From contig NZ_KZ119600.1 of NCBI RefSeq assembly GCF_002153425.1, forward strand, positions 2,000,684 through 2,064,683: DNA of 64,000 nt. Direction: 5' to 3'. Below the pieces are notes generated by a model, which ran no database searches, was not told where the DNA came from, and saw only the letters and a list, made by a program, of their open reading frames with translations. The position numbers and the translations under genes were made by a program. This DNA is from Litchfieldia alkalitelluris. GTDB lineage: Bacteria; Bacillota; Bacilli; Bacillales; Salisediminibacteriaceae. How positions within the stretch are numbered: position 1 is the stretch's first letter; each line of letters starts with the position of its first letter. Positions 1 through 64,000 of this stretch are shown here, in pieces.

Positions 1-550
1 GATTACTATTTTTAAATATAGAGTATAGGATTCCACCTATAATGATAGATAAAACAAAGGCTAGTCCCATTCTTGAATATAATATTGTATTGGTCGTTTC
101 ACTTCGAAAAGCAAAATAAGTTGATGCAAATACGACGGGGTTTAAAATTGGTGCTGCGACGAGAAACACTACTCCGACACTTAATGGCATCCCCTTTTTT
201 ATTAAACGCCTAACTACTGGTACAATAGCGCATTCACATAAAGGGAGAATAGCGCCTAATAAAGCTGCAGGTAAAAGAGCGACGATAGCATTCCTTGGTA
301 AAAAACGCTGGATCGTATCTTCTGACACATAAATCTGGATTAAAGCTGAAACGAAAACCCCTAAAAGGATAAAAGGAATCGCTTCAATGACTATACTTAA
401 AAAAATTGTGTTAACATTTATCCAAGCTCTTGGTATATCATTTAGCATTTCATTATTGTTTAATGTATCACTCATTAAAAACAGGATTAAAAAGAAGAAT
501 AATAATAAAAGTCCAATAAGATCTTTGAAGAAGTTATTTTTACGATTCAT
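1..550 (-). CDS. predicted permease, YcgR/DUF318 (ArsP-like) family, C-terminus outside window
   Basis: Reading the minus strand from the ATG at 550 gives an open frame to the window edge (about 183 residues, incomplete). It is very hydrophobic. The N-terminal segment FFKDLIGLLLLFFFLILFL is a membrane helix, and later come EAIPFILLGVFVSALIQ and GAILPLCECAIVPVVRRL. The PLCEC-x(3)-P-x(3)-R pattern followed by a PILNPVV stretch is typical of the DUF318 permease family (B. subtilis YcgR, ArsP-like exporters), whose substrates are mostly unproven. GGGGGA lies six bases before the start. The substrate here cannot be told from sequence. Confidence 0.75.
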   Translation of the reverse strand, partial: MNRKNNFFKDLIGLLLLFFFLILFLMSDTLNNNEMLNDIPRAWINVNTIFLSIVIEAIPFILLGVFVSALIQIYVSEDTIQRFLPRNAIVALLPAALLGAILPLCECAIVPVVRRLIKKGMPLSVGVVFLVAAPILNPVVFASTYFAFRSETTNTILYSRMGLAFVLSIIIGGILYSIFKNSN

Positions 551-681
551 TTGGTCCCCCATCAGTAATCTATACTCTGAATGTATAATATCAATTATGA
601 TTATATATCTCTTGATATTCTATCAACTATAGGACGTATAGTAAATCATTAAAATATGGCTTTTGTTAATATATAAAATAA

Positions 682-809
682 GATGAGGCTGGGACATAAC
701 TTAAGTGTTTAACTGAAATTGCGAACAATAATAACTTTTGCGGAGTATATTTCCGTAGCGAATGTTCGGATTTTTTCATATGTTAAAACACTTTTGTCCC
801 AGCCTCATC
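682..809 (-). terminator. long GAGGCTGGGACA-type hairpin downstream of uppP
   Basis: GAGGCTGGGACA at 685-696 pairs with TGTCCCAGCCTC at 795-806. A second stem, AAGTGTTT with AAACACTT, continues inward, giving a 128-nt imperfect hairpin. It sits directly 3' of uppP (minus strand), so it probably ends that transcript. An element of the same length and related sequence lies at 2561-2688. Short relatives are at 21018-21060 and 49327-49360. The rest of the 551-831 gap holds nothing else that I recognise. Confidence 0.6.
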
Positions 810-831
810 CTATTGTCTACAATGCAAATAT

Positions 832-1665
832 TTATTCTACTTCCATAATCATCGTTGGATCAAGCAGTGTAAATACAAGAATTGCTACGATAAAGCAGTA
901 TATGGCAAAATAAATCAGCTTACTCTTCTTTAAGAAATCAATAAGCCAGACTATTCCAATCATCGAAAATATAAACGTAACTACAAAAGAAACTACTAAG
1001 TTCATTGGACCAATATAATCGACCATAGTGACAGAAAAATCATCGATTGCTAATACAGTTGAGCCTAAGATGACAGGGATTGCTAGTAAGAAGGAATATC
1101 TTACAGCTGTTTCTCGGTTTAATCCAGCTAAGAGGGAGACAACGAGTGTTGCACCTGAACGGGAGATTCCCGGTATAACTGCCAACGTTTGCCCTAAACC
1201 TACGAGGACTGAATCCCAAAAAGTCATTGTTTCTTCTGATTTATTTCCAGTACGGTGGAATCTTTCTATAAATATTAAAGCAACCCCAGTAACCGTAAGT
1301 GCTAGTGCAATAAATGGTGGTGTCTTGATTGCATCTGAAGCCACGTCAGTTAAAACCATTCCTAAAACACCTGTAATGATAGTAGCTACTAAAATATATA
1401 TTCCGAAGAAAAATTGTGTTTTGTTCTCTTCTCTTTTTCCACCTAGAAACTTAAAAAATCCTTGAATGACTCGCCATAAGTCTTTCCAAAAATAAATTGT
1501 AACTGCTAACACAGAGGCGAGGTGCAAAAAGATTTCAAAGCTAAGTCCTGGAAAAGTGTAGCCGAATATTAACTGTGTAATAACAATGTGGGCAGTACTT
1601 GAGATTGGTAAAAATTCTGTAAGTCCTTGAACGATTCCGAAGATAATTGCTTCAAATAATGTCAC
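832..1665 (-). CDS. uppP: undecaprenyl-diphosphatase UppP (BacA family)
   Basis: Integral membrane enzyme that dephosphorylates undecaprenyl diphosphate to recycle the lipid carrier for peptidoglycan and teichoic acid synthesis. It also gives low-level bacitracin resistance. The 277-residue length is normal for the family. The N-terminal motif GLTEFLPISSTAH (residues 15-27) and the second signature PGISRSGAT carry the conserved acidic, serine and arginine residues of BacA. Several hydrophobic helices follow each other to the C-terminus. The gene stands alone on the minus strand and is followed by a large hairpin (682-809). Confidence 0.93.
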   Translation of the reverse strand: MTLFEAIIFGIVQGLTEFLPISSTAHIVITQLIFGYTFPGLSFEIFLHLASVLAVTIYFWKDLWRVIQGFFKFLGGKREENKTQFFFGIYILVATIITGVLGMVLTDVASDAIKTPPFIALALTVTGVALIFIERFHRTGNKSEETMTFWDSVLVGLGQTLAVIPGISRSGATLVVSLLAGLNRETAVRYSFLLAIPVILGSTVLAIDDFSVTMVDYIGPMNLVVSFVVTFIFSMIGIVWLIDFLKKSKLIYFAIYCFIVAILVFTLLDPTMIMEVE

Positions 1666-1760
1666 ATGGATCTTCCTTTCATCATGAGGTTTTGCTACTT
1701 AACAACTTATAGCTGAAACCACTTTAATAATATACATTTATACACTTCAACTATCTTACC

Positions 1761-1790
1761 AAAAAAAAGATTGTAATAGTATCTTTTTTT
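1761..1790. terminator. A/T-tract hairpin in the uppP / tlpA divergent gap
   Basis: AAAAAAAAGAT and ATCTTTTTTT are complementary around a nine-base loop, so either strand would give a short stem followed by a U-run. It lies between two divergently transcribed genes, where a terminator is not strictly needed. It may separate divergent leader transcripts. Weak call; the stem is almost all A-T. Confidence 0.25.
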
Positions 1791-1938
1791 AAGACCTATT
1801 TTAATAAATAATATCGCTTGTACATCAAATTTATTACCGTTTTAAGTAGATCTATTTTATAGAATGTTAATTCCTTTCAACTAACATGAATACCATTTAT
1901 ACTGAAGTTGATGAGAAAGAAAATGGAGGAGGCTTATC

Positions 1939-2550
1939 ATGAAGGCTAAACGATTAACCACGATACTATTATTTATAGCTGCCCTTGGCCTTGGGGCCTT
2001 TGTTATATACGAGAATCAATCGCAACAAAATCAAAATGAACGACAAATACAAGAATATCTGAATGAGGGCACTGAGCAAGGGGGAAATGGGACTACATCT
2101 ATTCAACTTGGTGTTGAAGCTCCAGATTTTAGTTTACCTGTGTATGAAGGTGAAGCAGATATGATGAGTTTATCTCAGCACAGAGGGGATTTTGTGATTA
2201 TTAATTTGTGGGCCTCATGGTGTAAGCCTTGTACTGACGAAATTCCTCATTTCATTCAATTTTATGAGGAATACGAAGAGGACAATGTTGAAATTTTAGG
2301 TGTAAATATGACTAGTACAGAATCAAATCATGAAGTAATATATAGGTTTTTAGAGGACTTTCCTATCAACTATCCTGTACTTCTAGATGAAGATGGGCAA
2401 GTTTATGATGATTATCGAGTTTATGGGCTACCTATGACTTTTTTTATTGATCCAGACGGTTACATTGCCAATAGCGTGATGGGTTATGTCAGCTACGATA
2501 GATTAGTATCTATGTATGATAGCGTAGTGGAGGAGTATGAGGGAAGGTAG
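1939..2550 (+). CDS. TlpA/ResA-type membrane-anchored thiol-disulfide oxidoreductase
   Basis: Residues 5-25 form an uncleaved-type signal anchor, followed by a Gln/Asn/Glu-rich linker and an AhpC/TSA-TlpA thioredoxin fold. The active site WASWCKPC is a canonical CxPC, and YGLPMTFFID carries the cis-proline loop. The protein (203 aa) therefore probably reduces disulfides outside the membrane, for example in apocytochrome c or in spore-coat or cortex enzymes (ResA and StoA roles in the family). GGAGGAGG precedes the ATG. It is monocistronic and ends in the hairpin at 2561-2688. Compare the true resA at 34833, whose active site is CSVC. Confidence 0.85.
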   Translation: MKAKRLTTILLFIAALGLGAFVIYENQSQQNQNERQIQEYLNEGTEQGGNGTTSIQLGVEAPDFSLPVYEGEADMMSLSQHRGDFVIINLWASWCKPCTDEIPHFIQFYEEYEEDNVEILGVNMTSTESNHEVIYRFLEDFPINYPVLLDEDGQVYDDYRVYGLPMTFFIDPDGYIANSVMGYVSYDRLVSMYDSVVEEYEGR

Positions 2551-2560
2551 CAAACTAAAA

Positions 2561-2688
2561 TGAAGAGGCTGGGATATAACTGAAGTGTTTCATTGTAAAT
2601 GCGAATAATAATAACAAAAGTGGATGTATATTTCCAAACTGAATGATTGAATTTTTATATAAAAATACTTTTGTTTCAGCCTCTTCAT
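2561..2688. terminator. long GAGGCTGGGACA-type hairpin between convergent genes
   Basis: TGAAGAGGCTGGGATA pairs with the TTTCAGCCTCTTCA end through G-U and A-U pairs. The inner AAGTGTTT/AATACTT stem is also kept. It has the same 128-nt span as the element at 682-809, and the interior is recognisably homologous (shared AATAATAAC and GTATATTTCC blocks). It lies between convergent tlpA-like and aldo/keto reductase genes and could terminate both. Confidence 0.6.
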
Positions 2689-2722
2689 CATTGTTTTCTT
2701 TTATTCCTAACCAAATTCCATA

Positions 2723-3634
2723 CTAACGGTGTTTGTCATATTTAATTTGATTTGTAACGGCTCCTAATGCAACAAGTTCCTCTTCACTTAAAGTATCTAC
2801 GAAAGCTGCGGAAATATTTCTCTCCAACTGTTCAATCGAGCTTGCCCCTGGAATTGTTGTAACAACTGCAGAGTGATCTATAACATACCGTAATGCTAAT
2901 TGCTCCAATGTTAATCCTTTATCGTTCGCTTTTTCTAACAAATTCGAAATCATTTCTTTTAGTTCTTGTTCAGAGTAAGTTAAATAACCATCTGAAGTCA
3001 ATTTTCTTTTATATCTCTCAGTAAGGTGGCCTTTAGCAACAGGTCCTCGGGCAATTATAGAAACGTTATGCTCTTCAATGTAGGGCATGAATTCTTCTGG
3101 GCGACGGTCCAATAAACTATATTGCATCATGATGCTCACAATATTTGATTCTTTTAAATACGATTTAATGACATTAGGACGGATAGATGAAATACCATAG
3201 TACCGAACAGTGCCTTCTTGAACAAGCTCTTCAAATGCTTCAATCGTCTCACCGATTGGGTCATCGATGGTTCCCCCATGAAGTTGATATAAATCAAGAT
3301 AATCTGTATTTAGCCTCCTAAGTGACTCCTTTAAAGCGGTTTTTATATGTTGTTTGGAAGGATTCCATTGCCATCCTTCTCCATTACTCTTCCATTCATT
3401 TCCTCCTTTAGAAGCGAGAATAACATTATTTCTTTTTCCATGTAGAGCTTTACCTACTGATTCTTCATTCCAACCACGTTGATATAGGTCGGCAGTGTCA
3501 AAAAAATTAATCCCTTGATCTATTGCGTAATGAATGAGTTTCTCGTTGCTTGGCTGGTCCATTCCTAGAGACATACATCCAAAACCGATTTCCGAGACAT
3601 ATAAGTCTGAGTTCCCTAATCTATTTTTATTCAT
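2723..3634 (-). CDS. aldo/keto reductase (YqkF-like)
   Basis: NADPH-dependent aldo/keto reductase of 303 residues, the usual TIM-barrel length. The catalytic tetrad is visible: Asp and Tyr in FFDTADLYQRG, Lys in ILASKGG and His in DLYQLHGG. The C-terminal TTIPGASSIEQLERN is the cofactor-phosphate loop. B. subtilis yqkF, next to nudF, is the likely counterpart, which fits the local gene order. The substrate is unknown. GAGGTG lies before the ATG. Confidence 0.85.
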   Translation of the reverse strand: MNKNRLGNSDLYVSEIGFGCMSLGMDQPSNEKLIHYAIDQGINFFDTADLYQRGWNEESVGKALHGKRNNVILASKGGNEWKSNGEGWQWNPSKQHIKTALKESLRRLNTDYLDLYQLHGGTIDDPIGETIEAFEELVQEGTVRYYGISSIRPNVIKSYLKESNIVSIMMQYSLLDRRPEEFMPYIEEHNVSIIARGPVAKGHLTERYKRKLTSDGYLTYSEQELKEMISNLLEKANDKGLTLEQLALRYVIDHSAVVTTIPGASSIEQLERNISAAFVDTLSEEELVALGAVTNQIKYDKHR

Positions 3635-3767
3635 TCTTGCACCTCGCTCTCTTAGTGATGAAACCGTTTATATAACGATAGTAACAATCATTTATTACAA
3701 GTCAAGAAAAGAGGACGGGTATTTATTAGGAAAATGAGAATACATTGGGAAGGGGAGGGGTGTTGGC

Positions 3768-4874
3768 GTGCTTACAGAAGAAAAGGTTCGAGTAACAGAG
3801 ATTCTAGAAAAATCAAATGATATTATTCGGATAAAAACTTCGGGAGGGTGTGGGAAAGCGCTCCTTTATCGAAGTCTTTGTCCTGACGTTGAAGTTGGTG
3901 ATGTAGTTATAGTCAACACAACGGCAGGCAATTTAAGACTAGGAACAGGTGGATGGGATATCGTTCGATACGTCATGAATAAGCATATAGAAGAGAAGGA
4001 TATTAGTAAAGAAGATGGACATATCATGAAGGCAAGGTATTTAAGTGATCAACACAGTGTTTTATCCGTAGAAGCTCCAGAAAGTATAGATCATGAATTA
4101 TTTCAACAACCAATACATTTGAACGGACGAAATATATTAATAGGCGAGTTACATAGTATGCTCCCGATCGTTTGGTTTTTATTAAAAATCTTAAAAGAAG
4201 AACAATCTTCTTTAGCAGTTATCTTTAGTGATGAGGCTTCTTTGCCCTTAATAATGAGCAAGCATGTATCTTATTTACATAAGCAATCGTCGTTTTATTC
4301 TATCACGACAGGTCAAGCATTTGGTGGAAAAGCAGATGCAGTAAACGTAGTCACTGGCTTACAATATGCAGTAAAAAAATACCCCATTGATACACCGATC
4401 TTAATTACATTAGGACCAGGGGTAGTAGGATCTAACACTCACTATGGCTATAGTGGATTAAGTCAGGCAAATTGGGCTAATTATATTGGCGCATTAGGAG
4501 GTAAACCAGTCTGGATCCCTCGACTATCAGAGTATGAGAGTCGTGAGAGACATCGCGGGATTAGTCATCATACATTAACGCCTCTTAAGGAATTAACATT
4601 AACAGAAAGCATCTTACCATTACCAAGTGGAGAGTATAGTGACAGCTTAGTGAGTAACGGAATTGATTTAATTAAGAACCAATCACATATTTATATAAAA
4701 CAAATTTCAGAATATAAGCTTTTTCCGTTACTAGAAAGGGTTCAGAATTTGTCCCCATTTCCTTTATCAACAATGGGACGAACAATTGACAAAGATCCTT
4801 TATTTTTCTTAGGGGTAGCAGCTGCAGTATGCTGGTTATTAGAGAGTGAACGGTGCCATTCCTCCACTAAATAA
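3768..4874 (+). CDS. DUF3866 family protein of unknown function
   Basis: A 368-residue soluble protein with a GTG start placed eight bases after a strong AGGGGAGGGG ribosome binding site. The N-terminal part resembles a small beta domain (VRVTEILEKSNDIIRIKTSGG), and the middle has an alternating alpha/beta pattern with GPGVVGSNTHYGYSG and GGKPVWIPRLSEYESRERHRGISHHTLTPL. The family occurs in Bacilli and Clostridia and has no known biochemical role. Its last 133 bases overlap antisense with the extended mciZ frame. No operon partner; divergent from the AKR gene. Confidence 0.7.
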   Translation: MLTEEKVRVTEILEKSNDIIRIKTSGGCGKALLYRSLCPDVEVGDVVIVNTTAGNLRLGTGGWDIVRYVMNKHIEEKDISKEDGHIMKARYLSDQHSVLSVEAPESIDHELFQQPIHLNGRNILIGELHSMLPIVWFLLKILKEEQSSLAVIFSDEASLPLIMSKHVSYLHKQSSFYSITTGQAFGGKADAVNVVTGLQYAVKKYPIDTPILITLGPGVVGSNTHYGYSGLSQANWANYIGALGGKPVWIPRLSEYESRERHRGISHHTLTPLKELTLTESILPLPSGEYSDSLVSNGIDLIKNQSHIYIKQISEYKLFPLLERVQNLSPFPLSTMGRTIDKDPLFFLGVAAAVCWLLESERCHSSTK

Positions 4875-4963
4875 AATTGCTTCTTCTTTTGTTTTAAAAA
4901 TTCTCTAATTTCCCAAGCCTTCCCAATGAGGGCAACACCGTTATTAGTGCAATGAATTTTCAT
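4742..4963 (-). CDS. mciZ: MciZ-like inhibitor of FtsZ with a 33-residue C-terminal extension
   Basis: The first 40 residues (MKIHCTNNGVALIGKAWEIR... to ...EEWHRSL) closely follow B. subtilis MciZ, a 40-aa mother-cell peptide that caps FtsZ and blocks a second Z-ring during sporulation. The shared core is GVxLxGKAWEIRxxLK. GGAGGGA lies seven bases before the ATG. The position, upstream of and divergent from nudF, fits the known neighbourhood. Unusually, the frame continues to 73 residues, with the tail coded antisense to the last 133 bases of the DUF3866 gene. I saw no clear sigma-E promoter. Translation of the tail is inferred from the open frame. Confidence 0.8.
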   Translation of the reverse strand: MKIHCTNNGVALIGKAWEIREFLKQKKKQFYLVEEWHRSLSNNQHTAAATPKKNKGSLSIVRPIVDKGNGDKF

Positions 4964-5059
4964 GTAATAATCCCTCCAATTCTGTGTAATTAAATGATTT
5001 CTTTGATATGCTAAACAATATGTACAAAGGGTACAGATCAGAACTGGAGGGATAATAAA

Positions 5060-5602
5060 ATGGATTTAAACGAGCGGACAATAAAGGAAAAATCGATTTA
5101 TAAAGGGAAAATCATTGATTTAACCATTCATGATGTAAAGCTGCCTAATGGCAAGGAAAGTAAGCGAGAAATTGTGACGCATCCTGGAGCTGTTGCAGTT
5201 ATTCCAGTCACAACGGAAGGGAAAGTTATACTTGTGAATCAGTTTCGAAAGCCACTAGAAAAAGTTATCGCAGAAATACCTGCAGGCAAACTTGAAAAAG
5301 GCGAAGACCCACTATTATGTGCAAAAAGAGAGTTAGAAGAGGAAACTGGTATGCTTGCAGAAAACTGGACGAATGTAGGTTCTTTTTATACAAGTCCAGG
5401 ATTTGCTGATGAAATCATTCATTTATACTTAGCCGATGGACTTACAGAAGGAAAGGAAAATTTGGACGAAGATGAATTTGTAGAGCGTTTTGAAGTAACA
5501 CTAGATGAAGCAGAAAGACTAATTGAGACACAGCATATACATGATGCGAAAACAGTCTATGCTATCCAATATTTAAGACTACAGCAATTAAAGAATAGGT
5601 AA
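5060..5602 (+). CDS. nudF: ADP-ribose pyrophosphatase, Nudix hydrolase
   Basis: Hydrolyses ADP-ribose to AMP and ribose 5-phosphate in the cytosol. The complete Nudix box GX5EX7REUXEEXGU is present: G-KLEKG-E-DPLLCAK-REL-E-EE-T-GM around residues 76-98. The length (180 aa) matches NudF. The ATG follows CTGGAGGGATAATAAA. The EndoQ-like gene follows at once, with the downstream ribosome binding site overlapping the nudF stop codon, so the two are probably co-transcribed, as nudF and yqxK are in B. subtilis. Confidence 0.92.
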   Translation: MDLNERTIKEKSIYKGKIIDLTIHDVKLPNGKESKREIVTHPGAVAVIPVTTEGKVILVNQFRKPLEKVIAEIPAGKLEKGEDPLLCAKRELEEETGMLAENWTNVGSFYTSPGFADEIIHLYLADGLTEGKENLDEDEFVERFEVTLDEAERLIETQHIHDAKTVYAIQYLRLQQLKNR

Positions 5603-5612
5603 GGTGGTCGTA

Positions 5613-6812
5613 TTGTCATCGACTAAAAATAAGTATTATATGGATTTACACATACATATTGGAAGAACCAGATCAGGCCGCCCTGTAAAGATCACTGCTT
5701 CAAACCAATTAACCCTATCCAATGTATTAGAGGAATCTCTTGTAAGAAAAGGGTTATCTATTGTAGGAGTAATCGACTCCCATTCTCCTGAAGTGCTGGA
5801 GGAGTTGGAGGAACTTTTGGATACTGGATATGCAAGGGAGCTTACTGGTGGCGGTTTAAGCTATCTAGATCAGATTACATTAATCCTTGGTACAGAGTTG
5901 GAGATCTATGATGAGAACTCCATTGGCCCAATACATGTCCTTTGTTTTTTCCCAACGATAGAACTAATGACTGTTTTTTCGAATTGGTGCAAGACCCGTA
6001 TGAAAAATATTCACTTAAGTTCTCAGCGTATATATGTCAGTGGTAAGGAGCTACAAAAACAAGTTCTCGCACTTAATGGTTGGTTTATTCCTGCGCATGT
6101 ATTTACCCCGTTTAAAAGTCTCTTTGGTAAAGGTGTAAATATTTCTCTAGAAGAAGTGTTTGATTTTAATGATATTCATGCAATGGAACTTGGTTTAAGC
6201 TCTAACACACAGATGGCGGAGAAGCTATTGGAAATGCAATACTTCCCGTTTTTAACGAATTCAGATGCTCACTCCACAGCTAAAATTGGCAGGGAGCATC
6301 AAATTGTACAATTGAACGAGCCATCATTCAAAGAACTGACCCTGGCATTGAAGAATGAGGCTGACAGGGGGATCATTAGAAATATCGGTTTAGACCCAAG
6401 GCTAGGGAAGTATTACCGCACGATCTGTAAAGTCTGCGAAACTCAAGCCGTAAATGGGGAGTGTCCTAATGGTCACGATCAAACAAAAATAATTAAAGGC
6501 GTTTCTGAGAGGATAGATGATTTAGCACTTAAGCAATCGTCGCTGGTCATGAACAAGAGGAAAGAAGAAAAGGTTATACATCCTCCTTATATACATCAAG
6601 TCCCTTTAGACTTCATCCCAGGTTGCGGGGCGAAAACAATGGACAAGCTGCTATCGAATTTCCAAACAGAAATGAAAATATTACATGAGGTATCAGGTGA
6701 AGAACTATTGGCGGTGGTGCCTGAAAATATTGCAAATAAAATATTAGCTGCAAGAGCTGGGAAATTAATGATTAAAGAGGGTGGAGCAGGAAAATACGGA
6801 AAAATAAATTAG
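5613..6812 (+). CDS. endonuclease Q family protein (PHP domain, YqxK-like, TIGR00375)
   Basis: N-terminal PHP metal-binding domain with MDLHIHIGRT and DSHSPE histidine and aspartate clusters. A later NSDAHST motif completes the metal site. A four-cysteine zinc finger (CKVC...CPNGH) follows, and the C-terminus has helix-hairpin-helix-like DNA-binding sequence (FIPGCGAKTMDKLLS). This is the EndoQ layout; EndoQ cuts 5' of deaminated bases such as hypoxanthine and uracil in archaea and some Bacilli. I chose TTG 5613 because AAGGTGG at 5601-5607 is spaced correctly for it. GTG 5604 overlaps that site and is less likely. Activity in this species is inferred. Confidence 0.82.
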   Translation: MSSTKNKYYMDLHIHIGRTRSGRPVKITASNQLTLSNVLEESLVRKGLSIVGVIDSHSPEVLEELEELLDTGYARELTGGGLSYLDQITLILGTELEIYDENSIGPIHVLCFFPTIELMTVFSNWCKTRMKNIHLSSQRIYVSGKELQKQVLALNGWFIPAHVFTPFKSLFGKGVNISLEEVFDFNDIHAMELGLSSNTQMAEKLLEMQYFPFLTNSDAHSTAKIGREHQIVQLNEPSFKELTLALKNEADRGIIRNIGLDPRLGKYYRTICKVCETQAVNGECPNGHDQTKIIKGVSERIDDLALKQSSLVMNKRKEEKVIHPPYIHQVPLDFIPGCGAKTMDKLLSNFQTEMKILHEVSGEELLAVVPENIANKILAARAGKLMIKEGGAGKYGKIN

Positions 6813-6830
6813 ATGAAATCTATGAACTCA

Positions 6831-6860
6831 GTCATAGTTTCCTTAATAGATTCATAGGCT
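6831..6860 (+). promoter_or_regulatory. candidate sigma-E promoter of spoIIM
   Basis: GTCATAGT (6831-6838), a 14-base spacer, then CATAGGCT (6853-6860). This agrees at seven of eight and six of eight positions with the sigma-E consensus GKHATAWT / CATACAHT. It lies about 40 bases before the spoIIM ATG. spoIIM is known to be sigma-E-dependent in B. subtilis. Confidence 0.6.
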
Positions 6861-6901
6861 TTGATAGAAGCAGAATTATAAGGAAATGAGGCGAGTAAAC
6901 G

Positions 6902-7543
6902 ATGAACCGTATGGGAATATTTAAAAGGTCTTTGGTGGAGCACGTGACTAATCATCTTTCTATTTATATATTTACAGTTGTTCTATTATCAATGGGGGTA
7001 ATTTTCGGGGCAGTTATAGTTAATAGTTTAAGCTTTTCACAAAAAAATGATCTATACGCTTATTTGACCCTCTTTTTTGGACAAGTAGAAGAAGGGGAGT
7101 TTGCAAATTCCTCGACGATGTTCGTACAAAGTTTTGCACACTATAGTAAATATCTAGGACTGATGTGGTTTTTAGGTCTATCTGTAATTGGGCTGCCAGT
7201 TATCTATATATTACTTTTTCTTAAAGGCTTAGTAGTAGGGTTTACAGTAGGTTTTCTAGTTGGTCAAATGGGGTTAAACGGCTTTTTTCTCTCATTTGCA
7301 GCAATTTTTCCCCAGAACGTGTTGCTCATTCCGATCTATATTGTTGTCGCTACTGTAGCAACGTCATTTTCAATTAAATTGTGGAGACAAGTTACAAGAA
7401 GAGGATTTGAACCAATGTTCCCTCATTTCATGTCCTATTCCTTCTTCTTGCTCTTTATCGGTGCACTTATCGCGATCGTTTCATTATTTGAAGCATACGT
7501 TTCTCCTTCCATTATGCAAGCAGTATTTCAAATCTTAGGATAG
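6902..7543 (+). CDS. spoIIM: stage II sporulation protein M
   Basis: Mother-cell membrane protein of the SpoIID-SpoIIM-SpoIIP complex that drives septal peptidoglycan remodelling and engulfment. The 213 residues include about five hydrophobic helices, for example IYIFTVVLLSMGVIFGAVIV near the start and ILLFLKGLVVGFTVGFLVGQ in the middle, as in the DUF95/SpoIIM family. Its position just before fur matches B. subtilis. A sigma-E-like promoter stands upstream at 6831-6860. Confidence 0.92.
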   Translation: MNRMGIFKRSLVEHVTNHLSIYIFTVVLLSMGVIFGAVIVNSLSFSQKNDLYAYLTLFFGQVEEGEFANSSTMFVQSFAHYSKYLGLMWFLGLSVIGLPVIYILLFLKGLVVGFTVGFLVGQMGLNGFFLSFAAIFPQNVLLIPIYIVVATVATSFSIKLWRQVTRRGFEPMFPHFMSYSFFLLFIGALIAIVSLFEAYVSPSIMQAVFQILG

Positions 7544-7604
7544 ACACCATTACAATTATTCTATCTTTATGGTAGATGTGCGCTTTTTTATAAATATTAT
7601 TATA

Positions 7605-7673
7605 TGATAATAATTACAGTATTGAATTTATAATGATTCTCATTTGACACCTTTTTTTCTCAAAGAGTATAAT
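7605..7673 (+). promoter_or_regulatory. fur promoter with Fur/PerR-type boxes
   Basis: Sigma-A elements TTGACA (7644-7649) and TATAAT (7668-7673) are separated by 18 bases. Just upstream, TTATAATGATTCTCA (7628-7642) resembles the PerR/Fur operator TTATAATNATTATAA, and TGATAATAATTACAG (7605-7619) resembles a 7-1-7 Fur box. B. subtilis fur is repressed by PerR. Autoregulation by Fur or PerR control here is an inference from these two sites. Confidence 0.65.
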
Positions 7674-7707
7674 AGTTATTGTAGATGGGCTTTTGGGGGG
7701 AAAGATG

Positions 7708-8157
7708 ATGGAACAGAGGATCGAGAGAATAAAAAAACAGTTACATTCCCAGAGTTACAAACTGACACCTCAGCGGGAAGCGACAGTAAGAGTCCTTTTA
7801 GAAAATGAGGAAGATCATTTGAGTGCTGAAGATGTATATATGCTTGTGAAAGAGAAATCGCCAGAAATTGGTTTAGCTACAGTATATCGGACTTTGGAAT
7901 TGTTAACGGAATTGAAGGTAGTAGATAAGATTAATTTTGGTGATGGTGTTTCTCGCTACGACTTGAGAAAAGAAGGTGCTGCTCACTTTCATCACCACCT
8001 TGTATGCATTGAATGTGGTTCAGTAGATGAAATTCAGGAAGATCTCCTAGAAGAAGTTGAAAAAGTAGTGGAACGTGATTGGAATTTTTACATTAAAGAT
8101 CACAGACTAACTTTTCACGGAATATGTCATCGTTGTAAAGATGTAAAACAAGATTAA
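7708..8157 (+). CDS. fur: ferric uptake regulator
   Basis: Iron-responsive repressor with an N-terminal winged helix (residues 1-80, YKLTPQREATVRVLLENEEDHLSAEDVY) and a C-terminal metal-binding dimerisation domain with HFHHHLVC, CIECG and CHRC, giving the regulatory metal site and the structural CxxC zinc site. The sequence is almost the same as B. subtilis Fur, and starting at the second ATG (7708) gives exactly 149 residues as in that protein. That ATG is also seven bases after the GGGGGG ribosome binding site. Its promoter carries PerR/Fur-like boxes. Confidence 0.95.
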   Translation: MEQRIERIKKQLHSQSYKLTPQREATVRVLLENEEDHLSAEDVYMLVKEKSPEIGLATVYRTLELLTELKVVDKINFGDGVSRYDLRKEGAAHFHHHLVCIECGSVDEIQEDLLEEVEKVVERDWNFYIKDHRLTFHGICHRCKDVKQD

Positions 8158-8175
8158 ATATAATATTAATGGCTT

Positions 8176-8202
8176 AAAAGTAGCAGAATCGCTACTTTTT
8201 TT
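8176..8202 (+). terminator. terminator after fur
   Basis: AAAAGTAGC, a short loop and GCTACTTTTTTT form a stem with a U-run, 18 bases after the fur stop codon. Confidence 0.8.
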
Positions 8203-8280
8203 ATTTAATTAAGGTATACAACTTGTCTTGTCCGTCATATTCTGTACTATACAGAATGAATGGAGAAAGGAAGTTGTATA

Positions 8281-8507
8281 TGAAGGTTCTGAAAAGCTTT
8301 GCTGAAGCAGTGTGGGTATTTTTATTGTTTATGGGGTGCACGCTCATTTTTTATTATGGTATTCTATGGGTAAGTTCGGGGTATCAAGATTACCATCGCT
8401 ATGATGAACCTAGTGGTAGGGCTACAAAAGTATTCCAAGTTGAAGAACCTATAAACCTCGAACCTTCTTTGTGGCGTTTACAGCTATTTTTAAATCACGG
8501 TGAATAA
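8281..8507 (+). CDS. yqzK: YqzK (DUF4227) small membrane protein
   Basis: A 75-residue protein with one N-terminal membrane helix (VWVFLLFMGCTLIFYYGILWV) and a short soluble tail containing YQDYHRYDEPSG. It matches B. subtilis YqzK in length, motif and place between fur and xerD. GAAAGGAAG lies before ATG 8281, so the longer frame from 8223 is not used. Function unknown. The stop overlaps the beginning of the region upstream of xerD, suggesting translation-linked expression. Confidence 0.82.
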
Positions 8508-8559
8508 CATGTTAGCATTTGTAAAGGGTTCACTGATTAACAGTGAGGGTGGAGATAAG

Positions 8560-9450
8560 ATGCTTCAAGAATTGAAATCATTCACATATTTTTTAGCAAT
8601 GGAAAGGGGAGTATCTAAAAATACAATTGAGGCATATCAACGAGATTTAACTCAATATATCCACTTCTTACAGGAGTCAGAAGCTATCGAAATGATTGAT
8701 CAAATTTCCCAAGGGCATATCAAAGCTTACATTCACCACCTTAAATCCCAGGGAAAAGCAGCCTCTACACTGGCTAGAACGGTCACTTCTATTCGAGCGT
8801 TTCATCAATTCTTATTACGGGAATCTATACATAAAAGTGATCCAACGATACATATTGAAAGACCGAAGGAAACAAAAAGAATACCGAGTATTTTAACAAC
8901 ATCGGAGGTAGAAGCTTTATTGGAAGCAAAGGTCGATAATCCCCTACTCGATATAAGGAATAAAGGAATGCTTGAACTTCTTTATGCTACAGGAATTCGG
9001 GTTAGTGAATTATGTAACTTGACTACTGCTGACTTACATTTGGAGTTAGGGTTTCTTCGATGTTTTGGGAAAGGGAATAAAGAAAGAATTATCCCTATTG
9101 GACGAGTTGCTAAGAAAGTTCTAGAACAGTACTTATTAAGTGCCAGACCGCTCTTGATAAAACAACAAAATCATGATTTTTTATTTGTGAATCATCATGG
9201 GAGGCAATTGTCACGTCAAGGTTTCTGGAAAATCATAAAAATGTTAGCTAAACTAGCAGGGATTGAAACAGAGCTTACACCTCATACTTTGAGACATTCC
9301 TTTGCAACACATTTATTAGAGAATGGTGCAGATATAAGAGCAGTTCAGGAGATGTTGGGGCATGCTGATATTTCTACTACTCAAATTTATACGCATGTAA
9401 CGAAAACAAGAATGAAGGACGTTTATTCAAAATATCACCCTCGAGCGTAG
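8560..9450 (+). CDS. xerD: site-specific tyrosine recombinase XerD
   Basis: Works with XerC/CodV at dif to resolve chromosome dimers. Residues 1-85 form the SAM-like core-binding domain. The catalytic domain holds ATGIRVSEL (first Arg), HTLRHSFATH (His and second Arg), LGHADISTTQIYTH (third His and the nucleophile Tyr). Start ATG 8560 follows GGTGGAG and gives 296 residues, the same as B. subtilis XerD (RipX). An in-frame start at 8500 would overlap yqzK and lacks a good site. Its position in the fur-yqzK-xerD-deoB order marks it as the housekeeping recombinase, not a phage integrase. Confidence 0.94.
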   Translation: MLQELKSFTYFLAMERGVSKNTIEAYQRDLTQYIHFLQESEAIEMIDQISQGHIKAYIHHLKSQGKAASTLARTVTSIRAFHQFLLRESIHKSDPTIHIERPKETKRIPSILTTSEVEALLEAKVDNPLLDIRNKGMLELLYATGIRVSELCNLTTADLHLELGFLRCFGKGNKERIIPIGRVAKKVLEQYLLSARPLLIKQQNHDFLFVNHHGRQLSRQGFWKIIKMLAKLAGIETELTPHTLRHSFATHLLENGADIRAVQEMLGHADISTTQIYTHVTKTRMKDVYSKYHPRA

Positions 9451-9627
9451 GAAGGGTGTTGTTTTATATGAAAGGTCAGACTTCAGACTACCTATTGGCC
9501 AGAAGTTATTGCCATCAGAGAATTACTATTTTCACGGTAGACAAATAAATAAAAAGTAATAGAAGTGCCATCTGTGACGAAAGATATGAAATAGAGAATG
9601 GAAAGTACGTAAAAGAGGGAGGAAATT

Positions 9628-10806
9628 ATGAAATATAAACGTATTTTTTTAATTGTAATGGACTCGGTTGGAATTGGAGAAGCCCCAGATGCTAAAAAGT
9701 TTGACGATGAGGGGTCCGACACATTAGGAAATATTGCTAAAGCTGTGAACGGTTTAAAATTACCTAATTTAGATAAACTTGGATTGTCTCATATTAAGAC
9801 ATACCTTGGTGGAGAAAAACCTGAAATAGCTGATGCTTACTTTGGGAAAATGGAGGAAGCATCAGTTGGTAAAGATACGATGACAGGTCATTGGGAAATC
9901 ATGGGGCTACATATTGATCAACCGTTTCAAACTTTTCCAGAAGGTTTCCCCCCAGAGCTAATACAAGAGTTAGAAGAAAGAACTGGTAGAAAAGTGATTG
10001 GGAACAAGCCTGCATCTGGAACAGAAATACTAGAGGAATTAGGTGAGGAACATGTGAAAACAGGTTCTCTCATTGTCTATACATCGGCAGATTCCGTCCT
10101 TCAGATTGCCGCTCACGAAGACGTAGTTCCAATAGAAGAACAGTATGATATATGTAAAATAGCTAGGGAATTAACATTGAATGAAAAGTATATGGTCGGG
10201 AGGGTAATCGCCCGTCCGTTTATAGGAGAACCAAAAAAGTGGGAGCGTACGTCAAATCGACATGATTATGCCCTTAAACCATTTGGCCGAACTGTGATGA
10301 ATGAACTAAAAGATGGAGGCTTTGACTCTATAGCTATCGGAAAAATTTCTGATATATACGATGGTGAAGGAATAACAAAATCACTTCGTACGATTTCAAA
10401 TATGGATGGAATGGATAAATTGAGAGATACATTAGAAATGGAGTTTACTGGTCTAAGCTTCTTAAACTTAGTTGATTTCGATGCGAAATTTGGTCATCGT
10501 CGTGATCCAGAGGGGTATGGGGCAGCACTGGAAGAGTTTGATGTACGTCTAGAAGAAGTTTTTGCTAGGCTTCAAGATGATGACCTTCTAATGATAACAG
10601 CGGATCATGGGAATGATCCTACCTTTAAAGGTACAGATCATACAAGGGAATATGTTCCGTTACTAGTTTATAACAAGAATATGAAAGAGGGTAAGTCAAT
10701 AGGAACTAGAAAAACATTTGCTGATGTAGGGGCAACTGTTGCAGATAATTTCCAGGTAACTATGCCAAAATACGGAAAAAGCTTTCTAAATGAATTAGGA
10801 GAATAG
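9628..10806 (+). CDS. deoB: phosphopentomutase
   Basis: Interconverts ribose/deoxyribose 1-phosphate and 5-phosphate in nucleoside breakdown and salvage. It is an alkaline-phosphatase-superfamily metalloenzyme. Metal and phosphorylation motifs are visible: [12 protein letters not shown] (residues 11-22), the [12 protein letters not shown] phosphorylated-Thr segment, and [18 protein letters not shown] near the C-terminus. 392 aa is standard. It heads the deoB-pupG-pdp unit (12 bases to pupG). Confidence 0.95.
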
Positions 10807-10818
10807 GGGAGAACTTAA

Positions 10819-11640
10819 ATGGTATCAAAAAATGAAATTATAAAAATTGCTGAACTGATTAGGAAAAAGAGTCAGTTTCAACCCAAAATTGGACTAATTT
10901 TAGGATCTGGTCTCGGTGTCTTAGGAGATGAGATAGAGGATAGTGTAAAGATTCCTTATAGTGATATTGAAGGATTTCCAACTTCAACAGTGGCAGGTCA
11001 TAAAGGGCAACTTGTAATCGGAAATTTAAATGGTCAGCAAGTGATCGCCATGCAAGGTAGATTTCACTATTATGAAGGATATAGTATGGAGCAAGTTACC
11101 TTACCAGTGAGGGTAATGAAGGAGTTAGGTGTATCACAACTAATCGTCACGAATGCTGCAGGTGGAGTAAATGAAAGCTTTGAACCTGGTGATTTAATGC
11201 TTATTAATGATCATCTTAACCTGACTGGAACAAACCCTCTAATTGGACCTAATGATGAAAGCTTAGGTGTGCGTTTTCCAGACATGTCGAAAGCTTATTC
11301 ACCAACATTACTTGAATTGGCAAAAAAGACAGCAGAACAATTGGATATTCAAGTCAAAGAGGGTGTGTATGCAGGTAACCCAGGCCCAGCTTATGAAACT
11401 CCCGCAGAAATACGAATGATTCGAACACTTGGTGGAGATGCAGTTGGAATGTCTACTGTTCCTGAAGTCATCGTTGCGCGTCACAGTGACATGGAAGTAC
11501 TAGGTATCACTTGTATTTCCAACATGGCTGCTGGTATATTGGATCAACCTCTATCCCATGAAGAAGTGATAGAGACCACAGAAAAAGTAAAGGCAAACTT
11601 TTTAAAGTTTGTGAAGGCAATCGTTCGTGATATCAAATGA
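10819..11640 (+). CDS. pupG: purine-nucleoside phosphorylase (trimeric, PunA/PupG type)
   Basis: Phosphorolysis of guanosine, inosine and deoxy forms. The phosphate-binding GLILGSGLG at residues 25-33, AGHKGQLVIG, NAAGGVN and the GNPGPAYETPAE segment are typical of the trimeric low-molecular-mass family. The Asn/Glu base-recognition region GDAVGMSTVPEVIVARH is also present. 273 residues. It lies between deoB and pdp, as in B. subtilis, so nucleosides can be split and the pentose phosphate passed to DeoB. Confidence 0.94.
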   Translation: MVSKNEIIKIAELIRKKSQFQPKIGLILGSGLGVLGDEIEDSVKIPYSDIEGFPTSTVAGHKGQLVIGNLNGQQVIAMQGRFHYYEGYSMEQVTLPVRVMKELGVSQLIVTNAAGGVNESFEPGDLMLINDHLNLTGTNPLIGPNDESLGVRFPDMSKAYSPTLLELAKKTAEQLDIQVKEGVYAGNPGPAYETPAEIRMIRTLGGDAVGMSTVPEVIVARHSDMEVLGITCISNMAAGILDQPLSHEEVIETTEKVKANFLKFVKAIVRDIK

Positions 11641-11701
11641 ATATGTTAGCCTTGTTTCATCGTGTTTAATCGTGTTTAAGGATTATTGAGGAGTGAGATC
11701 C

Positions 11702-13006
11702 ATGAGAATGGTGGATTTAATTGAAAAAAAGAGAAATGGAAGTGCCCATACTAAGGAAGAAATTGATTTCATTATTAATGGCTACACTAATGATGACATT
11801 CCTGATTATCAAATGAGTGCATGGTCGATGGCCGTTTATTTTCAAGGAATGGATGATCAGGAGCGAGCAGCGTTAACTAATGCAATGGTTCACTCTGGAG
11901 AAACGATTGACCTATCTGCTATAGAAGGAATAAAGGTAGATAAACATAGTACTGGGGGCGTTGGTGATACAACTACACTAGTTTTAGCACCTCTAGTTGC
12001 GAGTGTTGGTGTTCCTGTAGCAAAAATGAGTGGTCGTGGTCTAGGGCATACTGGAGGAACGATTGATAAATTAGAATCTATTAGTGGGTTTAATGTGGAA
12101 ATTAGCAATAATACATTTATTGAATTAGTTAACCGAAATAAAGTTGCTGTCATTGGTCAGACACACAACTTGACACCTGCTGACAAAAAACTATATGGGT
12201 TGAGGGACGTAACTGGTACAGTAAATTCAATCCCACTAATTGCAAGCTCTATTATGAGTAAAAAAATTGCTTCTGGTGCTGATGCTATTGTATTAGATGT
12301 GAAAACTGGGTCTGGTGCATTTATGAAAGAGTTAAAGGATGCGAAAGAATTAGCAAATGCCATGGTTAAAATCGGAAGAAGCCTCAATAGGAAAACATCA
12401 GCAGTAATTTCCGATATGAGTCAGCCGTTGGGATACGCAATTGGCAATGCACTTGAAGTAAAAGAAGCGATAAACACACTTAAAGGAGAAGGCCCAGATG
12501 ACCTTTATGAGTTATGTCTTACTTTAGGCAGTCATATGGTTGTACTTGCAAATAAGGCAACAACCCTTGAAGAAGCAAGAAATCTACTAATTGAATCTAT
12601 ACAATCAGGAAAAGCGTTACAACATTTTAAATTATTTATTGAAGCGCAAAATGGGGAGGAGTCAGTGGTTGATGATACAACTAAACTCCCTCAGGCAAAG
12701 TATCAAATAGATGTGAAAGCAGAGAGCACTGGATATGTATCAGAAATCGTTGCAGATCAAATTGGGATTGCTGCCATGATGCTCGGGGCTGGAAGGGCTA
12801 CAAAAGAATCAAAAATCGATGTTTCTGTCGGTATTGAACTTAGGAAGAAAATTGGTGATGAGGTAAAGAAGGGAGACCCCCTAGTAACCATTCATGCGAA
12901 TTCTGAAAAAGTGATTGAAGTGATAGAAAAAATTAAGCATTCCTATACGATTACATCCTCTAGCGTGAGAGCACCAGAATTAATTTATAGTATCATTTCA
13001 GAGTAA
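11702..13006 (+). CDS. pdp: pyrimidine-nucleoside phosphorylase
   Basis: Phosphorolysis of uridine, thymidine and deoxyuridine. The signature [17 protein letters not shown] (residues 81-97) and [16 protein letters not shown] are present, and the C-terminal domain carries the lipoyl-like fold seen in the family. I chose ATG 11702 because GAGGAGTGA lies eight bases before it, giving 434 aa as in B. subtilis Pdp. An upstream in-frame ATG at 11693 lies within that site. The gap to pupG contains two tandem TCGTGTTTAA decamers. Confidence 0.94.
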
Positions 13007-13034
13007 TGATAAATATAAAAATGAGATATATAAT

Positions 13035-13070
13035 GGGTGGCTAGTACAAATGTACTGGTCATCTTTTTTT
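13035..13070 (+). terminator. terminator after pdp
   Basis: GGCTAGTAC and GTACTGGTC pair across a four-base loop (with G-U pairs) and are followed by a T-run of seven. It separates the nucleoside salvage unit from dacF. Confidence 0.8.
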
Positions 13071-13118
13071 ATATCTGATTTTGTATGGGAGATGCGTGTG
13101 TTAAAACTCCAAATGATG

Positions 13119-13147
13119 GTATATTCCCCTCTCTTTCGGGCAGAATG
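13119..13147 (+). promoter_or_regulatory. candidate sigma-F promoter of dacF
   Basis: GTATA (13119-13123), a 15-base spacer and GGCAGAATG (13139-13147) agree with the sigma-F consensus GHATR-N15-GGHRARHT except at one -10 base. It lies about 30 bases before the TTG start. dacF is sigma-F-dependent in B. subtilis. Confidence 0.6.
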
Positions 13148-13175
13148 GTAAAGAAAAAGAATGGAGGGATTAAAT

Positions 13176-14345
13176 TTGAAAAAATCATTCATTGTTTTTT
13201 TAGTAGGTTTATACATTTTTACGGGGACAATTACGGTCCATGGAGAGGAGTCTGGTGGTGTTAATTTAGCAGAAGAATCTACTTCTGCAGTACTAATGGA
13301 GAGAGACACTGGAGAAATACTATTTGAAAAAAATAGTAAAGAGCAATTACCTCCAGCAAGTATGACAAAAGTTATGACGATGCTATTAATTATGGAAGCT
13401 ATTGATTCTGGAAAAATCAAATGGAGTGACATGGTTCGAACTAGTGAACGTGCTGCTTCAATGGGTGGGTCTCAGATTTTCTTAGAGCCTGGCGAAGAAA
13501 TGTCAGTAGAAGACATGATGAAAGGGATTGCGATAGCTTCTGGGAATGACGCCTCAGTTGCAATGGCAGAGCATTTAGCTGGCTCTGAAGAAGAATTTGT
13601 CAAACTTATGAATGAAAAAGCAGAGGAATTAGGATTAAAAGATACGCATTTTGTTAATTCAAATGGTCTTCCAGCAGAAAATCATTTTTCTTCAGCGGAA
13701 GATTTGGCTGTAATGGCAAAAGAACTATTAAAATACGAAGAGATTACGAAATACACAAGTTTATATGAAGACTATTTAAGGGAAGATACAGATGATAAAT
13801 TTTGGCTCGTTAATACAAACAAACTAGTTAAGTTTTATCCTGGAGTGGATGGGCTTAAAACTGGTTTTACGAATGAGGCGAAATACTGTTTAACTGCTAG
13901 TGCCAATAAAAATGGTATGCGTGTTATTGCAGTAGTAATGGGGGCTCCAACACCAAAGGAAAGAAACCGCCAAGTTTCAGAAATGCTCGATTATGCATAC
14001 AGTCAATATGAAATACAACCAAGATATGAACGAGGAGATGTTTTAGGTGAAGCAAAAATAAGTAAAGGTTCAACTAGAACAGTTCCTGTACAAGCTGATG
14101 AAAATATTTCATTACTTATGAAAAAGGGTGAATCAGTAGAAGGAATAACGGAGCGTCTTGAATTGGAGGAACCCCTTGCAGCACCTATTGAGGCAGGTAC
14201 TCCTGTTGGTACTTTATATGTTGAAAAGGATGGAGAAATATTATCTGAATCTGTTGTTGTAGCGGAACTTGATGTTTCTAAAGCTACTCTATGGACGTTA
14301 ATGAAACGAAGTACATCTAGCCTAGTTGGAAGAGATGGTTTTTAA
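13176..14345 (+). CDS. dacF: D-alanyl-D-alanine carboxypeptidase DacF (sporulation)
   Basis: Penicillin-binding protein 5-family carboxypeptidase made in the forespore, trimming peptide side chains of cortex or germ-cell-wall precursors. After a signal peptide (residues 1-23) come the SxxK motif ASMTKVM (Ser62, Lys65), the SGN motif (ASGNDAS) and KTG in GLKTGFT. The C-terminal beta domain and amphipathic end follow. TTG 13176 is seven bases after GGAGGG and gives 389 residues, as in B. subtilis DacF. The ATG at 13161 lies within the ribosome binding site. It precedes spoIIAA, as in B. subtilis. Confidence 0.93.
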   Translation: MKKSFIVFLVGLYIFTGTITVHGEESGGVNLAEESTSAVLMERDTGEILFEKNSKEQLPPASMTKVMTMLLIMEAIDSGKIKWSDMVRTSERAASMGGSQIFLEPGEEMSVEDMMKGIAIASGNDASVAMAEHLAGSEEEFVKLMNEKAEELGLKDTHFVNSNGLPAENHFSSAEDLAVMAKELLKYEEITKYTSLYEDYLREDTDDKFWLVNTNKLVKFYPGVDGLKTGFTNEAKYCLTASANKNGMRVIAVVMGAPTPKERNRQVSEMLDYAYSQYEIQPRYERGDVLGEAKISKGSTRTVPVQADENISLLMKKGESVEGITERLELEEPLAAPIEAGTPVGTLYVEKDGEILSESVVVAELDVSKATLWTLMKRSTSSLVGRDGF

Positions 14346-14365
14346 TTCATCGATATTTTTCTTGT

Positions 14366-14424
14366 TTTGACGAATTAACACTAGTTTTGTTTTTAGGAAG
14401 GAAACTTAACTACCTATAAAGAAA
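14366..14424 (+). promoter_or_regulatory. spoIIA promoter: Spo0A box and sigma-H elements
   Basis: GAAGGAAAC (14397-14405), 12 bases, then AAAGAAA (14418-14424) fit the sigma-H consensus RNAGGAWWW / RNNGAAT with one mismatch each. TTTGACGAA at 14366-14374 differs at one base from the Spo0A box TTTGTCGAA. In B. subtilis spoIIA is transcribed by sigma-H and activated by Spo0A~P. Confidence 0.55.
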
Positions 14425-14489
14425 ACGTTCGTGTAGCAATTTCCTCAGGGAGAGGGAACTGGATAAACAATAACTTAAGGGGTGAAGAC

Positions 14490-14843
14490 ATGAGTTTACT
14501 CATTGATCTTGAAAAAAGGGACAATGTTCTCTGCGTACGACTTGAAGGTGAATTAGATCACCATACAGCGATGGAACTCCGTGAGAGTGTAGATGCTGCA
14601 ATTACTGAGCAACGTTTAACACATATTATGTTAAACCTTGAAAAACTAACCTTTATGGACAGCTCTGGCTTAGGTGTCATCCTTGGCCGATATAAAAGTG
14701 TACAAGCACTTGGAGGGGAAATGGTTGTATGTTCCATTTCTCCTCAAATAAAAAGACTATTTGAGATGTCAGGCATTTTTAAGATTATCCGTCTAGCATC
14801 TAATGAACAGGATGCATTAATTACGCTGGGGGTGGCGTCATGA
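14490..14843 (+). CDS. spoIIAA: anti-sigma F factor antagonist
   Basis: STAS-domain protein that, when dephosphorylated by SpoIIE in the forespore, binds SpoIIAB and frees sigma-F. The phosphorylation site is in [15 protein letters not shown], with Ser58 at the expected position. 117 residues, the usual length. AAGGGGTGAAG precedes the ATG. Its stop codon overlaps the spoIIAB start (ATGA), giving translational coupling that keeps the two partners balanced. Confidence 0.96.
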
Positions 14844-15280
14844 GAAACAGAATGGAGCTATCATTTTCAGCGTTAAGTCAGAATGAATCATTTGCTAGAG
14901 TAACGGTTGGGGCGTTTGTGGCACAGCTAGATCCAACTATGGATGAATTAACGGAAATTAAAACGGTGGTTAGTGAAGCTGTGACAAATGCAATCATACA
15001 TGGCTATAATGAAAAACCAGATGGAATGATCTACTTAGAGGTGGAGCTAGAAGAAGATTTAGTAAGGTTGTCCATCCGTGATGAAGGTATTGGTATACAT
15101 GATCTTGATGAAGCTAGACAACCGTTATATACGTCAAAACCTGAGTTAGAGCGTAGTGGAATGGGCTTTACGATAATGGAAAATTTTATGGATGAAGTGG
15201 AAGTACAGTCAGAGCCAATGGTTGGTACGACTGTTAGTTTAGCAAAACGACTCTCAAAGCAACGCGCTCTTTGTAATTGA
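14840..15280 (+). CDS. spoIIAB: anti-sigma F factor, serine kinase
   Basis: GHKL-fold ATPase that holds sigma-F inactive and phosphorylates SpoIIAA on Ser58. The N-box [12 protein letters not shown]1 box IRDEGIGI and the ATP-lid region [15 protein letters not shown] are intact. 146 aa matches the family. It overlaps spoIIAA by four bases and is followed by sigF after 13 bases. Confidence 0.96.
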
Positions 15281-15293
15281 GGGGCGGGCAGCT

Positions 15294-16046
15294 ATGGATG
15301 TAGAAGTTAAACAAACAAAAAAGACGTATCTAGACGACAAAGAAGTAAAGAAGTTAATTAAAGAAGCCCAAAGCGGTAATCAAGAAGCTCGGGATCATAT
15401 TGTTAGTATTAATACGAGACTTGTTTGGTCTGTCGTACAGAGGTTCTTGAATAGGGGTTATGAGGCTGATGATCTCTTCCAGATCGGATGTATCGGATTA
15501 ATTAAATCGGTAGATAAATTTGACTTGAGTTATGATGTGAAGTTCTCTACCTATGCAGTCCCGATGATTATTGGTGAGATCCAACGTTTTTTAAGGGACG
15601 ATGGAACTGTTAAAGTAAGCCGTTCAATTAAAGAAAGTGCAAATAAAATAAGAAAAACAAAAGAAGAGCTTACGAAAACATTAGGTCGAATACCTACTAT
15701 TAATGAAATAGCTGAAAAACTAGAGCTCTCGCCAGAGGAAGTTGTTTTTGCACAAGAGGCTAGTAGACAACTTACGTCTATTCATGAAACAGTATATGAA
15801 AACGATGGAGATCCTATTACACTTCTTGACCAAATTTCTGATGACGGTGACTTAAAATGGTTTGATAAGATCGCTCTCAAGGACGAAATTGAAAAGCTAG
15901 ATGAGAGAGAAAAGCTTATTGTGATGATGAGGTATTATAAGGATCAGACACAGTCACAAGTAGCGGAAAGGTTAGGGATCTCTCAAGTTCAAGTATCTAG
16001 ACTTGAAAAGAAAATATTAAAGCAATTGAAAGAGCAGCTAGGTTAA
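15294..16046 (+). CDS. sigF: RNA polymerase sporulation sigma factor F
   Basis: First forespore-specific sigma factor. Region 2 is seen in DDLFQIGCIGLIKSVDKFD and FSTYAVPMIIGEIQRFLRDDG. Region 3 follows (KVSRSIKESANKIRKTKEEL), and region 4 has the helix-turn-helix SQVAERLGISQVQVSRLEKK. 250 residues, close to the 255 of B. subtilis SigF. It is the last gene of the spoIIA operon, with a strong terminator right after it. It should read the dacF promoter proposed at 13119-13147. Confidence 0.96.
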   Translation: MDVEVKQTKKTYLDDKEVKKLIKEAQSGNQEARDHIVSINTRLVWSVVQRFLNRGYEADDLFQIGCIGLIKSVDKFDLSYDVKFSTYAVPMIIGEIQRFLRDDGTVKVSRSIKESANKIRKTKEELTKTLGRIPTINEIAEKLELSPEEVVFAQEASRQLTSIHETVYENDGDPITLLDQISDDGDLKWFDKIALKDEIEKLDEREKLIVMMRYYKDQTQSQVAERLGISQVQVSRLEKKILKQLKEQLG

Positions 16047-16070
16047 TAACCTTAGCTGTTCTTTTTTTTT
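16036..16070 (+). terminator. terminator of the spoIIA operon
   Basis: CAGCTAGGTTA and TAACCTTAGCTG form a hairpin overlapping the last sigF codons, followed by a nine-base T-run. Confidence 0.85.
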
Positions 16071-16093
16071 GAGCCAATTTCGTCTCTTCATTC

Positions 16094-16123
16094 GAATACA
16101 AATTGGCATTTGACGTCATACTA
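16094..16123 (+). promoter_or_regulatory. sigma-G promoter of the spoVA operon
   Basis: GAATA (16094-16098), exactly 18 bases, then CATACTA (16117-16123), a full match to the sigma-G consensus GHATR-N18-CATNHTA. It lies about 37 bases before the spoVAA ATG. spoVA is sigma-G-dependent in B. subtilis. Confidence 0.75.
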
Positions 16124-16159
16124 AGTGAAAATTCATTTTGATAGAAAAGAGGTTTTTCG

Positions 16160-16765
16160 ATGGTGAAAAAAGTTTATTTTCGATTGAAAAGCCGTCATTG
16201 GATCAAGGATAAGACAGTTGTTTTAAAAGATATTTCACAAATAATTACAGAAGGGATTCCACATGAGTCTATAGAGAATATGAAAATTTGTGAATTAACG
16301 GAAGCTGATAAAAGTCTCGAAGTAGTAGATGCTATGAAGGTTGTTGAAATTATTAATAAAAATTTTCCTGGTACAGATGTTCAAGTGGTAGGGCCAACTC
16401 AATCGATTATTTACAGGAAGGAAAAAGGAAAAGGGGCTAAACCAATCTTATTTATATTTGTTTGGTTACTATTGTTTATTGGCGCTGGTTTAGCTGTGAT
16501 GAATTTCCATGAAGATGTCAGCATGCAGGAAGTTCATGTGAAAATTCATCAAGTGATCACTGGAGAAATAGTTGAACACCCATTATGGCTTCAGATACCA
16601 TACTCTATTGGATTAGGATTGGGAATGATCCTTTTTTTTAATCACGTTTTTCGCAAGCGTATCAATGAAGAGCCTAGTCCTATGGAGGTTGAGATGTTTA
16701 ATTATGAGGAGAATATGGATCGCTATATTTCTGTATACGAAAATGATGCGTGGAAGAGGAAATAA
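16160..16765 (+). CDS. spoVAA: stage V sporulation protein AA
   Basis: Membrane protein of the SpoVA system that moves dipicolinic acid into the forespore and out again at germination. The N-terminal 95 residues are soluble (a small alpha/beta domain), followed by two membrane helices (ILFIFVWLLLFIGAGLAVMNF and IGLGLGMILFFNHVF). 201 aa fits SpoVAA. It heads a reduced operon spoVAA-AB-AEa-AF. A clear sigma-G promoter stands upstream. Confidence 0.88.
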   Translation: MVKKVYFRLKSRHWIKDKTVVLKDISQIITEGIPHESIENMKICELTEADKSLEVVDAMKVVEIINKNFPGTDVQVVGPTQSIIYRKEKGKGAKPILFIFVWLLLFIGAGLAVMNFHEDVSMQEVHVKIHQVITGEIVEHPLWLQIPYSIGLGLGMILFFNHVFRKRINEEPSPMEVEMFNYEENMDRYISVYENDAWKRK

Positions 16766-16767
16766 TC

Positions 16768-17184
16768 ATGTCATTATTTATTCTTAGCATGATTGGATTA
16801 TCTGGTGGCTTGGCTGTAGGGAGTGGGTTAGTTGCTTTCCTAACAGTATTAGGTGTCGTTCCAAGACTTGCGAATTTAACAAAAACAGAGAATTTACTCT
16901 CTTTATATGAAATGAGTATTGTCGGGGGAGCTATTATTGGTATTTGGTTTAGTTTAGGTGACCCGGCTTTTTCATTTACTAACAGTTTACTTGTCATTAT
17001 TGGATTAGCGTGCGGCATGTTTATAGGATTATTAGCAGCAGCATTAACAGAAGTGTTGAATGTTTTTCCTATTTTAGCAAAGAGAATTGGTCTTAAAGGA
17101 AAAGTTTATATTTTATTATGGGCAATTGTGTTAGGGAAAATTGCCGGATCATTGTATCAATGGATATTCTTTGTACGTTCATAA
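16768..17184 (+). CDS. spoVAB: stage V sporulation protein AB
   Basis: Four-helix membrane protein beginning LFILSMIGLSGGLAVGSGLVAFLTVLG, characteristic of SpoVAB, with VPRLANLTKT and EMSIVGGAIIG as in B. subtilis. ATG 16768 lies after GGAAGAGGAAA and two bases beyond the spoVAA stop, giving 138 aa. The GTG at 16750 would overlap spoVAA. Downstream one expects spoVAC and spoVAD, but spoVAEa follows directly. Confidence 0.9.
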   Translation: MSLFILSMIGLSGGLAVGSGLVAFLTVLGVVPRLANLTKTENLLSLYEMSIVGGAIIGIWFSLGDPAFSFTNSLLVIIGLACGMFIGLLAAALTEVLNVFPILAKRIGLKGKVYILLWAIVLGKIAGSLYQWIFFVRS

Positions 17185-17233
17185 TGTGGTGCTTTCGGTA
17201 TGGGTAACTAATTACAATTTTGGGAGTGATTAC

Positions 17234-17809
17234 ATGAATTCGAAGAAGCAGGTTATATTAATCACTGATGGCGATGCATCAGCAAAGGCTGCTGTGAAAT
17301 ATGTTGCTGATAAAAATGGTTATGAATTCATAGGTGAATCAGGCGGAAATCCAACAAGAATAGCAGGTGATGAATTAATAAACATCATCAAAACATCTCA
17401 AAAAGAGCCTGTTCTTGTCTTATTCGATGATTGTGGTTATCCAGATGAGGGGCCTGGAGAAAAAGCATTAATTACAATTGTTAACTCACCAGAAGTTGAA
17501 GTTATTGGTGCCGTAGCAGTAGCTTCCCAGTCTTTTTCCCATGAATGGACAAGGGTGGACGTTTCCATCGACCGTAATGGGGTGTTAACGGAATATGGTG
17601 TTGATAAAGATGGGATTAAAGATACAGAAGTTGGAAGAATCATTGGAGATACAGTTTCAATCCTAGACCGACTTCCGATACCTTTAATTGTAGGGATTGG
17701 TGACATTGGTAAAATGGGAGGTCAAGATTCCATCGAAAAGGGCGCCCCAATAACAGAAAAGGCAGTTGAGTTAATATTGGAAAGGAGTGGGAATATTGGA
17801 ACCAGCTAA
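17234..17809 (+). CDS. spoVAEA: stage V sporulation protein AE (SpoVAEa)
   Basis: Soluble protein of 191 residues starting VILITDGDASAKAAVKYVADKNG, with FDDCGYPDEGPGEKAL and PLIVGIGDIGKMGGQDSIEKGAP, typical of the SpoVAEa family. It is not one of the membrane channel proteins. In B. subtilis it lies between spoVAEb and spoVAF. ATG 17234 follows GGGAGTG; the longer frame from 17141 overlaps spoVAB and is discarded. Its end overlaps the spoVAF start. The usual three genes before it (AC, AD, AEb) are missing. Confidence 0.88.
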   Translation: MNSKKQVILITDGDASAKAAVKYVADKNGYEFIGESGGNPTRIAGDELINIIKTSQKEPVLVLFDDCGYPDEGPGEKALITIVNSPEVEVIGAVAVASQSFSHEWTRVDVSIDRNGVLTEYGVDKDGIKDTEVGRIIGDTVSILDRLPIPLIVGIGDIGKMGGQDSIEKGAPITEKAVELILERSGNIGTS

Positions 17810-19283
17810 TAATCCAGATTATAATCAACCAGTCACAAAAGACATTCGAGAAAATGAAAAAATAATGTCTGAACGTATTGGCATTGGGACTAGCTTTGAT
17901 GTAGGTATTCGAAAGCTTTACATATTGGATAAAGAAGTGCAGTTTTACTTTGTAAATGGTTTATGTGATATCCAATATATTATTGAATTGTTGAAAGAAC
18001 TAATGTCGTTAGATGCAAATGAACAGAAAAAACAAGGTCATGTTCGACAACAAATAGAAAATAGACTCACTCATGTCCAAGTAGAGCCAGTAAAAACAAT
18101 CGATGATTCGATAACGCAAATATTGTCTGGTTTAATTGCCATTTATATTGAAGGTGAATCAGAAGCTCTTATTATTGATGTCCGGAGTTATCCAGGAAGA
18201 GGACCAGAAGAACCGGATACGGAAAGAGTTGTCCGTGGAAGTCGTGATGGATATACGGAAAACATTATTGAAAATACTGCATTGACAAGAAGAAGAATTA
18301 GGGATGAAAGATTAAGAAATGAAATTATGAAAGTAGGGAAAAGGTCAAAAACAGATATATGTTTGTCCTATATCGATGGAATTGCAGATACCACTTTAAT
18401 TAATGTCATTCGGAAAGAGCTAGAAGCAATCGATATAGACGGCCTTACAATGGCAGATAAGGTAGTAGAAGAATTTGTTGTAAAACAAGGAATTAATCCA
18501 TTTCCCGTAGTAAGGTATACAGAACGACCTGATGTAGCAGCGACCCATTTACTTGAGGGTCACGTACTTGTCATTGTTGACTCGTCCCCAAGTGTCATTA
18601 TTTTCCCAACAACATTTTTCCATCACGTTCAACATGCTGAGGAATTTAGGCAGGCTCCGATGGTGGGGACATTCCTTAGATGGGTTCGTTTTTCTGGTAT
18701 GTTATTTTCCATGTTTATACTGCCACTATGGCTGTTAATGGTTGTTAATCCAGATATTTTACCAGAAGGCCTAGATTTCATAGGCCCTAATGAAACAACC
18801 AATATTCCGATTTTTGTACAGATGTTGTTTGCGGAATTAGGTATAGAACTATTAAGAATGGCCGCCATTCATACACCATCACCATTAGCAACAGCCTTAG
18901 GTTTAGTTGCAGCCCTACTGATAGGTGATATAGCAATTGAAGTGGGATTATTTGTGCCTGAAGTTATTTTGTACGTAGCAGTTGGTGCAATAGGCATGTT
19001 TGCTACACCAAGTTATGAAATGTCCTTAGCATTAAAAATGTTCCGGATCCTTTTATTATTTGTAGTGTTTTTCTTCAAGGTACCAGGCTTTGTAATTGGG
19101 ACAACTTTACTATTCCTATTCTTAGCGTTGAAAAAATCACTTGAAGTTCCATATATGTGGCCATTTGTACCATTTTATCCGATAGCGTTTATGGATATTT
19201 TAATTAGACAAGCAGTTCCAATGAAGAAGAAACGACCAAGTATTGCAAGTAAAAAGAATCAAACAAAACAAGGCTTAGCATGA
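17796..19283 (+). CDS. spoVAF: stage V sporulation protein AF, GerA-family
   Basis: Homologue of germinant receptor A subunits: a large soluble N-terminal region (about 1-290, with PGRGPEEPDTERVVRGSRDGY) and then about five membrane helices (for instance MLFSMFILPLWLLMVV). SpoVAF supports germination in Bacillus. TTG 17796 is eight bases after AAAGGAG and gives 495 aa, close to the 493 of B. subtilis. It overlaps the end of spoVAEa. Last gene of the operon. Confidence 0.9.
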   Translation: MEPANNPDYNQPVTKDIRENEKIMSERIGIGTSFDVGIRKLYILDKEVQFYFVNGLCDIQYIIELLKELMSLDANEQKKQGHVRQQIENRLTHVQVEPVKTIDDSITQILSGLIAIYIEGESEALIIDVRSYPGRGPEEPDTERVVRGSRDGYTENIIENTALTRRRIRDERLRNEIMKVGKRSKTDICLSYIDGIADTTLINVIRKELEAIDIDGLTMADKVVEEFVVKQGINPFPVVRYTERPDVAATHLLEGHVLVIVDSSPSVIIFPTTFFHHVQHAEEFRQAPMVGTFLRWVRFSGMLFSMFILPLWLLMVVNPDILPEGLDFIGPNETTNIPIFVQMLFAELGIELLRMAAIHTPSPLATALGLVAALLIGDIAIEVGLFVPEVILYVAVGAIGMFATPSYEMSLALKMFRILLLFVVFFFKVPGFVIGTTLLFLFLALKKSLEVPYMWPFVPFYPIAFMDILIRQAVPMKKKRPSIASKKNQTKQGLA

Positions 19284-19384
19284 TGTTAGGTGTTTTTATT
19301 GATAAGCTTTGAAAAGGTTGATATGGCTAGTGAAGTATGCTATTGTTGAAAACAACAGTTTTTTCACAGTAATCTTGTAAAATA

Positions 19385-19625
19385 TAATTACCTCAAGAGG
19401 TAGAGGCGCAAAGCGAATGAGTACATTGCAGGAGTAATTGGAGTACAAGGATGGCAATGGAAAGGTCAATTTGCCGAAGCTTTCGAGTTTTCCAAAACTT
19501 GTTATGCTGGGGTGTTGTTGAATAAACAGCGCACTGCCACTACATATGTAGTGGAGCACTATCCGATGGATAACGATTAATATTCGAATCGTTAAGGATA
19601 ACGGATAGATCCGTTATCCTTTTCT
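19385..19625 (+). promoter_or_regulatory. lysine riboswitch (L box) with terminator
   Basis: The aptamer signatures are in order: AGAGGTAGAGGCGC (from 19396), GGAGTA, GATGGC, TTTGCCGAAGC and the GCTGGGGTGTTGTTGAATAAACAGC-type arm, then a stem around ACTACATATGTAGT. Downstream, AAGGATAACGGA pairs with TCCGTTATCC (19594-19622) before TTTTC. This is the terminator, while the earlier GGATAACGATT can compete as anti-terminator. It lies just before lysA, so high lysine should stop transcription. Confidence 0.92.
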
Positions 19626-19661
19626 AATGTATTGCATCGGTAAGAAATGGGAGAGGATAAA

Positions 19662-21002
19662 ATGGGTTTATATGGAACGAGCCGTATTAACAACCAAGGT
19701 CATTTGGAAATTGGTGGAGTAGATACAACATCACTTGCTGAAAAATATGGTACTCCTTTATATGTATACGATGTTGAAGATATGAGTAAGAGAGCGCTAG
19801 AATTCAAAAACGCTTTTGATAAGCACGATATGAAATATCAAGTTGCCTATGCTAGTAAAGCATTTAGCTGCGTTGCAATGATTCAACTTGTCGATGAGCT
19901 TGGCTTAAGTCTAGATGTTGTCTCTGGCGGTGAACTCTATACTGCTTTAAAAGCAGGTTTCCCAGTTGAAAGAATTCATTTTCACGGAAACAATAAGTCG
20001 CCTGAGGAAATTGAGATGGCTGTGCGCGAAGGAATTGGCTGTATCGTAGTAGATAATTTCACCGAGTTATCTTGGCTTATGGCAATTACGGAATCACTAA
20101 AAAAGAACATGAATGTACTAATCCGTATCACTCCAGGGGTGGAAGCACATACGCATGAGTATATTTCCACAGGACAGGAAGACTCAAAGTTTGGATTTGA
20201 CATACAAAGTGGTCAGGCAAGTAAGGCTATTGAAATGTTACAGGCTAATGATTATTTAAATCTTGAAGGTGTTCATTCCCATATTGGATCGCAAATTTTT
20301 GAGACAAATGGATTTACTTCTGCTATTGAAGAAATATATAAGGTGCTCATTGTATGGAAAAATACGCTTGACTATGATTTAAAAGTACTAAATTTAGGTG
20401 GGGGCTTTGGGATCCGCTATACAAATGAAGATAACCCTTTACCCCTTCGTAGTTATGTTGATGCTATGGTTGAGGCTGTAAAGGAAAAAGTTCAAGAAGC
20501 TAATATGACTATGCCTGAAATATGGATTGAACCAGGGCGAGCAATTGTTGGAGAAGCAGGAACTACGATTTATACTGTGGGATCAAGGAAGGATATCCCT
20601 GGTGTAAGAAGTTATGTTTCAGTAGACGGGGGCATGACGGATAATATTCGTCCAGCATTATACCAGGCAAAATATGAAGCAGTTCTTGCTAATAAAATGA
20701 ATGAAGACACCGCTGAAAAAGTTTCAATTGCAGGTAAGTGCTGCGAGAGTGGAGATATGCTTATTTGGGACCTCGACCTTCCGCAGGTGGAAATGGGTGA
20801 TTTATTAGCTGTGTCCTCAACGGGAGCTTACGGTTATTCCATGGCAAATAATTATAACCGTATCTTAAAACCAGCTGTTGTTTTCGTAGAAGCTGGGGAG
20901 GACTACTGTGTTATTGAACGAGAAACGTATGAGGATCTTGTTCGTCACGAACTCGGTTATAAGAAAAAACAAAAGGATCAATCTTTAATTAAAAGTATTT
21001 AA
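19662..21002 (+). CDS. lysA: diaminopimelate decarboxylase
   Basis: PLP enzyme for the last step of lysine synthesis. The PLP-lysine motif VAYASKAFS is near residue 60. HFHGNNK, GVHSHIGSQI, LNLGGGFGI and EPGRAIVG follow. The substrate-binding CCESGD and ATGAYGYSMANNYN-like segment (TGAYGYSMANNYN) close the sequence. ATG 19662 follows GGGAGAGG, giving 446 aa; the ATG at 19647 falls within the leader. It is controlled by the lysine riboswitch immediately upstream. In spore formers it also sets the DAP/lysine balance. Its usual place is after spoVAF. Confidence 0.95.
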   Translation: MGLYGTSRINNQGHLEIGGVDTTSLAEKYGTPLYVYDVEDMSKRALEFKNAFDKHDMKYQVAYASKAFSCVAMIQLVDELGLSLDVVSGGELYTALKAGFPVERIHFHGNNKSPEEIEMAVREGIGCIVVDNFTELSWLMAITESLKKNMNVLIRITPGVEAHTHEYISTGQEDSKFGFDIQSGQASKAIEMLQANDYLNLEGVHSHIGSQIFETNGFTSAIEEIYKVLIVWKNTLDYDLKVLNLGGGFGIRYTNEDNPLPLRSYVDAMVEAVKEKVQEANMTMPEIWIEPGRAIVGEAGTTIYTVGSRKDIPGVRSYVSVDGGMTDNIRPALYQAKYEAVLANKMNEDTAEKVSIAGKCCESGDMLIWDLDLPQVEMGDLLAVSSTGAYGYSMANNYNRILKPAVVFVEAGEDYCVIERETYEDLVRHELGYKKKQKDQSLIKSI

Positions 21003-21017
21003 TGTTATTATTAAGTA

Positions 21018-21060
21018 AGAGACTGGGACAAAACTTAAGCATTTTTGTCCCAGTCTCTCT
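21018..21060 (+). terminator. short GAGGCTGGGACA-type hairpin after lysA
   Basis: AGAGACTGGGACA and TGTCCCAGTCTCT pair around a short loop containing AAAACTTAAGCA. It looks like the long elements at 682 and 2561 with the interior deleted. It ends lysA transcription. Confidence 0.8.
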
Positions 21061-21134
21061 GTTTTCTTTCTCCTTTCATTTAGTGTACAATAAACAAGAA
21101 GTTTTACTTATATGAACTACAGGAGGCATTTTTT

Positions 21135-21572
21135 ATGAAAAAAGGAACTATTATTATGGACAATGGAGATAAAATTCAAATTGAGTTTTTCCCAAACGAA
21201 GCCCCAGGAACTGTTGAAAACTTTGAAAAACTTGCAAACGAGGGATTTTATAATGGATTGACATTTCACCGTGTTATCCCTGGATTTGTAGCGCAAGGGG
21301 GATGCCCTCAAGGTACTGGTACTGGTGGTAGTGGAAAAACTATTAAATGTGAGACACAAGGTAATCCACACAAGCACGTGGCTGGGTCCCTATCCATGGC
21401 TCATGCTGGTAAAGATACTGGATCTTCCCAGTTTTTCATCGTTCATGAACCTCAGCCGCACTTAGATGGTGTGCATACAGTTTTTGGACAAGTTACTGAA
21501 GGTATGGAAGCTGTTCTACGCATTAATCAAGGTGATGTAATGCAAGAAGTTAAAGTTTACGACGAAGAATAA
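21135..21572 (+). CDS. ppiB: peptidyl-prolyl cis-trans isomerase B (cyclophilin)
   Basis: Cytosolic cyclophilin of 145 residues that speeds proline isomerisation in protein folding. Catalytic and binding residues are in [25 protein letters not shown] (Arg of FHRVI, Gln of FVAQGG) and [22 protein letters not shown] precedes the ATG by seven bases. Single gene between two hairpins, in the same place after lysA as in B. subtilis. Confidence 0.95.
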
Positions 21573-21579
21573 AAAGAGA

Positions 21580-21634
21580 GAAAAGTCGTCTTTAAGTCGG
21601 AGGGATACTCCGCTTAAGACGGCTCTTTTATTTG
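21580..21634 (+). terminator. terminator after ppiB
   Basis: AGTCGTCTTTAAGTCGGAG and ACTCCGCTTAAGACGGCT form a long stem (with G-U pairs) around GGAT, followed by CTTTTA. Confidence 0.75.
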
Positions 21635-21743
21635 GTTCTTTTAAGCTTCCTAAGAATGTAAATGTAGGAAATACAGGCTTATAACAAGTTTATTTGAATA
21701 TATATAAATTATAAGCTCGAAATACCTATAAAGGAGTGCTTGA

Positions 21744-22217
21744 ATGAATCATTTAAAAACAATCAGTATGTTTCAAATGATTATTATCATTCTACTTTTA
21801 GTATTGATGCCGTTCATACTAGCAGAAGCAAACATAAACCGATCATCTTTCTCCATATCATACGGATATGAAATATTACCTCAACTCATGGCCTTTGTTA
21901 TTGGCTTCCTTCTCCTTCCACATAAGACAGAACAATTGCTATTAAAAAACATTAATTATCACTGGTCTGCTTTAACTGTAGGGGGAATCATTTTTTGCTT
22001 GTCTTGGGTTCCTTTCATACTTCTTCTAGATAGTTTAGCTATAATATTCCCGGCTGCATTTATTGAATTTCAAGAAGTAAGATTTATCATTTTTGTAATC
22101 GGTGGGTTGCTAGCAATTATAGGACTTGTAGGTAATAAAGAAAAAATGGCTTCGGAAGAACAATTTAACACAGAACTAAATGATGAAGAAAAGGAACAAG
22201 AAGAAACGGAAGATTAA
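21744..22217 (+). CDS. hypothetical membrane protein, 157 aa
   Basis: I do not recognise the family. Four hydrophobic segments can be seen: IIIILLLVLMPFILA (12-27), LPQLMAFVIGFLLLP, LTVGGIIFCLSWVPFILLLD and FIIFVIGGLLAIIGLVG. An acidic tail (EEQFNTELNDEEKEQEETED) follows, so the C-terminus is probably soluble and strongly negative. AAAGGAG precedes the ATG. It stands alone between ppiB and a repeat element. Confidence 0.65.
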   Translation: MNHLKTISMFQMIIIILLLVLMPFILAEANINRSSFSISYGYEILPQLMAFVIGFLLLPHKTEQLLLKNINYHWSALTVGGIIFCLSWVPFILLLDSLAIIFPAAFIEFQEVRFIIFVIGGLLAIIGLVGNKEKMASEEQFNTELNDEEKEQEETED

Positions 22218-22229
22218 AACACTCCCTAA

Positions 22230-22404
22230 CTAGAGGCAGTTTTTGTGGCCGATGAACAAGGCACTGTCGCTTTTCTTTGTCTAGCTCCAGTGCCTACTCG
22301 CTGCGGGGCACTTCGAAATGACAATAGAAGTCTAAAAAGCGCGACTTCTAGTTGTCATTCCTCCACTGCCCTACGCTCGTGACCAAAGGCACTGTCGCCT
22401 TTCT
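22230..22404. repeat. dispersed Bacillaceae-type repeat with internal 18-bp hairpin and flanking direct repeats
   Basis: Begins with TAGAGGCAGTTTTTGTGGCC, almost identical to the end of the 366-bp tandem unit near 42150-42175. GAAATGACAATAGAAGTC (22315-22332) and GACTTCTAGTTGTCATTC (22343-22360) form an inverted repeat. Outside it, AAGGCACTGTCGCTTTTCT (from 22260) and AAGGCACTGTCGCCTTTCT (from 22386) form a near-perfect direct repeat. The element sits in the 630-base gap before ribD, upstream of the riboswitch. Confidence 0.6.
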
Positions 22405-22517
22405 GACATCATTGTCATTTTTTCGTCACACCATATATCTTGCTTAAGTATAATCTTAGTGATACTATCAAAACATCGAGAAAATTAACAAAGATAAAAT
22501 TTAATAAATTACCGAAG

Positions 22518-22664
22518 TCCTTCGGGGTAGGGTGAAATTCCCAACCGGCGGTGATGAAGTACCTTAGTGGTATTTCTAAGCCCGTGACCCGGCACATTTT
22601 TATGTGACGGTGGATCTGGTGTGAAACCAGGGCCGACAGTATAGTCTGGATGGGAGAAGGTTAC
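22518..22664 (+). promoter_or_regulatory. FMN riboswitch (RFN element)
   Basis: All conserved blocks are present in order: TTCGGGGTAGGGTGAAATTC, CCAACCGGCGGTGATG, TAAGCCCGTGACCCG, GACGGTGGATCTGGTG, AAACCAGGGCCGACAGT and TAGTCTGGATGGGAGAAGG. It precedes the rib operon and the terminator at 22793-22827, so FMN binding should stop transcription before ribD. Confidence 0.96.
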
Positions 22665-22792
22665 GACGGTGGAAATGGTTAAAGGGATTAGTATGTATTT
22701 TAAAGTCCTTTTGCAGCCAGAATTTTTGTTTTAAAAAACAGTAAATTCCGGCTTATTTAGATATGCCATTTTCACGAAGTTGCGTTTCCATT

Positions 22793-22827
22793 ACAAGCCT
22801 GAGGGATACTATCCTCAGGCTTTTTTT
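22793..22827 (+). terminator. riboswitch-controlled terminator before ribD
   Basis: AAGCCTGAGGATA-type hairpin: AAGCCTGAGG(GATACTAT)CCTCAGGCTTTTTTT. It is the expression platform of the FMN riboswitch. Confidence 0.88.
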
Positions 22828-22849
22828 ACTTGAGAATGGAGAGATTTTA

Positions 22850-23938
22850 ATGATGGATCATCATTATATGAAAATGGCAATAGAATTAGCTCAGTCAACA
22901 CTTGGACAAACCACACCAAATCCAGCAGTTGGTTCTGTAATTGTTAAAAATAATCAAATAGTAGGAATGGGTGCCCATCTACGTGCAGGGGATCCTCACG
23001 CAGAAAGGCATGCTCTTCACATGGCAGGAAAAAAAGCAGAGGGAGCAACTATCTATGTCACTCTTGAACCTTGTTCTCATCATGGAAGAACCCCTCCCTG
23101 TGCTGATGGTCTTATCGAAGCTGGTATAAAAAGAGTTGTGATTGCTTCTGTTGATCCGAATCCAAAGGTAGCTGGAAAGGGTATTAACAAACTAAGAGCA
23201 GCTGGTATAACTGTTGAAACAGGGGTATTGGAGCAGGAAGCCTTACAATTAAATCAAGTATTCTTTCATTATATTCAACATAAAACACCATTTGTAACGT
23301 TAAAATCTGCTACTAGCCTAGATGGGAAAATTGCTACAAGTTCGGGAGAAAGCAAATGGATTACTGGTGAGGAAGCAAGGGAAGATGTACATTACCTTAG
23401 ACATACTCATGACGCTATATTAGTTGGGGTAAATACTGTACTTGAAGACGATCCCTCCCTCACTACACGTTTAAAATATGGTGGGAAAAATCCTGTTAGA
23501 GTAATATTAGATTCCAAACTTCGAACCCCAGTTCATGCGAAGCTAATCTCTGATAAAGAAGCTGAAACATGGATCATAACTAGCTCACTTAGGGATCCTA
23601 TCAAAAAAGAGAGATTGGAAAATGAAGGTGTAAAAATAATTGAAGCTTCAGGAGAAACAATAGAGATTCCAGATATACTTGCCCTATTGGGAAAAAATGA
23701 AATTACTTCTGTTCTTGTAGAAGGTGGTGGAACTGTAAATGATGCCTTTTTAAGATCGGGACAGTTTCACCAAGTGATAACATATATGGCACCGTTAATT
23801 ATAGGTGGGCAAGCATCACTATCTTCATTTGCAGGTTTAGGAATAGAAAAGCTAGAAGAGGCTCCTAAGTTGCAGGTGAAATCTATCGATCAATTAGGTA
23901 AAGACATAAAGATTGTCCTCTCGAAAGGAGATGTTTAA
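22850..23938 (+). CDS. ribD: riboflavin biosynthesis deaminase/reductase RibD
   Basis: Bifunctional enzyme for the second and third steps of riboflavin synthesis. The N-terminal deaminase domain has the zinc site HAERHA, then PCSHHGRTPPC. The C-terminal reductase domain (from about residue 150) starts FVTLKSATSLDGKIA and contains the NADPH-binding GESKWITG and LVEGGGTVNDAFL. ATG 22850 follows GGAGAG, giving 362 aa against 361 in B. subtilis. The long frame from 22763 runs through the terminator and is not real. First gene of ribD-E-BA-H-T. Confidence 0.95.
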   Translation: MMDHHYMKMAIELAQSTLGQTTPNPAVGSVIVKNNQIVGMGAHLRAGDPHAERHALHMAGKKAEGATIYVTLEPCSHHGRTPPCADGLIEAGIKRVVIASVDPNPKVAGKGINKLRAAGITVETGVLEQEALQLNQVFFHYIQHKTPFVTLKSATSLDGKIATSSGESKWITGEEAREDVHYLRHTHDAILVGVNTVLEDDPSLTTRLKYGGKNPVRVILDSKLRTPVHAKLISDKEAETWIITSSLRDPIKKERLENEGVKIIEASGETIEIPDILALLGKNEITSVLVEGGGTVNDAFLRSGQFHQVITYMAPLIIGGQASLSSFAGLGIEKLEEAPKLQVKSIDQLGKDIKIVLSKGDV

Positions 23939-23939
23939 G

Positions 23940-24587
23940 TTGTTTACAGGAATTATAGAAGAAAAGGGTGTCATAAAAGAAATGAAAGAAACTGGTGACG
24001 CCATTGTGATGAAATTAGCGGCTGATAAAATCTTATCTGATGTAAACCTTGGTGATAGTATTGCCGTCAACGGGGTTTGCCTAACAGTAACAGCATTTGA
24101 TACAAAGACATTTACTGTAGATGTTATGCCAGAAACGGTTAAAGGGACTAGCCTACGGGAACTGACAAGAGGTTCTGAAGTGAATCTTGAGCGAGCTATG
24201 TCTGCTAACGGTCGATTTGGTGGGCACTTTGTTACTGGACATGTAGATGGTGTAGGGAAAATCAGAGGTAAACGCCAGGAATACAATGCTGTCTATTATG
24301 AGATTGAAGTGGCTCCGAATCTTAGGAAATATATGACGATGAAAGGTAGCGTTGCTGTAGATGGCACAAGCTTGACTTTATTTGGATTAACACATGATAG
24401 CTTTACCATTTCCATTATTCCACACACTATACAGGAAACAATAATAGGGAATAAAGGTGTTGGAGATATTGTGAATGTGGAATGTGATATGCTAGCAAAA
24501 TATATAGAGGAACTACTAAATAATAAAGTTGGTAATGATTCGTCTGGAAACATTACAGAAGGATTTTTAAAAGAACATGGCTTCTAA
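23940..24587 (+). CDS. ribE: riboflavin synthase alpha chain
   Basis: Dismutates 6,7-dimethyl-8-ribityllumazine to riboflavin. Two homologous lumazine-binding barrels are visible: MFTGIIEEKG...AVNGVCLTVT...VNLERAM, then RFGGHFVTGHVDGVG...VAVDGTSLTL...NVECDMLAKY. TTG 23940 follows AAAGGAGA by eight bases and gives 215 aa, exactly as in B. subtilis RibE. The ATGs at 23913 and 23931 overlap ribD. It starts one base after the ribD stop. Confidence 0.94.
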   Translation: MFTGIIEEKGVIKEMKETGDAIVMKLAADKILSDVNLGDSIAVNGVCLTVTAFDTKTFTVDVMPETVKGTSLRELTRGSEVNLERAMSANGRFGGHFVTGHVDGVGKIRGKRQEYNAVYYEIEVAPNLRKYMTMKGSVAVDGTSLTLFGLTHDSFTISIIPHTIQETIIGNKGVGDIVNVECDMLAKYIEELLNNKVGNDSSGNITEGFLKEHGF

Positions 24588-24607
24588 GGTCATGAGGGGG
24601 GATTTAG

Positions 24608-25801
24608 ATGTTTGATCCAGTTGAAGAAGCGATATATGAATTAATGCAAGGGAAGGTTATTATTGTTTGTGATGATGAAGACCGAGAAAATGAAGGTGAC
24701 TTCATAGCGTTAGCTGAAAAGGCTACACCAGAAGTAATCAATTTTATGATTACACACGGAAGAGGACTCGTTTGTGCGCCAATTACAACGGATCTGGCTA
24801 AAAAGTTAGATCTTATCCCAATGGTGGATGTCAATACTGATCCACATGGTACTGCCTTTACAGTGAGCATTGATCATAAAGATACAACAACCGGTATTTC
24901 AGCACATGAGCGCTCCTTAACGATAAAAGCGCTCATTGACGATATGACGAAGCCTATAGACTTTAAAAAGCCAGGCCATATTTTTCCATTAATCGCCAAA
25001 GATGGTGGAGTACTTCGACGAGCAGGTCATACGGAAGCTGCAGTTGATTTAGCTCGTATGTGTGGTGCAAAACCAGCAGGGGTTATTTGTGAAATCATTA
25101 ATGAAGACGGATCAATGGCGAGAGTACCTGACTTAAGAAAAATCGCTGATGAGCATGAGCTTAAAATGATTACAATCAAGGACATGATTAAATACAGAAA
25201 TCGGAAGGATAAATTGGTACAAAGGGAAGTGGAAATTGAATTACCTACTGACTTTGGTAACTTCCGCGCTGTAGGATACAGTAACGTTGTAGATGGTAAA
25301 GAGCATGTTGCTATTGTGAAGGGAGAAATTAATGGAGCAAACCCAACATTAGTGCGTGTGCATTCAGAATGTCTAACAGGAGATGTTCTAGGGTCCCATC
25401 GATGTGATTGTGGTCCACAACTTCATGCTGCATTAAGCCAAATTGAAGAGGCTGGCTCAGGTGTACTTTTATATATGCGTCAGGAAGGCCGTGGAATTGG
25501 TCTTTTGAATAAGATGAAAGCATATAAACTGCAAGAAGAGGGCTATGACACAGTGGAAGCAAATGAGAAGCTTGGATTTGCTCCTGATCTTCGTGACTAT
25601 GGGATAGGCGCTCAAATCTTAAAAGATTTAGGTGTTCGCAAAATGAAGCTCTTAACAAACAACCCAAGGAAAATTACTGGTTTAAAGGGTTACGAACTAG
25701 AGGTAGTTGAAAGGGTACAATTACAATTGCCATCAAAAAAAGATAATGAGCAATACTTAAAAACAAAAAAAGATAAGCTAGGACATTTATTACATTTTTA
25801 A
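24608..25801 (+). CDS. ribBA: bifunctional DHBP synthase / GTP cyclohydrolase II
   Basis: The N-terminal half makes 3,4-dihydroxy-2-butanone 4-phosphate ([11 protein letters not shown] acidic metal site; [12 protein letters not shown]). The C-terminal half is GTP cyclohydrolase II (zinc site [24 protein letters not shown]). Together they supply both precursors of lumazine. 397 aa, as in B. subtilis RibA (398). It follows ribE after 20 bases. Confidence 0.95.
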
Positions 25802-25944
25802 GAAAAATTATTCTTTATATAAGCACCGAGAAAACTGACGTATTGAATTTAAATGCTTTAATATTCAGAGTCCTTATTTAAGGTAGTCTTATGAACCATA
25901 TAGAAAAAATAAAATTGAAATCACTATAGGAGGCAGAACATATT

Positions 25945-26412
25945 ATGGGTAGAACTTTTGAAGGGAATTTAGTAGGTACAGGATTAAAGGTAGGTATTGT
26001 TGTAGGGAGATTTAATGATTTCATTACGAGTAAATTACTTAGTGGTGCAGAAGATGCATTGAGACGCCATGGTGTAGAAGAGGATAACGTAGACATTGCA
26101 TGGGTTCCAGGTGCATATGAAATCCCTGTAATAGCAAAAAAAATGGTTGATTCTGGCAAATATGATGCTATTATTACACTAGGTACTGTTATTAGAGGAT
26201 CGACACCTCATTTCGACTTCGTCTGTAGTGAAGTGTCTAAAGGTGTTGCCTCATTAAGTCTTTCAAGTGGATTACCGGTTATTTTTGGAGTAATTACGAC
26301 TGATACGATTGAACAGGCAATTGAGAGAGCAGGAACAAAAGCTGGTAACAAAGGCTGGGACGCTGCAACAGCTGCGATTGAAATGGCCAATCTTACAAAA
26401 AGCTTATCTTAG
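25945..26412 (+). CDS. ribH: 6,7-dimethyl-8-ribityllumazine synthase
   Basis: Condenses the RibA products to lumazine; usually forms a 60-subunit capsid around riboflavin synthase. Typical segments: [39 protein letters not shown] and [23 protein letters not shown]. 155 aa. AGGAGG precedes the ATG. A 143-base gap separates it from ribBA and shows no clear terminator. Confidence 0.95.
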
Positions 26413-26424
26413 TGAGGGATGTTT

Positions 26425-26775
26425 ATGCTTGTTCCATATAAGCAGGAATACGAGAAAATAGCAATGGGCTTACTATCGTTTATGCCAACGGAGAAGAATA
26501 TTAAGAAACTGCAAGAAACAGTGGATCATTACTTAGATAACCCTAATTTTCATCTTTATTTATGGAAGGGTAAGGCATTCATTGGTGTGATTGGAGTGGA
26601 AGAATCAGAAGAAGGTGTACTGCTTCGGAATTTGTGCGTTGATCCATCGCACCGTAATGAAGGAGTGGCAACAACCATGATTCAAGCAGTTGAAAAACAG
26701 TTAGGTGTGAGCCTACATGGAACAAAGCATACGAACGAATTTTTAATACATTGTAGGGAGGAAGGGGAAGTTTAA
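26425..26775 (+). CDS. ribT: RibT, GNAT-family acetyltransferase of the rib operon
   Basis: GNAT protein at the end of the riboflavin operon. The N-terminal YEKIAMGLLSFMP and the acetyl-CoA-binding stretch LCVDPSHRNEGVATTMIQAVE match B. subtilis RibT. The substrate is still unclear. ATG 26425 lies six bases after GTGAGGG, giving 116 aa; ATG 26419 abuts the ribosome binding site. It ends convergently with the DUF309 gene, overlapping by four bases. Confidence 0.88.
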   Translation: MLVPYKQEYEKIAMGLLSFMPTEKNIKKLQETVDHYLDNPNFHLYLWKGKAFIGVIGVEESEEGVLLRNLCVDPSHRNEGVATTMIQAVEKQLGVSLHGTKHTNEFLIHCREEGEV

Positions 26776-27293
26776 TTTCCCTTCCTTTCTCTACGTTTTT
26801 CTTTAAGAGATCGGAGGCGTTCTTCAATAACTTCACTTCGATCCCTCCGTTTATGTCTGTGAATAAGATCAAAGTCATGAAAATCTTCTTCAGAACACCA
26901 TGATACATTCTCTTGATTACACCGCTCTTTACATAGGTCAACGAGAGATTCATCAGTTAGTGGAAGGTTCATTGTAGTGTATGGGCCATCTTCCAATATG
27001 TTTTTTATACGTGCTTTTACTGTAGTCTCTAGTACCTCAACATCGATAGCTATATTTTCTAATGGAGTAGGGTTATTGCGTAATGCAGCTAGTACTTTTC
27101 GGTATAATCGAAGACTTCCAGTATGATTAAGTTGTCTTTCGTGGTAAATAGCGACGGCCAATTGAATTAATGTGTGCCAATGCTTTTCTTTGTTCTTTTT
27201 CCAATACTCTTCCATTATTTCATGGCATTCAAAGTAATCACGAGTTCCGTGAAATTCCAATAAATAATCAATATAAGCTTTAGGATAATTCAT
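26772..27293 (-). CDS. ypuF: DUF309 family protein (YpuF-like)
   Basis: A 173-residue protein with the DUF309 core FHGTRDYFECHEIMEEYWK and LIQLAVAIYHERQLNHTGSLRLYRKVL, an all-helical fold of unknown function. The C-terminus is strongly basic (RSLKEKRRERKG), and the middle has several Cys and His residues (DLCKERCNQ). B. subtilis ypuF lies at the same place between ribT and scpA. It is convergent with ribT and divergent from scpA. Confidence 0.8.
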   Translation of the reverse strand: MNYPKAYIDYLLEFHGTRDYFECHEIMEEYWKKNKEKHWHTLIQLAVAIYHERQLNHTGSLRLYRKVLAALRNNPTPLENIAIDVEVLETTVKARIKNILEDGPYTTMNLPLTDESLVDLCKERCNQENVSWCSEEDFHDFDLIHRHKRRDRSEVIEERLRSLKEKRRERKGN

Positions 27294-27441
27294 TTTCGTC
27301 CTCCAACATGAATGAAGTTTACATTAATCATAGCGTACCATAATCTTTTTAAAAGTGCTTGCAATTAATCTTTAGATTATACGAACAAGAATGCTTGTTT
27401 ATGATATAATGCTTGAAAGAACATAGGGAAATGGTGAGACC

Positions 27442-28209
27442 ATGCAATATAGTGTAAAGCTCCAAACATTTGAAGGACCTCTGGATTTATTATTGCATTT
27501 AATTCAGAAAAACGATTTAGATTTATACGATATTCCTGTTAAAGAAATAACTGAACAATATATGATTTATATTCATACGATGCAAGTTCTTCAGTTGGAC
27601 ATTGCAAGCGAATATTTAGTGATGGCTTCTACTCTACTCCATATGAAAAGTCAGATGTTACTGCCTGCTCAAGAAGATTTGGAGGAGGAAGACTTTGAAT
27701 ATGAAGAAGAAGACCCTAGAGAAGAACTAATGCAGCGACTTATTGAATATAAGAGATTTAAAGAAGCGGCAGGAGAATTAAAAGAGAGGGAGCGGGAACG
27801 AAGTGATTTATTCTCGAAACCCATGACAGATTTAACAAACATTATAAAAGATGACTCCATGGGAGACGAAGAAAAAACATCGATGAATGTTTCTATTTAT
27901 GATATGTTGCAGGCATTTCAAAAGCTAACGAAAAGAAAAGAGTATAAGGAACCAGTGTATTCTAGAATACAGCGAGAGGATATTCCTATTGATGAAAAAA
28001 TGAGTCAAATTCTACAAGATCTTCATAGGAACCAAGGTAAAAGGAAGTTTTCTGAACTATTTGACCGGGAAGATAAAAATCATATCGTTGTGGCGTTTCT
28101 TGCCCTCCTTGAATTAATGAAGGCAAATGCTGTGTTTTGCTACCAAGATAGTAATTTTGATGAAATAATGGTTTTTCAGAAGGGAGCTTTGTCAGTTGAA
28201 GAGTCATGA
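27442..28209 (+). CDS. scpA: segregation and condensation protein A
   Basis: Kleisin subunit of the SMC-ScpAB condensin. The N-terminal YSVKLQTFEGPLDLLLHLI and LYDIPVKEITEQY are the family signature. An acidic linker around residues 80-95 (EEDFEYEEEDPREE) follows, and the C-terminal winged helix is KRKFSELFDREDKNHIVVAFLALLELMK. 255 aa. It overlaps scpB by 14 bases, so translation of the pair is coupled. Confidence 0.94.
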   Translation: MQYSVKLQTFEGPLDLLLHLIQKNDLDLYDIPVKEITEQYMIYIHTMQVLQLDIASEYLVMASTLLHMKSQMLLPAQEDLEEEDFEYEEEDPREELMQRLIEYKRFKEAAGELKERERERSDLFSKPMTDLTNIIKDDSMGDEEKTSMNVSIYDMLQAFQKLTKRKEYKEPVYSRIQREDIPIDEKMSQILQDLHRNQGKRKFSELFDREDKNHIVVAFLALLELMKANAVFCYQDSNFDEIMVFQKGALSVEES

Positions 28210-28843
28210 AATTAAAGCTGTAATAGAAGGGCTTCTCTTTGTATCTGGTGAAGAGGGATTAGACATTAAACAAATAATGGATGTACTTCAAATAGACAAA
28301 AAAACGGCTAAGTTTTACTTGGCAGAGCTAATGGAGGCATATGCTTCAAATTCTCGTGGAATTCAACTAGTGGAGGTAGCTGGTGGATATCAGCTAACAA
28401 CAAAGCCTGAGCACTCCTTGTATTTTAAGCGTTTAGTCCAGGCCCCATCTTCTACAACGTTGTCACAAGCAGCATTAGAAACATTAGCAATTGTGGCGTA
28501 TAGACAACCAATATCAAGATTAGAGATAGAAGACATTCGCGGTGTGAAAACGGAAAGGCCCATAAGAACTCTTGCTGCAAAAGGATTAATTAAAGAGGTG
28601 GGTCGGGCAGAAGGCGCAGGACGGGCAATATTATATGGTACAACGAAAGAATTTTTGGATCAATTTGGTTTACGATCTATTGGAGAACTTCCACCATTGC
28701 CAGAGACAGTTGCAGAAGAGGAAGTAGAGGAGGAAGTAGATTTATTCTTCTCCAAATTCCAAGAGCAATTAGCATCGGCTAAACAGGAAGAAGTAATGGA
28801 ACAACCAGAAGCAGTAGAAGGGAAGGAAAAAATTGATGGGTAA
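28196..28843 (+). CDS. scpB: segregation and condensation protein B
   Basis: Dimeric winged-helix protein that binds the ScpA linker in the SMC complex. Conserved segments: AVIEGLLFVSGEEGLDIKQ, SQAALETLAIVAYRQPISRLEIEDIRGV and GRAILYGTTKEFLDQFGL. The C-terminal tail is acidic. TTG 28196 follows AAGGGAG by about nine bases. It overlaps scpA and, slightly, ypuI. Confidence 0.93.
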   Translation: MKSHEIKAVIEGLLFVSGEEGLDIKQIMDVLQIDKKTAKFYLAELMEAYASNSRGIQLVEVAGGYQLTTKPEHSLYFKRLVQAPSSTTLSQAALETLAIVAYRQPISRLEIEDIRGVKTERPIRTLAAKGLIKEVGRAEGAGRAILYGTTKEFLDQFGLRSIGELPPLPETVAEEEVEEEVDLFFSKFQEQLASAKQEEVMEQPEAVEGKEKIDG

Positions 28844-29333
28844 TGATTTAGTTCAGCAACAATTAGTATTTACGATGGAGAAATTAAAAGATGTGTCACA
28901 AGAAATTAGGGTATTCTTAAATGATACGACATTAAAAGAGTTGTCGGATCAAGGAAAAGAAGTTGATATAAAGGATTATGAAGATATATTAGATCAATTT
29001 AGAAGGATTTTAGTTTTTTTCGATGAAGGTCGAGAGTCAGGAAGCTTGTTATTAAGAAGCGAAGTTTTTAGAAAAAGTGCTGCTGAGAAAACTTTATACT
29101 GGGTTTTCCATCAGTGTGTGGAGGAATTCTTTCATCCTAAGCTAGATGTGTGGTATGAAGACAGTAGAGCAGCCTATACTGGGAAAAATGCAATAAAGTT
29201 TAGGGTACCAGTGCCGGAAAAAATGAAAGAGCTTGTTAAATCCATTGAAGGGCCACTCCAGGAAGTGCGGGAAGAGCTCGAGTATTATGAAACGGACTAT
29301 CGCACAAAAATGCGACAACGCGGAAACGAATAA
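28836..29333 (+). CDS. ypuI: YpuI / DUF3907 family protein
   Basis: A 165-residue, mostly helical protein with FRRILVFFDEGRESGSLLLRSEVFRKSAAEKTLYWVFHQCVEEFFHPK, matching the DUF3907 family (B. subtilis YpuI, downstream of scpB). Function unknown. It overlaps the scpB end, so probably belongs to the scp operon. ATG 28836 is used; TTG 28833 is a less likely alternative. A strong hairpin follows at once. Confidence 0.82.
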   Translation: MGNDLVQQQLVFTMEKLKDVSQEIRVFLNDTTLKELSDQGKEVDIKDYEDILDQFRRILVFFDEGRESGSLLLRSEVFRKSAAEKTLYWVFHQCVEEFFHPKLDVWYEDSRAAYTGKNAIKFRVPVPEKMKELVKSIEGPLQEVREELEYYETDYRTKMRQRGNE

Positions 29334-29343
29334 TATTATGAGA

Positions 29344-29392
29344 AAGAGGCTGTCCCAAAAGTATAAACTTTTGGGCAGCCTCTCTCTTTTTT
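29344..29392 (+). terminator. terminator after ypuI
   Basis: AGAGGCTGTCCCAAAAGT and ACTTTTGGGCAGCCTCTCT form a 17-18-bp stem with a tetraloop, followed by CTTTTTTC. It belongs to the same GAGGCTG-headed terminator style as 21018 and 49327, though with a different inner stem. Confidence 0.88.
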
Positions 29393-29408
29393 CTAGTAAT
29401 TACTATTT

Positions 29409-29540
29409 GAGTACTCGAACCGCTATAGGCGGACGCTTTCCGCGGGCAATGCTTCAGCTTCCTCGGGAAAACCACCCTGCGGGATCTTCAGCTATTGCTT
29501 TTCCCGCTGGAGTCGCCGCCTGTCGCTCTTCGAGTTACTC
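29409..29540. repeat. GC-rich structured dispersed repeat, copy 1
   Basis: Core GGACGCTTTCCGCGGGCAAT ... TTTTCCCGCTGGAGTCGCC (29431-29517), nearly identical to the core at 41464-41551. It is enclosed by the pair GGCGG (29428-29432)/CCGCC (29516-29520), then by GAGTACTCGAA (29409-29419)/TTCGAGTTACTC (29529-29540). The outer stems differ in sequence from those of copy 2 but occupy the same position. It lies in the ypuI-to-30400 gap. Likely a non-coding mobile or structured element. Confidence 0.65.
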
Positions 29541-29613
29541 TTATCAATGGAAAAACACACACGGTCAATACTTTGGTAATAAGCTTGTCTATTTTTAACA
29601 AAAATGAAAAATA

Positions 29614-29677
29614 AAAAAATCGCTCCAATTGGTATAATTAAAGTACCGCCAATAACCTACCAAAGGAGCGATTTTTT
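29614..29677 (+). promoter_or_regulatory. hairpin covering the ribosome binding site of a transposase remnant
   Basis: AAAAAATCGCTCC (29614-29626) is the perfect complement of GGAGCGATTTTTT (29665-29677). The right arm contains the GGAG ribosome binding site and ends at the ATG at 29678. Such pairing would block translation of read-through transcripts, a known strategy by which insertion sequences limit transposase synthesis. Confidence 0.5.
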
Positions 29678-29803
29678 ATGACATATAATTATATATCCTT
29701 CAAAAATTATAACATGGAACAACTATATTTACCAATGGATTTAGAGGTACATATCCCAGAAAACCATGTCTGTCGAATAGTAAATGAAGCTGTGGAACAG
29801 TAA
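29678..29803 (+). pseudogene. IS1182-type transposase N-terminal remnant (41 aa)
   Basis: The short frame reads MTYNYISFKNYNMEQLYLPM then DLEVHIPENHVCRIVNEAVEQ and stops. The pattern NYN-x-Q-L-x-LP-x-DLE-x-x-IPE(N/D)H-x-x-R-x-V is how IS1182-family transposases (about 450-550 aa) begin. All the catalytic DDE part is absent; after the stop the sequence no longer looks transposase-like. I read it as the left end of a deleted element. It lies in a repeat-rich gap between ypuI and the forespore genes. Confidence 0.6.
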
Positions 29804-29890
29804 TCTTATGTTGGTTTCGTTACGATCCATTCCCAGTCCTTGGGCATAACACAAGTCCAATCCCCGTATACACCTTGTTAACAAATTTTA

Positions 29891-30400
29891 TTAGTTTTCC
29901 ATAATTTTTTTTAGCCAGTGGTTCATTTGTGTAGTCAATAATTTAGATTGCCCAATTAACAAGCTGATTTCTGAACTTGGATCTACTTTAGTTCCTTGGA
30001 AGACCCCTTTTATCTCCCCATTTTTTGTTAACCAGTACTTATGAATGTATGTATGATAAGCCTCCCAAAAGTTATTTAATATCATTAATTGCTCAAATGA
30101 ATAGATTTTATTTAGTTGATTCTCACTTATAGACAATTCTTTGGGGGATAATTCTATCTCCCTTTTATGAATATCTACAGTTTGTTTTTGGACTGCGTTA
30201 CGAACTTCCATGCATTGAAGTTCTACGGTTCTTTTTAGTTCATCCTTCCATTGAACACTATTATAAGGGTTGTTTTTGTTATTTACGGTGTTAGGTTTAT
30301 GAATAAACTTTTCCAAAATGTGTAACTTTCTGAATAGAATCCAAAGGCCGGTCAATTGGATAAAAATACTGAGACTTATTAATACTATTATTATCAACAC
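29891..30400 (-). CDS. hypothetical membrane-anchored protein, 169 aa
   Basis: Not recognised. It starts with TTG (30400), with GGTGG upstream. One N-terminal membrane helix (IIIVLISLSIFIQLTGLWILF) is followed by a soluble helical region (VELQCMEVRNAVQKQTVDIHKREIELSP; FEQLMILNNFWEAYHTYIHKYW). It sits alone on the minus strand between the transposase remnant and the forespore promoter at 30487. Nothing indicates a function; it may be an imported gene. Confidence 0.5.
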   Translation of the reverse strand: MLIIIVLISLSIFIQLTGLWILFRKLHILEKFIHKPNTVNNKNNPYNSVQWKDELKRTVELQCMEVRNAVQKQTVDIHKREIELSPKELSISENQLNKIYSFEQLMILNNFWEAYHTYIHKYWLTKNGEIKGVFQGTKVDPSSEISLLIGQSKLLTTQMNHWLKKIMEN

Positions 30401-30486
30401 CTATTTCCACCACATTTCTTTTAAATACAATGTTTATTTTACATTATATTGTAGAAAAAGTAAGCACTGCAGTCTGTGTCATTTAT

Positions 30487-30516
30487 GGATAAAAAATGTT
30501 AATTGGATCCATGTTA
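30487..30516 (+). promoter_or_regulatory. candidate sigma-G promoter for the lipoprotein-spoVAEb pair
   Basis: GGATA (30487-30491), 18 bases, then CATGTTA (30510-30516). The -10 matches the sigma-G consensus CATNHTA fully and the -35 (GHATR) at four of five bases. It lies about 70 bases before the start of the lipoprotein gene and would explain how spoVAEb is expressed in the forespore away from the spoVA operon. Confidence 0.6.
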
Positions 30517-30584
30517 ACAAGTAAGGAATTTTTAAAATGATACTATGTCCTTCATAGGTATCACAAGGAAGGAGCTAAAGTATA

Positions 30585-31028
30585 GTGAGGTTAGTGATGG
30601 TTAGAATCATTATTCTATTTTTAATCCCACTGCTTTTAATTAGCTGCCAAAATCCACCAAATGGACAAACTGCTTTTGAAGCTGAAGGGTCTCGTAAACC
30701 AAGTATTTCACAAGACACGGCACAAAAAATGCGAGCAGAAGTACAGGCGATGTCTGAGGTAGACCACGTTACTAGTGTTTCATTGGAAGATGATGTGTAT
30801 ATGACATTAACAGTAACAGGTTTTCAGCGACTTTTTTTAGAAAAAATAAGAAAAACTGCGTTTGATCGAGCAAAAAAAGTGGATAAGAATACTACTGTTC
30901 ACATATCCACAGACCGTAAAGTAGACATGGAGTTAAAAGAATTAGAAAAAAAAGTATACCGAAATGAAATTACAAAGAAAGACTTGGAAAAGGAACTTAT
31001 GAAAGTGGAAGATGATATGAAAGGTTAA
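30585..31028 (+). CDS. YhcN/YlaJ-like sporulation lipoprotein
   Basis: A signal peptide ending in the lipobox LLIS-C (Cys near residue 21) indicates lipid attachment. The mature part (SQDTAQKMRAEVQAMSEVDHVTSVSLEDDVYMTLTVTGFQR... ending with a charged helix) resembles the YhcN/YlaJ family of spore lipoproteins, which often accompany spoVA genes. GTG 30585 is nine bases after AAGGAAGGAG; ATG 30597 is an alternative. It directly precedes spoVAEb (ribosome binding site right after its stop) and shares the sigma-G-like promoter. Confidence 0.7.
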   Translation: MRLVMVRIIILFLIPLLLISCQNPPNGQTAFEAEGSRKPSISQDTAQKMRAEVQAMSEVDHVTSVSLEDDVYMTLTVTGFQRLFLEKIRKTAFDRAKKVDKNTTVHISTDRKVDMELKELEKKVYRNEITKKDLEKELMKVEDDMKG

Positions 31029-31043
31029 ATGGAGGTGATGCAT

Positions 31044-31394
31044 ATGATGTTTTTCTGGGCTTTTGTAGTAGGTGGCTTGATTTGTGTGGTAGGTCAAGTA
31101 TTAATGGATGTGGGAAAACTTACACCAGCCCACACGATGAGTACACTTGTAGTTTCTGGTGCTGTCCTAGACGGTTTAGGTCTGTATGAGCCATTGATTG
31201 ACTTTGCAGGTGCAGGTGCAACAATTCCAATTACTAGCTTTGGTAATGCACTAGTGCACGGAGCGATGGCAGAAGCAGAAAGGCATGGTTTAGTTGGAAT
31301 AATAACTGGTATTTTTGAAGTTACTAGTGCAGGTATCTCAGCGGCAATTATATTCAGCTTTCTTGCATCCCTCGTATTTAGGCCTAAAGGCTGA
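31044..31394 (+). CDS. spoVAEB: stage V sporulation protein AE (SpoVAEb), outside the spoVA operon
   Basis: Small membrane protein of the DPA channel core (SpoVAC-AD-AEb). The sequence [59 protein letters not shown] and a C-terminal FRPKG are classic SpoVAEb. GGAGGTGATG lies before the ATGs at 31044/31047; the first gives 116 aa. It is about 14 kb from the spoVA operon at 16160 and is paired with a YhcN-like lipoprotein instead of spoVAC and spoVAD. Confidence 0.9.
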
Positions 31395-31426
31395 ACGTAA
31401 AGTAATTCTGAAATCAACCTATATAA

Positions 31427-31457
31427 TGGTATCTCGTATGTAAGAGGTACCTTTTTA
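31427..31457 (+). terminator. terminator after spoVAEb
   Basis: GGTATCTC and GAGGTACC pair (one G-U) across an eight-base loop, followed by TTTTTAT. Confidence 0.7.
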
Positions 31458-31474
31458 TGTTTGCATTTGACTTG

Positions 31475-31503
31475 GACATAACTTTTCTTTCTTTGCATAG
31501 ACT
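31475..31503 (+). promoter_or_regulatory. candidate sigma-E promoter of dacB
   Basis: GACATAAC (31475-31482), a 13-base spacer, and CATAGACT (31496-31503). The -10 agrees with CATACAHT at seven of eight bases and the -35 at six of eight. dacB is a sigma-E gene in B. subtilis, and the start codon is 43 bases downstream. Confidence 0.6.
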
Positions 31504-31546
31504 TGTACAAACAGAAAAAAGACCAGCATGAAAGTGGAGGAAAACA

Positions 31547-32695
31547 ATGATTAAGAGAACATTAAAGCTAACTATGATATTTATTCTTGTTTTTAACATA
31601 CTACCTAATTACAGTGATGCAGCAACCTTTCCAGGTGATGTTTCTGCTAGGGGTTCTATATTAATAGAACAGGAAAGTGGTAGAGTACTATTTGAGAAAC
31701 AAGCACATACACCAATGAGAATTGCAAGTATCACAAAAATCATGACAGCTATTCTTGCCATTGAGTCTGGTCAGTTGGATGAATGGGTAACTGTATCGAA
31801 AAATGCAGAGGGAACAGAGGGCTCCTCCTTATACTTAGTTGCAGGTGAGAAAATTAAGCTGAGGGATTTAGTGTACGGACTAATGCTAAGATCTGGGAAT
31901 GACTCAGCAGTTGCGATTGCGGAGCATGTGGGTGGAAGTTTAGAAGGTTTTGTAACCATGATGAATCAAAAACGCGAAGAATTAGGAATGATAAATTCTG
32001 CTTTTGCAAATCCACACGGTCTAGATGATCATGAGGAGCATTACTCTACTGCTTATGATATGGCGATCCTTACAAAATACGCACTGGAGCTTGATGAGTA
32101 TAGAGAAATTGCGTCAACAAAAAGCTACACTTCGAAAAATAAAGCCGGAAGTGTAAGAAGTTGGCACAATAAAAATCGTCTTTTAACTCAGTTATATAAG
32201 CATAGTACTGGTGGTAAAACAGGGTATACAAAAAGGGCTAAACGCACATTAGTCAGTACAGCTAACAAGGATGAGATGGATTTAATAGCGGTAACAATAA
32301 ACGCTCCTAGCGATTGGAATGATCATATAAGTTTGTTTGAGTGGGGTTTTAATACTTTTAAACATTCTACCCTTGTAAAACAAGGAGTAATAGAAGTTGA
32401 GGATGAGTTTTACCAAGAAAAGATTACAGCAGAGTATTCTTTTGAATATCCATTGGCAGAGGAAGAAGTGGAGTTAATCGACAGGAAAGTGGTCCTATAT
32501 AGACCGCCAAATGATGATAAATGGGAAAGAGAAGATCCACCATATCCAATTGGAACAATTCAGTTGGAGTTAGGTGAAGAATTGATTGGGGTCGTTCCTC
32601 TCAAATATATCGGTGAAGATGAGGAAGCACCACCGTTTTGGAAAAAATGGCTCGATCACTTGTTCATGGTAATAGGAGTGAAGAACAGTGGTTAA
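31547..32695 (+). CDS. dacB: sporulation D-alanyl-D-alanine carboxypeptidase DacB (PBP5*)
   Basis: Mother-cell carboxypeptidase that sets cortex cross-linking. A signal peptide (about 1-26) is followed by SxxK in ASITKIM, SGN in LRSGNDSAVA and KTG in TGGKTGYT, then a C-terminal beta domain and a membrane-associated end. 382 aa matches B. subtilis DacB. It is followed by spmA with a short overlap, the conserved dacB-spmA-spmB order. It is distinct from dacF at 13176; the two serve opposite cell compartments. Confidence 0.93.
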   Translation: MIKRTLKLTMIFILVFNILPNYSDAATFPGDVSARGSILIEQESGRVLFEKQAHTPMRIASITKIMTAILAIESGQLDEWVTVSKNAEGTEGSSLYLVAGEKIKLRDLVYGLMLRSGNDSAVAIAEHVGGSLEGFVTMMNQKREELGMINSAFANPHGLDDHEEHYSTAYDMAILTKYALELDEYREIASTKSYTSKNKAGSVRSWHNKNRLLTQLYKHSTGGKTGYTKRAKRTLVSTANKDEMDLIAVTINAPSDWNDHISLFEWGFNTFKHSTLVKQGVIEVEDEFYQEKITAEYSFEYPLAEEEVELIDRKVVLYRPPNDDKWEREDPPYPIGTIQLELGEELIGVVPLKYIGEDEEAPPFWKKWLDHLFMVIGVKNSG

Positions 32696-33278
32696 TATTA
32701 TATGGGTATCACTATTTGTAATTGGTTTGGTGTTTGCTGGAATTAACGGGACAATGGATCAAGTAAATGAAGCTATTTTCCAAGGGGCAAAAGAAGCTGT
32801 TACCATTTGTATTGGATTAATCAGTGTACTTACCTTTTGGCTTGGATTGATGAGAATTGCAGAAAAAGCGGGTCTCCTTTTAGGGATGAGCCGCTTACTG
32901 CAGCCAATAGTAAAGCGACTTTTTCCAGATATACCAAAGGATCATCCCGCAATGGGATATATTTTGTCTAATATGAGTGCAAATATGTTTGGATTAGGGA
33001 ATGCTGCTACGCCTATGGGAATTAAAGCGATGGAAGAATTAAAGAGTTTAAATGGAGGAAAAGATGAAGCAAGTCGGTCGATGATTACATTACTTGCCGT
33101 GAATACTGCAAGCATCACGTTAATACCAACGACTGTTATTGCCATTCGAATTCAGTATGGATCTGTATCTCCAACGGAAATAGTAGGAACAACGATTTTA
33201 GCAACTGCCTGCTCAACATTAGGTGCTATATTAGTAGACCGTTTTTTCTATTATCGTAGAATGAAAAGAAGGACGTGA
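32688..33278 (+). CDS. spmA: spore maturation protein A
   Basis: Nucleoside-recognition (Gate) domain membrane protein needed for full core dehydration in spores. Helices include IIWVSLFVIGLVFAGING at the start, AVTICIGLISVLTFWLGLMRI and the Gate signature MGYILSNMSANMFGLGNAATPMGIKAMEEL. 196 aa. GTG 32688 overlaps the dacB end by eight bases. Confidence 0.92.
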   Translation: MVNIIWVSLFVIGLVFAGINGTMDQVNEAIFQGAKEAVTICIGLISVLTFWLGLMRIAEKAGLLLGMSRLLQPIVKRLFPDIPKDHPAMGYILSNMSANMFGLGNAATPMGIKAMEELKSLNGGKDEASRSMITLLAVNTASITLIPTTVIAIRIQYGSVSPTEIVGTTILATACSTLGAILVDRFFYYRRMKRRT

Positions 33279-33284
33279 CAAGCT

Positions 33285-33815
33285 ATGGAGTGGGTAACGA
33301 CCGTTTCCATGTGGATGATCCCATCTATTATTGCAATTATCTTAATCGCAGGAACCGTGAAGAAAGTCCCGACATATGAAACATTTGTAGAAGGGGCAAA
33401 AGAAGGCGTGAGTATGTCATTTTCAATTATTCCTTATTTAGTAGGAATGTTAGTTGCAATTACTGTTTTTAGGGAATCTGGTGCGATGGAATTTTTTATA
33501 TCTTTAATTAGACCTGCTTTGGAGATGGCTGGTATACCTGCTGATATTGTACCATTAGCATTAATAAGGCCTCTATCTGGTACTGGCGCTCTAGGTATGA
33601 CGAGTGATTTAATTGCTACACATGGTCCTGATTCATTTATTGGTCGATTAGCATCTACTATGCAGGGGAGTACTGATACTACCTTTTATGTTTTAACAGT
33701 ATATTTTGGTGCTGTAGGTATTAGAAAAATGGGTGACGCCCTTAAAGTTGGTTTATTAGCAGATTTGATTGGCGTTTTTGCCTCCATTATCATTGTCTCC
33801 ATTGTTTTTTTATAA
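33285..33815 (+). CDS. spmB: spore maturation protein B
   Basis: Partner of SpmA, also a Gate-domain membrane protein (176 aa). Visible: FVEGAKEGVSMSFSIIPYLVGMLVAI, LALIRPLSGTGALGMTSDLI and STMQGSTDTTFYVLTVYFGAVGI. It starts six bases after spmA. A terminator follows at 33881. Confidence 0.92.
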   Translation: MEWVTTVSMWMIPSIIAIILIAGTVKKVPTYETFVEGAKEGVSMSFSIIPYLVGMLVAITVFRESGAMEFFISLIRPALEMAGIPADIVPLALIRPLSGTGALGMTSDLIATHGPDSFIGRLASTMQGSTDTTFYVLTVYFGAVGIRKMGDALKVGLLADLIGVFASIIIVSIVFL

Positions 33816-33880
33816 TATGCATTTATAGGGTTACTAAATTTGATAGTAGACATCATAAAATTATATAATAAAAGTAACTA

Positions 33881-33916
33881 GAAAAAGCTCGTATAATTAC
33901 TAAACGAGCTTTTTCT
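33881..33916 (+). terminator. terminator after spmB
   Basis: AAAAAGCTCGT and ACGAGCTTTTT form a perfect 11-bp stem with a U-run. Confidence 0.85.
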
Positions 33917-34015
33917 TTGTGTAGGCTTTAAAAAAAGGATAGAATTAGTGTTTGAAAATGTGTATTCAATAACAAACTAGCTAATAGATTGAAATCTTGT
34001 TTTGGGGTGAGAGAT

Positions 34016-34735
34016 GTGGAAAGGTTACAGAAGGTAATAGCTCAATCTGGCATTACATCAAGAAGAAAAGCTGAAGAATTAATTGTTGAGGGGAAAGTAT
34101 ATGTGAATGGTAAAAGGGTAACGGAGCTTGGTACAAAAGTTGATCCGCAAATAGATAAAGTAGAAGTTAATGGAGTTCCATTAGAGAGGGAAGAACCAGT
34201 GTACTTTATGTTATATAAACCAACTGGTGTTATTTCGAGTGTATCTGATGAGCATAATAGGAAAGTCGTAACAGACTTTATCCCGACAGACCAGAGAATT
34301 TATCCTATTGGGAGATTAGATTATGACACTTCTGGACTCTTGCTCTTAACAAATGACGGAGACTTTGCCAACTTATTAACACACCCGAAACACAAAATTT
34401 ATAAAACATACATTGCTAAAGTGGAAGGCATGCCTTTAAGAGAAGATATTAAAAAGTTAGAAAAAGGCATTATCCTAGAAGATGGGAAAACAGCCCCTGC
34501 TAGAGTAAAAGTGATAAGAAGCGATAAGAGGAAAGAGACATCAATCGTAGAGATTTCTATTCATGAAGGAAGAAATAGACAAGTGAGGAGAATGTTTGAA
34601 GCTATTGGTCATCCAGTAATGAAATTAAAAAGAGAACAATACGGGTTTTTACAGTTAAAAGGGTTAAATGCAGGTGAATTTCGTGAATTAAAGCCACATG
34701 AGGTTAAAAAGATGCGAGAATTAGCTGTCACATAA
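34016..34735 (+). CDS. rluB: 23S rRNA pseudouridine synthase RluB
   Basis: Pseudouridylates helix 89 of 23S rRNA. The N-terminal S4 RNA-binding domain (MERLQKVIAQSGITSRRKAEEL) is followed by the catalytic Asp in GRLDYDTSGLLLLTNDG and by HEGRNRQVRRMFEAIGHPV. GTG 34016 aligns with the B. subtilis start and lies after GGGGTGAG, giving 239 aa; the upstream ATG 33989 is not used. It lies before resA, as in B. subtilis. Confidence 0.92.
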   Translation: MERLQKVIAQSGITSRRKAEELIVEGKVYVNGKRVTELGTKVDPQIDKVEVNGVPLEREEPVYFMLYKPTGVISSVSDEHNRKVVTDFIPTDQRIYPIGRLDYDTSGLLLLTNDGDFANLLTHPKHKIYKTYIAKVEGMPLREDIKKLEKGIILEDGKTAPARVKVIRSDKRKETSIVEISIHEGRNRQVRRMFEAIGHPVMKLKREQYGFLQLKGLNAGEFRELKPHEVKKMRELAVT

Positions 34736-34737
34736 TG

Positions 34738-34791
34738 TTCACAAATGTTCGGTTAAACCATATGTAAACATCACTTACGTAGTGTTAATAT
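34738..34791 (+). promoter_or_regulatory. candidate resA promoter region
   Basis: TGTAAA (34763-34768), 17 bases, TAATAT (34786-34791) resemble sigma-A elements. Upstream, TTCACAA (34738-34744, complement TTGTGAA) resembles part of a ResD binding site. ResD activates resABC in B. subtilis. The match is modest. Confidence 0.35.
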
Positions 34792-34832
34792 GTAACTGAT
34801 AAGATTGTAACAGGATTTAATGGGGGAGAAGT

Positions 34833-35360
34833 ATGAAACAAAAACGTTTAATTATACGTTCAATCATCTTAGTGGTAATGTTTGCAGCAATTGGCTATAC
34901 ACTGATATCCCATTTTACAGAAGATCGCGGGCGTGTCGATAGAGATGATATTGCACCTAACTTTGCAGTAGTAGATACAGAAGGGAATTTATTAGAACTA
35001 GCAGATTTAGAGGGTAAAGGTGTCTATGTCAACTTTTGGGCTACGTGGTGTTCTGTATGTAGAGATAAAATGGAGCACTTAAAAAACAATTATGATGATT
35101 ATCGTGACAAAGGTGTCGTTATTGTTGCTATTAACTCTGGTGAGGGCAGCACTGTTATCCAAAGACATATGGAACGTTTTCAATACAACTATCCGCTCTA
35201 TATAGATAGAGGGAATTTAGTAGGGAACGCTTATGGTGTAATGGAAATTCCAGTCGCATTCCTTATCGACGAAAATGGTGTTGTCCTAGATAGGGAGATA
35301 GGGCCAAAATCAGAGGAAAAAGTGATACAGTCACTTGAAAGATTAATTCCAGGTAATTAA
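34833..35360 (+). CDS. resA: ResA, thiol-disulfide oxidoreductase for cytochrome c maturation
   Basis: Membrane-anchored TlpA-family protein (signal anchor residues 7-28) that reduces the CXXCH cysteines of apocytochrome c for heme attachment by ResBC. The position before resB and the 175-aa length identify it. The active site reads FWATWCSVC, not the CEPC of B. subtilis ResA, and the cis-proline loop reads MEIPVAFLID. The proline between the cysteines is thus missing, which is unusual for a TlpA protein. Confidence 0.9.
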   Translation: MKQKRLIIRSIILVVMFAAIGYTLISHFTEDRGRVDRDDIAPNFAVVDTEGNLLELADLEGKGVYVNFWATWCSVCRDKMEHLKNNYDDYRDKGVVIVAINSGEGSTVIQRHMERFQYNYPLYIDRGNLVGNAYGVMEIPVAFLIDENGVVLDREIGPKSEEKVIQSLERLIPGN

Positions 35361-35372
35361 TGGGGGATATAA

Positions 35373-37076
35373 ATGGAAAAAGTGAAATGTGATTGTGGCC
35401 ATGTGAACCCTTATGGTACTTATTTATGTGAATCATGTGGTAAGCCTCAAATGGAAGACAATCAGACTTTAGTTGATATGAGGTATGAAGGGGTTGCACG
35501 GCGGTCGCAAACTTATAGAAAAACGTTTATCGATAAAATATGGAACTTCTTTAGCTCCGTCAAGGTTGGTATATGGATTATTGTGCTCTTATTGATTGCA
35601 TCAGCCATTGGAACAATTTTCCCACAAGAAATGTACTTGCCTCCTGGGGAAAGGGCTGCAATCTATTATGAGCAAGAGTATGGAATATTAGGTAAACTTT
35701 ATTTTCAATTAGGACTCCACAATATGTATTCTTCTTGGTGGTATTTACTCTTGATTGCATCTTTAGGAGTATCGTTAGTAATTTGTAGTCTAGATCGAGT
35801 TGTTCCACTTCACCGCGCCCTTAAAACACAAAGGGTAAAAAGGCATACTTCCTTTTTAAATAGACAGAGATTATTCAGTAAATCAGATGATGTAATCGAA
35901 ACTGCCGAAGAGGATATTCAAAAAGCAGAAAAGGCACTTAGAGAAAAGAAATACAAAATATACAAGGAAGATGGAAATCTCCTAGCTGAAAAATATAGAT
36001 TTTCACGTTGGGGCCCTTATGTGAACCATGTTGGGCTAATCATTTTTCTAGTTGGTTGTATGCTTCGATTCTTCCCTGCAATGTACATAGATGAAAATAT
36101 CTGGATTCGCGAAGGGGAAGAGGTTGTTATTAGAGGAACTGATGGAGAGTACTTTCTGAGAAACGACCAATTCATCGTAGAATATTACGATGAAGAGGAT
36201 GAAAGATTTAGAGACTCATTCGAACGTACTGGGGGTCAGCCTGTTGTAGAAACATACCAGACTTCAGCTACATTATTAAAGAAAGTCGATACTGGTACTG
36301 TTGGGGTTGGAACCGAATTGGAAGAAGTGAAGCAGTATGATATTAGGGTGAATGATCCGTTAACTTTTGAAGGGTTTTCACTATACCAAGTAGATTACAA
36401 GCTTAATGAATTAGCTGAGTTTACTTTTACAATAGAGTCAAACTTGGATGATTATAATGGTGACTTGTCAAATATCAGTTTTGAAGTGGATTTATATAAT
36501 CCTGAAATGGTTTATGAGCTAGACGGTGGGTATCGAGTAGAAATATTCCAATATTTCCCGAACTTTTATATTAATAATAGAGGAGAACCAGACACACGTA
36601 ACAGGATACCAGATAACCCAAGATTTATTTTTGAGGTATTTTCCCCTGAAGTGGACCACGAAGAAGAACGTGGAGAGCTAAGCTTAGTTGGTGTTCAAAT
36701 TAATGAACCCCTAGTAGATGAAGGGGAAGTAAATGATTATAGTATACGAATGATAGATGTGGACATGAACCATGTTACGGCACTAACAGTGAGAAGAGAC
36801 AGAACCCTTCCAATACTTTTTGTTGGCGGAACAATCTTTATGATTGGATTAATTCAAGGATCTTACTGGCACCACCGTCGTATATGGTTGCAAAACCGAA
36901 AAGGTGTTATTTGGGTTGCAGGACATGCAAACAAAAACTGGCATGGTTTAAAGAAAGACATTGAGTTTATCATTGAAGGAACATCTATTCCGATGCCGGA
37001 AGATCAGACAGACGAATCGAATATGATAGAGGAGATAGAAGGGGTGAAGGGAAACGATGATGCAACAACTAAGTAG
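35373..37076 (+). CDS. resB: cytochrome c biogenesis protein ResB (Ccs1)
   Basis: Membrane partner of ResC in system II heme delivery and ligation. N-terminal zinc-ribbon-like [18 protein letters not shown] (residues 5-22), then helices at [37 protein letters not shown] and [15 protein letters not shown], and a large extracytoplasmic beta-rich part. A final helix ([16 protein letters not shown]) is followed by a soluble tail. 567 aa. The stop lies inside resC. Confidence 0.92.
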
Positions 37077-38244
37077 TAACTTTTTGTTAGTGGCATTCTT
37101 TCTTTATTTGGCATCAACAATCCTTTTTGCTGTATCGATTACAGGGAGAAGATTTAAAAATAAGGAAGGAGAAGAGAAAAATAAATCAGGATTATTAGGT
37201 TATATTGCTTCTATTTTGGCAGTAATTGCATCTTTGCTATATTTTATATTCCGCTGGATTGCAGCTGGTCATGCGCCCGTAAGTAATATGTTTGAATACA
37301 CGACCTTCCTTGGTATATGTATGGCTGTTGCCTTTGTCATCATATATCCTATTTATAAAAACAATTATTTAGGTATTTTTACAATGCCAATTGTTATGTT
37401 AATTATTGCGTATGCATCTATGTTTCCAGGTGAGCTTCAACCGTTAATTCCTGCGTTACAGTCTAACTGGTTAACAATACATGTTATAACTGTTGCGCTG
37501 GGTCAAGGGATTTTAGCAATTGGGTTTGCTGGAGGTCTACTTTACTTAATCCGAGTGGTTGACTTTACAAAGACATCGAAAAAAGTAAAAGGAGTAGAAT
37601 TTATACTCTTCTGTATTTTCTGTACCGTGGCTTATATTATGTTAGGGATGGGCTTTGGTGCAGCGGATTATGAAGCTCAATTTAATTATGTGAATGAAAA
37701 TGGCGTAGAAGCTGTAATGGGTTATCCAATGCCACCACTTATAGGGCCAAATGAAGGGGAAAGGATTTCTGAAGGATTTGAGCCATTTCTTTCAACGCCT
37801 GCTATTATTAGAAGTAATGATTTAAACACAGTAATTTGGTCTATCCTTGGCGGGTTAGTTCTATACTGGGGACTTAGATTAATAATAAGGAAACCAATTG
37901 GAGGTTTGATTCAACCTCTACTAAAATCAGTGAATCCACAATCAGTTGATGAATTGAGTTATCGTGCCATTGCCATAGGTTTTCCTGTTTTCACACTTGG
38001 TGGCTTAATTTTTGCTATGATATGGGCACAAATTGCCTGGACGAGATTTTGGGGATGGGACCCTAAAGAAGTATGGGCACTAATTACCTTTCTATTTTAC
38101 GCAGCATATCTGCACCTGCGTCTGTCTAGGGGATGGCATGGAGAGAAAAGTGCGTGGCTTTGTGTAATTGGCTTTGCCTTAATTATGTTCAATCTTATCT
38201 TCGTTAACCTTGTTATTGCCGGTTTACACTCATACGCTTTCTAA
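37057..38244 (+). CDS. resC: cytochrome c biogenesis protein ResC (CcsA)
   Basis: Polytopic protein with the heme-handling signature [15 protein letters not shown] near the C-terminus and several conserved histidines ([33 protein letters not shown]). 395 aa. It overlaps resB by 20 bases, coupling the two subunits. A strong hairpin (38294-38340) separates resABC from resDE. Confidence 0.92.
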
Positions 38245-38293
38245 TGCATATTCACTGAATGAACAACGTATATATTTTATTTTGTTTTATAGA

Positions 38294-38340
38294 GAAGAGA
38301 GGCTTAAACTAAGGATCTATTCCTCGTTTAAGCTTCTTCT
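38294..38340 (+). terminator. hairpin between resC and resD
   Basis: GAAGAGAGGCTTAAAC and GTTTAAGCTTCTTC pair around a 17-base loop. Only a weak U-rich stretch follows, so it may attenuate and not fully stop transcription into resDE. Confidence 0.55.
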
Positions 38341-38501
38341 ATATATAAATGCAAAAGTAGGTTAAAACTATGATTATATATAATTTTTGTTTATGTATAT
38401 ACAATAACTACTTTTGTCATGGTACAATGTAATGTGAATATTTAGTCGAAAAATTAGAAGTGATCACAAATAATATAAGTTTAATTTGAGGGGGAATTGT
38501 G

Positions 38502-39218
38502 ATGACACAAGAAGCCAAAATTTTAGTTGTTGATGATGAAGAACGTATTCGACGTCTGTTAAAAATGTATTTAGAAAGAGAAAATTATGAAGTTGATGAT
38601 GCAGAAAACGGTGAAAAGGCATTAAAATTAGCACTAGACAAGGATTATGACCTTATCGTCTTGGATTTAATGATGCCTGGTATCGATGGTATTGAGGTAT
38701 GTGAAGAAATACGTAAACATAAAGCTACTCCTATTATAATGCTAACTGCCAAAGGGGAAGAAGCTAACCGTGTACAAGGCTTTGAAGCTGGTACGGATGA
38801 CTATATTGTAAAACCTTTTAGCCCTAGAGAAGTAGTGTTAAGGGTTAAGGCATTATTGCGTCGTTCTTCTACAACGAAGTTTTTGCAAACAGAAACTACG
38901 ACAAAAGATGTATTAGTTTTTCCACACTTAACAATAGATAATGATGCTCACCGAGTAACTGCTGATGGAAAACATATTAGTTTAACGCCTAAAGAGTATG
39001 AATTGCTCCACTACTTAGCAATGTCACCAGATAAAGTGTTTGCTAGGGAACAATTACTCAAGGATGTATGGAATTATGAGTTTTTTGGTGATTTAAGAAC
39101 TGTAGATACTCATATCAAACGCCTTAGGGAAAAGTTGAACAAAGTATCGCCTGAAGCAGCAAATATGATTTCGACTGTATGGGGAGTCGGATATAAGTTT
39201 GAGGCTGTGAAAGAGTAA
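38502..39218 (+). CDS. resD: response regulator ResD
   Basis: OmpR-type regulator of aerobic and anaerobic respiration. Receiver domain with DDEER, phosphoacceptor Asp in LDLMMPG, TAKGEE and KPFSPREV. The C-terminal winged helix (LTPKEYELLHYLA; DLRTVDTHIKRLREKL) binds DNA. ATG 38502 follows GAGGGGG. It overlaps resE by one base (TAATG). Confidence 0.94.
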   Translation: MTQEAKILVVDDEERIRRLLKMYLERENYEVDDAENGEKALKLALDKDYDLIVLDLMMPGIDGIEVCEEIRKHKATPIIMLTAKGEEANRVQGFEAGTDDYIVKPFSPREVVLRVKALLRRSSTTKFLQTETTTKDVLVFPHLTIDNDAHRVTADGKHISLTPKEYELLHYLAMSPDKVFAREQLLKDVWNYEFFGDLRTVDTHIKRLREKLNKVSPEAANMISTVWGVGYKFEAVKE

Positions 39219-41002
39219 TGATGCTTTGGCGTAGCGTTGTAGGAAAGTTATGGTTAACGATCCTACTTCTTGTTTCTGTTGTATTAACGATACTAACGGT
39301 AATGTTGTTACAATATTTTGAGCGATTTCATACAGAACAGGCAGAGAATCAGTTAATTAACCATGCGAGTTTAATTGCATCACTGTTAGAGGAAGAAAAT
39401 ACACAAGATGCAGCATTATCCATGAGTAAAGATATAGCAGAAAAGTTTGCAATTAATGCGGTTGTTATAGTGAATGGAGAGGAATACATCTTTACTACAA
39501 CAGAAGAGATGTATCATGAACAGCCTGCATTAGTATTTAATGAAGACCAGGAGCTTTCTTCTGTTTTTCTAGAAGATGATTTCGTTATTACACAAGGAAC
39601 ATATACTTTTCCAATGGGTGAAGAGCAGGTTACGGAAGACTTAATGGTTGTTGGCATGCCTGTTAGTATTAATCCTGGAGATTCAGGTAGTATATTTTTA
39701 TATCAATCACTTGAAATACTTGAAAGTGCTTCTAGCCAAACAAAGCATATCATTTATTTATCTGCTGGTATCGCTATTGTGCTAACAACTGTATTTGCTT
39801 TTTTCTTAACAACTAGAATAACAGCTCCACTTAGAAAAATAAGGAAAGCCTCTTTGGAAGTTGCAAAAGGAAATTTCGATATGAAGGTTCCTATCTTGAC
39901 CAATGATGAAATTGGACTTCTAGCAATTGCCTTTAATAGAATGGCAAAAGCCTTAAATACGAACTTAAACGCATTAAATCAGGAGAAAGAGCAATTATCC
40001 CGAATATTAAGCTCAATGGCAGATGGAGTAATAACACTAGATCGCGAAGGTTCTGTTATGGTTACGAATCCGCCAGCAACTGAATTCATCAGTGCTTGGT
40101 TATATGAACAGGGATATGAAGTAGAAAAAGCTGGTAACTTACCAAAAGAACTAGAAGATCTCTTTGAGAAAGTTGTACAAGAAGAGAAGGAACAAATGGG
40201 AGAAGTGGATGTCCAAGGAAGAAGTTGGGTTATATTAATGACCCCATTGTATGGCCAACAAGATGTCCGAGGTGCAGTTGCTGTTTTACGTGACATGACG
40301 GAGGAACGCCTCCATGATAAACTTCGTAAAGATTTCATTGCTAATGTTTCCCATGAGTTACGTACACCTATCTCTATGTTGCAAGGATACAGTGAAGCAA
40401 TTATTGATGGTATAGCTGAATCAGAAGAGGAAAAGGTTGAGCTTGTTCAAATTATATATGATGAATCATTACGAATGGGGCGTCTCGTTAACGAATTTTT
40501 AGATTTAGCAAGAATGGAAGCAGGGCACATCCAGTTGAATAAAGAAAGCATTAACTTAACTGACTTCTGTCGTCGTGTCGTTAGGAAATTTCAAGGAGTT
40601 TCTAAGGAACATGGAATTGAGTTAATAGACGAAATATCTCTACTAGAAAAGCCTATACATGCAGATGGAGATCGTATTGAACAAGTACTTACAAATTTAA
40701 TTGATAATGCTATACGTCACACGTCTGAAGATGGTAGTGTAACCTTGAGGGTTGAACCATATGAAAATGGGGTAAAACTTGAGGTGGAAGACACAGGTAC
40801 TGGTATACCAGAGGAAGATCTTCCTTTTGTATTTGAACGTTTCTATAAAGCGGACAAGGCTAGAACACGTGGCCGTTCAGGTACAGGCTTAGGCCTTGCA
40901 ATAGTTAAGAACATTGTCGAATCGCATAATGGGAGAATATCAGCACATTCCAAAGTAGATGAAGGAACGACATTTTCTGTCTATTTACCCTATGAATCAT
41001 AA
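39218..41002 (+). CDS. resE: sensor histidine kinase ResE
   Basis: Two membrane helices (about 10-32 and 179-200) flank an extracytoplasmic sensor region. Then come a HAMP segment (TRITAPLRKIRKAS), a PAS domain (MADGVITLDREGSVMVTNPPATEF), HisKA (NVSHELRTPISMLQGYSEAI) and HATPase (LIDNAIRHT; DTGTGIPEED; GRSGTGLGLAIVKN). 594 aa. Cognate kinase of ResD. Confidence 0.94.
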   Translation: MMLWRSVVGKLWLTILLLVSVVLTILTVMLLQYFERFHTEQAENQLINHASLIASLLEEENTQDAALSMSKDIAEKFAINAVVIVNGEEYIFTTTEEMYHEQPALVFNEDQELSSVFLEDDFVITQGTYTFPMGEEQVTEDLMVVGMPVSINPGDSGSIFLYQSLEILESASSQTKHIIYLSAGIAIVLTTVFAFFLTTRITAPLRKIRKASLEVAKGNFDMKVPILTNDEIGLLAIAFNRMAKALNTNLNALNQEKEQLSRILSSMADGVITLDREGSVMVTNPPATEFISAWLYEQGYEVEKAGNLPKELEDLFEKVVQEEKEQMGEVDVQGRSWVILMTPLYGQQDVRGAVAVLRDMTEERLHDKLRKDFIANVSHELRTPISMLQGYSEAIIDGIAESEEEKVELVQIIYDESLRMGRLVNEFLDLARMEAGHIQLNKESINLTDFCRRVVRKFQGVSKEHGIELIDEISLLEKPIHADGDRIEQVLTNLIDNAIRHTSEDGSVTLRVEPYENGVKLEVEDTGTGIPEEDLPFVFERFYKADKARTRGRSGTGLGLAIVKNIVESHNGRISAHSKVDEGTTFSVYLPYES

Positions 41003-41139
41003 TGGATCTTGACTGAATTGAGAGAATGATCTTGTTCCACAAGAAACAACGGTAATTGCCATAAAGATTGTCTATTAAAAATAGGTTATCAGTTCTTTTG
41101 TAAAGTTACCGTGAAAATCCAAACCTTGTGTTCGTGTTC

Positions 41140-41250
41140 ACTAAAGTCCAATAGCTCTCACACTATGTAGCTGTGAGTTATCTCGAGGATGTACTTCGTA
41201 GCATAGGCTCGTAGAGGAAGAGACAGTTTACCTCATGGACTTACGTTCAC
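41140..41250. repeat. degenerate copy of the 366-bp repeat unit
   Basis: The stretch GTGAGTTATCTCGAGGATGT ... GTAGAGGAAGAGACAG is a decayed version of the segment from 41912 to 41969 (TTCGAGTTGTCTCGACGGAT ... GTAGAGGAAGAGACAG). It lies in the resE-moaB gap. The surrounding 41003-41340 sequence shows no gene. Confidence 0.45.
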
Positions 41251-41343
41251 ACCAACTTATTAATATAAATTTTCATGCTTCATTTGTGCAGTAATATATA
41301 TTGCTTGGAAGTCTGCTTTAAATACGTTTTCTTCCAGTCGCAA

Positions 41344-41400
41344 AAAGATTATTTAATTTAGTAGCTAATGATTAGTTATTAAATTGAATAGTCTTTTTAT
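41344..41400 (+). terminator. A/T-rich hairpin, possible resDE terminator
   Basis: AAAAGATTATTTAATTTA is roughly complementary to TTAAATTGAATAGTCTTTTT, with a U-run at its end. It is the first termination-like structure after resE, though about 340 bases away. Confidence 0.4.
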
Positions 41401-41401
41401 T

Positions 41402-41608
41402 AGGCTCTTTTCTAAAAGATTGTTGTTTAATACATAATTATTTAGCTTGGCTACGCTACTGGTGGACGCTTTCCGCGGGCAATGCCTCAGCCTCCTCGGG
41501 AAAAACCACCCTGCGGGGTCTTCGACTATTGCTTTTCCCGCTGGAGTCGCCACCTTTCGCTTCTCCAAGCTTTTTTATAAAAAGCAACAAAGTTTACGAA
41601 AAGAGCCT
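41402..41608. repeat. MITE-like element: structured GC-rich repeat copy 2 with terminal inverted repeats
   Basis: The GC-rich core (41464-41551) is the same as at 29431-29517. Around it, GGTGG (41461-41465) pairs with CCACC (41550-41554) and AGCTTGG (41444-41450) with CCAAGCT (41565-41571). The outermost ends AGGCTCTTTTCTAAAAGATT (from 41402) and GTTTACGAAAAGAGCCT (to 41608) are imperfect terminal inverted repeats. Non-coding; nothing else explains the segment. Confidence 0.6.
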
Positions 41609-41659
41609 TTTATTATGAAGTATAAAAAGCCATCGACCAAATGTTATCGGTTTACTTCA

Positions 41660-41753
41660 GAGGTGCAAACAAGCCGTTCACAAGAAAAAACACATGCGAT
41701 TTCTTAGCAAAAATCACATGTGAATTTGTTTGTGATTTGACGTTTTGCACCTC
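41660..41753. repeat. 94-base imperfect palindrome, GAGGTGCAAA ends
   Basis: GAGGTGCAAA at 41660-41669 pairs with TTTTGCACCTC at 41743-41753. The inner arms remain partly complementary (CACATGCGATTT with AAAATCACATGTG). It could form a long hairpin on either strand. No gene overlaps it. Confidence 0.55.
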
Positions 41754-41807
41754 ACAAGTAAGCCTGTTTTCCAAATGTAATGTTACTTTATTCAGTACTT
41801 TTTGGCA

Positions 41808-42564
41808 GATGACCAAGGCGCTTGCGCTTTTCAGTGTAGTGATTAGAATATAAGTAGTTTCTTCGAAACAATGTCTAGCTCCAGCGACGAGCGTTTACTT
41901 CACGAGTATGCTTCGAGTTGTCTCGACGGATATGCTACGTAGCATTTGCTAGTAGAGGAAGAGACAGCTGGTTTTCGGCCCAAGAAACTTCCTTCACCTC
42001 GTCTACGATAAGTCAACATCAACTCACTCCGTTCGTTGTGTTTCCTTTATCTCACGATAGCTTCTTCGAATTAGCTCCTCCAACGAGCGTTTACCTCACG
42101 AATATGCTTCGAGTTGCCTCGACGGATACACTCCAGAGCGATGCTAGTAGAGGAAGAGGCAGTTTTTGTGGCCGATGACCAAGGCGCTTGCGCTTTTCTT
42201 TGTAGTGTTTAGAATATAAGTAGTTGCGTCGAAACAGTGTCTAGCGCCGGCGCCGAGCGTTTACTTCACGAGTATGCTTCGAGTTGTCTCGACGGATATG
42301 CTACGTAGCATTTGCTAGTAGAGGAAGAGACAGCTGGTTTTCGGCCCAAGAAACTTCCTTCACCTCGTCTACGATAAGTCAACATCAACTCACTCCGTTC
42401 GTTGTGTTTCCTTTATCTCACGATAGCTTCTTCGAATTAGCTCCTCCAACGAGCGTTTACCTCACGAATATGCTTCGAGTTGCCTCGACGGATACACTCC
42501 AGAGCGATGCTAGTAGAGGAAGAGGCAGTTTTTGTGGCCGATGACCAAGGCGCTTGCGCTTTTC
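41808..42564. repeat. tandem duplication of a 366-bp unit (2.07 copies)
   Basis: GATGACCAAGGCGCTTGCGC occurs at 41808, 42174 and 42540, exactly 366 bases apart. From about 41889 to 42174 the first copy appears identical to 42255-42540; differences cluster in the first 60-80 bases of the unit. Each unit itself holds two diverged subrepeats of about 80 bases (GAGCGTTTACTTCACGAGTA... and GAGCGTTTACCTCACGAATA...). The last partial copy ends at the moaB stop codon. Confidence 0.9.
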
Positions 42565-43077
42565 TTACTTATCCTTATATATTTCGCGCATTACATGTGC
42601 TAGTTCAGGGACAATTAACTCATTCATAGCTAGCTTTACAGCACCAGATGAGCCAGGAGTGGAAAAAATCGCTGTTGTTCCACGCACCCCTGCAACAGCT
42701 CTACTAAGCATTGCTGCAGATCCAATGTCCTTTGTAAAACTCAAATATCTAAAGATCTCCCCAAACCCAGGTATCTCTTTATCCAACATTTGAGAAACTG
42801 CTTCATATGTGGTGTCTCTAAAGGTGATTCCAGTACCTCCATTAATAAGTAGCGCTTCTATTCTTTTATTAGCGTCCGCTTCTCTAATGATATGTTGGAT
42901 AGCACTGAAATCGTCCTTAACAATGCGGTGATCAATCACAGTGTAACCTGCTTCTAACAGTAATGATTTCATCAATTGACCACTTTTATCTGTTTCCAAA
43001 TTACGAGTATCCGAAACTGTTAATACCATACAGTTAACAGTTGTAGGTGCCTCCTGTTTATGTTCTTGTACGCTCAT
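42565..43077 (-). CDS. moaB: molybdenum cofactor biosynthesis protein MoaB
   Basis: MogA/MoaB-type fold protein (170 aa) that adenylylates molybdopterin or acts as a paralogue in that step. The signature LLINGGTGITFRDTTYEAV and the C-terminal AIFSTPGSSGAVKLAMNELIVPEL are clear. It is divergent from the B12 uptake operon. No other moa gene is in the window. Its stop codon abuts the tandem repeat, so its 3' end lies in repeat sequence. Confidence 0.92.
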   Translation of the reverse strand: MSVQEHKQEAPTTVNCMVLTVSDTRNLETDKSGQLMKSLLLEAGYTVIDHRIVKDDFSAIQHIIREADANKRIEALLINGGTGITFRDTTYEAVSQMLDKEIPGFGEIFRYLSFTKDIGSAAMLSRAVAGVRGTTAIFSTPGSSGAVKLAMNELIVPELAHVMREIYKDK

Positions 43078-43266
43078 GTATATATCTCCTTTCTCAGTAC
43101 ATCCCCTATAGCAATGATGTTGATCACTTCTATTGTGTTTACTTTCCTGTTGTTTTTTGTTAAATCATGTATAATATATCTATAGTCATTTCTATTTCTA
43201 TCTTAACAAATGGTATAAATTCAGTACACAGCTACTGTGCATGAATTAAATATATCTGCTTATTTA

Positions 43267-43427
43267 AGGTCATACTATTTTCTGTATGTTAAAAGGGAAG
43301 CTGGTGAAACTCCAGAACGGTCCCGCCACTGTAAGCGTTTTGACAGCTTTAATATCCACTGTGATCCTTTTTCATGGGAAGGGGAAGCTAGTCGCATAAA
43401 CGTAAGTCAGGAGACCTGCCTTAAAGT
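43267..43427 (+). promoter_or_regulatory. adenosylcobalamin riboswitch
   Basis: GGGAAGCTGGTGAAACTCCA, GAACGGTCCCGCCACTGTAA, and the B12 box AAGTCAGGAGACCTGCC are all present in order with the expected spacing. It precedes btuC-btuD-pduO and is followed by a terminator at 43526-43554. Confidence 0.95.
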
Positions 43428-43525
43428 AATTATACCTTCGTGGAAAGGGTGAAGCAGCAGTGGTCTAGAGGATGGGGATTGTCAAATGGATAATCTAACT
43501 TATATCTTATTCTGCTGCCATCACT

Positions 43526-43554
43526 GTCGTTCCATACTTTGGAGCGATTTTTTT
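43526..43554 (+). terminator. riboswitch-controlled terminator before btuC
   Basis: CGTTCCA and TGGAGCG pair around TACTT, then ATTTTTTT. Upstream, GCAGCAG (43453-43459) and CTGCTGC (43512-43518) could form an alternative stem. Together they look like the expression platform of the B12 riboswitch. Confidence 0.75.
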
Positions 43555-43652
43555 AATTCAGTAATGCCCATACAGAAGTAAAGCTTTCCAGCGGAACAGT
43601 GAAAGCAAGTAGATTGTAGTTTGAAAGTAGCGTACATAAAAAGGAGCAACGA

Positions 43653-44711
43653 ATGTCGTTAATAAAAACATTTCATAAACCCAAAATTTATATAAGCTAT
43701 ATAGTTATGATTTCTTTATTTTTTGTTTCTGTAATTCTAGGAATCAGTGTCGGTAGTGCCTCCATAACCATAAGTGAAACTATATCAGTATTACTCAGTT
43801 TATCAAAATGGATAGAGTTAGACGCAAGTATCAACTCAAGGGTTGCTTATATTATATTAGATATTAGACTTCCAAGAGTCTTACTTGCATCATTAGTAGG
43901 GGCATCACTAGCCGTAGCTGGTGCAGCTTTTCAGGGCCTTTTAAGAAATCCATTGGCAGACCCCTACACATTGGGTGCATCTTCTGGTGCAGCTGTTGGT
44001 GCAGTCACAGTTCTATACTTCGGAATAAGTATACCTTTCATAGGTATTTTGACTCTCCCTGTTTTTGCAATTTTATCTGGTTTTATTACTTTGATTACAG
44101 TAATTTTATTTGCAAGAACAGTGCAGCGCAGTTTGTCGGTTGAAACTATTATCTTAACAGGAATTATATTTAGCTCTTTTTTAGGGGCAATCATTTCCCT
44201 ATTAATATCTTTAAGTGGAGATGAAATTCGTCAGTTAGTGAACTGGCTATTAGGTTCAGTAGGAATGCGTGGTTGGAATTATGTGTATTTAATTATTCCA
44301 TTCTTTTTCCTAGGATTTATACTCCTTTTGGCCCATTGGCGAGAGCTAAATGCCTTTGTATTTGGAGAGCAGTCTGCCCATCATTTAGGGATTCATGTGG
44401 AGCGAAAAAAATTTGTTATTTTATTTGCCGCTTCCTTATTGACAGGTTCAGCAGTAGCAGTCTCAGGAACTATTGGTTTTGTAGGTCTCGTAATCCCCCA
44501 CTTTGTAAGGATTATTTGGGGCGCAGACCATAAGCATCTGATTCCTCTCTCTGCATTAGTAGGTGGAATTTTCCTTGTTGTTGCAGATTTAATTGCTAGA
44601 ACAATCATTTCACCTGCTGAGTTACCAATTGGAGTTATAACAGCATTAATAGGCGCACCTGTTTTTGGGCTCATATTAATTAGTAAGCATCGTGGAAAAA
44701 TACCGAAATAA
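43653..44711 (+). CDS. btuC: cobalamin ABC transporter permease (BtuC/FecCD family)
   Basis: Polytopic permease (352 aa) with the FecCD signatures IRLPRVLLASLVGASLAVAGAAFQGLLRNPLADPYTLG and GTIGFVGLVIPHFVRIIWGADH. The riboswitch upstream and the pduO gene downstream point to vitamin B12 or cobinamide rather than siderophores. Homologue of B. subtilis YvrB. The matching binding protein BtuF (YvrC) is not next to it. Confidence 0.88.
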   Translation: MSLIKTFHKPKIYISYIVMISLFFVSVILGISVGSASITISETISVLLSLSKWIELDASINSRVAYIILDIRLPRVLLASLVGASLAVAGAAFQGLLRNPLADPYTLGASSGAAVGAVTVLYFGISIPFIGILTLPVFAILSGFITLITVILFARTVQRSLSVETIILTGIIFSSFLGAIISLLISLSGDEIRQLVNWLLGSVGMRGWNYVYLIIPFFFLGFILLLAHWRELNAFVFGEQSAHHLGIHVERKKFVILFAASLLTGSAVAVSGTIGFVGLVIPHFVRIIWGADHKHLIPLSALVGGIFLVVADLIARTIISPAELPIGVITALIGAPVFGLILISKHRGKIPK

Positions 44712-44723
44712 GGGGAGAGCGAA

Positions 44724-46046
44724 TTGATAGAAGTGGATAATCTGTCTGGGGGCTATGGTGCATCTCCAGTTGTAAAAGACATTAGTTTTACAGTAGAAAA
44801 AGGTACTTTCTTTGGTATTATCGGTCCCAATGGTTGTGGAAAAACAACATTACTAAAACTATTAACAGGAGTACTCCCAAATAAAAATGGATTCATCTAC
44901 ATTGAGGGACGATTATTAGAGTCCTATAACCGCAAAGAATTAGCAAGGAAAATCACTTTACTCCCACAACAGCCTGAAGTCTCCTTTTCATACACTGTTA
45001 GGGATGTCATTGCTATGGGGAGGTACCCATATAAAAAAGGATTGTTTCACTTTTTTGATGAAACAGATGAGAAGAAGGTTAGAGAGGTTATCAGACAGCT
45101 TGGTTTGGAAAAATACCAGGATCTTCCCCTTCCTTCATTGAGTGGTGGAGAGCAACAACGAGTGTTTTTAGCGAAGGCATTAGTTCAGGAACCTTCAATA
45201 TTAATTTTAGACGAGCCAACGAATCATCTTGATGTTTCGTTTCAAATAGAATTAATGAACCTTATTAAAGAACTGGTTAATACCCAGAAGGTAACAGTTA
45301 TAGCAGTTCTCCACGACCTAAACATGGCAAGTTTATATTGTGATCAAATACTGTTAATGAAGGACGGAAGGAGGGTTTCAATAAATGAGCCTAACCAAGT
45401 TCTTCATAGTGAAACTTTAGGGGAAGTCTATGGTACTGCGCTTGAGAGAAAGGAACACCCAATTGTCCCAAAGCCTCTGATCACTTTCCAACCAACTGAC
45501 TTTGGTAAAAAAACGAAATGGAATCTGCAGCAATACGATGAAAGGGATATGTGGGTTGTTGAGTCGAATATATATTTGAAAACACTAACAACTGAAGCAG
45601 GAAAAGGGATAAACTGGGTAAAGAGGTTTGAATTTCATAAAAACTTTCATGTAGGATTGGAAAACCAATCAAGCGATAAGTTCATGTACACTGTTCGTAG
45701 GGAGATTGAACATGGCAAGCAGAATTTGATAAAGGTACAAAAAGACAATCTTCACGTTTTATCACTAGGGACATTTGATCGTGAAAATGTGTTAGGATTT
45801 TTTATTAATGGGTATTTAGGGGAATCAGAGTTTTTTCAAATATTTATGAAAATAGGGCAGTGGTTATCTTCTTTTAGTTCTCCTGAGGAAAACCATGACC
45901 CTGTGATACTTTTAGCTGCCACACAAGTGAATAGTGAAGTGTCTATAGAAACAATAGCTGTAGAAATGAAAGAAGCCTTAATTGAAATAGCTGAAAAGAA
46001 AAACAAAAAGGAGGAAAACGATGAAAATCTATACGAAAAAGGGTGA
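44724..46046 (+). CDS. btuD: cobalamin ABC transporter ATPase with C-terminal extension (YvrA-like BtuD)
   Basis: Residues 1-255 are a typical ABC ATPase: Walker A GPNGCGKTTLLK, signature LSGGEQQRVFLAKAL, Walker B ILILDEPTNHLDV, H-loop VLHDLN. A further 185 residues follow (from about PLITFQPTDFGKK), giving 440 aa, about the 441 of B. subtilis YvrA. The extension LKTLTTEAGKGINWVKRFEF faintly recalls CbiZ (adenosylcobinamide amidohydrolase), but I cannot see its later motifs. TTG 44724 follows AGGGGAGAG. It overlaps pduO by 26 bases. Confidence 0.85.
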   Translation: MIEVDNLSGGYGASPVVKDISFTVEKGTFFGIIGPNGCGKTTLLKLLTGVLPNKNGFIYIEGRLLESYNRKELARKITLLPQQPEVSFSYTVRDVIAMGRYPYKKGLFHFFDETDEKKVREVIRQLGLEKYQDLPLPSLSGGEQQRVFLAKALVQEPSILILDEPTNHLDVSFQIELMNLIKELVNTQKVTVIAVLHDLNMASLYCDQILLMKDGRRVSINEPNQVLHSETLGEVYGTALERKEHPIVPKPLITFQPTDFGKKTKWNLQQYDERDMWVVESNIYLKTLTTEAGKGINWVKRFEFHKNFHVGLENQSSDKFMYTVRREIEHGKQNLIKVQKDNLHVLSLGTFDRENVLGFFINGYLGESEFFQIFMKIGQWLSSFSSPEENHDPVILLAATQVNSEVSIETIAVEMKEALIEIAEKKNKKEENDENLYEKG

Positions 46047-46575
46047 CGAAGGAGAAACCCAATTAGTAGGAAAAAAGGTGGCGAAAACTCATGAACGGGT
46101 GGAGGCCTACGGGACAATTGATGAATTGAATAGCTTCATAGGCGTGACGATTTCAAAAATATCTAGTAAGCATTCTGACATTCATAATGATTTAGTAAAA
46201 ATTCAGCATGAACTTTTTGATCTCGGAGGGGACCTAGCAAATGTAACGAAAAAGGAAAATTGGGCTGTAAAAGAGGAGTATGTCAAATATTTAGAAAACA
46301 GAATAGATGTTTATTGGAATGAATCTCCACCATTAAAAAAATTTATTTTACCAGGTGGTGTCACAGGTGCTGCTGAATTACATGTGTGCAGGACTGTGGC
46401 AAGGAGAAGCGAAAGAAAAGTTTTACTAATAAAGGATGAATATCCGATTCCACCCGATGCTTTAAAGTATATAAATCGCCTGTCTGATTATTTTTTTGCA
46501 GCTGCAAGGGCAGTGAATTACCGCGAAGGTGGAGAAGATGTATTATATGAGCGTGGCTCCGATGTGTTTAAATGA
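46021..46575 (+). CDS. pduO: corrinoid adenosyltransferase, PduO type
   Basis: Transfers adenosyl from ATP to cob(I)alamin, making AdoCbl. N-terminal YTKKGDEGETQLVGKKVAKTHERVEAYGTIDELNSFIG holds the ATP-binding loop. The C-terminal VCRTVARRSERKVLL and LSDYFFAAARAVN carry the conserved Arg and Asn. 184 aa. AGGAGG lies in the end of btuD. It completes an import-and-activate B12 operon (B. subtilis YvqK). Confidence 0.93.
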   Translation: MKIYTKKGDEGETQLVGKKVAKTHERVEAYGTIDELNSFIGVTISKISSKHSDIHNDLVKIQHELFDLGGDLANVTKKENWAVKEEYVKYLENRIDVYWNESPPLKKFILPGGVTGAAELHVCRTVARRSERKVLLIKDEYPIPPDALKYINRLSDYFFAAARAVNYREGGEDVLYERGSDVFK

Positions 46576-46579
46576 CTTA

Positions 46580-46622
46580 AAAAAAAGAAACCGACTCTCA
46601 TAATGACGAGAGTCGGTTTCGT
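46580..46622. terminator. bidirectional terminator between pduO and the SurA-like gene
   Basis: AAACCGACTCTC and GAGAGTCGGTTT form a perfect 12-bp stem around ATAATGAC. An A-run precedes it and a T-rich end follows, so it can serve both convergent genes. Confidence 0.85.
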
Positions 46623-46627
46623 ATTAC

Positions 46628-47299
46628 TTAAATATAAATTTCTACTTCGGCATCTTCCATTAATTGCTGAACATAGGAGTCCCATACATAACTTGCTTCT
46701 AGCTCCACTAATAGCTCGTCATATTCACCAATTTCTTCCCCATACTGAGCAATAATTTCATCATAATATGCCCTTAAGTTTTCCTCAGTGACATCAAAAT
46801 CTTCAAAATCAAGATGATCTAAGTCTGTTAATTTTTGAATCTTTAATTGATCCTTTACTTCTTGTCGGAACATTTCATCTGAATAACCTTGTTCTTCCAT
46901 GGCTGATTGCAACTCTTCTTCTGTTGTATCATATTCAACCAACATTTGTTCAACGGCCATATCGATCTCTTCCTCCGTAGGTTCAATGTCATGTCGGTCA
47001 GCTTCTTGAACTAGTACTTTTTCACGAACTATATCATTAAGAAGATCCATTCTTATTTCTTGTAGTGTTTCTTCATATTCATCAGAGTCAAGGTCTATTC
47101 CTTGTTGTGAGTAAAATTGCCTCATAGAATCAACCTGTTGCTCCAAAAAATCAAGTGGAATCTCTTCCCCATTCACGATTGCAGCAGCTTCACCATCAGC
47201 ACTATTTTGTTCTCCTTCATCATTACCTCCACATGCTACAAGAGTGAATATAGCTGCAACAAAAAAAACAATAAAAAAATTCTTTCTTAAAAATAACAT
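46628..47299 (-). CDS. SurA N-terminal-domain lipoprotein
   Basis: A signal peptide with lipobox LVAC-GGN is followed by a SurA/PrsA-like chaperone N-terminal domain (AAIVNGEEIPLDFLEQQVDSMRQ; DLLNDIVREKVLVQEADRHDIEPTEEEID). No parvulin PPIase domain is present in 223 aa, so it may be a foldase-like chaperone without isomerase activity. The mature protein is very acidic, with few Lys or Arg. Anchored to the outer face of the membrane. Confidence 0.82.
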   Translation of the reverse strand: MLFLRKNFFIVFFVAAIFTLVACGGNDEGEQNSADGEAAAIVNGEEIPLDFLEQQVDSMRQFYSQQGIDLDSDEYEETLQEIRMDLLNDIVREKVLVQEADRHDIEPTEEEIDMAVEQMLVEYDTTEEELQSAMEEQGYSDEMFRQEVKDQLKIQKLTDLDHLDFEDFDVTEENLRAYYDEIIAQYGEEIGEYDELLVELEASYVWDSYVQQLMEDAEVEIYI

Positions 47300-47508
47300 T
47301 AAAATATTTCCACCTTTCTGTTCCTATAAGAGATATGGACTAGACTATGTTTCACTTTACCACAAGGGAAGAAAAGAATTCAATTTAACAATTATAAAAA
47401 ATTATGTGGTTATAACGCAAGGTTTTTCGTGAGTCCTAGCTTTCCGCTCTAATTCAATCATTTCATCTACAATAAATTCATATGATACAAGAAAGGAAGG
47501 TGATAGGC

Positions 47509-48573
47509 TTGAAACAATATGTCGTAAAACTTGAGGATACGATTCATAAAGTAAGCTTCTCCCACAATGTATCTGTTAAGGATATTTTAGATTTTAATCC
47601 ACATCTTCAGGACGGTCGTGCTTACATATATCCAGGTGAGCAGTTATTGATTCCTAATTCGTATCATGGGAAGTTTAAGGAGAAACAGGGAGAATGTGTG
47701 AAAGAATTCTCTTTTGGTGATGTAAAAGCATATATAGACAAATGGAGGGGACATCGACTACTTGATGCATCTGTCATTGGTAAAAGTGTACTAGGGTACC
47801 CGTTGTATTTGCTGAAAATAGGGAATGGACCTAAAGAAGTATTTTATTCTGGGGGATGGCATGCAAATGAATGGATGACAAGTAAATTTCTTTGTGATTG
47901 GATCGATGTTGTATTAGATAACTATGATAAGAATGAGTTATTTTATGGAGATAATCTTAAGAGTATATTTGATAAAGTGACCCTTTATGTAGTTCCTATG
48001 GTGAACCCGGATGGGATTAGTTTAGTGCAACAAGGAAATTATCCGAATCACCCATACTATCACACTATAAATAGAATAAATAAAGGAGCACCATCTTTTG
48101 ATCATTGGTCTGCAAACATACGTGGAGTTGATTTAAATCATCAATGGCCCGCTGGGTGGAAGCAAGAGGCTGATGAGAGTCCGCAAAAACCATGGCCTAG
48201 ACATTACAGTGGTACATCACCATTAACAGAACCAGAAGTATTAGCCATCTATCACTTAACCTTAAAGCACCATTTTTCTCATGTTTTAGCATTTCATTCA
48301 CAAGGGCAAGTGATTTATTGGGGTTACAGAAATATGGAGCCTAAAATTAGTAAAGAAATGGTGGATCGATTATCCTTGAGGAGCTCTTATGTACCAGTTA
48401 GAACAGCAGACAGTGATGGTGGTTATAAGGATTGGTTTATACAAGAAACAGGTAGACCAGGATTTACAATAGAAGTAGGAGTGGGGACAAATCCATTGCC
48501 ATTCCGTGCATATGGAGAAATTTGGGCAAATAATGTGGAGCTTGCACTAGAGGGACTAAAAATTTCTATATAA
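47509..48573 (+). CDS. M14 gamma-D-glutamyl-L-diamino acid endopeptidase with LysM domain
   Basis: N-terminal LysM (residues 2-50: YVVKLEDTIHKVSFSHNVSVKDILDFNP... LLIP) followed by a zinc carboxypeptidase-like domain. Zinc ligands are in GGWHANEW (His118, Glu121) and HVLAFHSQGQ; the catalytic Glu is in FTIEVGVG. Such enzymes cut gamma-D-Glu-DAP bonds of peptidoglycan (B. subtilis YqgT relative; B. sphaericus endopeptidase I). No signal peptide, so it probably acts inside the sporulating cell. TTG 47509 follows AAGGAAGGTGA; 354 aa. Confidence 0.85.
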   Translation: MKQYVVKLEDTIHKVSFSHNVSVKDILDFNPHLQDGRAYIYPGEQLLIPNSYHGKFKEKQGECVKEFSFGDVKAYIDKWRGHRLLDASVIGKSVLGYPLYLLKIGNGPKEVFYSGGWHANEWMTSKFLCDWIDVVLDNYDKNELFYGDNLKSIFDKVTLYVVPMVNPDGISLVQQGNYPNHPYYHTINRINKGAPSFDHWSANIRGVDLNHQWPAGWKQEADESPQKPWPRHYSGTSPLTEPEVLAIYHLTLKHHFSHVLAFHSQGQVIYWGYRNMEPKISKEMVDRLSLRSSYVPVRTADSDGGYKDWFIQETGRPGFTIEVGVGTNPLPFRAYGEIWANNVELALEGLKISI

Positions 48574-48674
48574 CTCATTTGAAACTTCGGACTTACTTAT
48601 ATATGCTTGTCCTAACTAAGGTGATAGATTATGATTATCAAGAAGGATAATTACGATTTTCTTGGAGGAGTAAC

Positions 48675-49316
48675 ATGAAGGATTGGATCAAGCATTTAAA
48701 AGGAATGCCTTTTTTCGAAGGTTTATCAGATGAAGAGCTAAGCCCTATTATAGAAATGAGTAGAATCAAAGAACTAAAAGATAAAGAGATATTATTTTGG
48801 GAAGGAGATCCTAGAAATTATATTTATGTACTCGGGGAAGGTACAATACTTATTAGTAAGCTTACAGAAAGTGGAGAGGAAAGCTTAATCAATGTTTTAG
48901 CAGAAGGAGAAATATTCCCCCATTCTGGTTTTTTTGATCAATCTCCATATCCAGGTACTGCAAAAGCAAAAAAGGATGTTGTATTGTTAGCCATCCCAAT
49001 TGATGGATTTGAAAAACTTATAAAAAATAACCCTGAATATGCTTTTCGAATTATTCAAGTTATGAACCAAAAATTAGTATTTATGCAGAAGAAACTAAAT
49101 GAAATATTATCATTAAACGTAGAATCACGTCTCAAAGGTGCCCTTGCTCACTTACAAGAAACACAAGGGAATACGATTCGTCTTACACATCAAGAGATAG
49201 GGAATATTATTGGTTCAACTCGAGAAACAGTCAGTAGGCAATTAAAAAAATGGGAATCTGAAGGATTAGTTGAAGTGAAAAAGGATCGGATTAAATTAAT
49301 AAAGGATTTTAATTAA
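48675..49316 (+). CDS. Crp/Fnr-family transcriptional regulator
   Basis: An N-terminal cyclic-nucleotide-binding beta-barrel (MPFFEGLSDEELSPIIEMS; KEILFWEGDPRNYIYVLGEGTILI), a dimer helix, and a C-terminal winged helix with IRLTHQEIGNIIGSTRETVSRQLKKWESEG. 213 aa. There is no N-terminal Cys cluster, so it is not an FNR oxygen sensor. The effector is unknown. It is single and is followed by a hairpin shared with fer. Confidence 0.85.
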   Translation: MKDWIKHLKGMPFFEGLSDEELSPIIEMSRIKELKDKEILFWEGDPRNYIYVLGEGTILISKLTESGEESLINVLAEGEIFPHSGFFDQSPYPGTAKAKKDVVLLAIPIDGFEKLIKNNPEYAFRIIQVMNQKLVFMQKKLNEILSLNVESRLKGALAHLQETQGNTIRLTHQEIGNIIGSTRETVSRQLKKWESEGLVEVKKDRIKLIKDFN

Positions 49317-49326
49317 GTGCACAAGG

Positions 49327-49360
49327 AAAGAGGCTGAGATGTTACGTCCCAGCCTCTTTT
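49327..49360. terminator. short GAGGCTG-type bidirectional hairpin
   Basis: AAAGAGGCTGAGA and TCCCAGCCTCTTT pair around a short loop. It lies between convergent crp-like and fer genes. Confidence 0.8.
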
Positions 49361-49383
49361 AACACTTGCAATTTTCTTATAAT

Positions 49384-50942
<1,559 letters not shown>

Positions 50943-50950
<8 letters not shown>

Positions 50951-52463
50951 GTTAGACGTGATATTAGAGGAGAAATTTGGTTTTAAAAGCTTCCGACCTG
51001 GACAAAAAGACATTATTCAATCTGTATTAAATGGATTAGATGTTCTTGCTATTCTACCAACTGGAGCGGGGAAAACCTTATGTTATCAATATCCTTCAAA
51101 AATGATCAGCGGATTGACAATTGTTGTTTCACCTCTATTATCATTAATGGAGGATCAAGTACATCAGCTACGTGCAGCTGGGGACAAAACAGTTTATCAA
51201 TTGAATAGTATGCTTACTTTTTCAGAGAGGAAATATGTATTGTCTCAGCTTAAAGATGATTCTATGTTATTTATATCACCAGAGATGCTTGGCAGTGAGT
51301 ATATTCAAAAACAACTAAAAAGTCACCCAGTAGGCCTTTTCGTAGTAGATGAGGCACATTGTATATCACAGTGGGGACATGAATTCCGAACAGATTATTT
51401 ACGGCTGAAGGAAGTGAGAAAAGCATTGGGCTCTCCCCCTTGTCTCGCATTAACAGCAACAGCAACCCCCGAAGTAGAGGATGATATAAAAAAAGAGCTT
51501 CATATGCGTTCACCTGTGGTTCATAGATTTTCTGTAAATCGTGAAAACATAAGGTTAATTGTAGAGGAGGCTAATGGAGTTAAAGAAAAGGAACAGCTTT
51601 TTATTAAAAGCCTTGAATATATAGAGACACCAGCAATTATTTATACTGCAACGAGAAACGGTGCAATTGAAATTGCTGAAAAACTTAAAGAAAAGGGAAT
51701 TACTAATACGGCGTATTATCATGGTGGGATGTCAAAGGAAGACCGTCTGTTAGTTCAATATCAATTCTTAAAGGACGAACTTGATATTATTTGTGCTACA
51801 AATGCATTTGGTATGGGAGTAAATAAATCAAATATACGCACTGTTGTACACTTACATTTACCATCTTCTGCTGAACAGTACATACAAGAAATAGGGAGGG
51901 CTGGTAGGGACGGAAAACAGAGTAGTTCCGTGTTATTCTTTACAAAAGAAGATAGAAGAGTCCCCCTAAACTTTATTGCACAAGAGTTTCCAACTGAAAA
52001 TGAATTAAAAGTTTGGTTTCAAAGTGGCTTACACACAAATGGAAGGATAGAAGCTGAAGAACTTAAACAAATTTATCGTATTGATGAAACAAGATGGAAG
52101 ATGCTTTCCTATTACTTACAAAAAGCAGATATGATTGATGGTGATTATATCTTATTAGAGAAAATAAATGATGATATGCTAAATCGCTTAAACCACCATT
52201 TCTTTGGACGAAAAAAGAAGAAAGAAACTCGTTTCGCACTGTTTGAAGAGCTTGTCCTTGGGGAAAATTGTATTCGTAGTGCTATCTTGATGTATTTTGG
52301 TGAGGAGCCTTCAAGCCTAAGGGAGAATTGCTGTTCTAAATGTGGTGTTAAACTGACTGACTTAAAAAAGGGTGGTTTAACAAGCGATATTGACAAGGAA
52401 GTTTTTTCGTGGGACATTCAACTAAAGAGAATGTTCTTTCCTACTACTGATGGGGGTTCATAA
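50943..52463 (+). CDS. recS: RecQ-family DNA helicase (RecS type)
   Basis: SF2 3'-5' helicase, 506 aa: motif I LPTGAGKTLCYQYP, II DEAHCISQWGHEFR, III ALTATATPEV, VI QEIGRAGRDG, and the zinc-binding CIRSAIL...CCSKCG. The HRDC domain of full-length RecQ is absent, as in B. subtilis RecS. TTG 50943 follows AGGAGGAAA. Translation overlaps ypbB and ypbD on either side. Confidence 0.92.
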
Positions 52464-53035
52464 TGAAAAAGCAAGGGGAAATCATTAAGCAATTAACTGA
52501 CCGGGAATTATTACTGAATTTATATATTACACAATTCATTATATTAATTTTAGCTTTTACCTTAAGCAGGTTTTTGTTTGGTACTTGGTTTTATCCACTA
52601 GAGTTAATCACGTGGGATCTACAAGCAGTCACATTAGGGGTAATAGCTGGATTGTTAGTTGTATTACTAGAATTAATTCTTGTAAAGTGGCTTCCAAAGC
52701 ATTATTTTGACGACGGAGGAATAAATGAACGAGTTTTTCAAAAAAGATCATTTCTTCACATTGCATTCATTTCAGCAGTTGTTGCTTTCTCTGAAGAATT
52801 ATTATTCCGTGGTGTTCTTCAAACATATTTAGGCCTTCTTCCAGCATCTATTATTTTTGCTTTGATACATTTTAGATACCTGCACAAACCATTTTTATTC
52901 GTTTTTACAGTAATATTAAGTTTGTTTTTAGGAATTTTATATTGGTATACAGGTAACTTATTAACTGTAATGATATGCCATTTCCTTATTGATTATCTAT
53001 TAGGCATAGCAATAAGGTTAAAGATCGTTAAATGA
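52463..53035 (+). CDS. ypbD: CPBP-family intramembrane metalloprotease (YpbD)
   Basis: Polytopic 190-aa protein with the CPBP (Abi) motifs AFSEELLFRGVLQ (Glu-Glu and Arg), FALIHFRYL (His) and MICHFLIDYLLG (His). Members cleave membrane-embedded substrates; no substrate is known here. It starts at the last base of recS (TAATG), so is co-translated. Confidence 0.88.
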   Translation: MKKQGEIIKQLTDRELLLNLYITQFIILILAFTLSRFLFGTWFYPLELITWDLQAVTLGVIAGLLVVLLELILVKWLPKHYFDDGGINERVFQKRSFLHIAFISAVVAFSEELLFRGVLQTYLGLLPASIIFALIHFRYLHKPFLFVFTVILSLFLGILYWYTGNLLTVMICHFLIDYLLGIAIRLKIVK

Positions 53036-53119
53036 AATAACTGTAATGGAATAACCGTCACGAAGGTCGAAGTGTCTTATAGTTGGAATATCATGATAAT
53101 ATGAAATAGGGTGATCCAA

Positions 53120-53428
53120 ATGTCAGTACAATCTCCTCTTGATAATGAGCGAAAAAACATTGAAGAAAATGAAAAAATCTATAGTGGTCAATATGATGAT
53201 TGGGATGATGAACTAGATGTTTATAGTCTCCCGCCTAGAAGTGAGGTACATCATTCAGGGAAATTAAAAAAAGATACATCAAGTGAAATAAGTCGTTCAA
53301 AAGCAAAACAAAAAAAGCAAGAAAAGCAAGAAAAGCAATTTCCACTCGTTAAAGTATTATTAGTACTGTTTATAAGTCTAGTAACAATTATGATCACATA
53401 CCCAATCTGGAGTGATATGCTATTTTAG
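53120..53428 (+). CDS. YpbE-like membrane protein lacking the LysM domain
   Basis: A 102-residue protein: charged N-terminus, a Lys/Gln-rich stretch (KAKQKKQEKQEKQ) and a single C-terminal membrane helix (LVKVLLVLFISLVTIMITYPIW). It occupies the place of B. subtilis ypbE between ypbD and ypbF and has the same N-terminal layout, but ends right after the helix. B. subtilis YpbE has about 240 aa with a C-terminal LysM. ATG 53120 follows AGGGTGAT. Truncation or a separate lineage is possible. Confidence 0.6.
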   Translation: MSVQSPLDNERKNIEENEKIYSGQYDDWDDELDVYSLPPRSEVHHSGKLKKDTSSEISRSKAKQKKQEKQEKQFPLVKVLLVLFISLVTIMITYPIWSDMLF

Positions 53429-53495
53429 ACGTATAACTAGTCCACTCTGCATATAATATATAAATTTTATATATATTGATGCGGAGGTTTTGAGG

Positions 53496-53933
53496 GTGGA
53501 GAATAAATATCAAAAAAATGTGAAATCTTACGATACTATTGTACTAGATGCACTAATTGAAGCTAAGATGAAAGAAGTAAAAGCGGAGAAAGATGTAACG
53601 AAATGGGGCTATTTCTTCCTTTCTGTCTTATTGGCAGGTGTCGTTTACTTAGTAGTTAAATTAAGCACAGGTGTAGCAGTTGGTTCTTACTTGACCTTTT
53701 TATTGTCAGATATCTTCTTATTAATTTGGCTAGGATTACTTTTCATTGGCTTTCACTTTTTTACCATGAAGTCGAAGTACTTCGAGAAGAAAGAAAAAGA
53801 TTTTGATGAGTTAAAAGAAGATATTATAGATCGGGCCAGTGATATATGGAATTCCCCTGAACTAGAGAGGAAAAAACTGCTTCAATACCAAGAATTAAAA
53901 GAAAAGTATGACATCAACCTATATCACAAATAG
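53496..53933 (+). CDS. ypbF: YpbF family membrane protein
   Basis: A 145-residue protein with two central membrane helices (WGYFFLSVLLAGVVYLVVKL and LLSDIFLLIWLGLLFIGFHFF) and charged ends. It matches B. subtilis YpbF in place and architecture. GTG 53496 lies eight bases after GGAGGTT; TTG 53490 is too close. Function unknown. Confidence 0.75.
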   Translation: MENKYQKNVKSYDTIVLDALIEAKMKEVKAEKDVTKWGYFFLSVLLAGVVYLVVKLSTGVAVGSYLTFLLSDIFLLIWLGLLFIGFHFFTMKSKYFEKKEKDFDELKEDIIDRASDIWNSPELERKKLLQYQELKEKYDINLYHK

Positions 53934-53934
53934 T

Positions 53935-53967
53935 AAAAGCCCCAACAGGAGGGCTTTTATTTTTTTT
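53935..53967 (+). terminator. terminator after ypbF
   Basis: AAAAGCCC and GGGCTTTT pair around CAACAGGA, then a T-run of eight. Confidence 0.85.
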
Positions 53968-53998
53968 GGCCGATGACCAAGGCGATTGCGCTTTTCTT
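53968..53998. repeat. fragment of the GGCCGATGACCAAGGCG dispersed repeat
   Basis: GGCCGATGACCAAGGCGATT followed by GCGCTTTTCTTA matches the start of the 366-bp unit at 42171-42200 with one base changed. It lies exactly at the left border of the VOR-fhs insertion relative to B. subtilis. Confidence 0.6.
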
Positions 53999-54092
53999 AT
54001 TTCTAACTATTTTATGACATATTCTATGATGCGTTGTGAGCGTTTCCACAGTTAGATTATAATTAAGTATAGAATGGGAGAGGGGGTAAGAA

Positions 54093-54779
54093 ATGGAAAG
54101 AAAACTCATCATTATTACAGGTCATTTTGGCAGCGGGAAAACTGAATTAGCAATGTTCTATGCAAGTAAAATAGTAAAAACCTCTAAACGGCCTGTTGCT
54201 CTTTGTGACCTAGATGTTATAAACCCATATTTTAGGTCAAGGGACTATGGAAAAGAGTTATCTGTTGAAGGTGTACGTCTCATAGCTCCAAAAGGTGAAT
54301 TGTTAAAAGCGGACTTGCCAATCGTTACTGGGGAGGTAGCTGGAGTAATCGAAAATGATCATTCTCATGTCATTATTGATGTAGGGGGAGATAAGGATGG
54401 TGCTTTATCCCTTGGACAATTTTCACATTTGATTAAAAATAGACCGTACGAATTTTGGTTTGTCTTAAATGCTAATCGCCCTTATGTTAGTACAAAGTTA
54501 GGGATAATTAATACGATAAATGAAATAGAAAATGCTTCTCGCTTGAAAGTAACAGGAATTATTAATAACACGCATTTGGGAGAAGACGATTATGGTCCTG
54601 AAGAGGTAGTGAAAGGGGAATCACTAGCCCTTCAAGCATCAATGGATCTTGGAATCCCATTCCTATTCTCTCTCATTTCCAATGAAGTAAGAAAGAGATG
54701 GGGAAGAAATGAATACACCACTAGTTTTAAAGATGTAGAGTATTTTGACCGAAAGCTTTTAGCTCCTTGGAGTAAATAG
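54093..54779 (+). CDS. P-loop ATPase associated with 2-oxoacid:ferredoxin oxidoreductase
   Basis: SIMIBI-type ATPase of 228 aa: Walker A GHFGSGKTELA (residues 9-19), switch region LCDLDVINPYFRSRD and Walker B-like VIIDVGGDKDGA. The loop resembles MinD/Mrp/ParA relatives involved in Fe-S protein assembly or maturation. It directly precedes the ferredoxin subunit gene (18 bases). A role in maturing or repairing the oxidoreductase clusters is inferred from position only. Confidence 0.75.
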   Translation: MERKLIIITGHFGSGKTELAMFYASKIVKTSKRPVALCDLDVINPYFRSRDYGKELSVEGVRLIAPKGELLKADLPIVTGEVAGVIENDHSHVIIDVGGDKDGALSLGQFSHLIKNRPYEFWFVLNANRPYVSTKLGIINTINEIENASRLKVTGIINNTHLGEDDYGPEEVVKGESLALQASMDLGIPFLFSLISNEVRKRWGRNEYTTSFKDVEYFDRKLLAPWSK

Positions 54780-54797
54780 GAGGGGAGAGGGGATATC

Positions 54798-55025
54798 ATG
54801 AGAGTTGTTTTTAACGAAGATTATTGTAAAGGCTGTAACTTATGTGTTGCATTTTGCCCGCAAGCTATTATTCATTTAGCAAATAGACTAAACCAAAAAG
54901 GATACCGCCCTGCAGAAGTGATTGAGCAAGAGAAATGTACTAGTTGTGCTGCTTGCGCAAGAATGTGTCCTGACACTGTTATCACAGTTTATCGTCCAGA
55001 GAGAAAGAAAGAAAAAGTGTCTTAA
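54798..55025 (+). CDS. 2-oxoacid:ferredoxin oxidoreductase, ferredoxin (delta) subunit
   Basis: A 75-residue protein with two 4Fe-4S motifs, CKGCNLCVAFCP (residues 11-22) and CTSCAACARMCP, as in VorD/KorD subunits. It passes electrons from the TPP subunit to free ferredoxin. It lies between the ATPase and the VorB-type gene with short gaps. Confidence 0.88.
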   Translation: MRVVFNEDYCKGCNLCVAFCPQAIIHLANRLNQKGYRPAEVIEQEKCTSCAACARMCPDTVITVYRPERKKEKVS

Positions 55026-55040
55026 AAGGGGAGATGTCAA

Positions 55041-56114
55041 GTGGGAAAAGTATTAATGAAGGGAAATGAAGTGATTGGGGAATCCGCTATCAAAGCAGGC
55101 TGCCATTACTTCTTTGGCTACCCAATTACACCACAGAGTGAGCTTGTAGCATATATGGCTAAACGCTTACCTGAAGTGGGGGGATTATTTTTACAGGCAG
55201 AAAGTGAAGTTTCCGCAATAAATATGGTATATGGGGCTGCATCAGCGGGTGTAAGGGTTATGACATCCTCATCAAGCCCAGGCTTTAGTTTGAAGCAGGA
55301 AGGGATCTCCTTTTTAGCAGCTGCTAATTTGCCTGCTGTTATCGTAAATATTGCTCGTGGAGGACCAGGACTTGGTAACATTCAACCGGCACAATCAGAC
55401 TATTTCCAGGTGACCAAGGGAGGGGGACATGGCGATTACTATACTCCTGTACTTGCACCAAGTACATTACAGGAGATCGTTGACTTAACACAGGAAGCAT
55501 TTAGAATCGCTGATCAGTATCGTACACCAGTAATTCTGTTAGGTGATGGGGTGCTCGGTCAAATGATGGAGCCAGTGGAATTTAAGGAGACTAGTGAAGA
55601 GATGCATCTATTTGAAAAAGACTGGGCAACTACTGGAACAGTAGGAGATGGTCCACCTAAGACGATCACCTCATTAGATCTAAATGATGTCTCCCTTGAG
55701 GAACGAAACCGTAAGCTTCAGGAAAAGTATGAAACGATCAAGGATCAAGAGGTTAGGGTTGAATCCTATAAAATGGACGATGCTATTTATGGAATCGTAG
55801 CTTATGGTACAGTAGCACGTATTGTAAAAAGTGCCGTTGATCGTGCTCGCGAAGCTGGTATGAAGGTTGGACTCATACGCCCTATTAGTCTATGGCCATT
55901 CCCTTCTAGTTACATTAGGAAGCTTTCGGAACAGTTACAATTAAATAAACTATTAACAGTGGAAATGAGTGCAGGACAAATGGTAGAGGATGTAAGACTA
56001 TCAGTGGAAGGTATAGTTCCTGTACATTTTTATGGACGAAATGGTGGCGTCATTCCAACTGTAGATGAGATATATCAGGAAATACTGAAGTTGAAGTATG
56101 GGGTGATGGTATGA
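55041..56114 (+). CDS. 2-oxoacid:ferredoxin oxidoreductase subunit alpha (VorB-like)
   Basis: PFOR-domain I/II protein of 357 aa: KGNEVIGESAIKAGCHYFFGYPITPQSE at the start and AESEVSAINMVYGAASAGVRVMTSSSSPGFSLKQEG, followed by the NIARGGPGLGNIQPAQSDYFQ segment. This arrangement is annotated VorB (3-methyl-2-oxobutanoate) in many genomes; 2-oxoglutarate or indolepyruvate cannot be excluded. GTG start after AAGGGGAGATG. It overlaps the beta gene by four bases (ATGA). Confidence 0.88.
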   Translation: MGKVLMKGNEVIGESAIKAGCHYFFGYPITPQSELVAYMAKRLPEVGGLFLQAESEVSAINMVYGAASAGVRVMTSSSSPGFSLKQEGISFLAAANLPAVIVNIARGGPGLGNIQPAQSDYFQVTKGGGHGDYYTPVLAPSTLQEIVDLTQEAFRIADQYRTPVILLGDGVLGQMMEPVEFKETSEEMHLFEKDWATTGTVGDGPPKTITSLDLNDVSLEERNRKLQEKYETIKDQEVRVESYKMDDAIYGIVAYGTVARIVKSAVDRAREAGMKVGLIRPISLWPFPSSYIRKLSEQLQLNKLLTVEMSAGQMVEDVRLSVEGIVPVHFYGRNGGVIPTVDEIYQEILKLKYGVMV

Positions 56115-56869
56115 AGGCTGTATTTGAAAGGACTAGTGGTTTAATAGATAGGGAGACGCACTATTGTCCAGGATGCACCCATGGTATCATTCATCGTCTC
56201 GTGGGAGAAGTACTAGAGGAGTTAGATGCATTAGAACAGACTGTTGGGGTAGCCTCAGTAGGGTGCTCTGTTTTATCCTACCATTATTTTAATTGTGACA
56301 TGACACAGGCCGCCCATGGAAGAGCTCCTGCAGTCGCTACTGGCCTAAAAAGGGTACTACCTAAAGAACGACTTATTTTTACTTATCAAGGTGATGGGGA
56401 TCTTGCTTCCATTGGGATGGGGGAAATCGTCCATGCGGCAGCAAGGGGAGAAAATATTACTGTTATTTTTGTCAATAATGCGATATATGGGATGACAGGT
56501 GGACAAATGGCACCAACGTCCCTCCTTGGACAAAAGACAGCTACAACGCCAGAAGGAAGAGCGGCACAAACACAAGGATTACCAATTCGAGTATCAGAAA
56601 TGCTTGCTACTCTTGATGGCGCATCATATATAGAACGAGTATCTACACATGATGTACCCCATGTAATCAAAGCTAAAAAAGCAATTAAAAAAGCTTTTCA
56701 AAATCAAAAGGACGAGAAAGGGTTTTCTATGGTGGAAATATTATCTACTTGTCCTACGAATTGGGGACTGAATCCGGAAGAGTCAATGCAATGGGTGAAG
56801 GACGAAATGGTACCTTACTATCCACTAGGTGTATACAAGGATCATTCCTATAAAGGAGATGGTGTCTGA
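56111..56869 (+). CDS. 2-oxoacid:ferredoxin oxidoreductase TPP-binding beta subunit
   Basis: Catalytic subunit of 252 aa with the Cys motif HYCPGCTHG, TPP/Mg motif GDGDLASIGMGEIVHAAARGENITVIFVNN (GDG...NN) and NAIYGMTGGQMAPTS, followed by the conserved GRAAQTQG. It decarboxylates the 2-oxoacid and forms the acyl-CoA. It overlaps neighbours on both sides by one to four bases, so subunits are made together. Confidence 0.9.
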   Translation: MKAVFERTSGLIDRETHYCPGCTHGIIHRLVGEVLEELDALEQTVGVASVGCSVLSYHYFNCDMTQAAHGRAPAVATGLKRVLPKERLIFTYQGDGDLASIGMGEIVHAAARGENITVIFVNNAIYGMTGGQMAPTSLLGQKTATTPEGRAAQTQGLPIRVSEMLATLDGASYIERVSTHDVPHVIKAKKAIKKAFQNQKDEKGFSMVEILSTCPTNWGLNPEESMQWVKDEMVPYYPLGVYKDHSYKGDGV

Positions 56870-57414
56870 TGAAAGAGGAGATCATCATTGCTGGATTCGG
56901 TGGGCAAGGAGTTATGTCCATGGGTCAAATATTGACTTATGCTGGTATGAAAGAAGGGAAAGAAGTCTCCTGGCTTCCGTCCTATGGACCAGAACAGCGT
57001 GGAGGAACTGCTAATGTCTCTGTCGTAATTAGCGATAAGACGGTAGGGTCCCCAATCATAGATAGCCCTTCAACTGTAATTGTATTAAACAACCCTTCCT
57101 TTGAAAAGTTCGAGCCACTTGTTAAAGCTGGAGGAAAGCTGTTTATTAACAGTGATCTCGTTACTAAGAAGAGTGAAAGAATTGATATTGAAGTTATCGA
57201 CATTAAAGCCACATCGATAGCAGATAAAGTAGGTAACCCACGCGTAGCTGGATCAGTAATTCTTGGTGCATATATTGAAAAAACTGGTATAATTACTAGG
57301 GATAGTTTAATTACTGCATTAATACAAGTATTAGGAGTAGGAAAAAATCATTTGATTTCAGTAAATGAAGCTGCTTTTGATGCAGGTAAAAATATCCTCC
57401 TTGAAAACGTATAA
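56869..57414 (+). CDS. 2-oxoacid:ferredoxin oxidoreductase gamma subunit
   Basis: A 181-residue protein beginning IIIAGFGGQGVMSMGQIL, then SWLPSYGPEQRGGTANVSVVISD, the standard gamma (domain III) signature. It starts at the last base of the beta subunit (TGATG). It completes a four-subunit enzyme. Such CoA-ester-forming, ferredoxin-linked enzymes are typical of anaerobes and are absent from B. subtilis. Confidence 0.9.
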   Translation: MKEEIIIAGFGGQGVMSMGQILTYAGMKEGKEVSWLPSYGPEQRGGTANVSVVISDKTVGSPIIDSPSTVIVLNNPSFEKFEPLVKAGGKLFINSDLVTKKSERIDIEVIDIKATSIADKVGNPRVAGSVILGAYIEKTGIITRDSLITALIQVLGVGKNHLISVNEAAFDAGKNILLENV

Positions 57415-57423
57415 GCATAATGA

Positions 57424-57435
57424 GAATGTACATTC
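57424..57435. promoter_or_regulatory. perfect 12-bp palindrome before fhs
   Basis: GAATGTACATTC lies between the oxidoreductase gamma stop and the fhs ribosome binding site. Its symmetry suggests an operator, but I know of no regulator for it. Confidence 0.3.
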
Positions 57436-57459
57436 ATTGAGTTGAAGGAGCGTGTTGTT

Positions 57460-59142
57460 ATGGGTCATGAAGTAAAATCAGATATTGAAATTGCTCAAAA
57501 CGCAAAGATGGTTCCAATTAAAGAATTAGTAAATGAATTAAATATAACAGAAAATGAATGGGAGCCATATGGCCATTATAAGGCAAAGCTTTCCCTATCC
57601 TTAATGGAACGACTGGAGAAGGAAGAAGACGGAAAAGTTATTCTCGTTACGGCAATTAACCCGACTCCAGCTGGTGAAGGAAAATCCACAGTAACTGTAG
57701 GACTAGGGCAGGCACTTAATAAAATTGGCAAAAATGCAATCATCGCACTTAGAGAACCTTCTTTGGGCCCAACGATGGGAATTAAGGGTGGGGCAGCAGG
57801 AGGCGGTTTTTCGCAAGTAGTTCCAATGGAAGATATTAATCTTCATTTTACAGGGGACATTCATGCCATTACGACAGCTCACAATGCACTGGCTGCAATG
57901 ATAGATAATCATATTCATAGGGGCAATGAACTAAAGATTGATGTCCGTAAAATTGTTTGGAAACGTGTTTTAGATATGAATGATCGCTCATTAAGGAACA
58001 TTGTCATAGGACTAGGTGGTTCTTTACATGGGGTTCCCCGTGAAGATGGGTTTGATATTACTGTAGCATCTGAAGTGATGGCCATATTATGTTTATCAAA
58101 AAATCTTGCTGATTTAAAAGAGAGAATTTCTAAAATAGTAGTAGCATATAACCTAGACGGAGAGCCTGTTACTGTGAGGAATCTAGGTGCAGAAGGAGCA
58201 ATGACGCTACTACTAAAGGAGGCCATAAAGCCTAATTTAGTTCAGACATTAGAGAACACGCCTGCTTTAATCCACGGCGGTCCATTTGCAAATATTGCCC
58301 ATGGTTGTAATAGTGTTATTGCGACAAAGCTAGCTACGAAGTTAGGTGACTACGTTGTTACTGAAGCTGGATTTGGAGCAGATTTAGGAGCAGAGAAATT
58401 TTTAAACATAAAAACAAGAGCTGGAGAAATAAAACCTGACTTAGTAGTAGTAGTTGCAACTATTCGAGCATTAAAAATGCACGGTGGTGTGCCAAAGAAT
58501 AAGTTAGATGAAGAGAATGTGGAAGCCCTTCAATCTGGTTTAGGAAACCTTGAAAAGCATGTGGAAACGATGAAGGAATTCGGCTTACCACATGTTGTAG
58601 CAATTAATCGTTTTATTCATGACACGGATGAGGAAATACAAACTTTAACGTCGTGGTGTGAAGCACAAGGGGTTAAGGTTGAATTAGCAGATGTATGGGC
58701 AAAAGGGGGAGAAGGAGGCACCTCCTTGGCAGAGCGGGTAGTTAAAGAAATTGAACAGTCTTCAAATAACTTCAAGCCATTGTATGAATTAAATCAGTCC
58801 CTAAAAGAAAAAATTGAAACAATTGCGAAGAAAGTCTATGGGGCAAAGGATGTTGAGTTTTCCGCAAACGCCCTTAAACAAATGGAATCCTTAAAGGAAA
58901 ATGGTTGGGACAATCTACCCGTTTGTATGGCGAAGTCGCAATATTCCCTTTCAGATGACCCCAAAAAACTAGGGCGTCCAAAAGACTTTGTGATACATGT
59001 ACGTGAATTGAAGCCATCTATTGGAGCAGGATTTATCGTTGTCCTAACTGGTAATGTCATGACAATGCCAGGACTTCCGAAAGAGCCTGCTGCATTGAAA
59101 ATGGATGTAGATGGAGATGGCCGTGGAGTTGGGTTGTTTTAA
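57460..59142 (+). CDS. fhs: formate--tetrahydrofolate ligase
   Basis: Makes 10-formyl-THF from formate, THF and ATP. The P-loop [21 protein letters not shown], then [20 protein letters not shown] and [18 protein letters not shown], are the two family signatures. ATG 57460 follows AAGGAG by nine bases, giving 560 aa (family 555-560); TTG 57442 overlaps that site. The close spacing to the oxidoreductase genes (45 bases) makes co-transcription possible. It ends with a strong terminator. Confidence 0.94.
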
Positions 59143-59162
59143 ATTGGTTGATTAACGGGGAA

Positions 59163-59201
59163 AGGTGTGTAAAAGGTTAATACCTTCTACACACCTTTTT
59201 T
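59163..59201 (+). terminator. terminator after fhs
   Basis: GGTGTGTAAAAGGT and ACCTTCTACACACC form a long stem, then a T-run of seven. Confidence 0.88.
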
Positions 59202-59306
59202 TCATAAAGACTACCATGGATTCAGTCTGAGAAAATGTGAAATATATTAAATCCTAAACATATAATGAAGGACAAAAACTTTTTCTAGATTAAAGGGGTA
59301 GACAAT

Positions 59307-59693
59307 ATGAGAAGAATAACTATATTAGTTCTTCTTAGCATCATAGGTCTTCATATTTTCTCAACTAAATTCAATGAAATATTTTTCCCGTTTTCAAGTC
59401 TTTACATGATGGAATCTTTGGTCTTTGAACCATTTTCCTGGTTTTTCGCACTGATTGGGTTTATGATAAGTTTCCTTAGTTTTGCTAAAATGATTTTCAA
59501 ATTACAATTTCCCTTATTAAAAAGGACAGATCGTATAGAAAAAATTGTTTATTTAATTGTGATTGTTATTTCTATTCTCTTGTATAGAGTACCTGCATTA
59601 GTCGTTTTATTAGTCAGTATCATTTATGCATCTATGGATATGAATGATCACTCCAAGAAGATAAAAAGATACTTAAGTAAGGAAAAAGTATAA
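59307..59693 (+). CDS. hypothetical membrane protein, 128 aa
   Basis: Not recognised. Hydrophobic segments: ITILVLLSIIGLHIF, FSWFFALIGFMISFLSFA and IVYLIVIVISILLYRVPALVVLLVSIIY. The tail is basic (HSKKIKRYLSKEKV). AAAGGGG lies before the ATG. It is alone between fhs and the B12-type regulator, so could be a target of that regulator, but nothing proves it. Confidence 0.6.
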   Translation: MRRITILVLLSIIGLHIFSTKFNEIFFPFSSLYMMESLVFEPFSWFFALIGFMISFLSFAKMIFKLQFPLLKRTDRIEKIVYLIVIVISILLYRVPALVVLLVSIIYASMDMNDHSKKIKRYLSKEKV

Positions 59694-59721
59694 GAAAATT
59701 TCCATATATCAGTTACATAAT

Positions 59722-59750
59722 TTTACAGACAGGGACTTTTTAACTATACT
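59722..59750 (+). promoter_or_regulatory. sigma-A promoter of the MerR/B12 regulator
   Basis: TTTACA (59722-59727), 17 bases, TATACT (59745-59750). The start codon is 32 bases further on. Confidence 0.6.
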
Positions 59751-59782
59751 AAAGCTTAGAGTATGTCGAAGTAGGTGAAAAC

Positions 59783-60676
59783 ATGGAAGGTAAGTATAAT
59801 ATAAAAGCGGTCTCCACTATGCTTGGAATACAATCCGGTACACTTCGGGCTTGGGAAAGGCGATATAAGATCATTGAACCAAAAAGGAATCATGTTGGGC
59901 ATCGCCTCTATACAGAAGAGCAGGTTTCAATTTTAAAATGGCTTTTAAATAAAGTGAATAATGGTTTTACAATTGGACAAGCTGTCGGCCTGTTAGAACA
60001 AGAGGGTGTTGAGAATATATCAACGACAGAATCTGGAGATGACCAAGTGGTTAACCTTTGTCAAGATTTGTTAACCTCTCTTTTAAACTTTGATGAAGGA
60101 CAATGTAATCAAGTATTAGACCGTGCCTTTGGCCTATTTTCAATTGATAAAGTAGTGTCGGATGTTATTGGTAAAGTGTTAGTGCAAATTGGAGACAAAT
60201 GGTACAATCAAGAAATTACTATCGCAGAAGAACATTTTGCTAGTTCCTATTTACGGTCTAGATTAGGTACGGTCATTCAGTCGATACCGAACATAGGATA
60301 TATGCCAAAGTGTGTTTGCGTGTGTACGCCTGGTGAATTACACGAACTTGGCCTTTTAATGTTCTCAATACATTTAAAGCAAAAAGGTTATGATGTTATT
60401 TTCTTAGGAAGTGGGATTCCGAAAGATGATATTGAAAAAGTACTTCTAAAGGTAAAACCAAAAGTTCTTTTCCTATCTTGTACTCAGCATGAGAAAGTGG
60501 CTAGTACATTAGAGCTTGCAAGTGCAGTTAAAGATTCCAATCCAGATATACAAATAGGTTTAGGTGGTAGAGGAATGGATGCTATATCAGTGTTAGAAAA
60601 GGTAAACCATAAAGATTTGTATGTTGGAAAAACAACTGAAGAATGGGATTTGTGGTTAAGGAAGCTAACAGAGTAA
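59783..60676 (+). CDS. MerR-family regulator with cobalamin-binding domain (CarH/LitR type)
   Basis: Residues 5-72 are a MerR winged helix (YNIKAVSTMLGIQSGTLRAWERRY). Then a helical cap with W140-x9-E150-H151 (WYNQEITIAEEH) and a Rossmann B12 domain with E185-x-H187-x-x-G190 (ELHELG) and LGSGIP and LSCTQHE segments. These are the defining motifs of AdoCbl-dependent photoreceptors CarH/LitR, which repress in the dark and release DNA in light. The residue after W140 is Tyr, where T. thermophilus CarH has His132. 297 aa. The neighbourhood has no carotenoid genes. Confidence 0.85.
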   Translation: MEGKYNIKAVSTMLGIQSGTLRAWERRYKIIEPKRNHVGHRLYTEEQVSILKWLLNKVNNGFTIGQAVGLLEQEGVENISTTESGDDQVVNLCQDLLTSLLNFDEGQCNQVLDRAFGLFSIDKVVSDVIGKVLVQIGDKWYNQEITIAEEHFASSYLRSRLGTVIQSIPNIGYMPKCVCVCTPGELHELGLLMFSIHLKQKGYDVIFLGSGIPKDDIEKVLLKVKPKVLFLSCTQHEKVASTLELASAVKDSNPDIQIGLGGRGMDAISVLEKVNHKDLYVGKTTEEWDLWLRKLTE

Positions 60677-60765
60677 TTTATCTAGGTATCTGGTCGAACC
60701 AAAAACATGCTCTGAACATAGTTTAAAAGTATAACATGTTTTGGAATTACTGAGGAGGACCGACC

Positions 60766-61347
60766 ATGCGCCTGGAGCGGTTAACATCTGATAAAATAAA
60801 AATATTTTTAACCTTTGATGACCTCCGTGAGAGGGGCATATCAAAAGACGAGATATGGATGGACATTCCAAAGGTTCATGATCTATTTCGTGATATGATT
60901 TCAGAAGCCAGTGATGAGTTGGGATTCGATGCAGAAGGTCCAGTCATTGTAGAAGTCTTTTCATTGCCGTCTCAAGGGTTAGTTGTAATAGTTACAATAA
61001 CAGAGGATGATGAAGATACTTTTGATGATTCTTTTATCGAGCTTCAAATTACAATGGATGTTAATGAATCATTTATCTTTAAGTTTGATTCAATTGAAGC
61101 TGTTATCCAATTGGCAAAAGAGTGTGATCGGCTACGTATAGAAAACGGTACACTCTATTATCATGATGATAGTTATTATCTGAAACTTCAGGAGACAGAT
61201 GCTGCCCCATTGAAGATGGAGAACTTTATTCCCCTTATAGTTGAATTTGGTGAAAGTGCAACGATTACCACCTATAAGTTAGAAGAATACGGAAAAACAA
61301 TTATTCCATATAAGGCATTAAAAATGCTCAATGTGTATTTTAATTAA
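60766..61347 (+). CDS. mecB: adaptor protein MecA paralogue (YpbH/MecB)
   Basis: ClpC adaptor of 193 aa: N-terminal MRLERLTSDKIKIFLTFDDLRERGI (substrate-binding), an acidic linker (TEDDEDTFDDS), and a C-terminal ClpC-binding domain (FKFDSIEAVIQLAKEC... LEEYGKTII). It matches YpbH of B. subtilis in length and in its place before gudB. It may affect sporulation and competence proteins by delivering them to ClpCP. Confidence 0.88.
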   Translation: MRLERLTSDKIKIFLTFDDLRERGISKDEIWMDIPKVHDLFRDMISEASDELGFDAEGPVIVEVFSLPSQGLVVIVTITEDDEDTFDDSFIELQITMDVNESFIFKFDSIEAVIQLAKECDRLRIENGTLYYHDDSYYLKLQETDAAPLKMENFIPLIVEFGESATITTYKLEEYGKTIIPYKALKMLNVYFN

Positions 61348-61350
61348 GGA

Positions 61351-61377
61351 AGCTCCTAATATAATTAGGAGTTTTTT
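61351..61377 (+). terminator. terminator after mecB
   Basis: CTCCTAAT and ATTAGGAG pair around a short loop, then TTTTTT. Confidence 0.85.
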
Positions 61378-61500
61378 ATATAGATTGATGGTACAAGAAT
61401 TAATAAACAATAGTGGAAATATACAATTAGATTATTTATAGTAGTAAGTAGGAATGTATGAATTATAAAAATACGCTTACATTGCACAGAGGTGAAAGTA

Positions 61501-62793
61501 ATGGTTGGAAATGATAAAGTAGGTCGCAATGTTAAAAGAGAAGAACCAAAACAACGGAAGCAGGATGTACTGGAGTCCACCAGATTTATAATAAAAAAGG
61601 CTTTGGATAGATTAGGCTATCCGGAAGAAGTTTACGAGCTAATGAAAGAACCATTGAGAATGATGACAGTAAGAATACCTGTCAGAATGGACGATGGATC
61701 TATTAAAATTTTTACTGGTTATCGGGCACAGCATAATGATGCAGTTGGCCCAACAAAAGGTGGAGTACGGTTTCACCCAGATGTCAGCGAATTAGAAGTG
61801 AAAGCGTTATCGATATGGATGAGTCTAAAGGCAGGAATAGTTGACCTTCCGTATGGTGGGGGAAAAGGTGGAATCGTTTGTGATCCGAGGGAAATGTCTT
61901 TTCCAGAACTTGAGCGTCTAAGTCGCGGATACGTTCGTGCAATAAGTCAGATCGTCGGACCGACAAAAGACATTCCAGCCCCTGATGTTTTTACAAACTC
62001 ACAAATAATGGCTTGGATGATGGATGAATACAGTAGAATGAAAGAGTTTGATTCTCCTGGTTTTATTACTGGAAAACCTATTGTATTAGGGGGATCACAT
62101 GGTAGAGAGTCTGCGACAGCTAAAGGAGTAACTATTTGTATACGAGAAGCAGCTAAGAAGAAGGGAATTAACCTCGAAGGTGCTCGTATTGTCATTCAAG
62201 GTTTCGGAAACGCAGGGAGTTTCTTAGCTAAATTTATGCACGATGCAGGAGCAAAAGTAGTTGGTATTTCAGACGTGTACGGGGGACTCCACGACCCAGA
62301 AGGTCTAGATATTGACTATTTATTGGATCGTAGAGATAGCTTTGGAACAGTTACTAAATTATTTAAAAATACGATTCCTAATCATGAATTACTAGAACTT
62401 GATTGTGATATTTTAGTACCAGCAGCTATTGAGAACCAAATTACTGAAGAAAATGCAAATAAGATTAAAGCAGAAATTATCGTGGAAGCAGCTAATGGAC
62501 CAACTACAATTGAAGCAACAGAAGTTCTTAATGAACGGGGCATACTCCTTGTACCTGATGTTCTTGCTTCTTCTGGCGGAGTAACAGTAAGTTATTTTGA
62601 ATGGGTACAGAATAATCAAGGATTTTATTGGACGGAAGAAGAAGTTGAGGAACGTCTAGAAAAGGTGATGGTATCTGCCTTTGAAAATATATATAAGGTA
62701 GCTTCACAACGAGGGGTTGATATGCGTTTAGCTGCCTATATGGTAGGTGTAAGAAAAATGGCCGAAGCAAGCCGCTTCAGAGGCTGGATATAA
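61501..62793 (+). CDS. gudB: NAD-specific glutamate dehydrogenase
   Basis: Oxidative deamination of glutamate to 2-oxoglutarate. The catalytic Lys is in LPYGGGKGGIVCDP, glutamate binding in RAQHNDAVGPTKGGVRFHP, NAD binding in IQGFGNAGSFLAKF. ATG 61501 follows GAGGTGAAA, giving 430 aa; GTG 61492 overlaps that site. No 9-bp internal duplication of the sort that inactivates gudB in B. subtilis 168 is seen near the active site, so the enzyme should be active. Confidence 0.93.
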   Translation: MVGNDKVGRNVKREEPKQRKQDVLESTRFIIKKALDRLGYPEEVYELMKEPLRMMTVRIPVRMDDGSIKIFTGYRAQHNDAVGPTKGGVRFHPDVSELEVKALSIWMSLKAGIVDLPYGGGKGGIVCDPREMSFPELERLSRGYVRAISQIVGPTKDIPAPDVFTNSQIMAWMMDEYSRMKEFDSPGFITGKPIVLGGSHGRESATAKGVTICIREAAKKKGINLEGARIVIQGFGNAGSFLAKFMHDAGAKVVGISDVYGGLHDPEGLDIDYLLDRRDSFGTVTKLFKNTIPNHELLELDCDILVPAAIENQITEENANKIKAEIIVEAANGPTTIEATEVLNERGILLVPDVLASSGGVTVSYFEWVQNNQGFYWTEEEVEERLEKVMVSAFENIYKVASQRGVDMRLAAYMVGVRKMAEASRFRGWI

Positions 62794-62803
62794 TAGTTAA
62801 AAA

Positions 62804-62836
62804 CGATCCTTTCCAATATTGGGAGGGATTTTTTTT
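62804..62836 (+). terminator. terminator after gudB
   Basis: GATCCTTTCC and GGGAGGGAT pair imperfectly around AATATT, then a T-run of eight or more. Confidence 0.75.
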
Positions 62837-62901
62837 GAAAAAAGACATTTCCTGTATCATAATAAAACAGAACTTAATTTATCGAAGAGGTGTAAGTATT
62901 G

Positions 62902-63885
62902 ATGAAACAAGAGAAGGTTATCATTATTGGAGCAGGTCCATGCGGTTTAGCTGCGGGGATTGCACTCCAAAACATTGGGATAGATCCCTTAATTATTGAA
63001 AAAGGTAATATAGTTAATGCATTATATCATTATCCAACACATCAACAATTTTTTAGTACAAGTGAAAAGCTTTCAATCGGCGATATTCCTTTTTATAGTG
63101 CAGAAAGAAAACCAAAACGAAATGAAGCGCTTGTTTATTATCGTCAAGTAGTGAAGGAAAAACAGCTACGTATTCATGCTTATGAACGTGTAAATCGGGT
63201 AGAAAAGAACGAAAAAGGTGAGTTTCATGTACATTCAACGTCTACAAGTGAAAATCACTATAAAGCAAGTTATGTCATTGTTGCAACAGGATATTATGAC
63301 TCCCCAAATCTACTTGGGGTTCAAGGAGAAAATCAACCACATGTTTTACATTATTTCAAAGAAGCCCATCCTTATTTTGATCAAGATGTCGCAGTAATTG
63401 GTGGGAAAAACTCTGCTGTAGATGCTGCCCTAGAGCTTGAAAAGGCAGGAGCTAGGGTCTCTGTTTTTTATCGGGGAAATGACTATTCAAGTAGTATAAA
63501 GCCATGGATTTTACCAGAGTTTGAATCATTAATTAAACATGGTCATATTAATATGTTCTTCAACTCAAATATTATTAAAGTCAATCCTTCGACTATCCTA
63601 GTTTCAAATAATGGAAAGGAAGAGGAGCATAAAGCAGACTTTGTTTTTGCAATGACTGGATACCACCCAGATCATTCCTTCATAGAAAACATGGGGGTGA
63701 AGATTGACCCTCATTCAGGTAGACCAAGTTTTAATGATGCATCAATGGAGACGAATGTTGATAACATATTTATTGCAGGGGTTATTGCAGCAGGAAATAA
63801 TGCAAACGAAATTTTTATTGAGAATGGACGTCATCATGGTGAGAAAATAGCTAATACGATCAAAACGAAAGAACTGAGAAGTTAA
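62902..63885 (+). CDS. ypdA: YpdA, bacillithiol-disulfide reductase-type flavoprotein
   Basis: FAD/NADPH oxidoreductase of 327 aa: FAD-binding IIGAGPCGLAAGIAL (residues 9-23), NADPH-binding VIGGKNSAVDAALELEKAG, and a C-terminal IFIAGVIAAGNNANEIFIENG. There is no CxxC dithiol, as in YpdA, which reduces bacillithiol disulfide. ATG 62902 follows GAAGAGGTG. The gudB-ypdA-ansA-like order fits other Bacillaceae. Confidence 0.9.
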   Translation: MKQEKVIIIGAGPCGLAAGIALQNIGIDPLIIEKGNIVNALYHYPTHQQFFSTSEKLSIGDIPFYSAERKPKRNEALVYYRQVVKEKQLRIHAYERVNRVEKNEKGEFHVHSTSTSENHYKASYVIVATGYYDSPNLLGVQGENQPHVLHYFKEAHPYFDQDVAVIGGKNSAVDAALELEKAGARVSVFYRGNDYSSSIKPWILPEFESLIKHGHINMFFNSNIIKVNPSTILVSNNGKEEEHKADFVFAMTGYHPDHSFIENMGVKIDPHSGRPSFNDASMETNVDNIFIAGVIAAGNNANEIFIENGRHHGEKIANTIKTKELRS

Positions 63886-63912
63886 TTAGTTTAAGTGGAG
63901 GAATGGTAAGGA

Positions 63913-64000
63913 ATGAAAAAGGTAGCAGTATTAACTACTGGGGGAACGATAGCAAGTAAGCATAATGAAGAGGGGAGACTTAGCTCTGGCGCTATGACGG
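63913..64000 (+). CDS. ansA: L-asparaginase, N-terminal fragment (cut by window edge)
   Basis: The 29 visible residues read MKKVAVLTTGGTIASKHNEE and continue to the window end. The TTGGTIAS catalytic-threonine motif defines the type I/II asparaginase family. GGTAAGGA precedes the ATG. The rest lies beyond 64000; assignment as AnsA is by position and motif. Confidence 0.8.
   Translation, partial: MKKVAVLTTGGTIASKHNEEGRLSSGAMT

Follow-up and report, generated by a model that had tools for sequence, protein, structure and literature searches.

A covarying folded core in a MITE with IS1595-type ends and in the leader of an IS1182-type transposon remnant of Litchfieldia alkalitelluris

The two core copies and the elements carrying them

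The window analyzed is a stretch of 64,000 nucleotides from Litchfieldia alkalitelluris, in which a sequence-only reading had placed two copies of a structured repeat at 29409-29540 and 41444-41571. Both copies were confirmed in place using model R1, itself built in part from these two copies, which matched core copy 1 at 29412-29537 (minus strand, 142.0 bits) and core copy 2 at 41445-41571 (minus strand, 142.1 bits). Both are members of a large Bacillales repeat family. The features of the locus, with the basis of each assignment, are as follows.

29346..29382, plus strand: hairpin at the left end of a truncated insertion sequence of IS1182 type (sequence reading)
29409..29540, minus strand: core copy 1 with outer arms GAGTACTCGAA/TTCGAGTTACTC (R1 match, alignment A1)
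29678..29803, plus strand: IS1182-type transposase remnant, the first 41 codons and then a stop (sequence and identity to L271:662-2227)
41395..41402, strandless: left 8-bp target duplication TTTTATTA (duplication scan and sequence)
41403..41607, strandless: MITE of 205 bp, bounded by inverted ends of IS1595 type and with the core inside (end pattern at 41403 on the plus and 41607 on the minus strand; duplication and inverted-end scan)
41403..41425, plus strand: left inverted end GGCTCTTTTCTAAAAGATTGTTG of the MITE (end pattern, inverted-end scan)
41444..41571, minus strand: core copy 2 with outer arms AGCTTGG/CCAAGCT (R1 match)
41585..41607, minus strand: right inverted end GGCTCTTTTCGTAAACTTTGTTG of the MITE (end pattern, inverted-end scan)
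41608..41615, strandless: right 8-bp target duplication TTTTATTA (duplication scan and sequence)

The IS1182-type transposon whose leader contains copy 1 is truncated. Its transposase fragment shares 71% identity with L271:662-2227, a DUF772 protein, across 41 aa; DUF772 together with a DDE domain is the mark of IS1182. A complete IS1182-type element is not present at copy 1, where the transposase frame stops at 29803 and its relatives are longer, and the gene is therefore a remnant. The same kind of left-end hairpin starts insertion sequence copies in genomes G002, G003, G007 and G016. The IS1182-type transposase recurs beside the core in 21 loci, with 20 of its 23 ORFs sharing one polarity, and related IS1182-type leaders likewise carry the core in one polarity.

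Copy 2 occupies the middle of an element 205 bp long, whose inverted ends measure 23 bp and which an exact 8-bp duplication flanks on both sides. No transposase gene is present, any ORF in the 205 bp between the duplications being shorter than 100 aa, and the element is a non-autonomous MITE. Its ends match those of the complete IS1595-family elements L249 and L376 (end type I), which also have exact 8-bp duplications; the same kind of duplication accompanies type II ends in L378, L379, L380, L381 and L385, and type III ends in L374. These IS1595-type elements were found through PF12762 or carry it. We infer that the MITE is mobilised in trans by an IS1595-family transposase; the only IS1595-type transposase in the L. 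alkalitelluris genome is truncated. While the MITE resembles IS1595-family insertion sequences in its inverted ends and 8-bp duplications, it differs in lacking a transposase and in its structured interior, for which no R1 match, and HMM matches only above E 0.6, were obtained inside the bounds of L249, L054, L374, L376-L381 and L385. By inspection only the ends are common, and the interior is not derived from the parent insertion sequence by deletion, a derivation which to our knowledge does not define all MITEs.

With respect to other candidate drivers, ISL3 has 8-bp duplications and GG[CT]TCT ends, but the MITE end was not found on the 25 loci scanned. Genome G015, in which all 87 scored candidates were R1 matches, had no PF01610 match, which also speaks against ISL3, and IS1595 took its place as the candidate; PF12762 likewise had no match in G015. 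G015:C1:1536802-1538373 was rejected as an autonomous element, with no transposase in the fetched stretch and a host-type gene there; L348 (584 bp between ends) contains repeats, and no transposase was seen in it.

Fold and covariation

In an alignment of 47 copies (A1) one long hairpin was supported, with strong compensatory change. The core, 127 bp in length, folds as a rod of covarying stems interrupted by conserved purine-rich internal loops. The change from GGCGG/CCGCC to GGTGG/CCACC noted between the window copies proved to be a true compensatory pair: column pair 20-126 was C-G in 32 copies, U-A in 11 and U-G in 4, with no mismatch among the 47. Over the whole A1 structure 92.5% of cells were paired versus 84.1% in shuffles, none of 500 shuffles reached the real value on any of five measures, and pairing dropped to 35-42% when partners were shifted by 1-3 columns. 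Paired cells amounted to 93.8-98.4% in helices 2-6, 85.1% in the apical helix 7 and 75.4% in helix 1, the outermost arms. Folding z values against 200 dinucleotide shuffles were -6.0 (plus) and -5.2 (minus) for copy 1 and -2.9 (plus) and -4.2 (minus) for copy 2; 3/200 shuffles folded equally well for the plus strand of copy 2 and 0/200 in the other three cases.

A set of 38 further copies from named genomes (alignment A3 of 40 rows minus L241 and L271, both letter-for-letter identical to A1 copies) was folded without the first structure. Two-sided change was observed in 29 of 45 pairs, and the paired fraction was 0.907 versus 0.775 +/- 0.006 in 300 shuffles. Covariation, which the sequence-only reading had proposed to check over more copies, holds in both the 47 and the 38. 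The claim of pairing kept without sequence stands for the core and inner stems and is weaker for the outer arms, which pair in most cells and leave about a quarter unpaired. It was correct that the outer arms of the window copies have no sequence relationship, although they form a stem at the same position; they are unrelated because the copies, and with them the arms, belong to two different mobile elements. These data support the view that folding itself matters for the core.

The excess of G-U over A-C favored the minus strand in A1 (47 vs 10; 25 vs 9 after 85% clustering). Corresponding counts were 38 vs 25 in the 38 further copies (p 0.13), down from 44 vs 26 in A3 with L241 and L271 included, and 58 vs 50 in a 232-row alignment at the loosest clustering. 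Among A1, the 38 copies and the clustered 232 rows, the asymmetry was significant in A1 only. Base composition of the pairs suggests the minus strand as the folding strand; this stays a suggestion because the asymmetries in the 38 copies and the clustered 232 rows are weak.

Mobility and genomic setting of the family

The copies are mobile, as had been put forward for checking between strains: beyond the 8-bp duplications, of 19 readable genomes of one genus, 4 carried the core at a polA-like orthologous site (detected by R1 in two and by eye in the other two) and 15 lacked it there. Inverted ends adjoining 8-bp repeats (score >=14) were found at 13/120 copies versus 0/119 re-paired flanks, and at 10/133 versus 1/133 in a second, partly overlapping set, some of these 10 having other ends. 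IS1595-type ends flanked both sides in 32 of 278 copies and one side in 42, compared with 0/207 and 2/207 control windows, while at the chosen thresholds 204 of the 278 lacked all three end types. The family with 8-bp duplications and IS1595-type ends is spread over many genera. Family matches occurred in 2/72,556 plasmid records and 0/50,697 phage records, and one exact pattern was found in a single stretch of the viral contigs.

The sequence-only reading had held that non-pairing arms, or the core occurring alone, would speak against it. Such cases occur in part, as the unpaired quarter of outer-arm cells and as core-less elements in G307, where the core was absent from 6/6 short elements fetched; an inserted copy can thus dispense with the core. 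Core-less copies resemble deletions between short repeats.

Of 190 copies, 185 were not within an ORF of more than 400 bp, and the orientation of surrounding genes was unbiased (55 vs 51). Both results are expected if the element, and not a host gene, is served. Host cis-regulation was rejected for want of orientation bias.

Possible roles of the fold

The repeat combines a covarying structure, mobility, defined ends, target duplications and a link to both transposon types. We give about even odds to the explanation that the core is a structured module at work for transposons, probably within RNA from read-through transcription. Against this reading stand a MITE at copy 2 in which no promoter- or terminator-like site was found, the core-less elements of G307, the 204 copies showing no recognised end type, a strand asymmetry significant in A1 only, the 87 matches of G015 alongside no PF12762 or PF01610 match, the truncated state of the sole IS1595-type transposase in the L. 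alkalitelluris genome, and the 10/133 versus 1/133 result of the second flank set. Alternatively, the core may function as DNA, single-stranded or extruded, whose hairpin assists replication machinery or the transposase while the element moves. The binding of the core to mobile elements, the one-strand preference in A1 and the arrangement of 40 neighboring matches within 250 bp (25 divergent, 15 tandem and 0 convergent, some tandem cases being pieces of one interrupted core) are consistent with a DNA hairpin, which we nevertheless consider unlikely: IS1595 elements with the same ends exist without the core, which is therefore not required for their movement, and core-less derivatives and the missing gene-strand bias also count against it. 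No window match reached an Rfam gathering threshold. The S. aureus small RNA tsr24 (RF02577) has similar stems and loops and aligned to the minus strand over the core (E 5e-6), which speaks for a host small RNA family copied by transposons, but at 33.0 bits versus a gathering score of 50. That origin is improbable given presence and absence at one site, no promoter-like site found in the copy-2 MITE, and at copy 1 a single minus-strand promoter-like site, which in the RNA sense lies beyond the 3' side of the core and is not in excess of chance.

Pairing might also be kept by mutation, with template switching in a quasi-palindrome making both arms agree. The long imperfect palindrome, the deletion-like core-less copies and the slightly greater conservation of paired columns (average entropy 0.41 vs 0.55 bits) would suit this, but of the 40 unpaired columns 13 are almost invariant (entropy <0.16) and still unpaired while the stems vary; arm-to-arm correction would erase such loops, and we hold template switching to be very improbable. 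A REP/RAYT system, in which RAYT (Y1) transposases would have spread the core as a palindrome of REP type, has hardly any likelihood. Many genomes do have long ORFs weakly matching Y1_Tnp, which we read as RAYT-like from score and length, and some cores lie in inverted pairs; the presence of a long Y1-domain ORF, however, does not follow copy number, since G012, G017, G018, G019 and G021 have 45-87 R1 matches and no long RAYT-like ORF, G025 and G039 each have a long ORF and no R1 match, and G006 has one ORF and a single match. The ends and 8-bp duplications fit IS1595 instead.

ERIC, NEMIS and other folding MITEs are short, non-autonomous and repeated, and they take on structure as RNA. The present repeat is alike in these respects and differs in that one fold is common to three end types and to IS1182-type leaders. 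Excerpts of PMC2267715 name such MITEs and describe Bhal-1 of Bacillus halodurans (74 bp, 36 copies), by that description also a stem-loop family in a Bacillales host. The bcr1 repeats, as described in excerpts of PMC6542083, are likewise short, mostly chromosomal and present in many copies per genome, with mobile-element features; they are set apart by restriction to the B. cereus group, TTTAT motifs and a mechanism like site-specific recombination, compared here with 8-bp duplications, IS1595-type ends and many genera. No paper listed by the literature search could be linked to the repeat, an 11-base string turned up in an unrelated paper only, and excerpts of PMC2890564 and PMC7392542 held nothing bearing on this repeat.

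In the preferred reading of a module serving transposons, the short inverted ends of the copy-2 MITE would be used by an IS1595-family transposase in trans, with the 127-bp folded core between them, and the same core would serve in the leader of the IS1182-type insertion sequence at copy 1. Neighboring transcription reading through the element would yield a folded RNA, with the minus strand as the suggested active form. This fold, perhaps aided by a nuclease or RNA-binding protein of the host, would keep the inserted element quiet and tolerated. More tentatively, it may be a conserved RNA fold, not its own Rfam family, which two or more transposase systems, unrelated to each other, have taken up because it does a job for transposons in Bacillales, for instance by insulating the inserted copy or by attracting a host factor. 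The two systems in question are MITEs with three IS1595 end types and leaders of several IS1182-type lineages.

The MITE gains an identity, and, as a caution, a structured repeat found in many copies in Bacillales may belong to a transposon instead of being a host small RNA. If the fold serves transposons, it would be a widespread structured module with naturally occupied sites, core-free sites and core-deleted versions, and the reason for which a small mobile element retains any fold would become testable.

Distribution and fold of the core

Both copies of the core, a shared folded repeat of about 127 bp, lie in the window where the sequence-only reading had placed them, as seen by inspection and by a search with R1, a covariance model built partly from the window copies:

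29409-29540, minus strand: core copy 1
41444-41571, minus strand: core copy 2

Within the own genome of Litchfieldia alkalitelluris, BLASTN returned 15 matches with copy 1 as query (E<=0.001) and 13 with copy 2 (E<=0.01), and R1 gave at least 62 matches (E<=0.001) among 87 scored candidates. R1 matches were present in 35 of 40 relatives and, using stricter filters and 8 scored candidates per genome, in 4 of 398 phylum genomes, all four in the window's class. A pattern scan of named contigs returned at least 117 stretches with the core, and Sporosarcina, Bhargavaea, Oceanobacillus, Lentibacillus, Gracilibacillus, Planococcus and Evansella were among the genera of the stretches listed. A typical core was also seen in a record titled Arthrobacter beigongshangensis (locus L266), where it may stem from contamination or transfer, and a Psychrobacillus vulpis locus (L206, 41-1091) holds six cores in tandem, one about every 180 bp.

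The structure of the core is under constraint. Pairing kept despite letter change, proposed earlier from the two copies, was observed in an alignment (A1) of 47 distinct copies in minus-strand orientation and in 38 others. The A1 consensus is one unbranched hairpin in which 92.5% of 1876 cells are paired, with two-sided change at 23 of its 40 pairs; none of 500 shuffles reached the observed value on any measure. Column pair 44-105 of A1 is U-A in 20 copies, C-G in 17 and G-C in 10, with no exceptions. A second alignment (A3), comprising 40 copies from named loci that we picked among 137 matches, folded independently into the same rod. Removal of two rows which are A1 copies left 38, with two-sided change at 29 of 45 pairs and a paired fraction of 0.907 versus 0.775 +/- 0.006 when shuffled. 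On inspection of a wider alignment, column pair 54-96 was noticed to be C-G in 178 and U-A in 47 of 228 rows. A variant in genome G015 (loci L331, L332 and L333) has an apical loop enlarged by about 60-70 extra bases.

That the minus strand is the one that folds is a suggestion from the sequences and not a result. Counts of G-U versus A-C leaned towards the minus strand in A1 (47 vs 10; 25 vs 9 when clustered at 85%). Among the 38 non-A1 copies the preference was not significant (38 vs 25, p 0.13), a count taking in two adjacent column pairs that we think are mis-paired. In a 232-row alignment, counts went from 209 vs 108 with 95% clustering to 58 vs 50 with 80% clustering.

Elements that carry the core

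Copy 1 is located in the leader of an IS1182-type element, relatives of which have the order left-end hairpin, core, transposase. ORFs lying no more than 450 bp from any of 306 copies were clustered, and the largest of the recurrent clusters was an IS1182-type transposase at 21 loci, which include several copies of one IS and three weak matches (L095, L200, L274); 20 of its 23 ORFs lie on the core's 5' side on the opposite strand. Most smaller clusters resemble translations of the repeats themselves. Of 8 transposase proteins scanned, 6 gave a DUF772 or DDE domain. Two lineages beside the core are clear (37-42% identity between their transposases), and by inspection there may be up to five.

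Copy 2 is part of a MITE. An end score (the number of end letters that match, less 3 for every mismatch within the 8-bp repeat) of at least 14 was reached by 13 of 120 copies versus 0 of 119 re-paired flanks, and in another set of locus groups that partly overlaps the first by 10 of 133 versus 1 of 133 controls, several of the 10 having other ends. Four genomes contain the MITE end pattern 120, 81, 40 and 8 times when up to 3 mismatches are allowed; its reverse occurred in none of them at that threshold. When 373 loci were searched for ends that face each other across 0.5-3.8 kb and are flanked by duplications agreeing in 7 or more of 8 letters, L249, L054 and L348 were returned. In L249 (Perspicuibacillus lycopersici) the ends, with TTTTAGAA duplicated on both sides, enclose a 337-aa protein matching DDE_Tnp_IS1595 above cut-off and a zinc ribbon below it; a gene for a HAD-type hydrolase, apparently a passenger, also lies inside this element (L249, 3649-4314). 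In the own genome, L054 has 7 of 8 duplication letters matching and encodes a 209-aa transposase part which is 65% identical to that of L249 and gave no Pfam match.

PF12762, the domain used to search for IS1595-type transposases, was present in 10 of 44 genomes at 13 loci, and none was found by domain search in G015, a genome rich in core copies. End analysis resolved 8 of the 13 (outside it are L375, L382, L383, L384 and L386): the ends of L374, L376, L378, L379, L380, L381 and L385 adjoin exact 8-bp duplications, and those of L377 an inexact one. Three end types on core-bearing copies (both ends in 24, 5 and 3 copies) recur on IS1595-type elements. No core was found inside bounded IS1595 elements; the unbounded L382 locus contains a core-like match. 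Cores in a Sporosarcina psychrophila MAG (L201, L247) are bordered by inverted ends of a fourth type, GAGG..ACTGAAAAAGT.

Presence and absence of core-bearing elements

The core-bearing element is mobile. Whether copies move had been posed by the sequence-only reading as a check, and across 21 genomes of one genus, 19 of them readable (G444 and G453 are not), the gap preceding a gene that we take from its first residues to be polA contained the core in 4 and lacked it in 15. Those in G434 and G445 were confirmed by R1, and those in G450 and G452, interrupted by small inserts, were recognised by eye; neither inspection nor R1 found a core in the other 15. The G434 element is flanked on both sides by TTCTTTTA. 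Among core-free gaps, that of G455 has a short hairpin which could be a remnant, and those of G441 and G446 hold other extra sequence. The inserts in the core arms of G450 and G452 (L352, L357) are foreign, and the core may itself be an insertion target. At the window copy, the two flanking genes are separated by 1.5 kb in the own genome versus mostly 12-550 bp in genus mates, which is weak support for mobility because other repeats also occupy the gap.

Facing ends in genome G307 are spaced by either about 88-120 bp or about 184-235 bp, and the core was present in 6 of 6 long and 0 of 6 short elements fetched. The short elements look like deletions, since they retain pieces of the core arms and their junctions fall at different short repeats.

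Genomic context and proposed role

Other features in the window are:

19393-19569: lysine riboswitch, gathering score reached
22514-22665: FMN riboswitch, gathering score reached
41799-42564: tandem duplication with four 68-bp units (period 366 bp, 300 bp at 96%), pieces of which are repeated many times across the own genome
43250-43437: cobalamin riboswitch, gathering score reached

With simple ORF calling, 185 of the 190 copies that have 900 bp or more of flank lay outside any ORF longer than 400 bp. Neighbours flanked 184 copies on both sides: 55 copies run in the same direction as both and 51 against both, while the genes on either side converge at 50 and diverge at 28. Core matches up to 250 bp apart were divergent in 25 cases, tandem in 15 and convergent in none. 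The structural constraint does not track the direction of host genes.

A strict role in movement is disfavoured, because complete IS1595 elements lack the core and some MITEs have lost it. Folding as RNA or as cruciform DNA had been proposed earlier; no promoter-like site was found within the copy-2 MITE, and for this reason read-through RNA is preferred as the site of action. The simplest account is that the core is a module serving its transposons, and it would act within read-through RNA.
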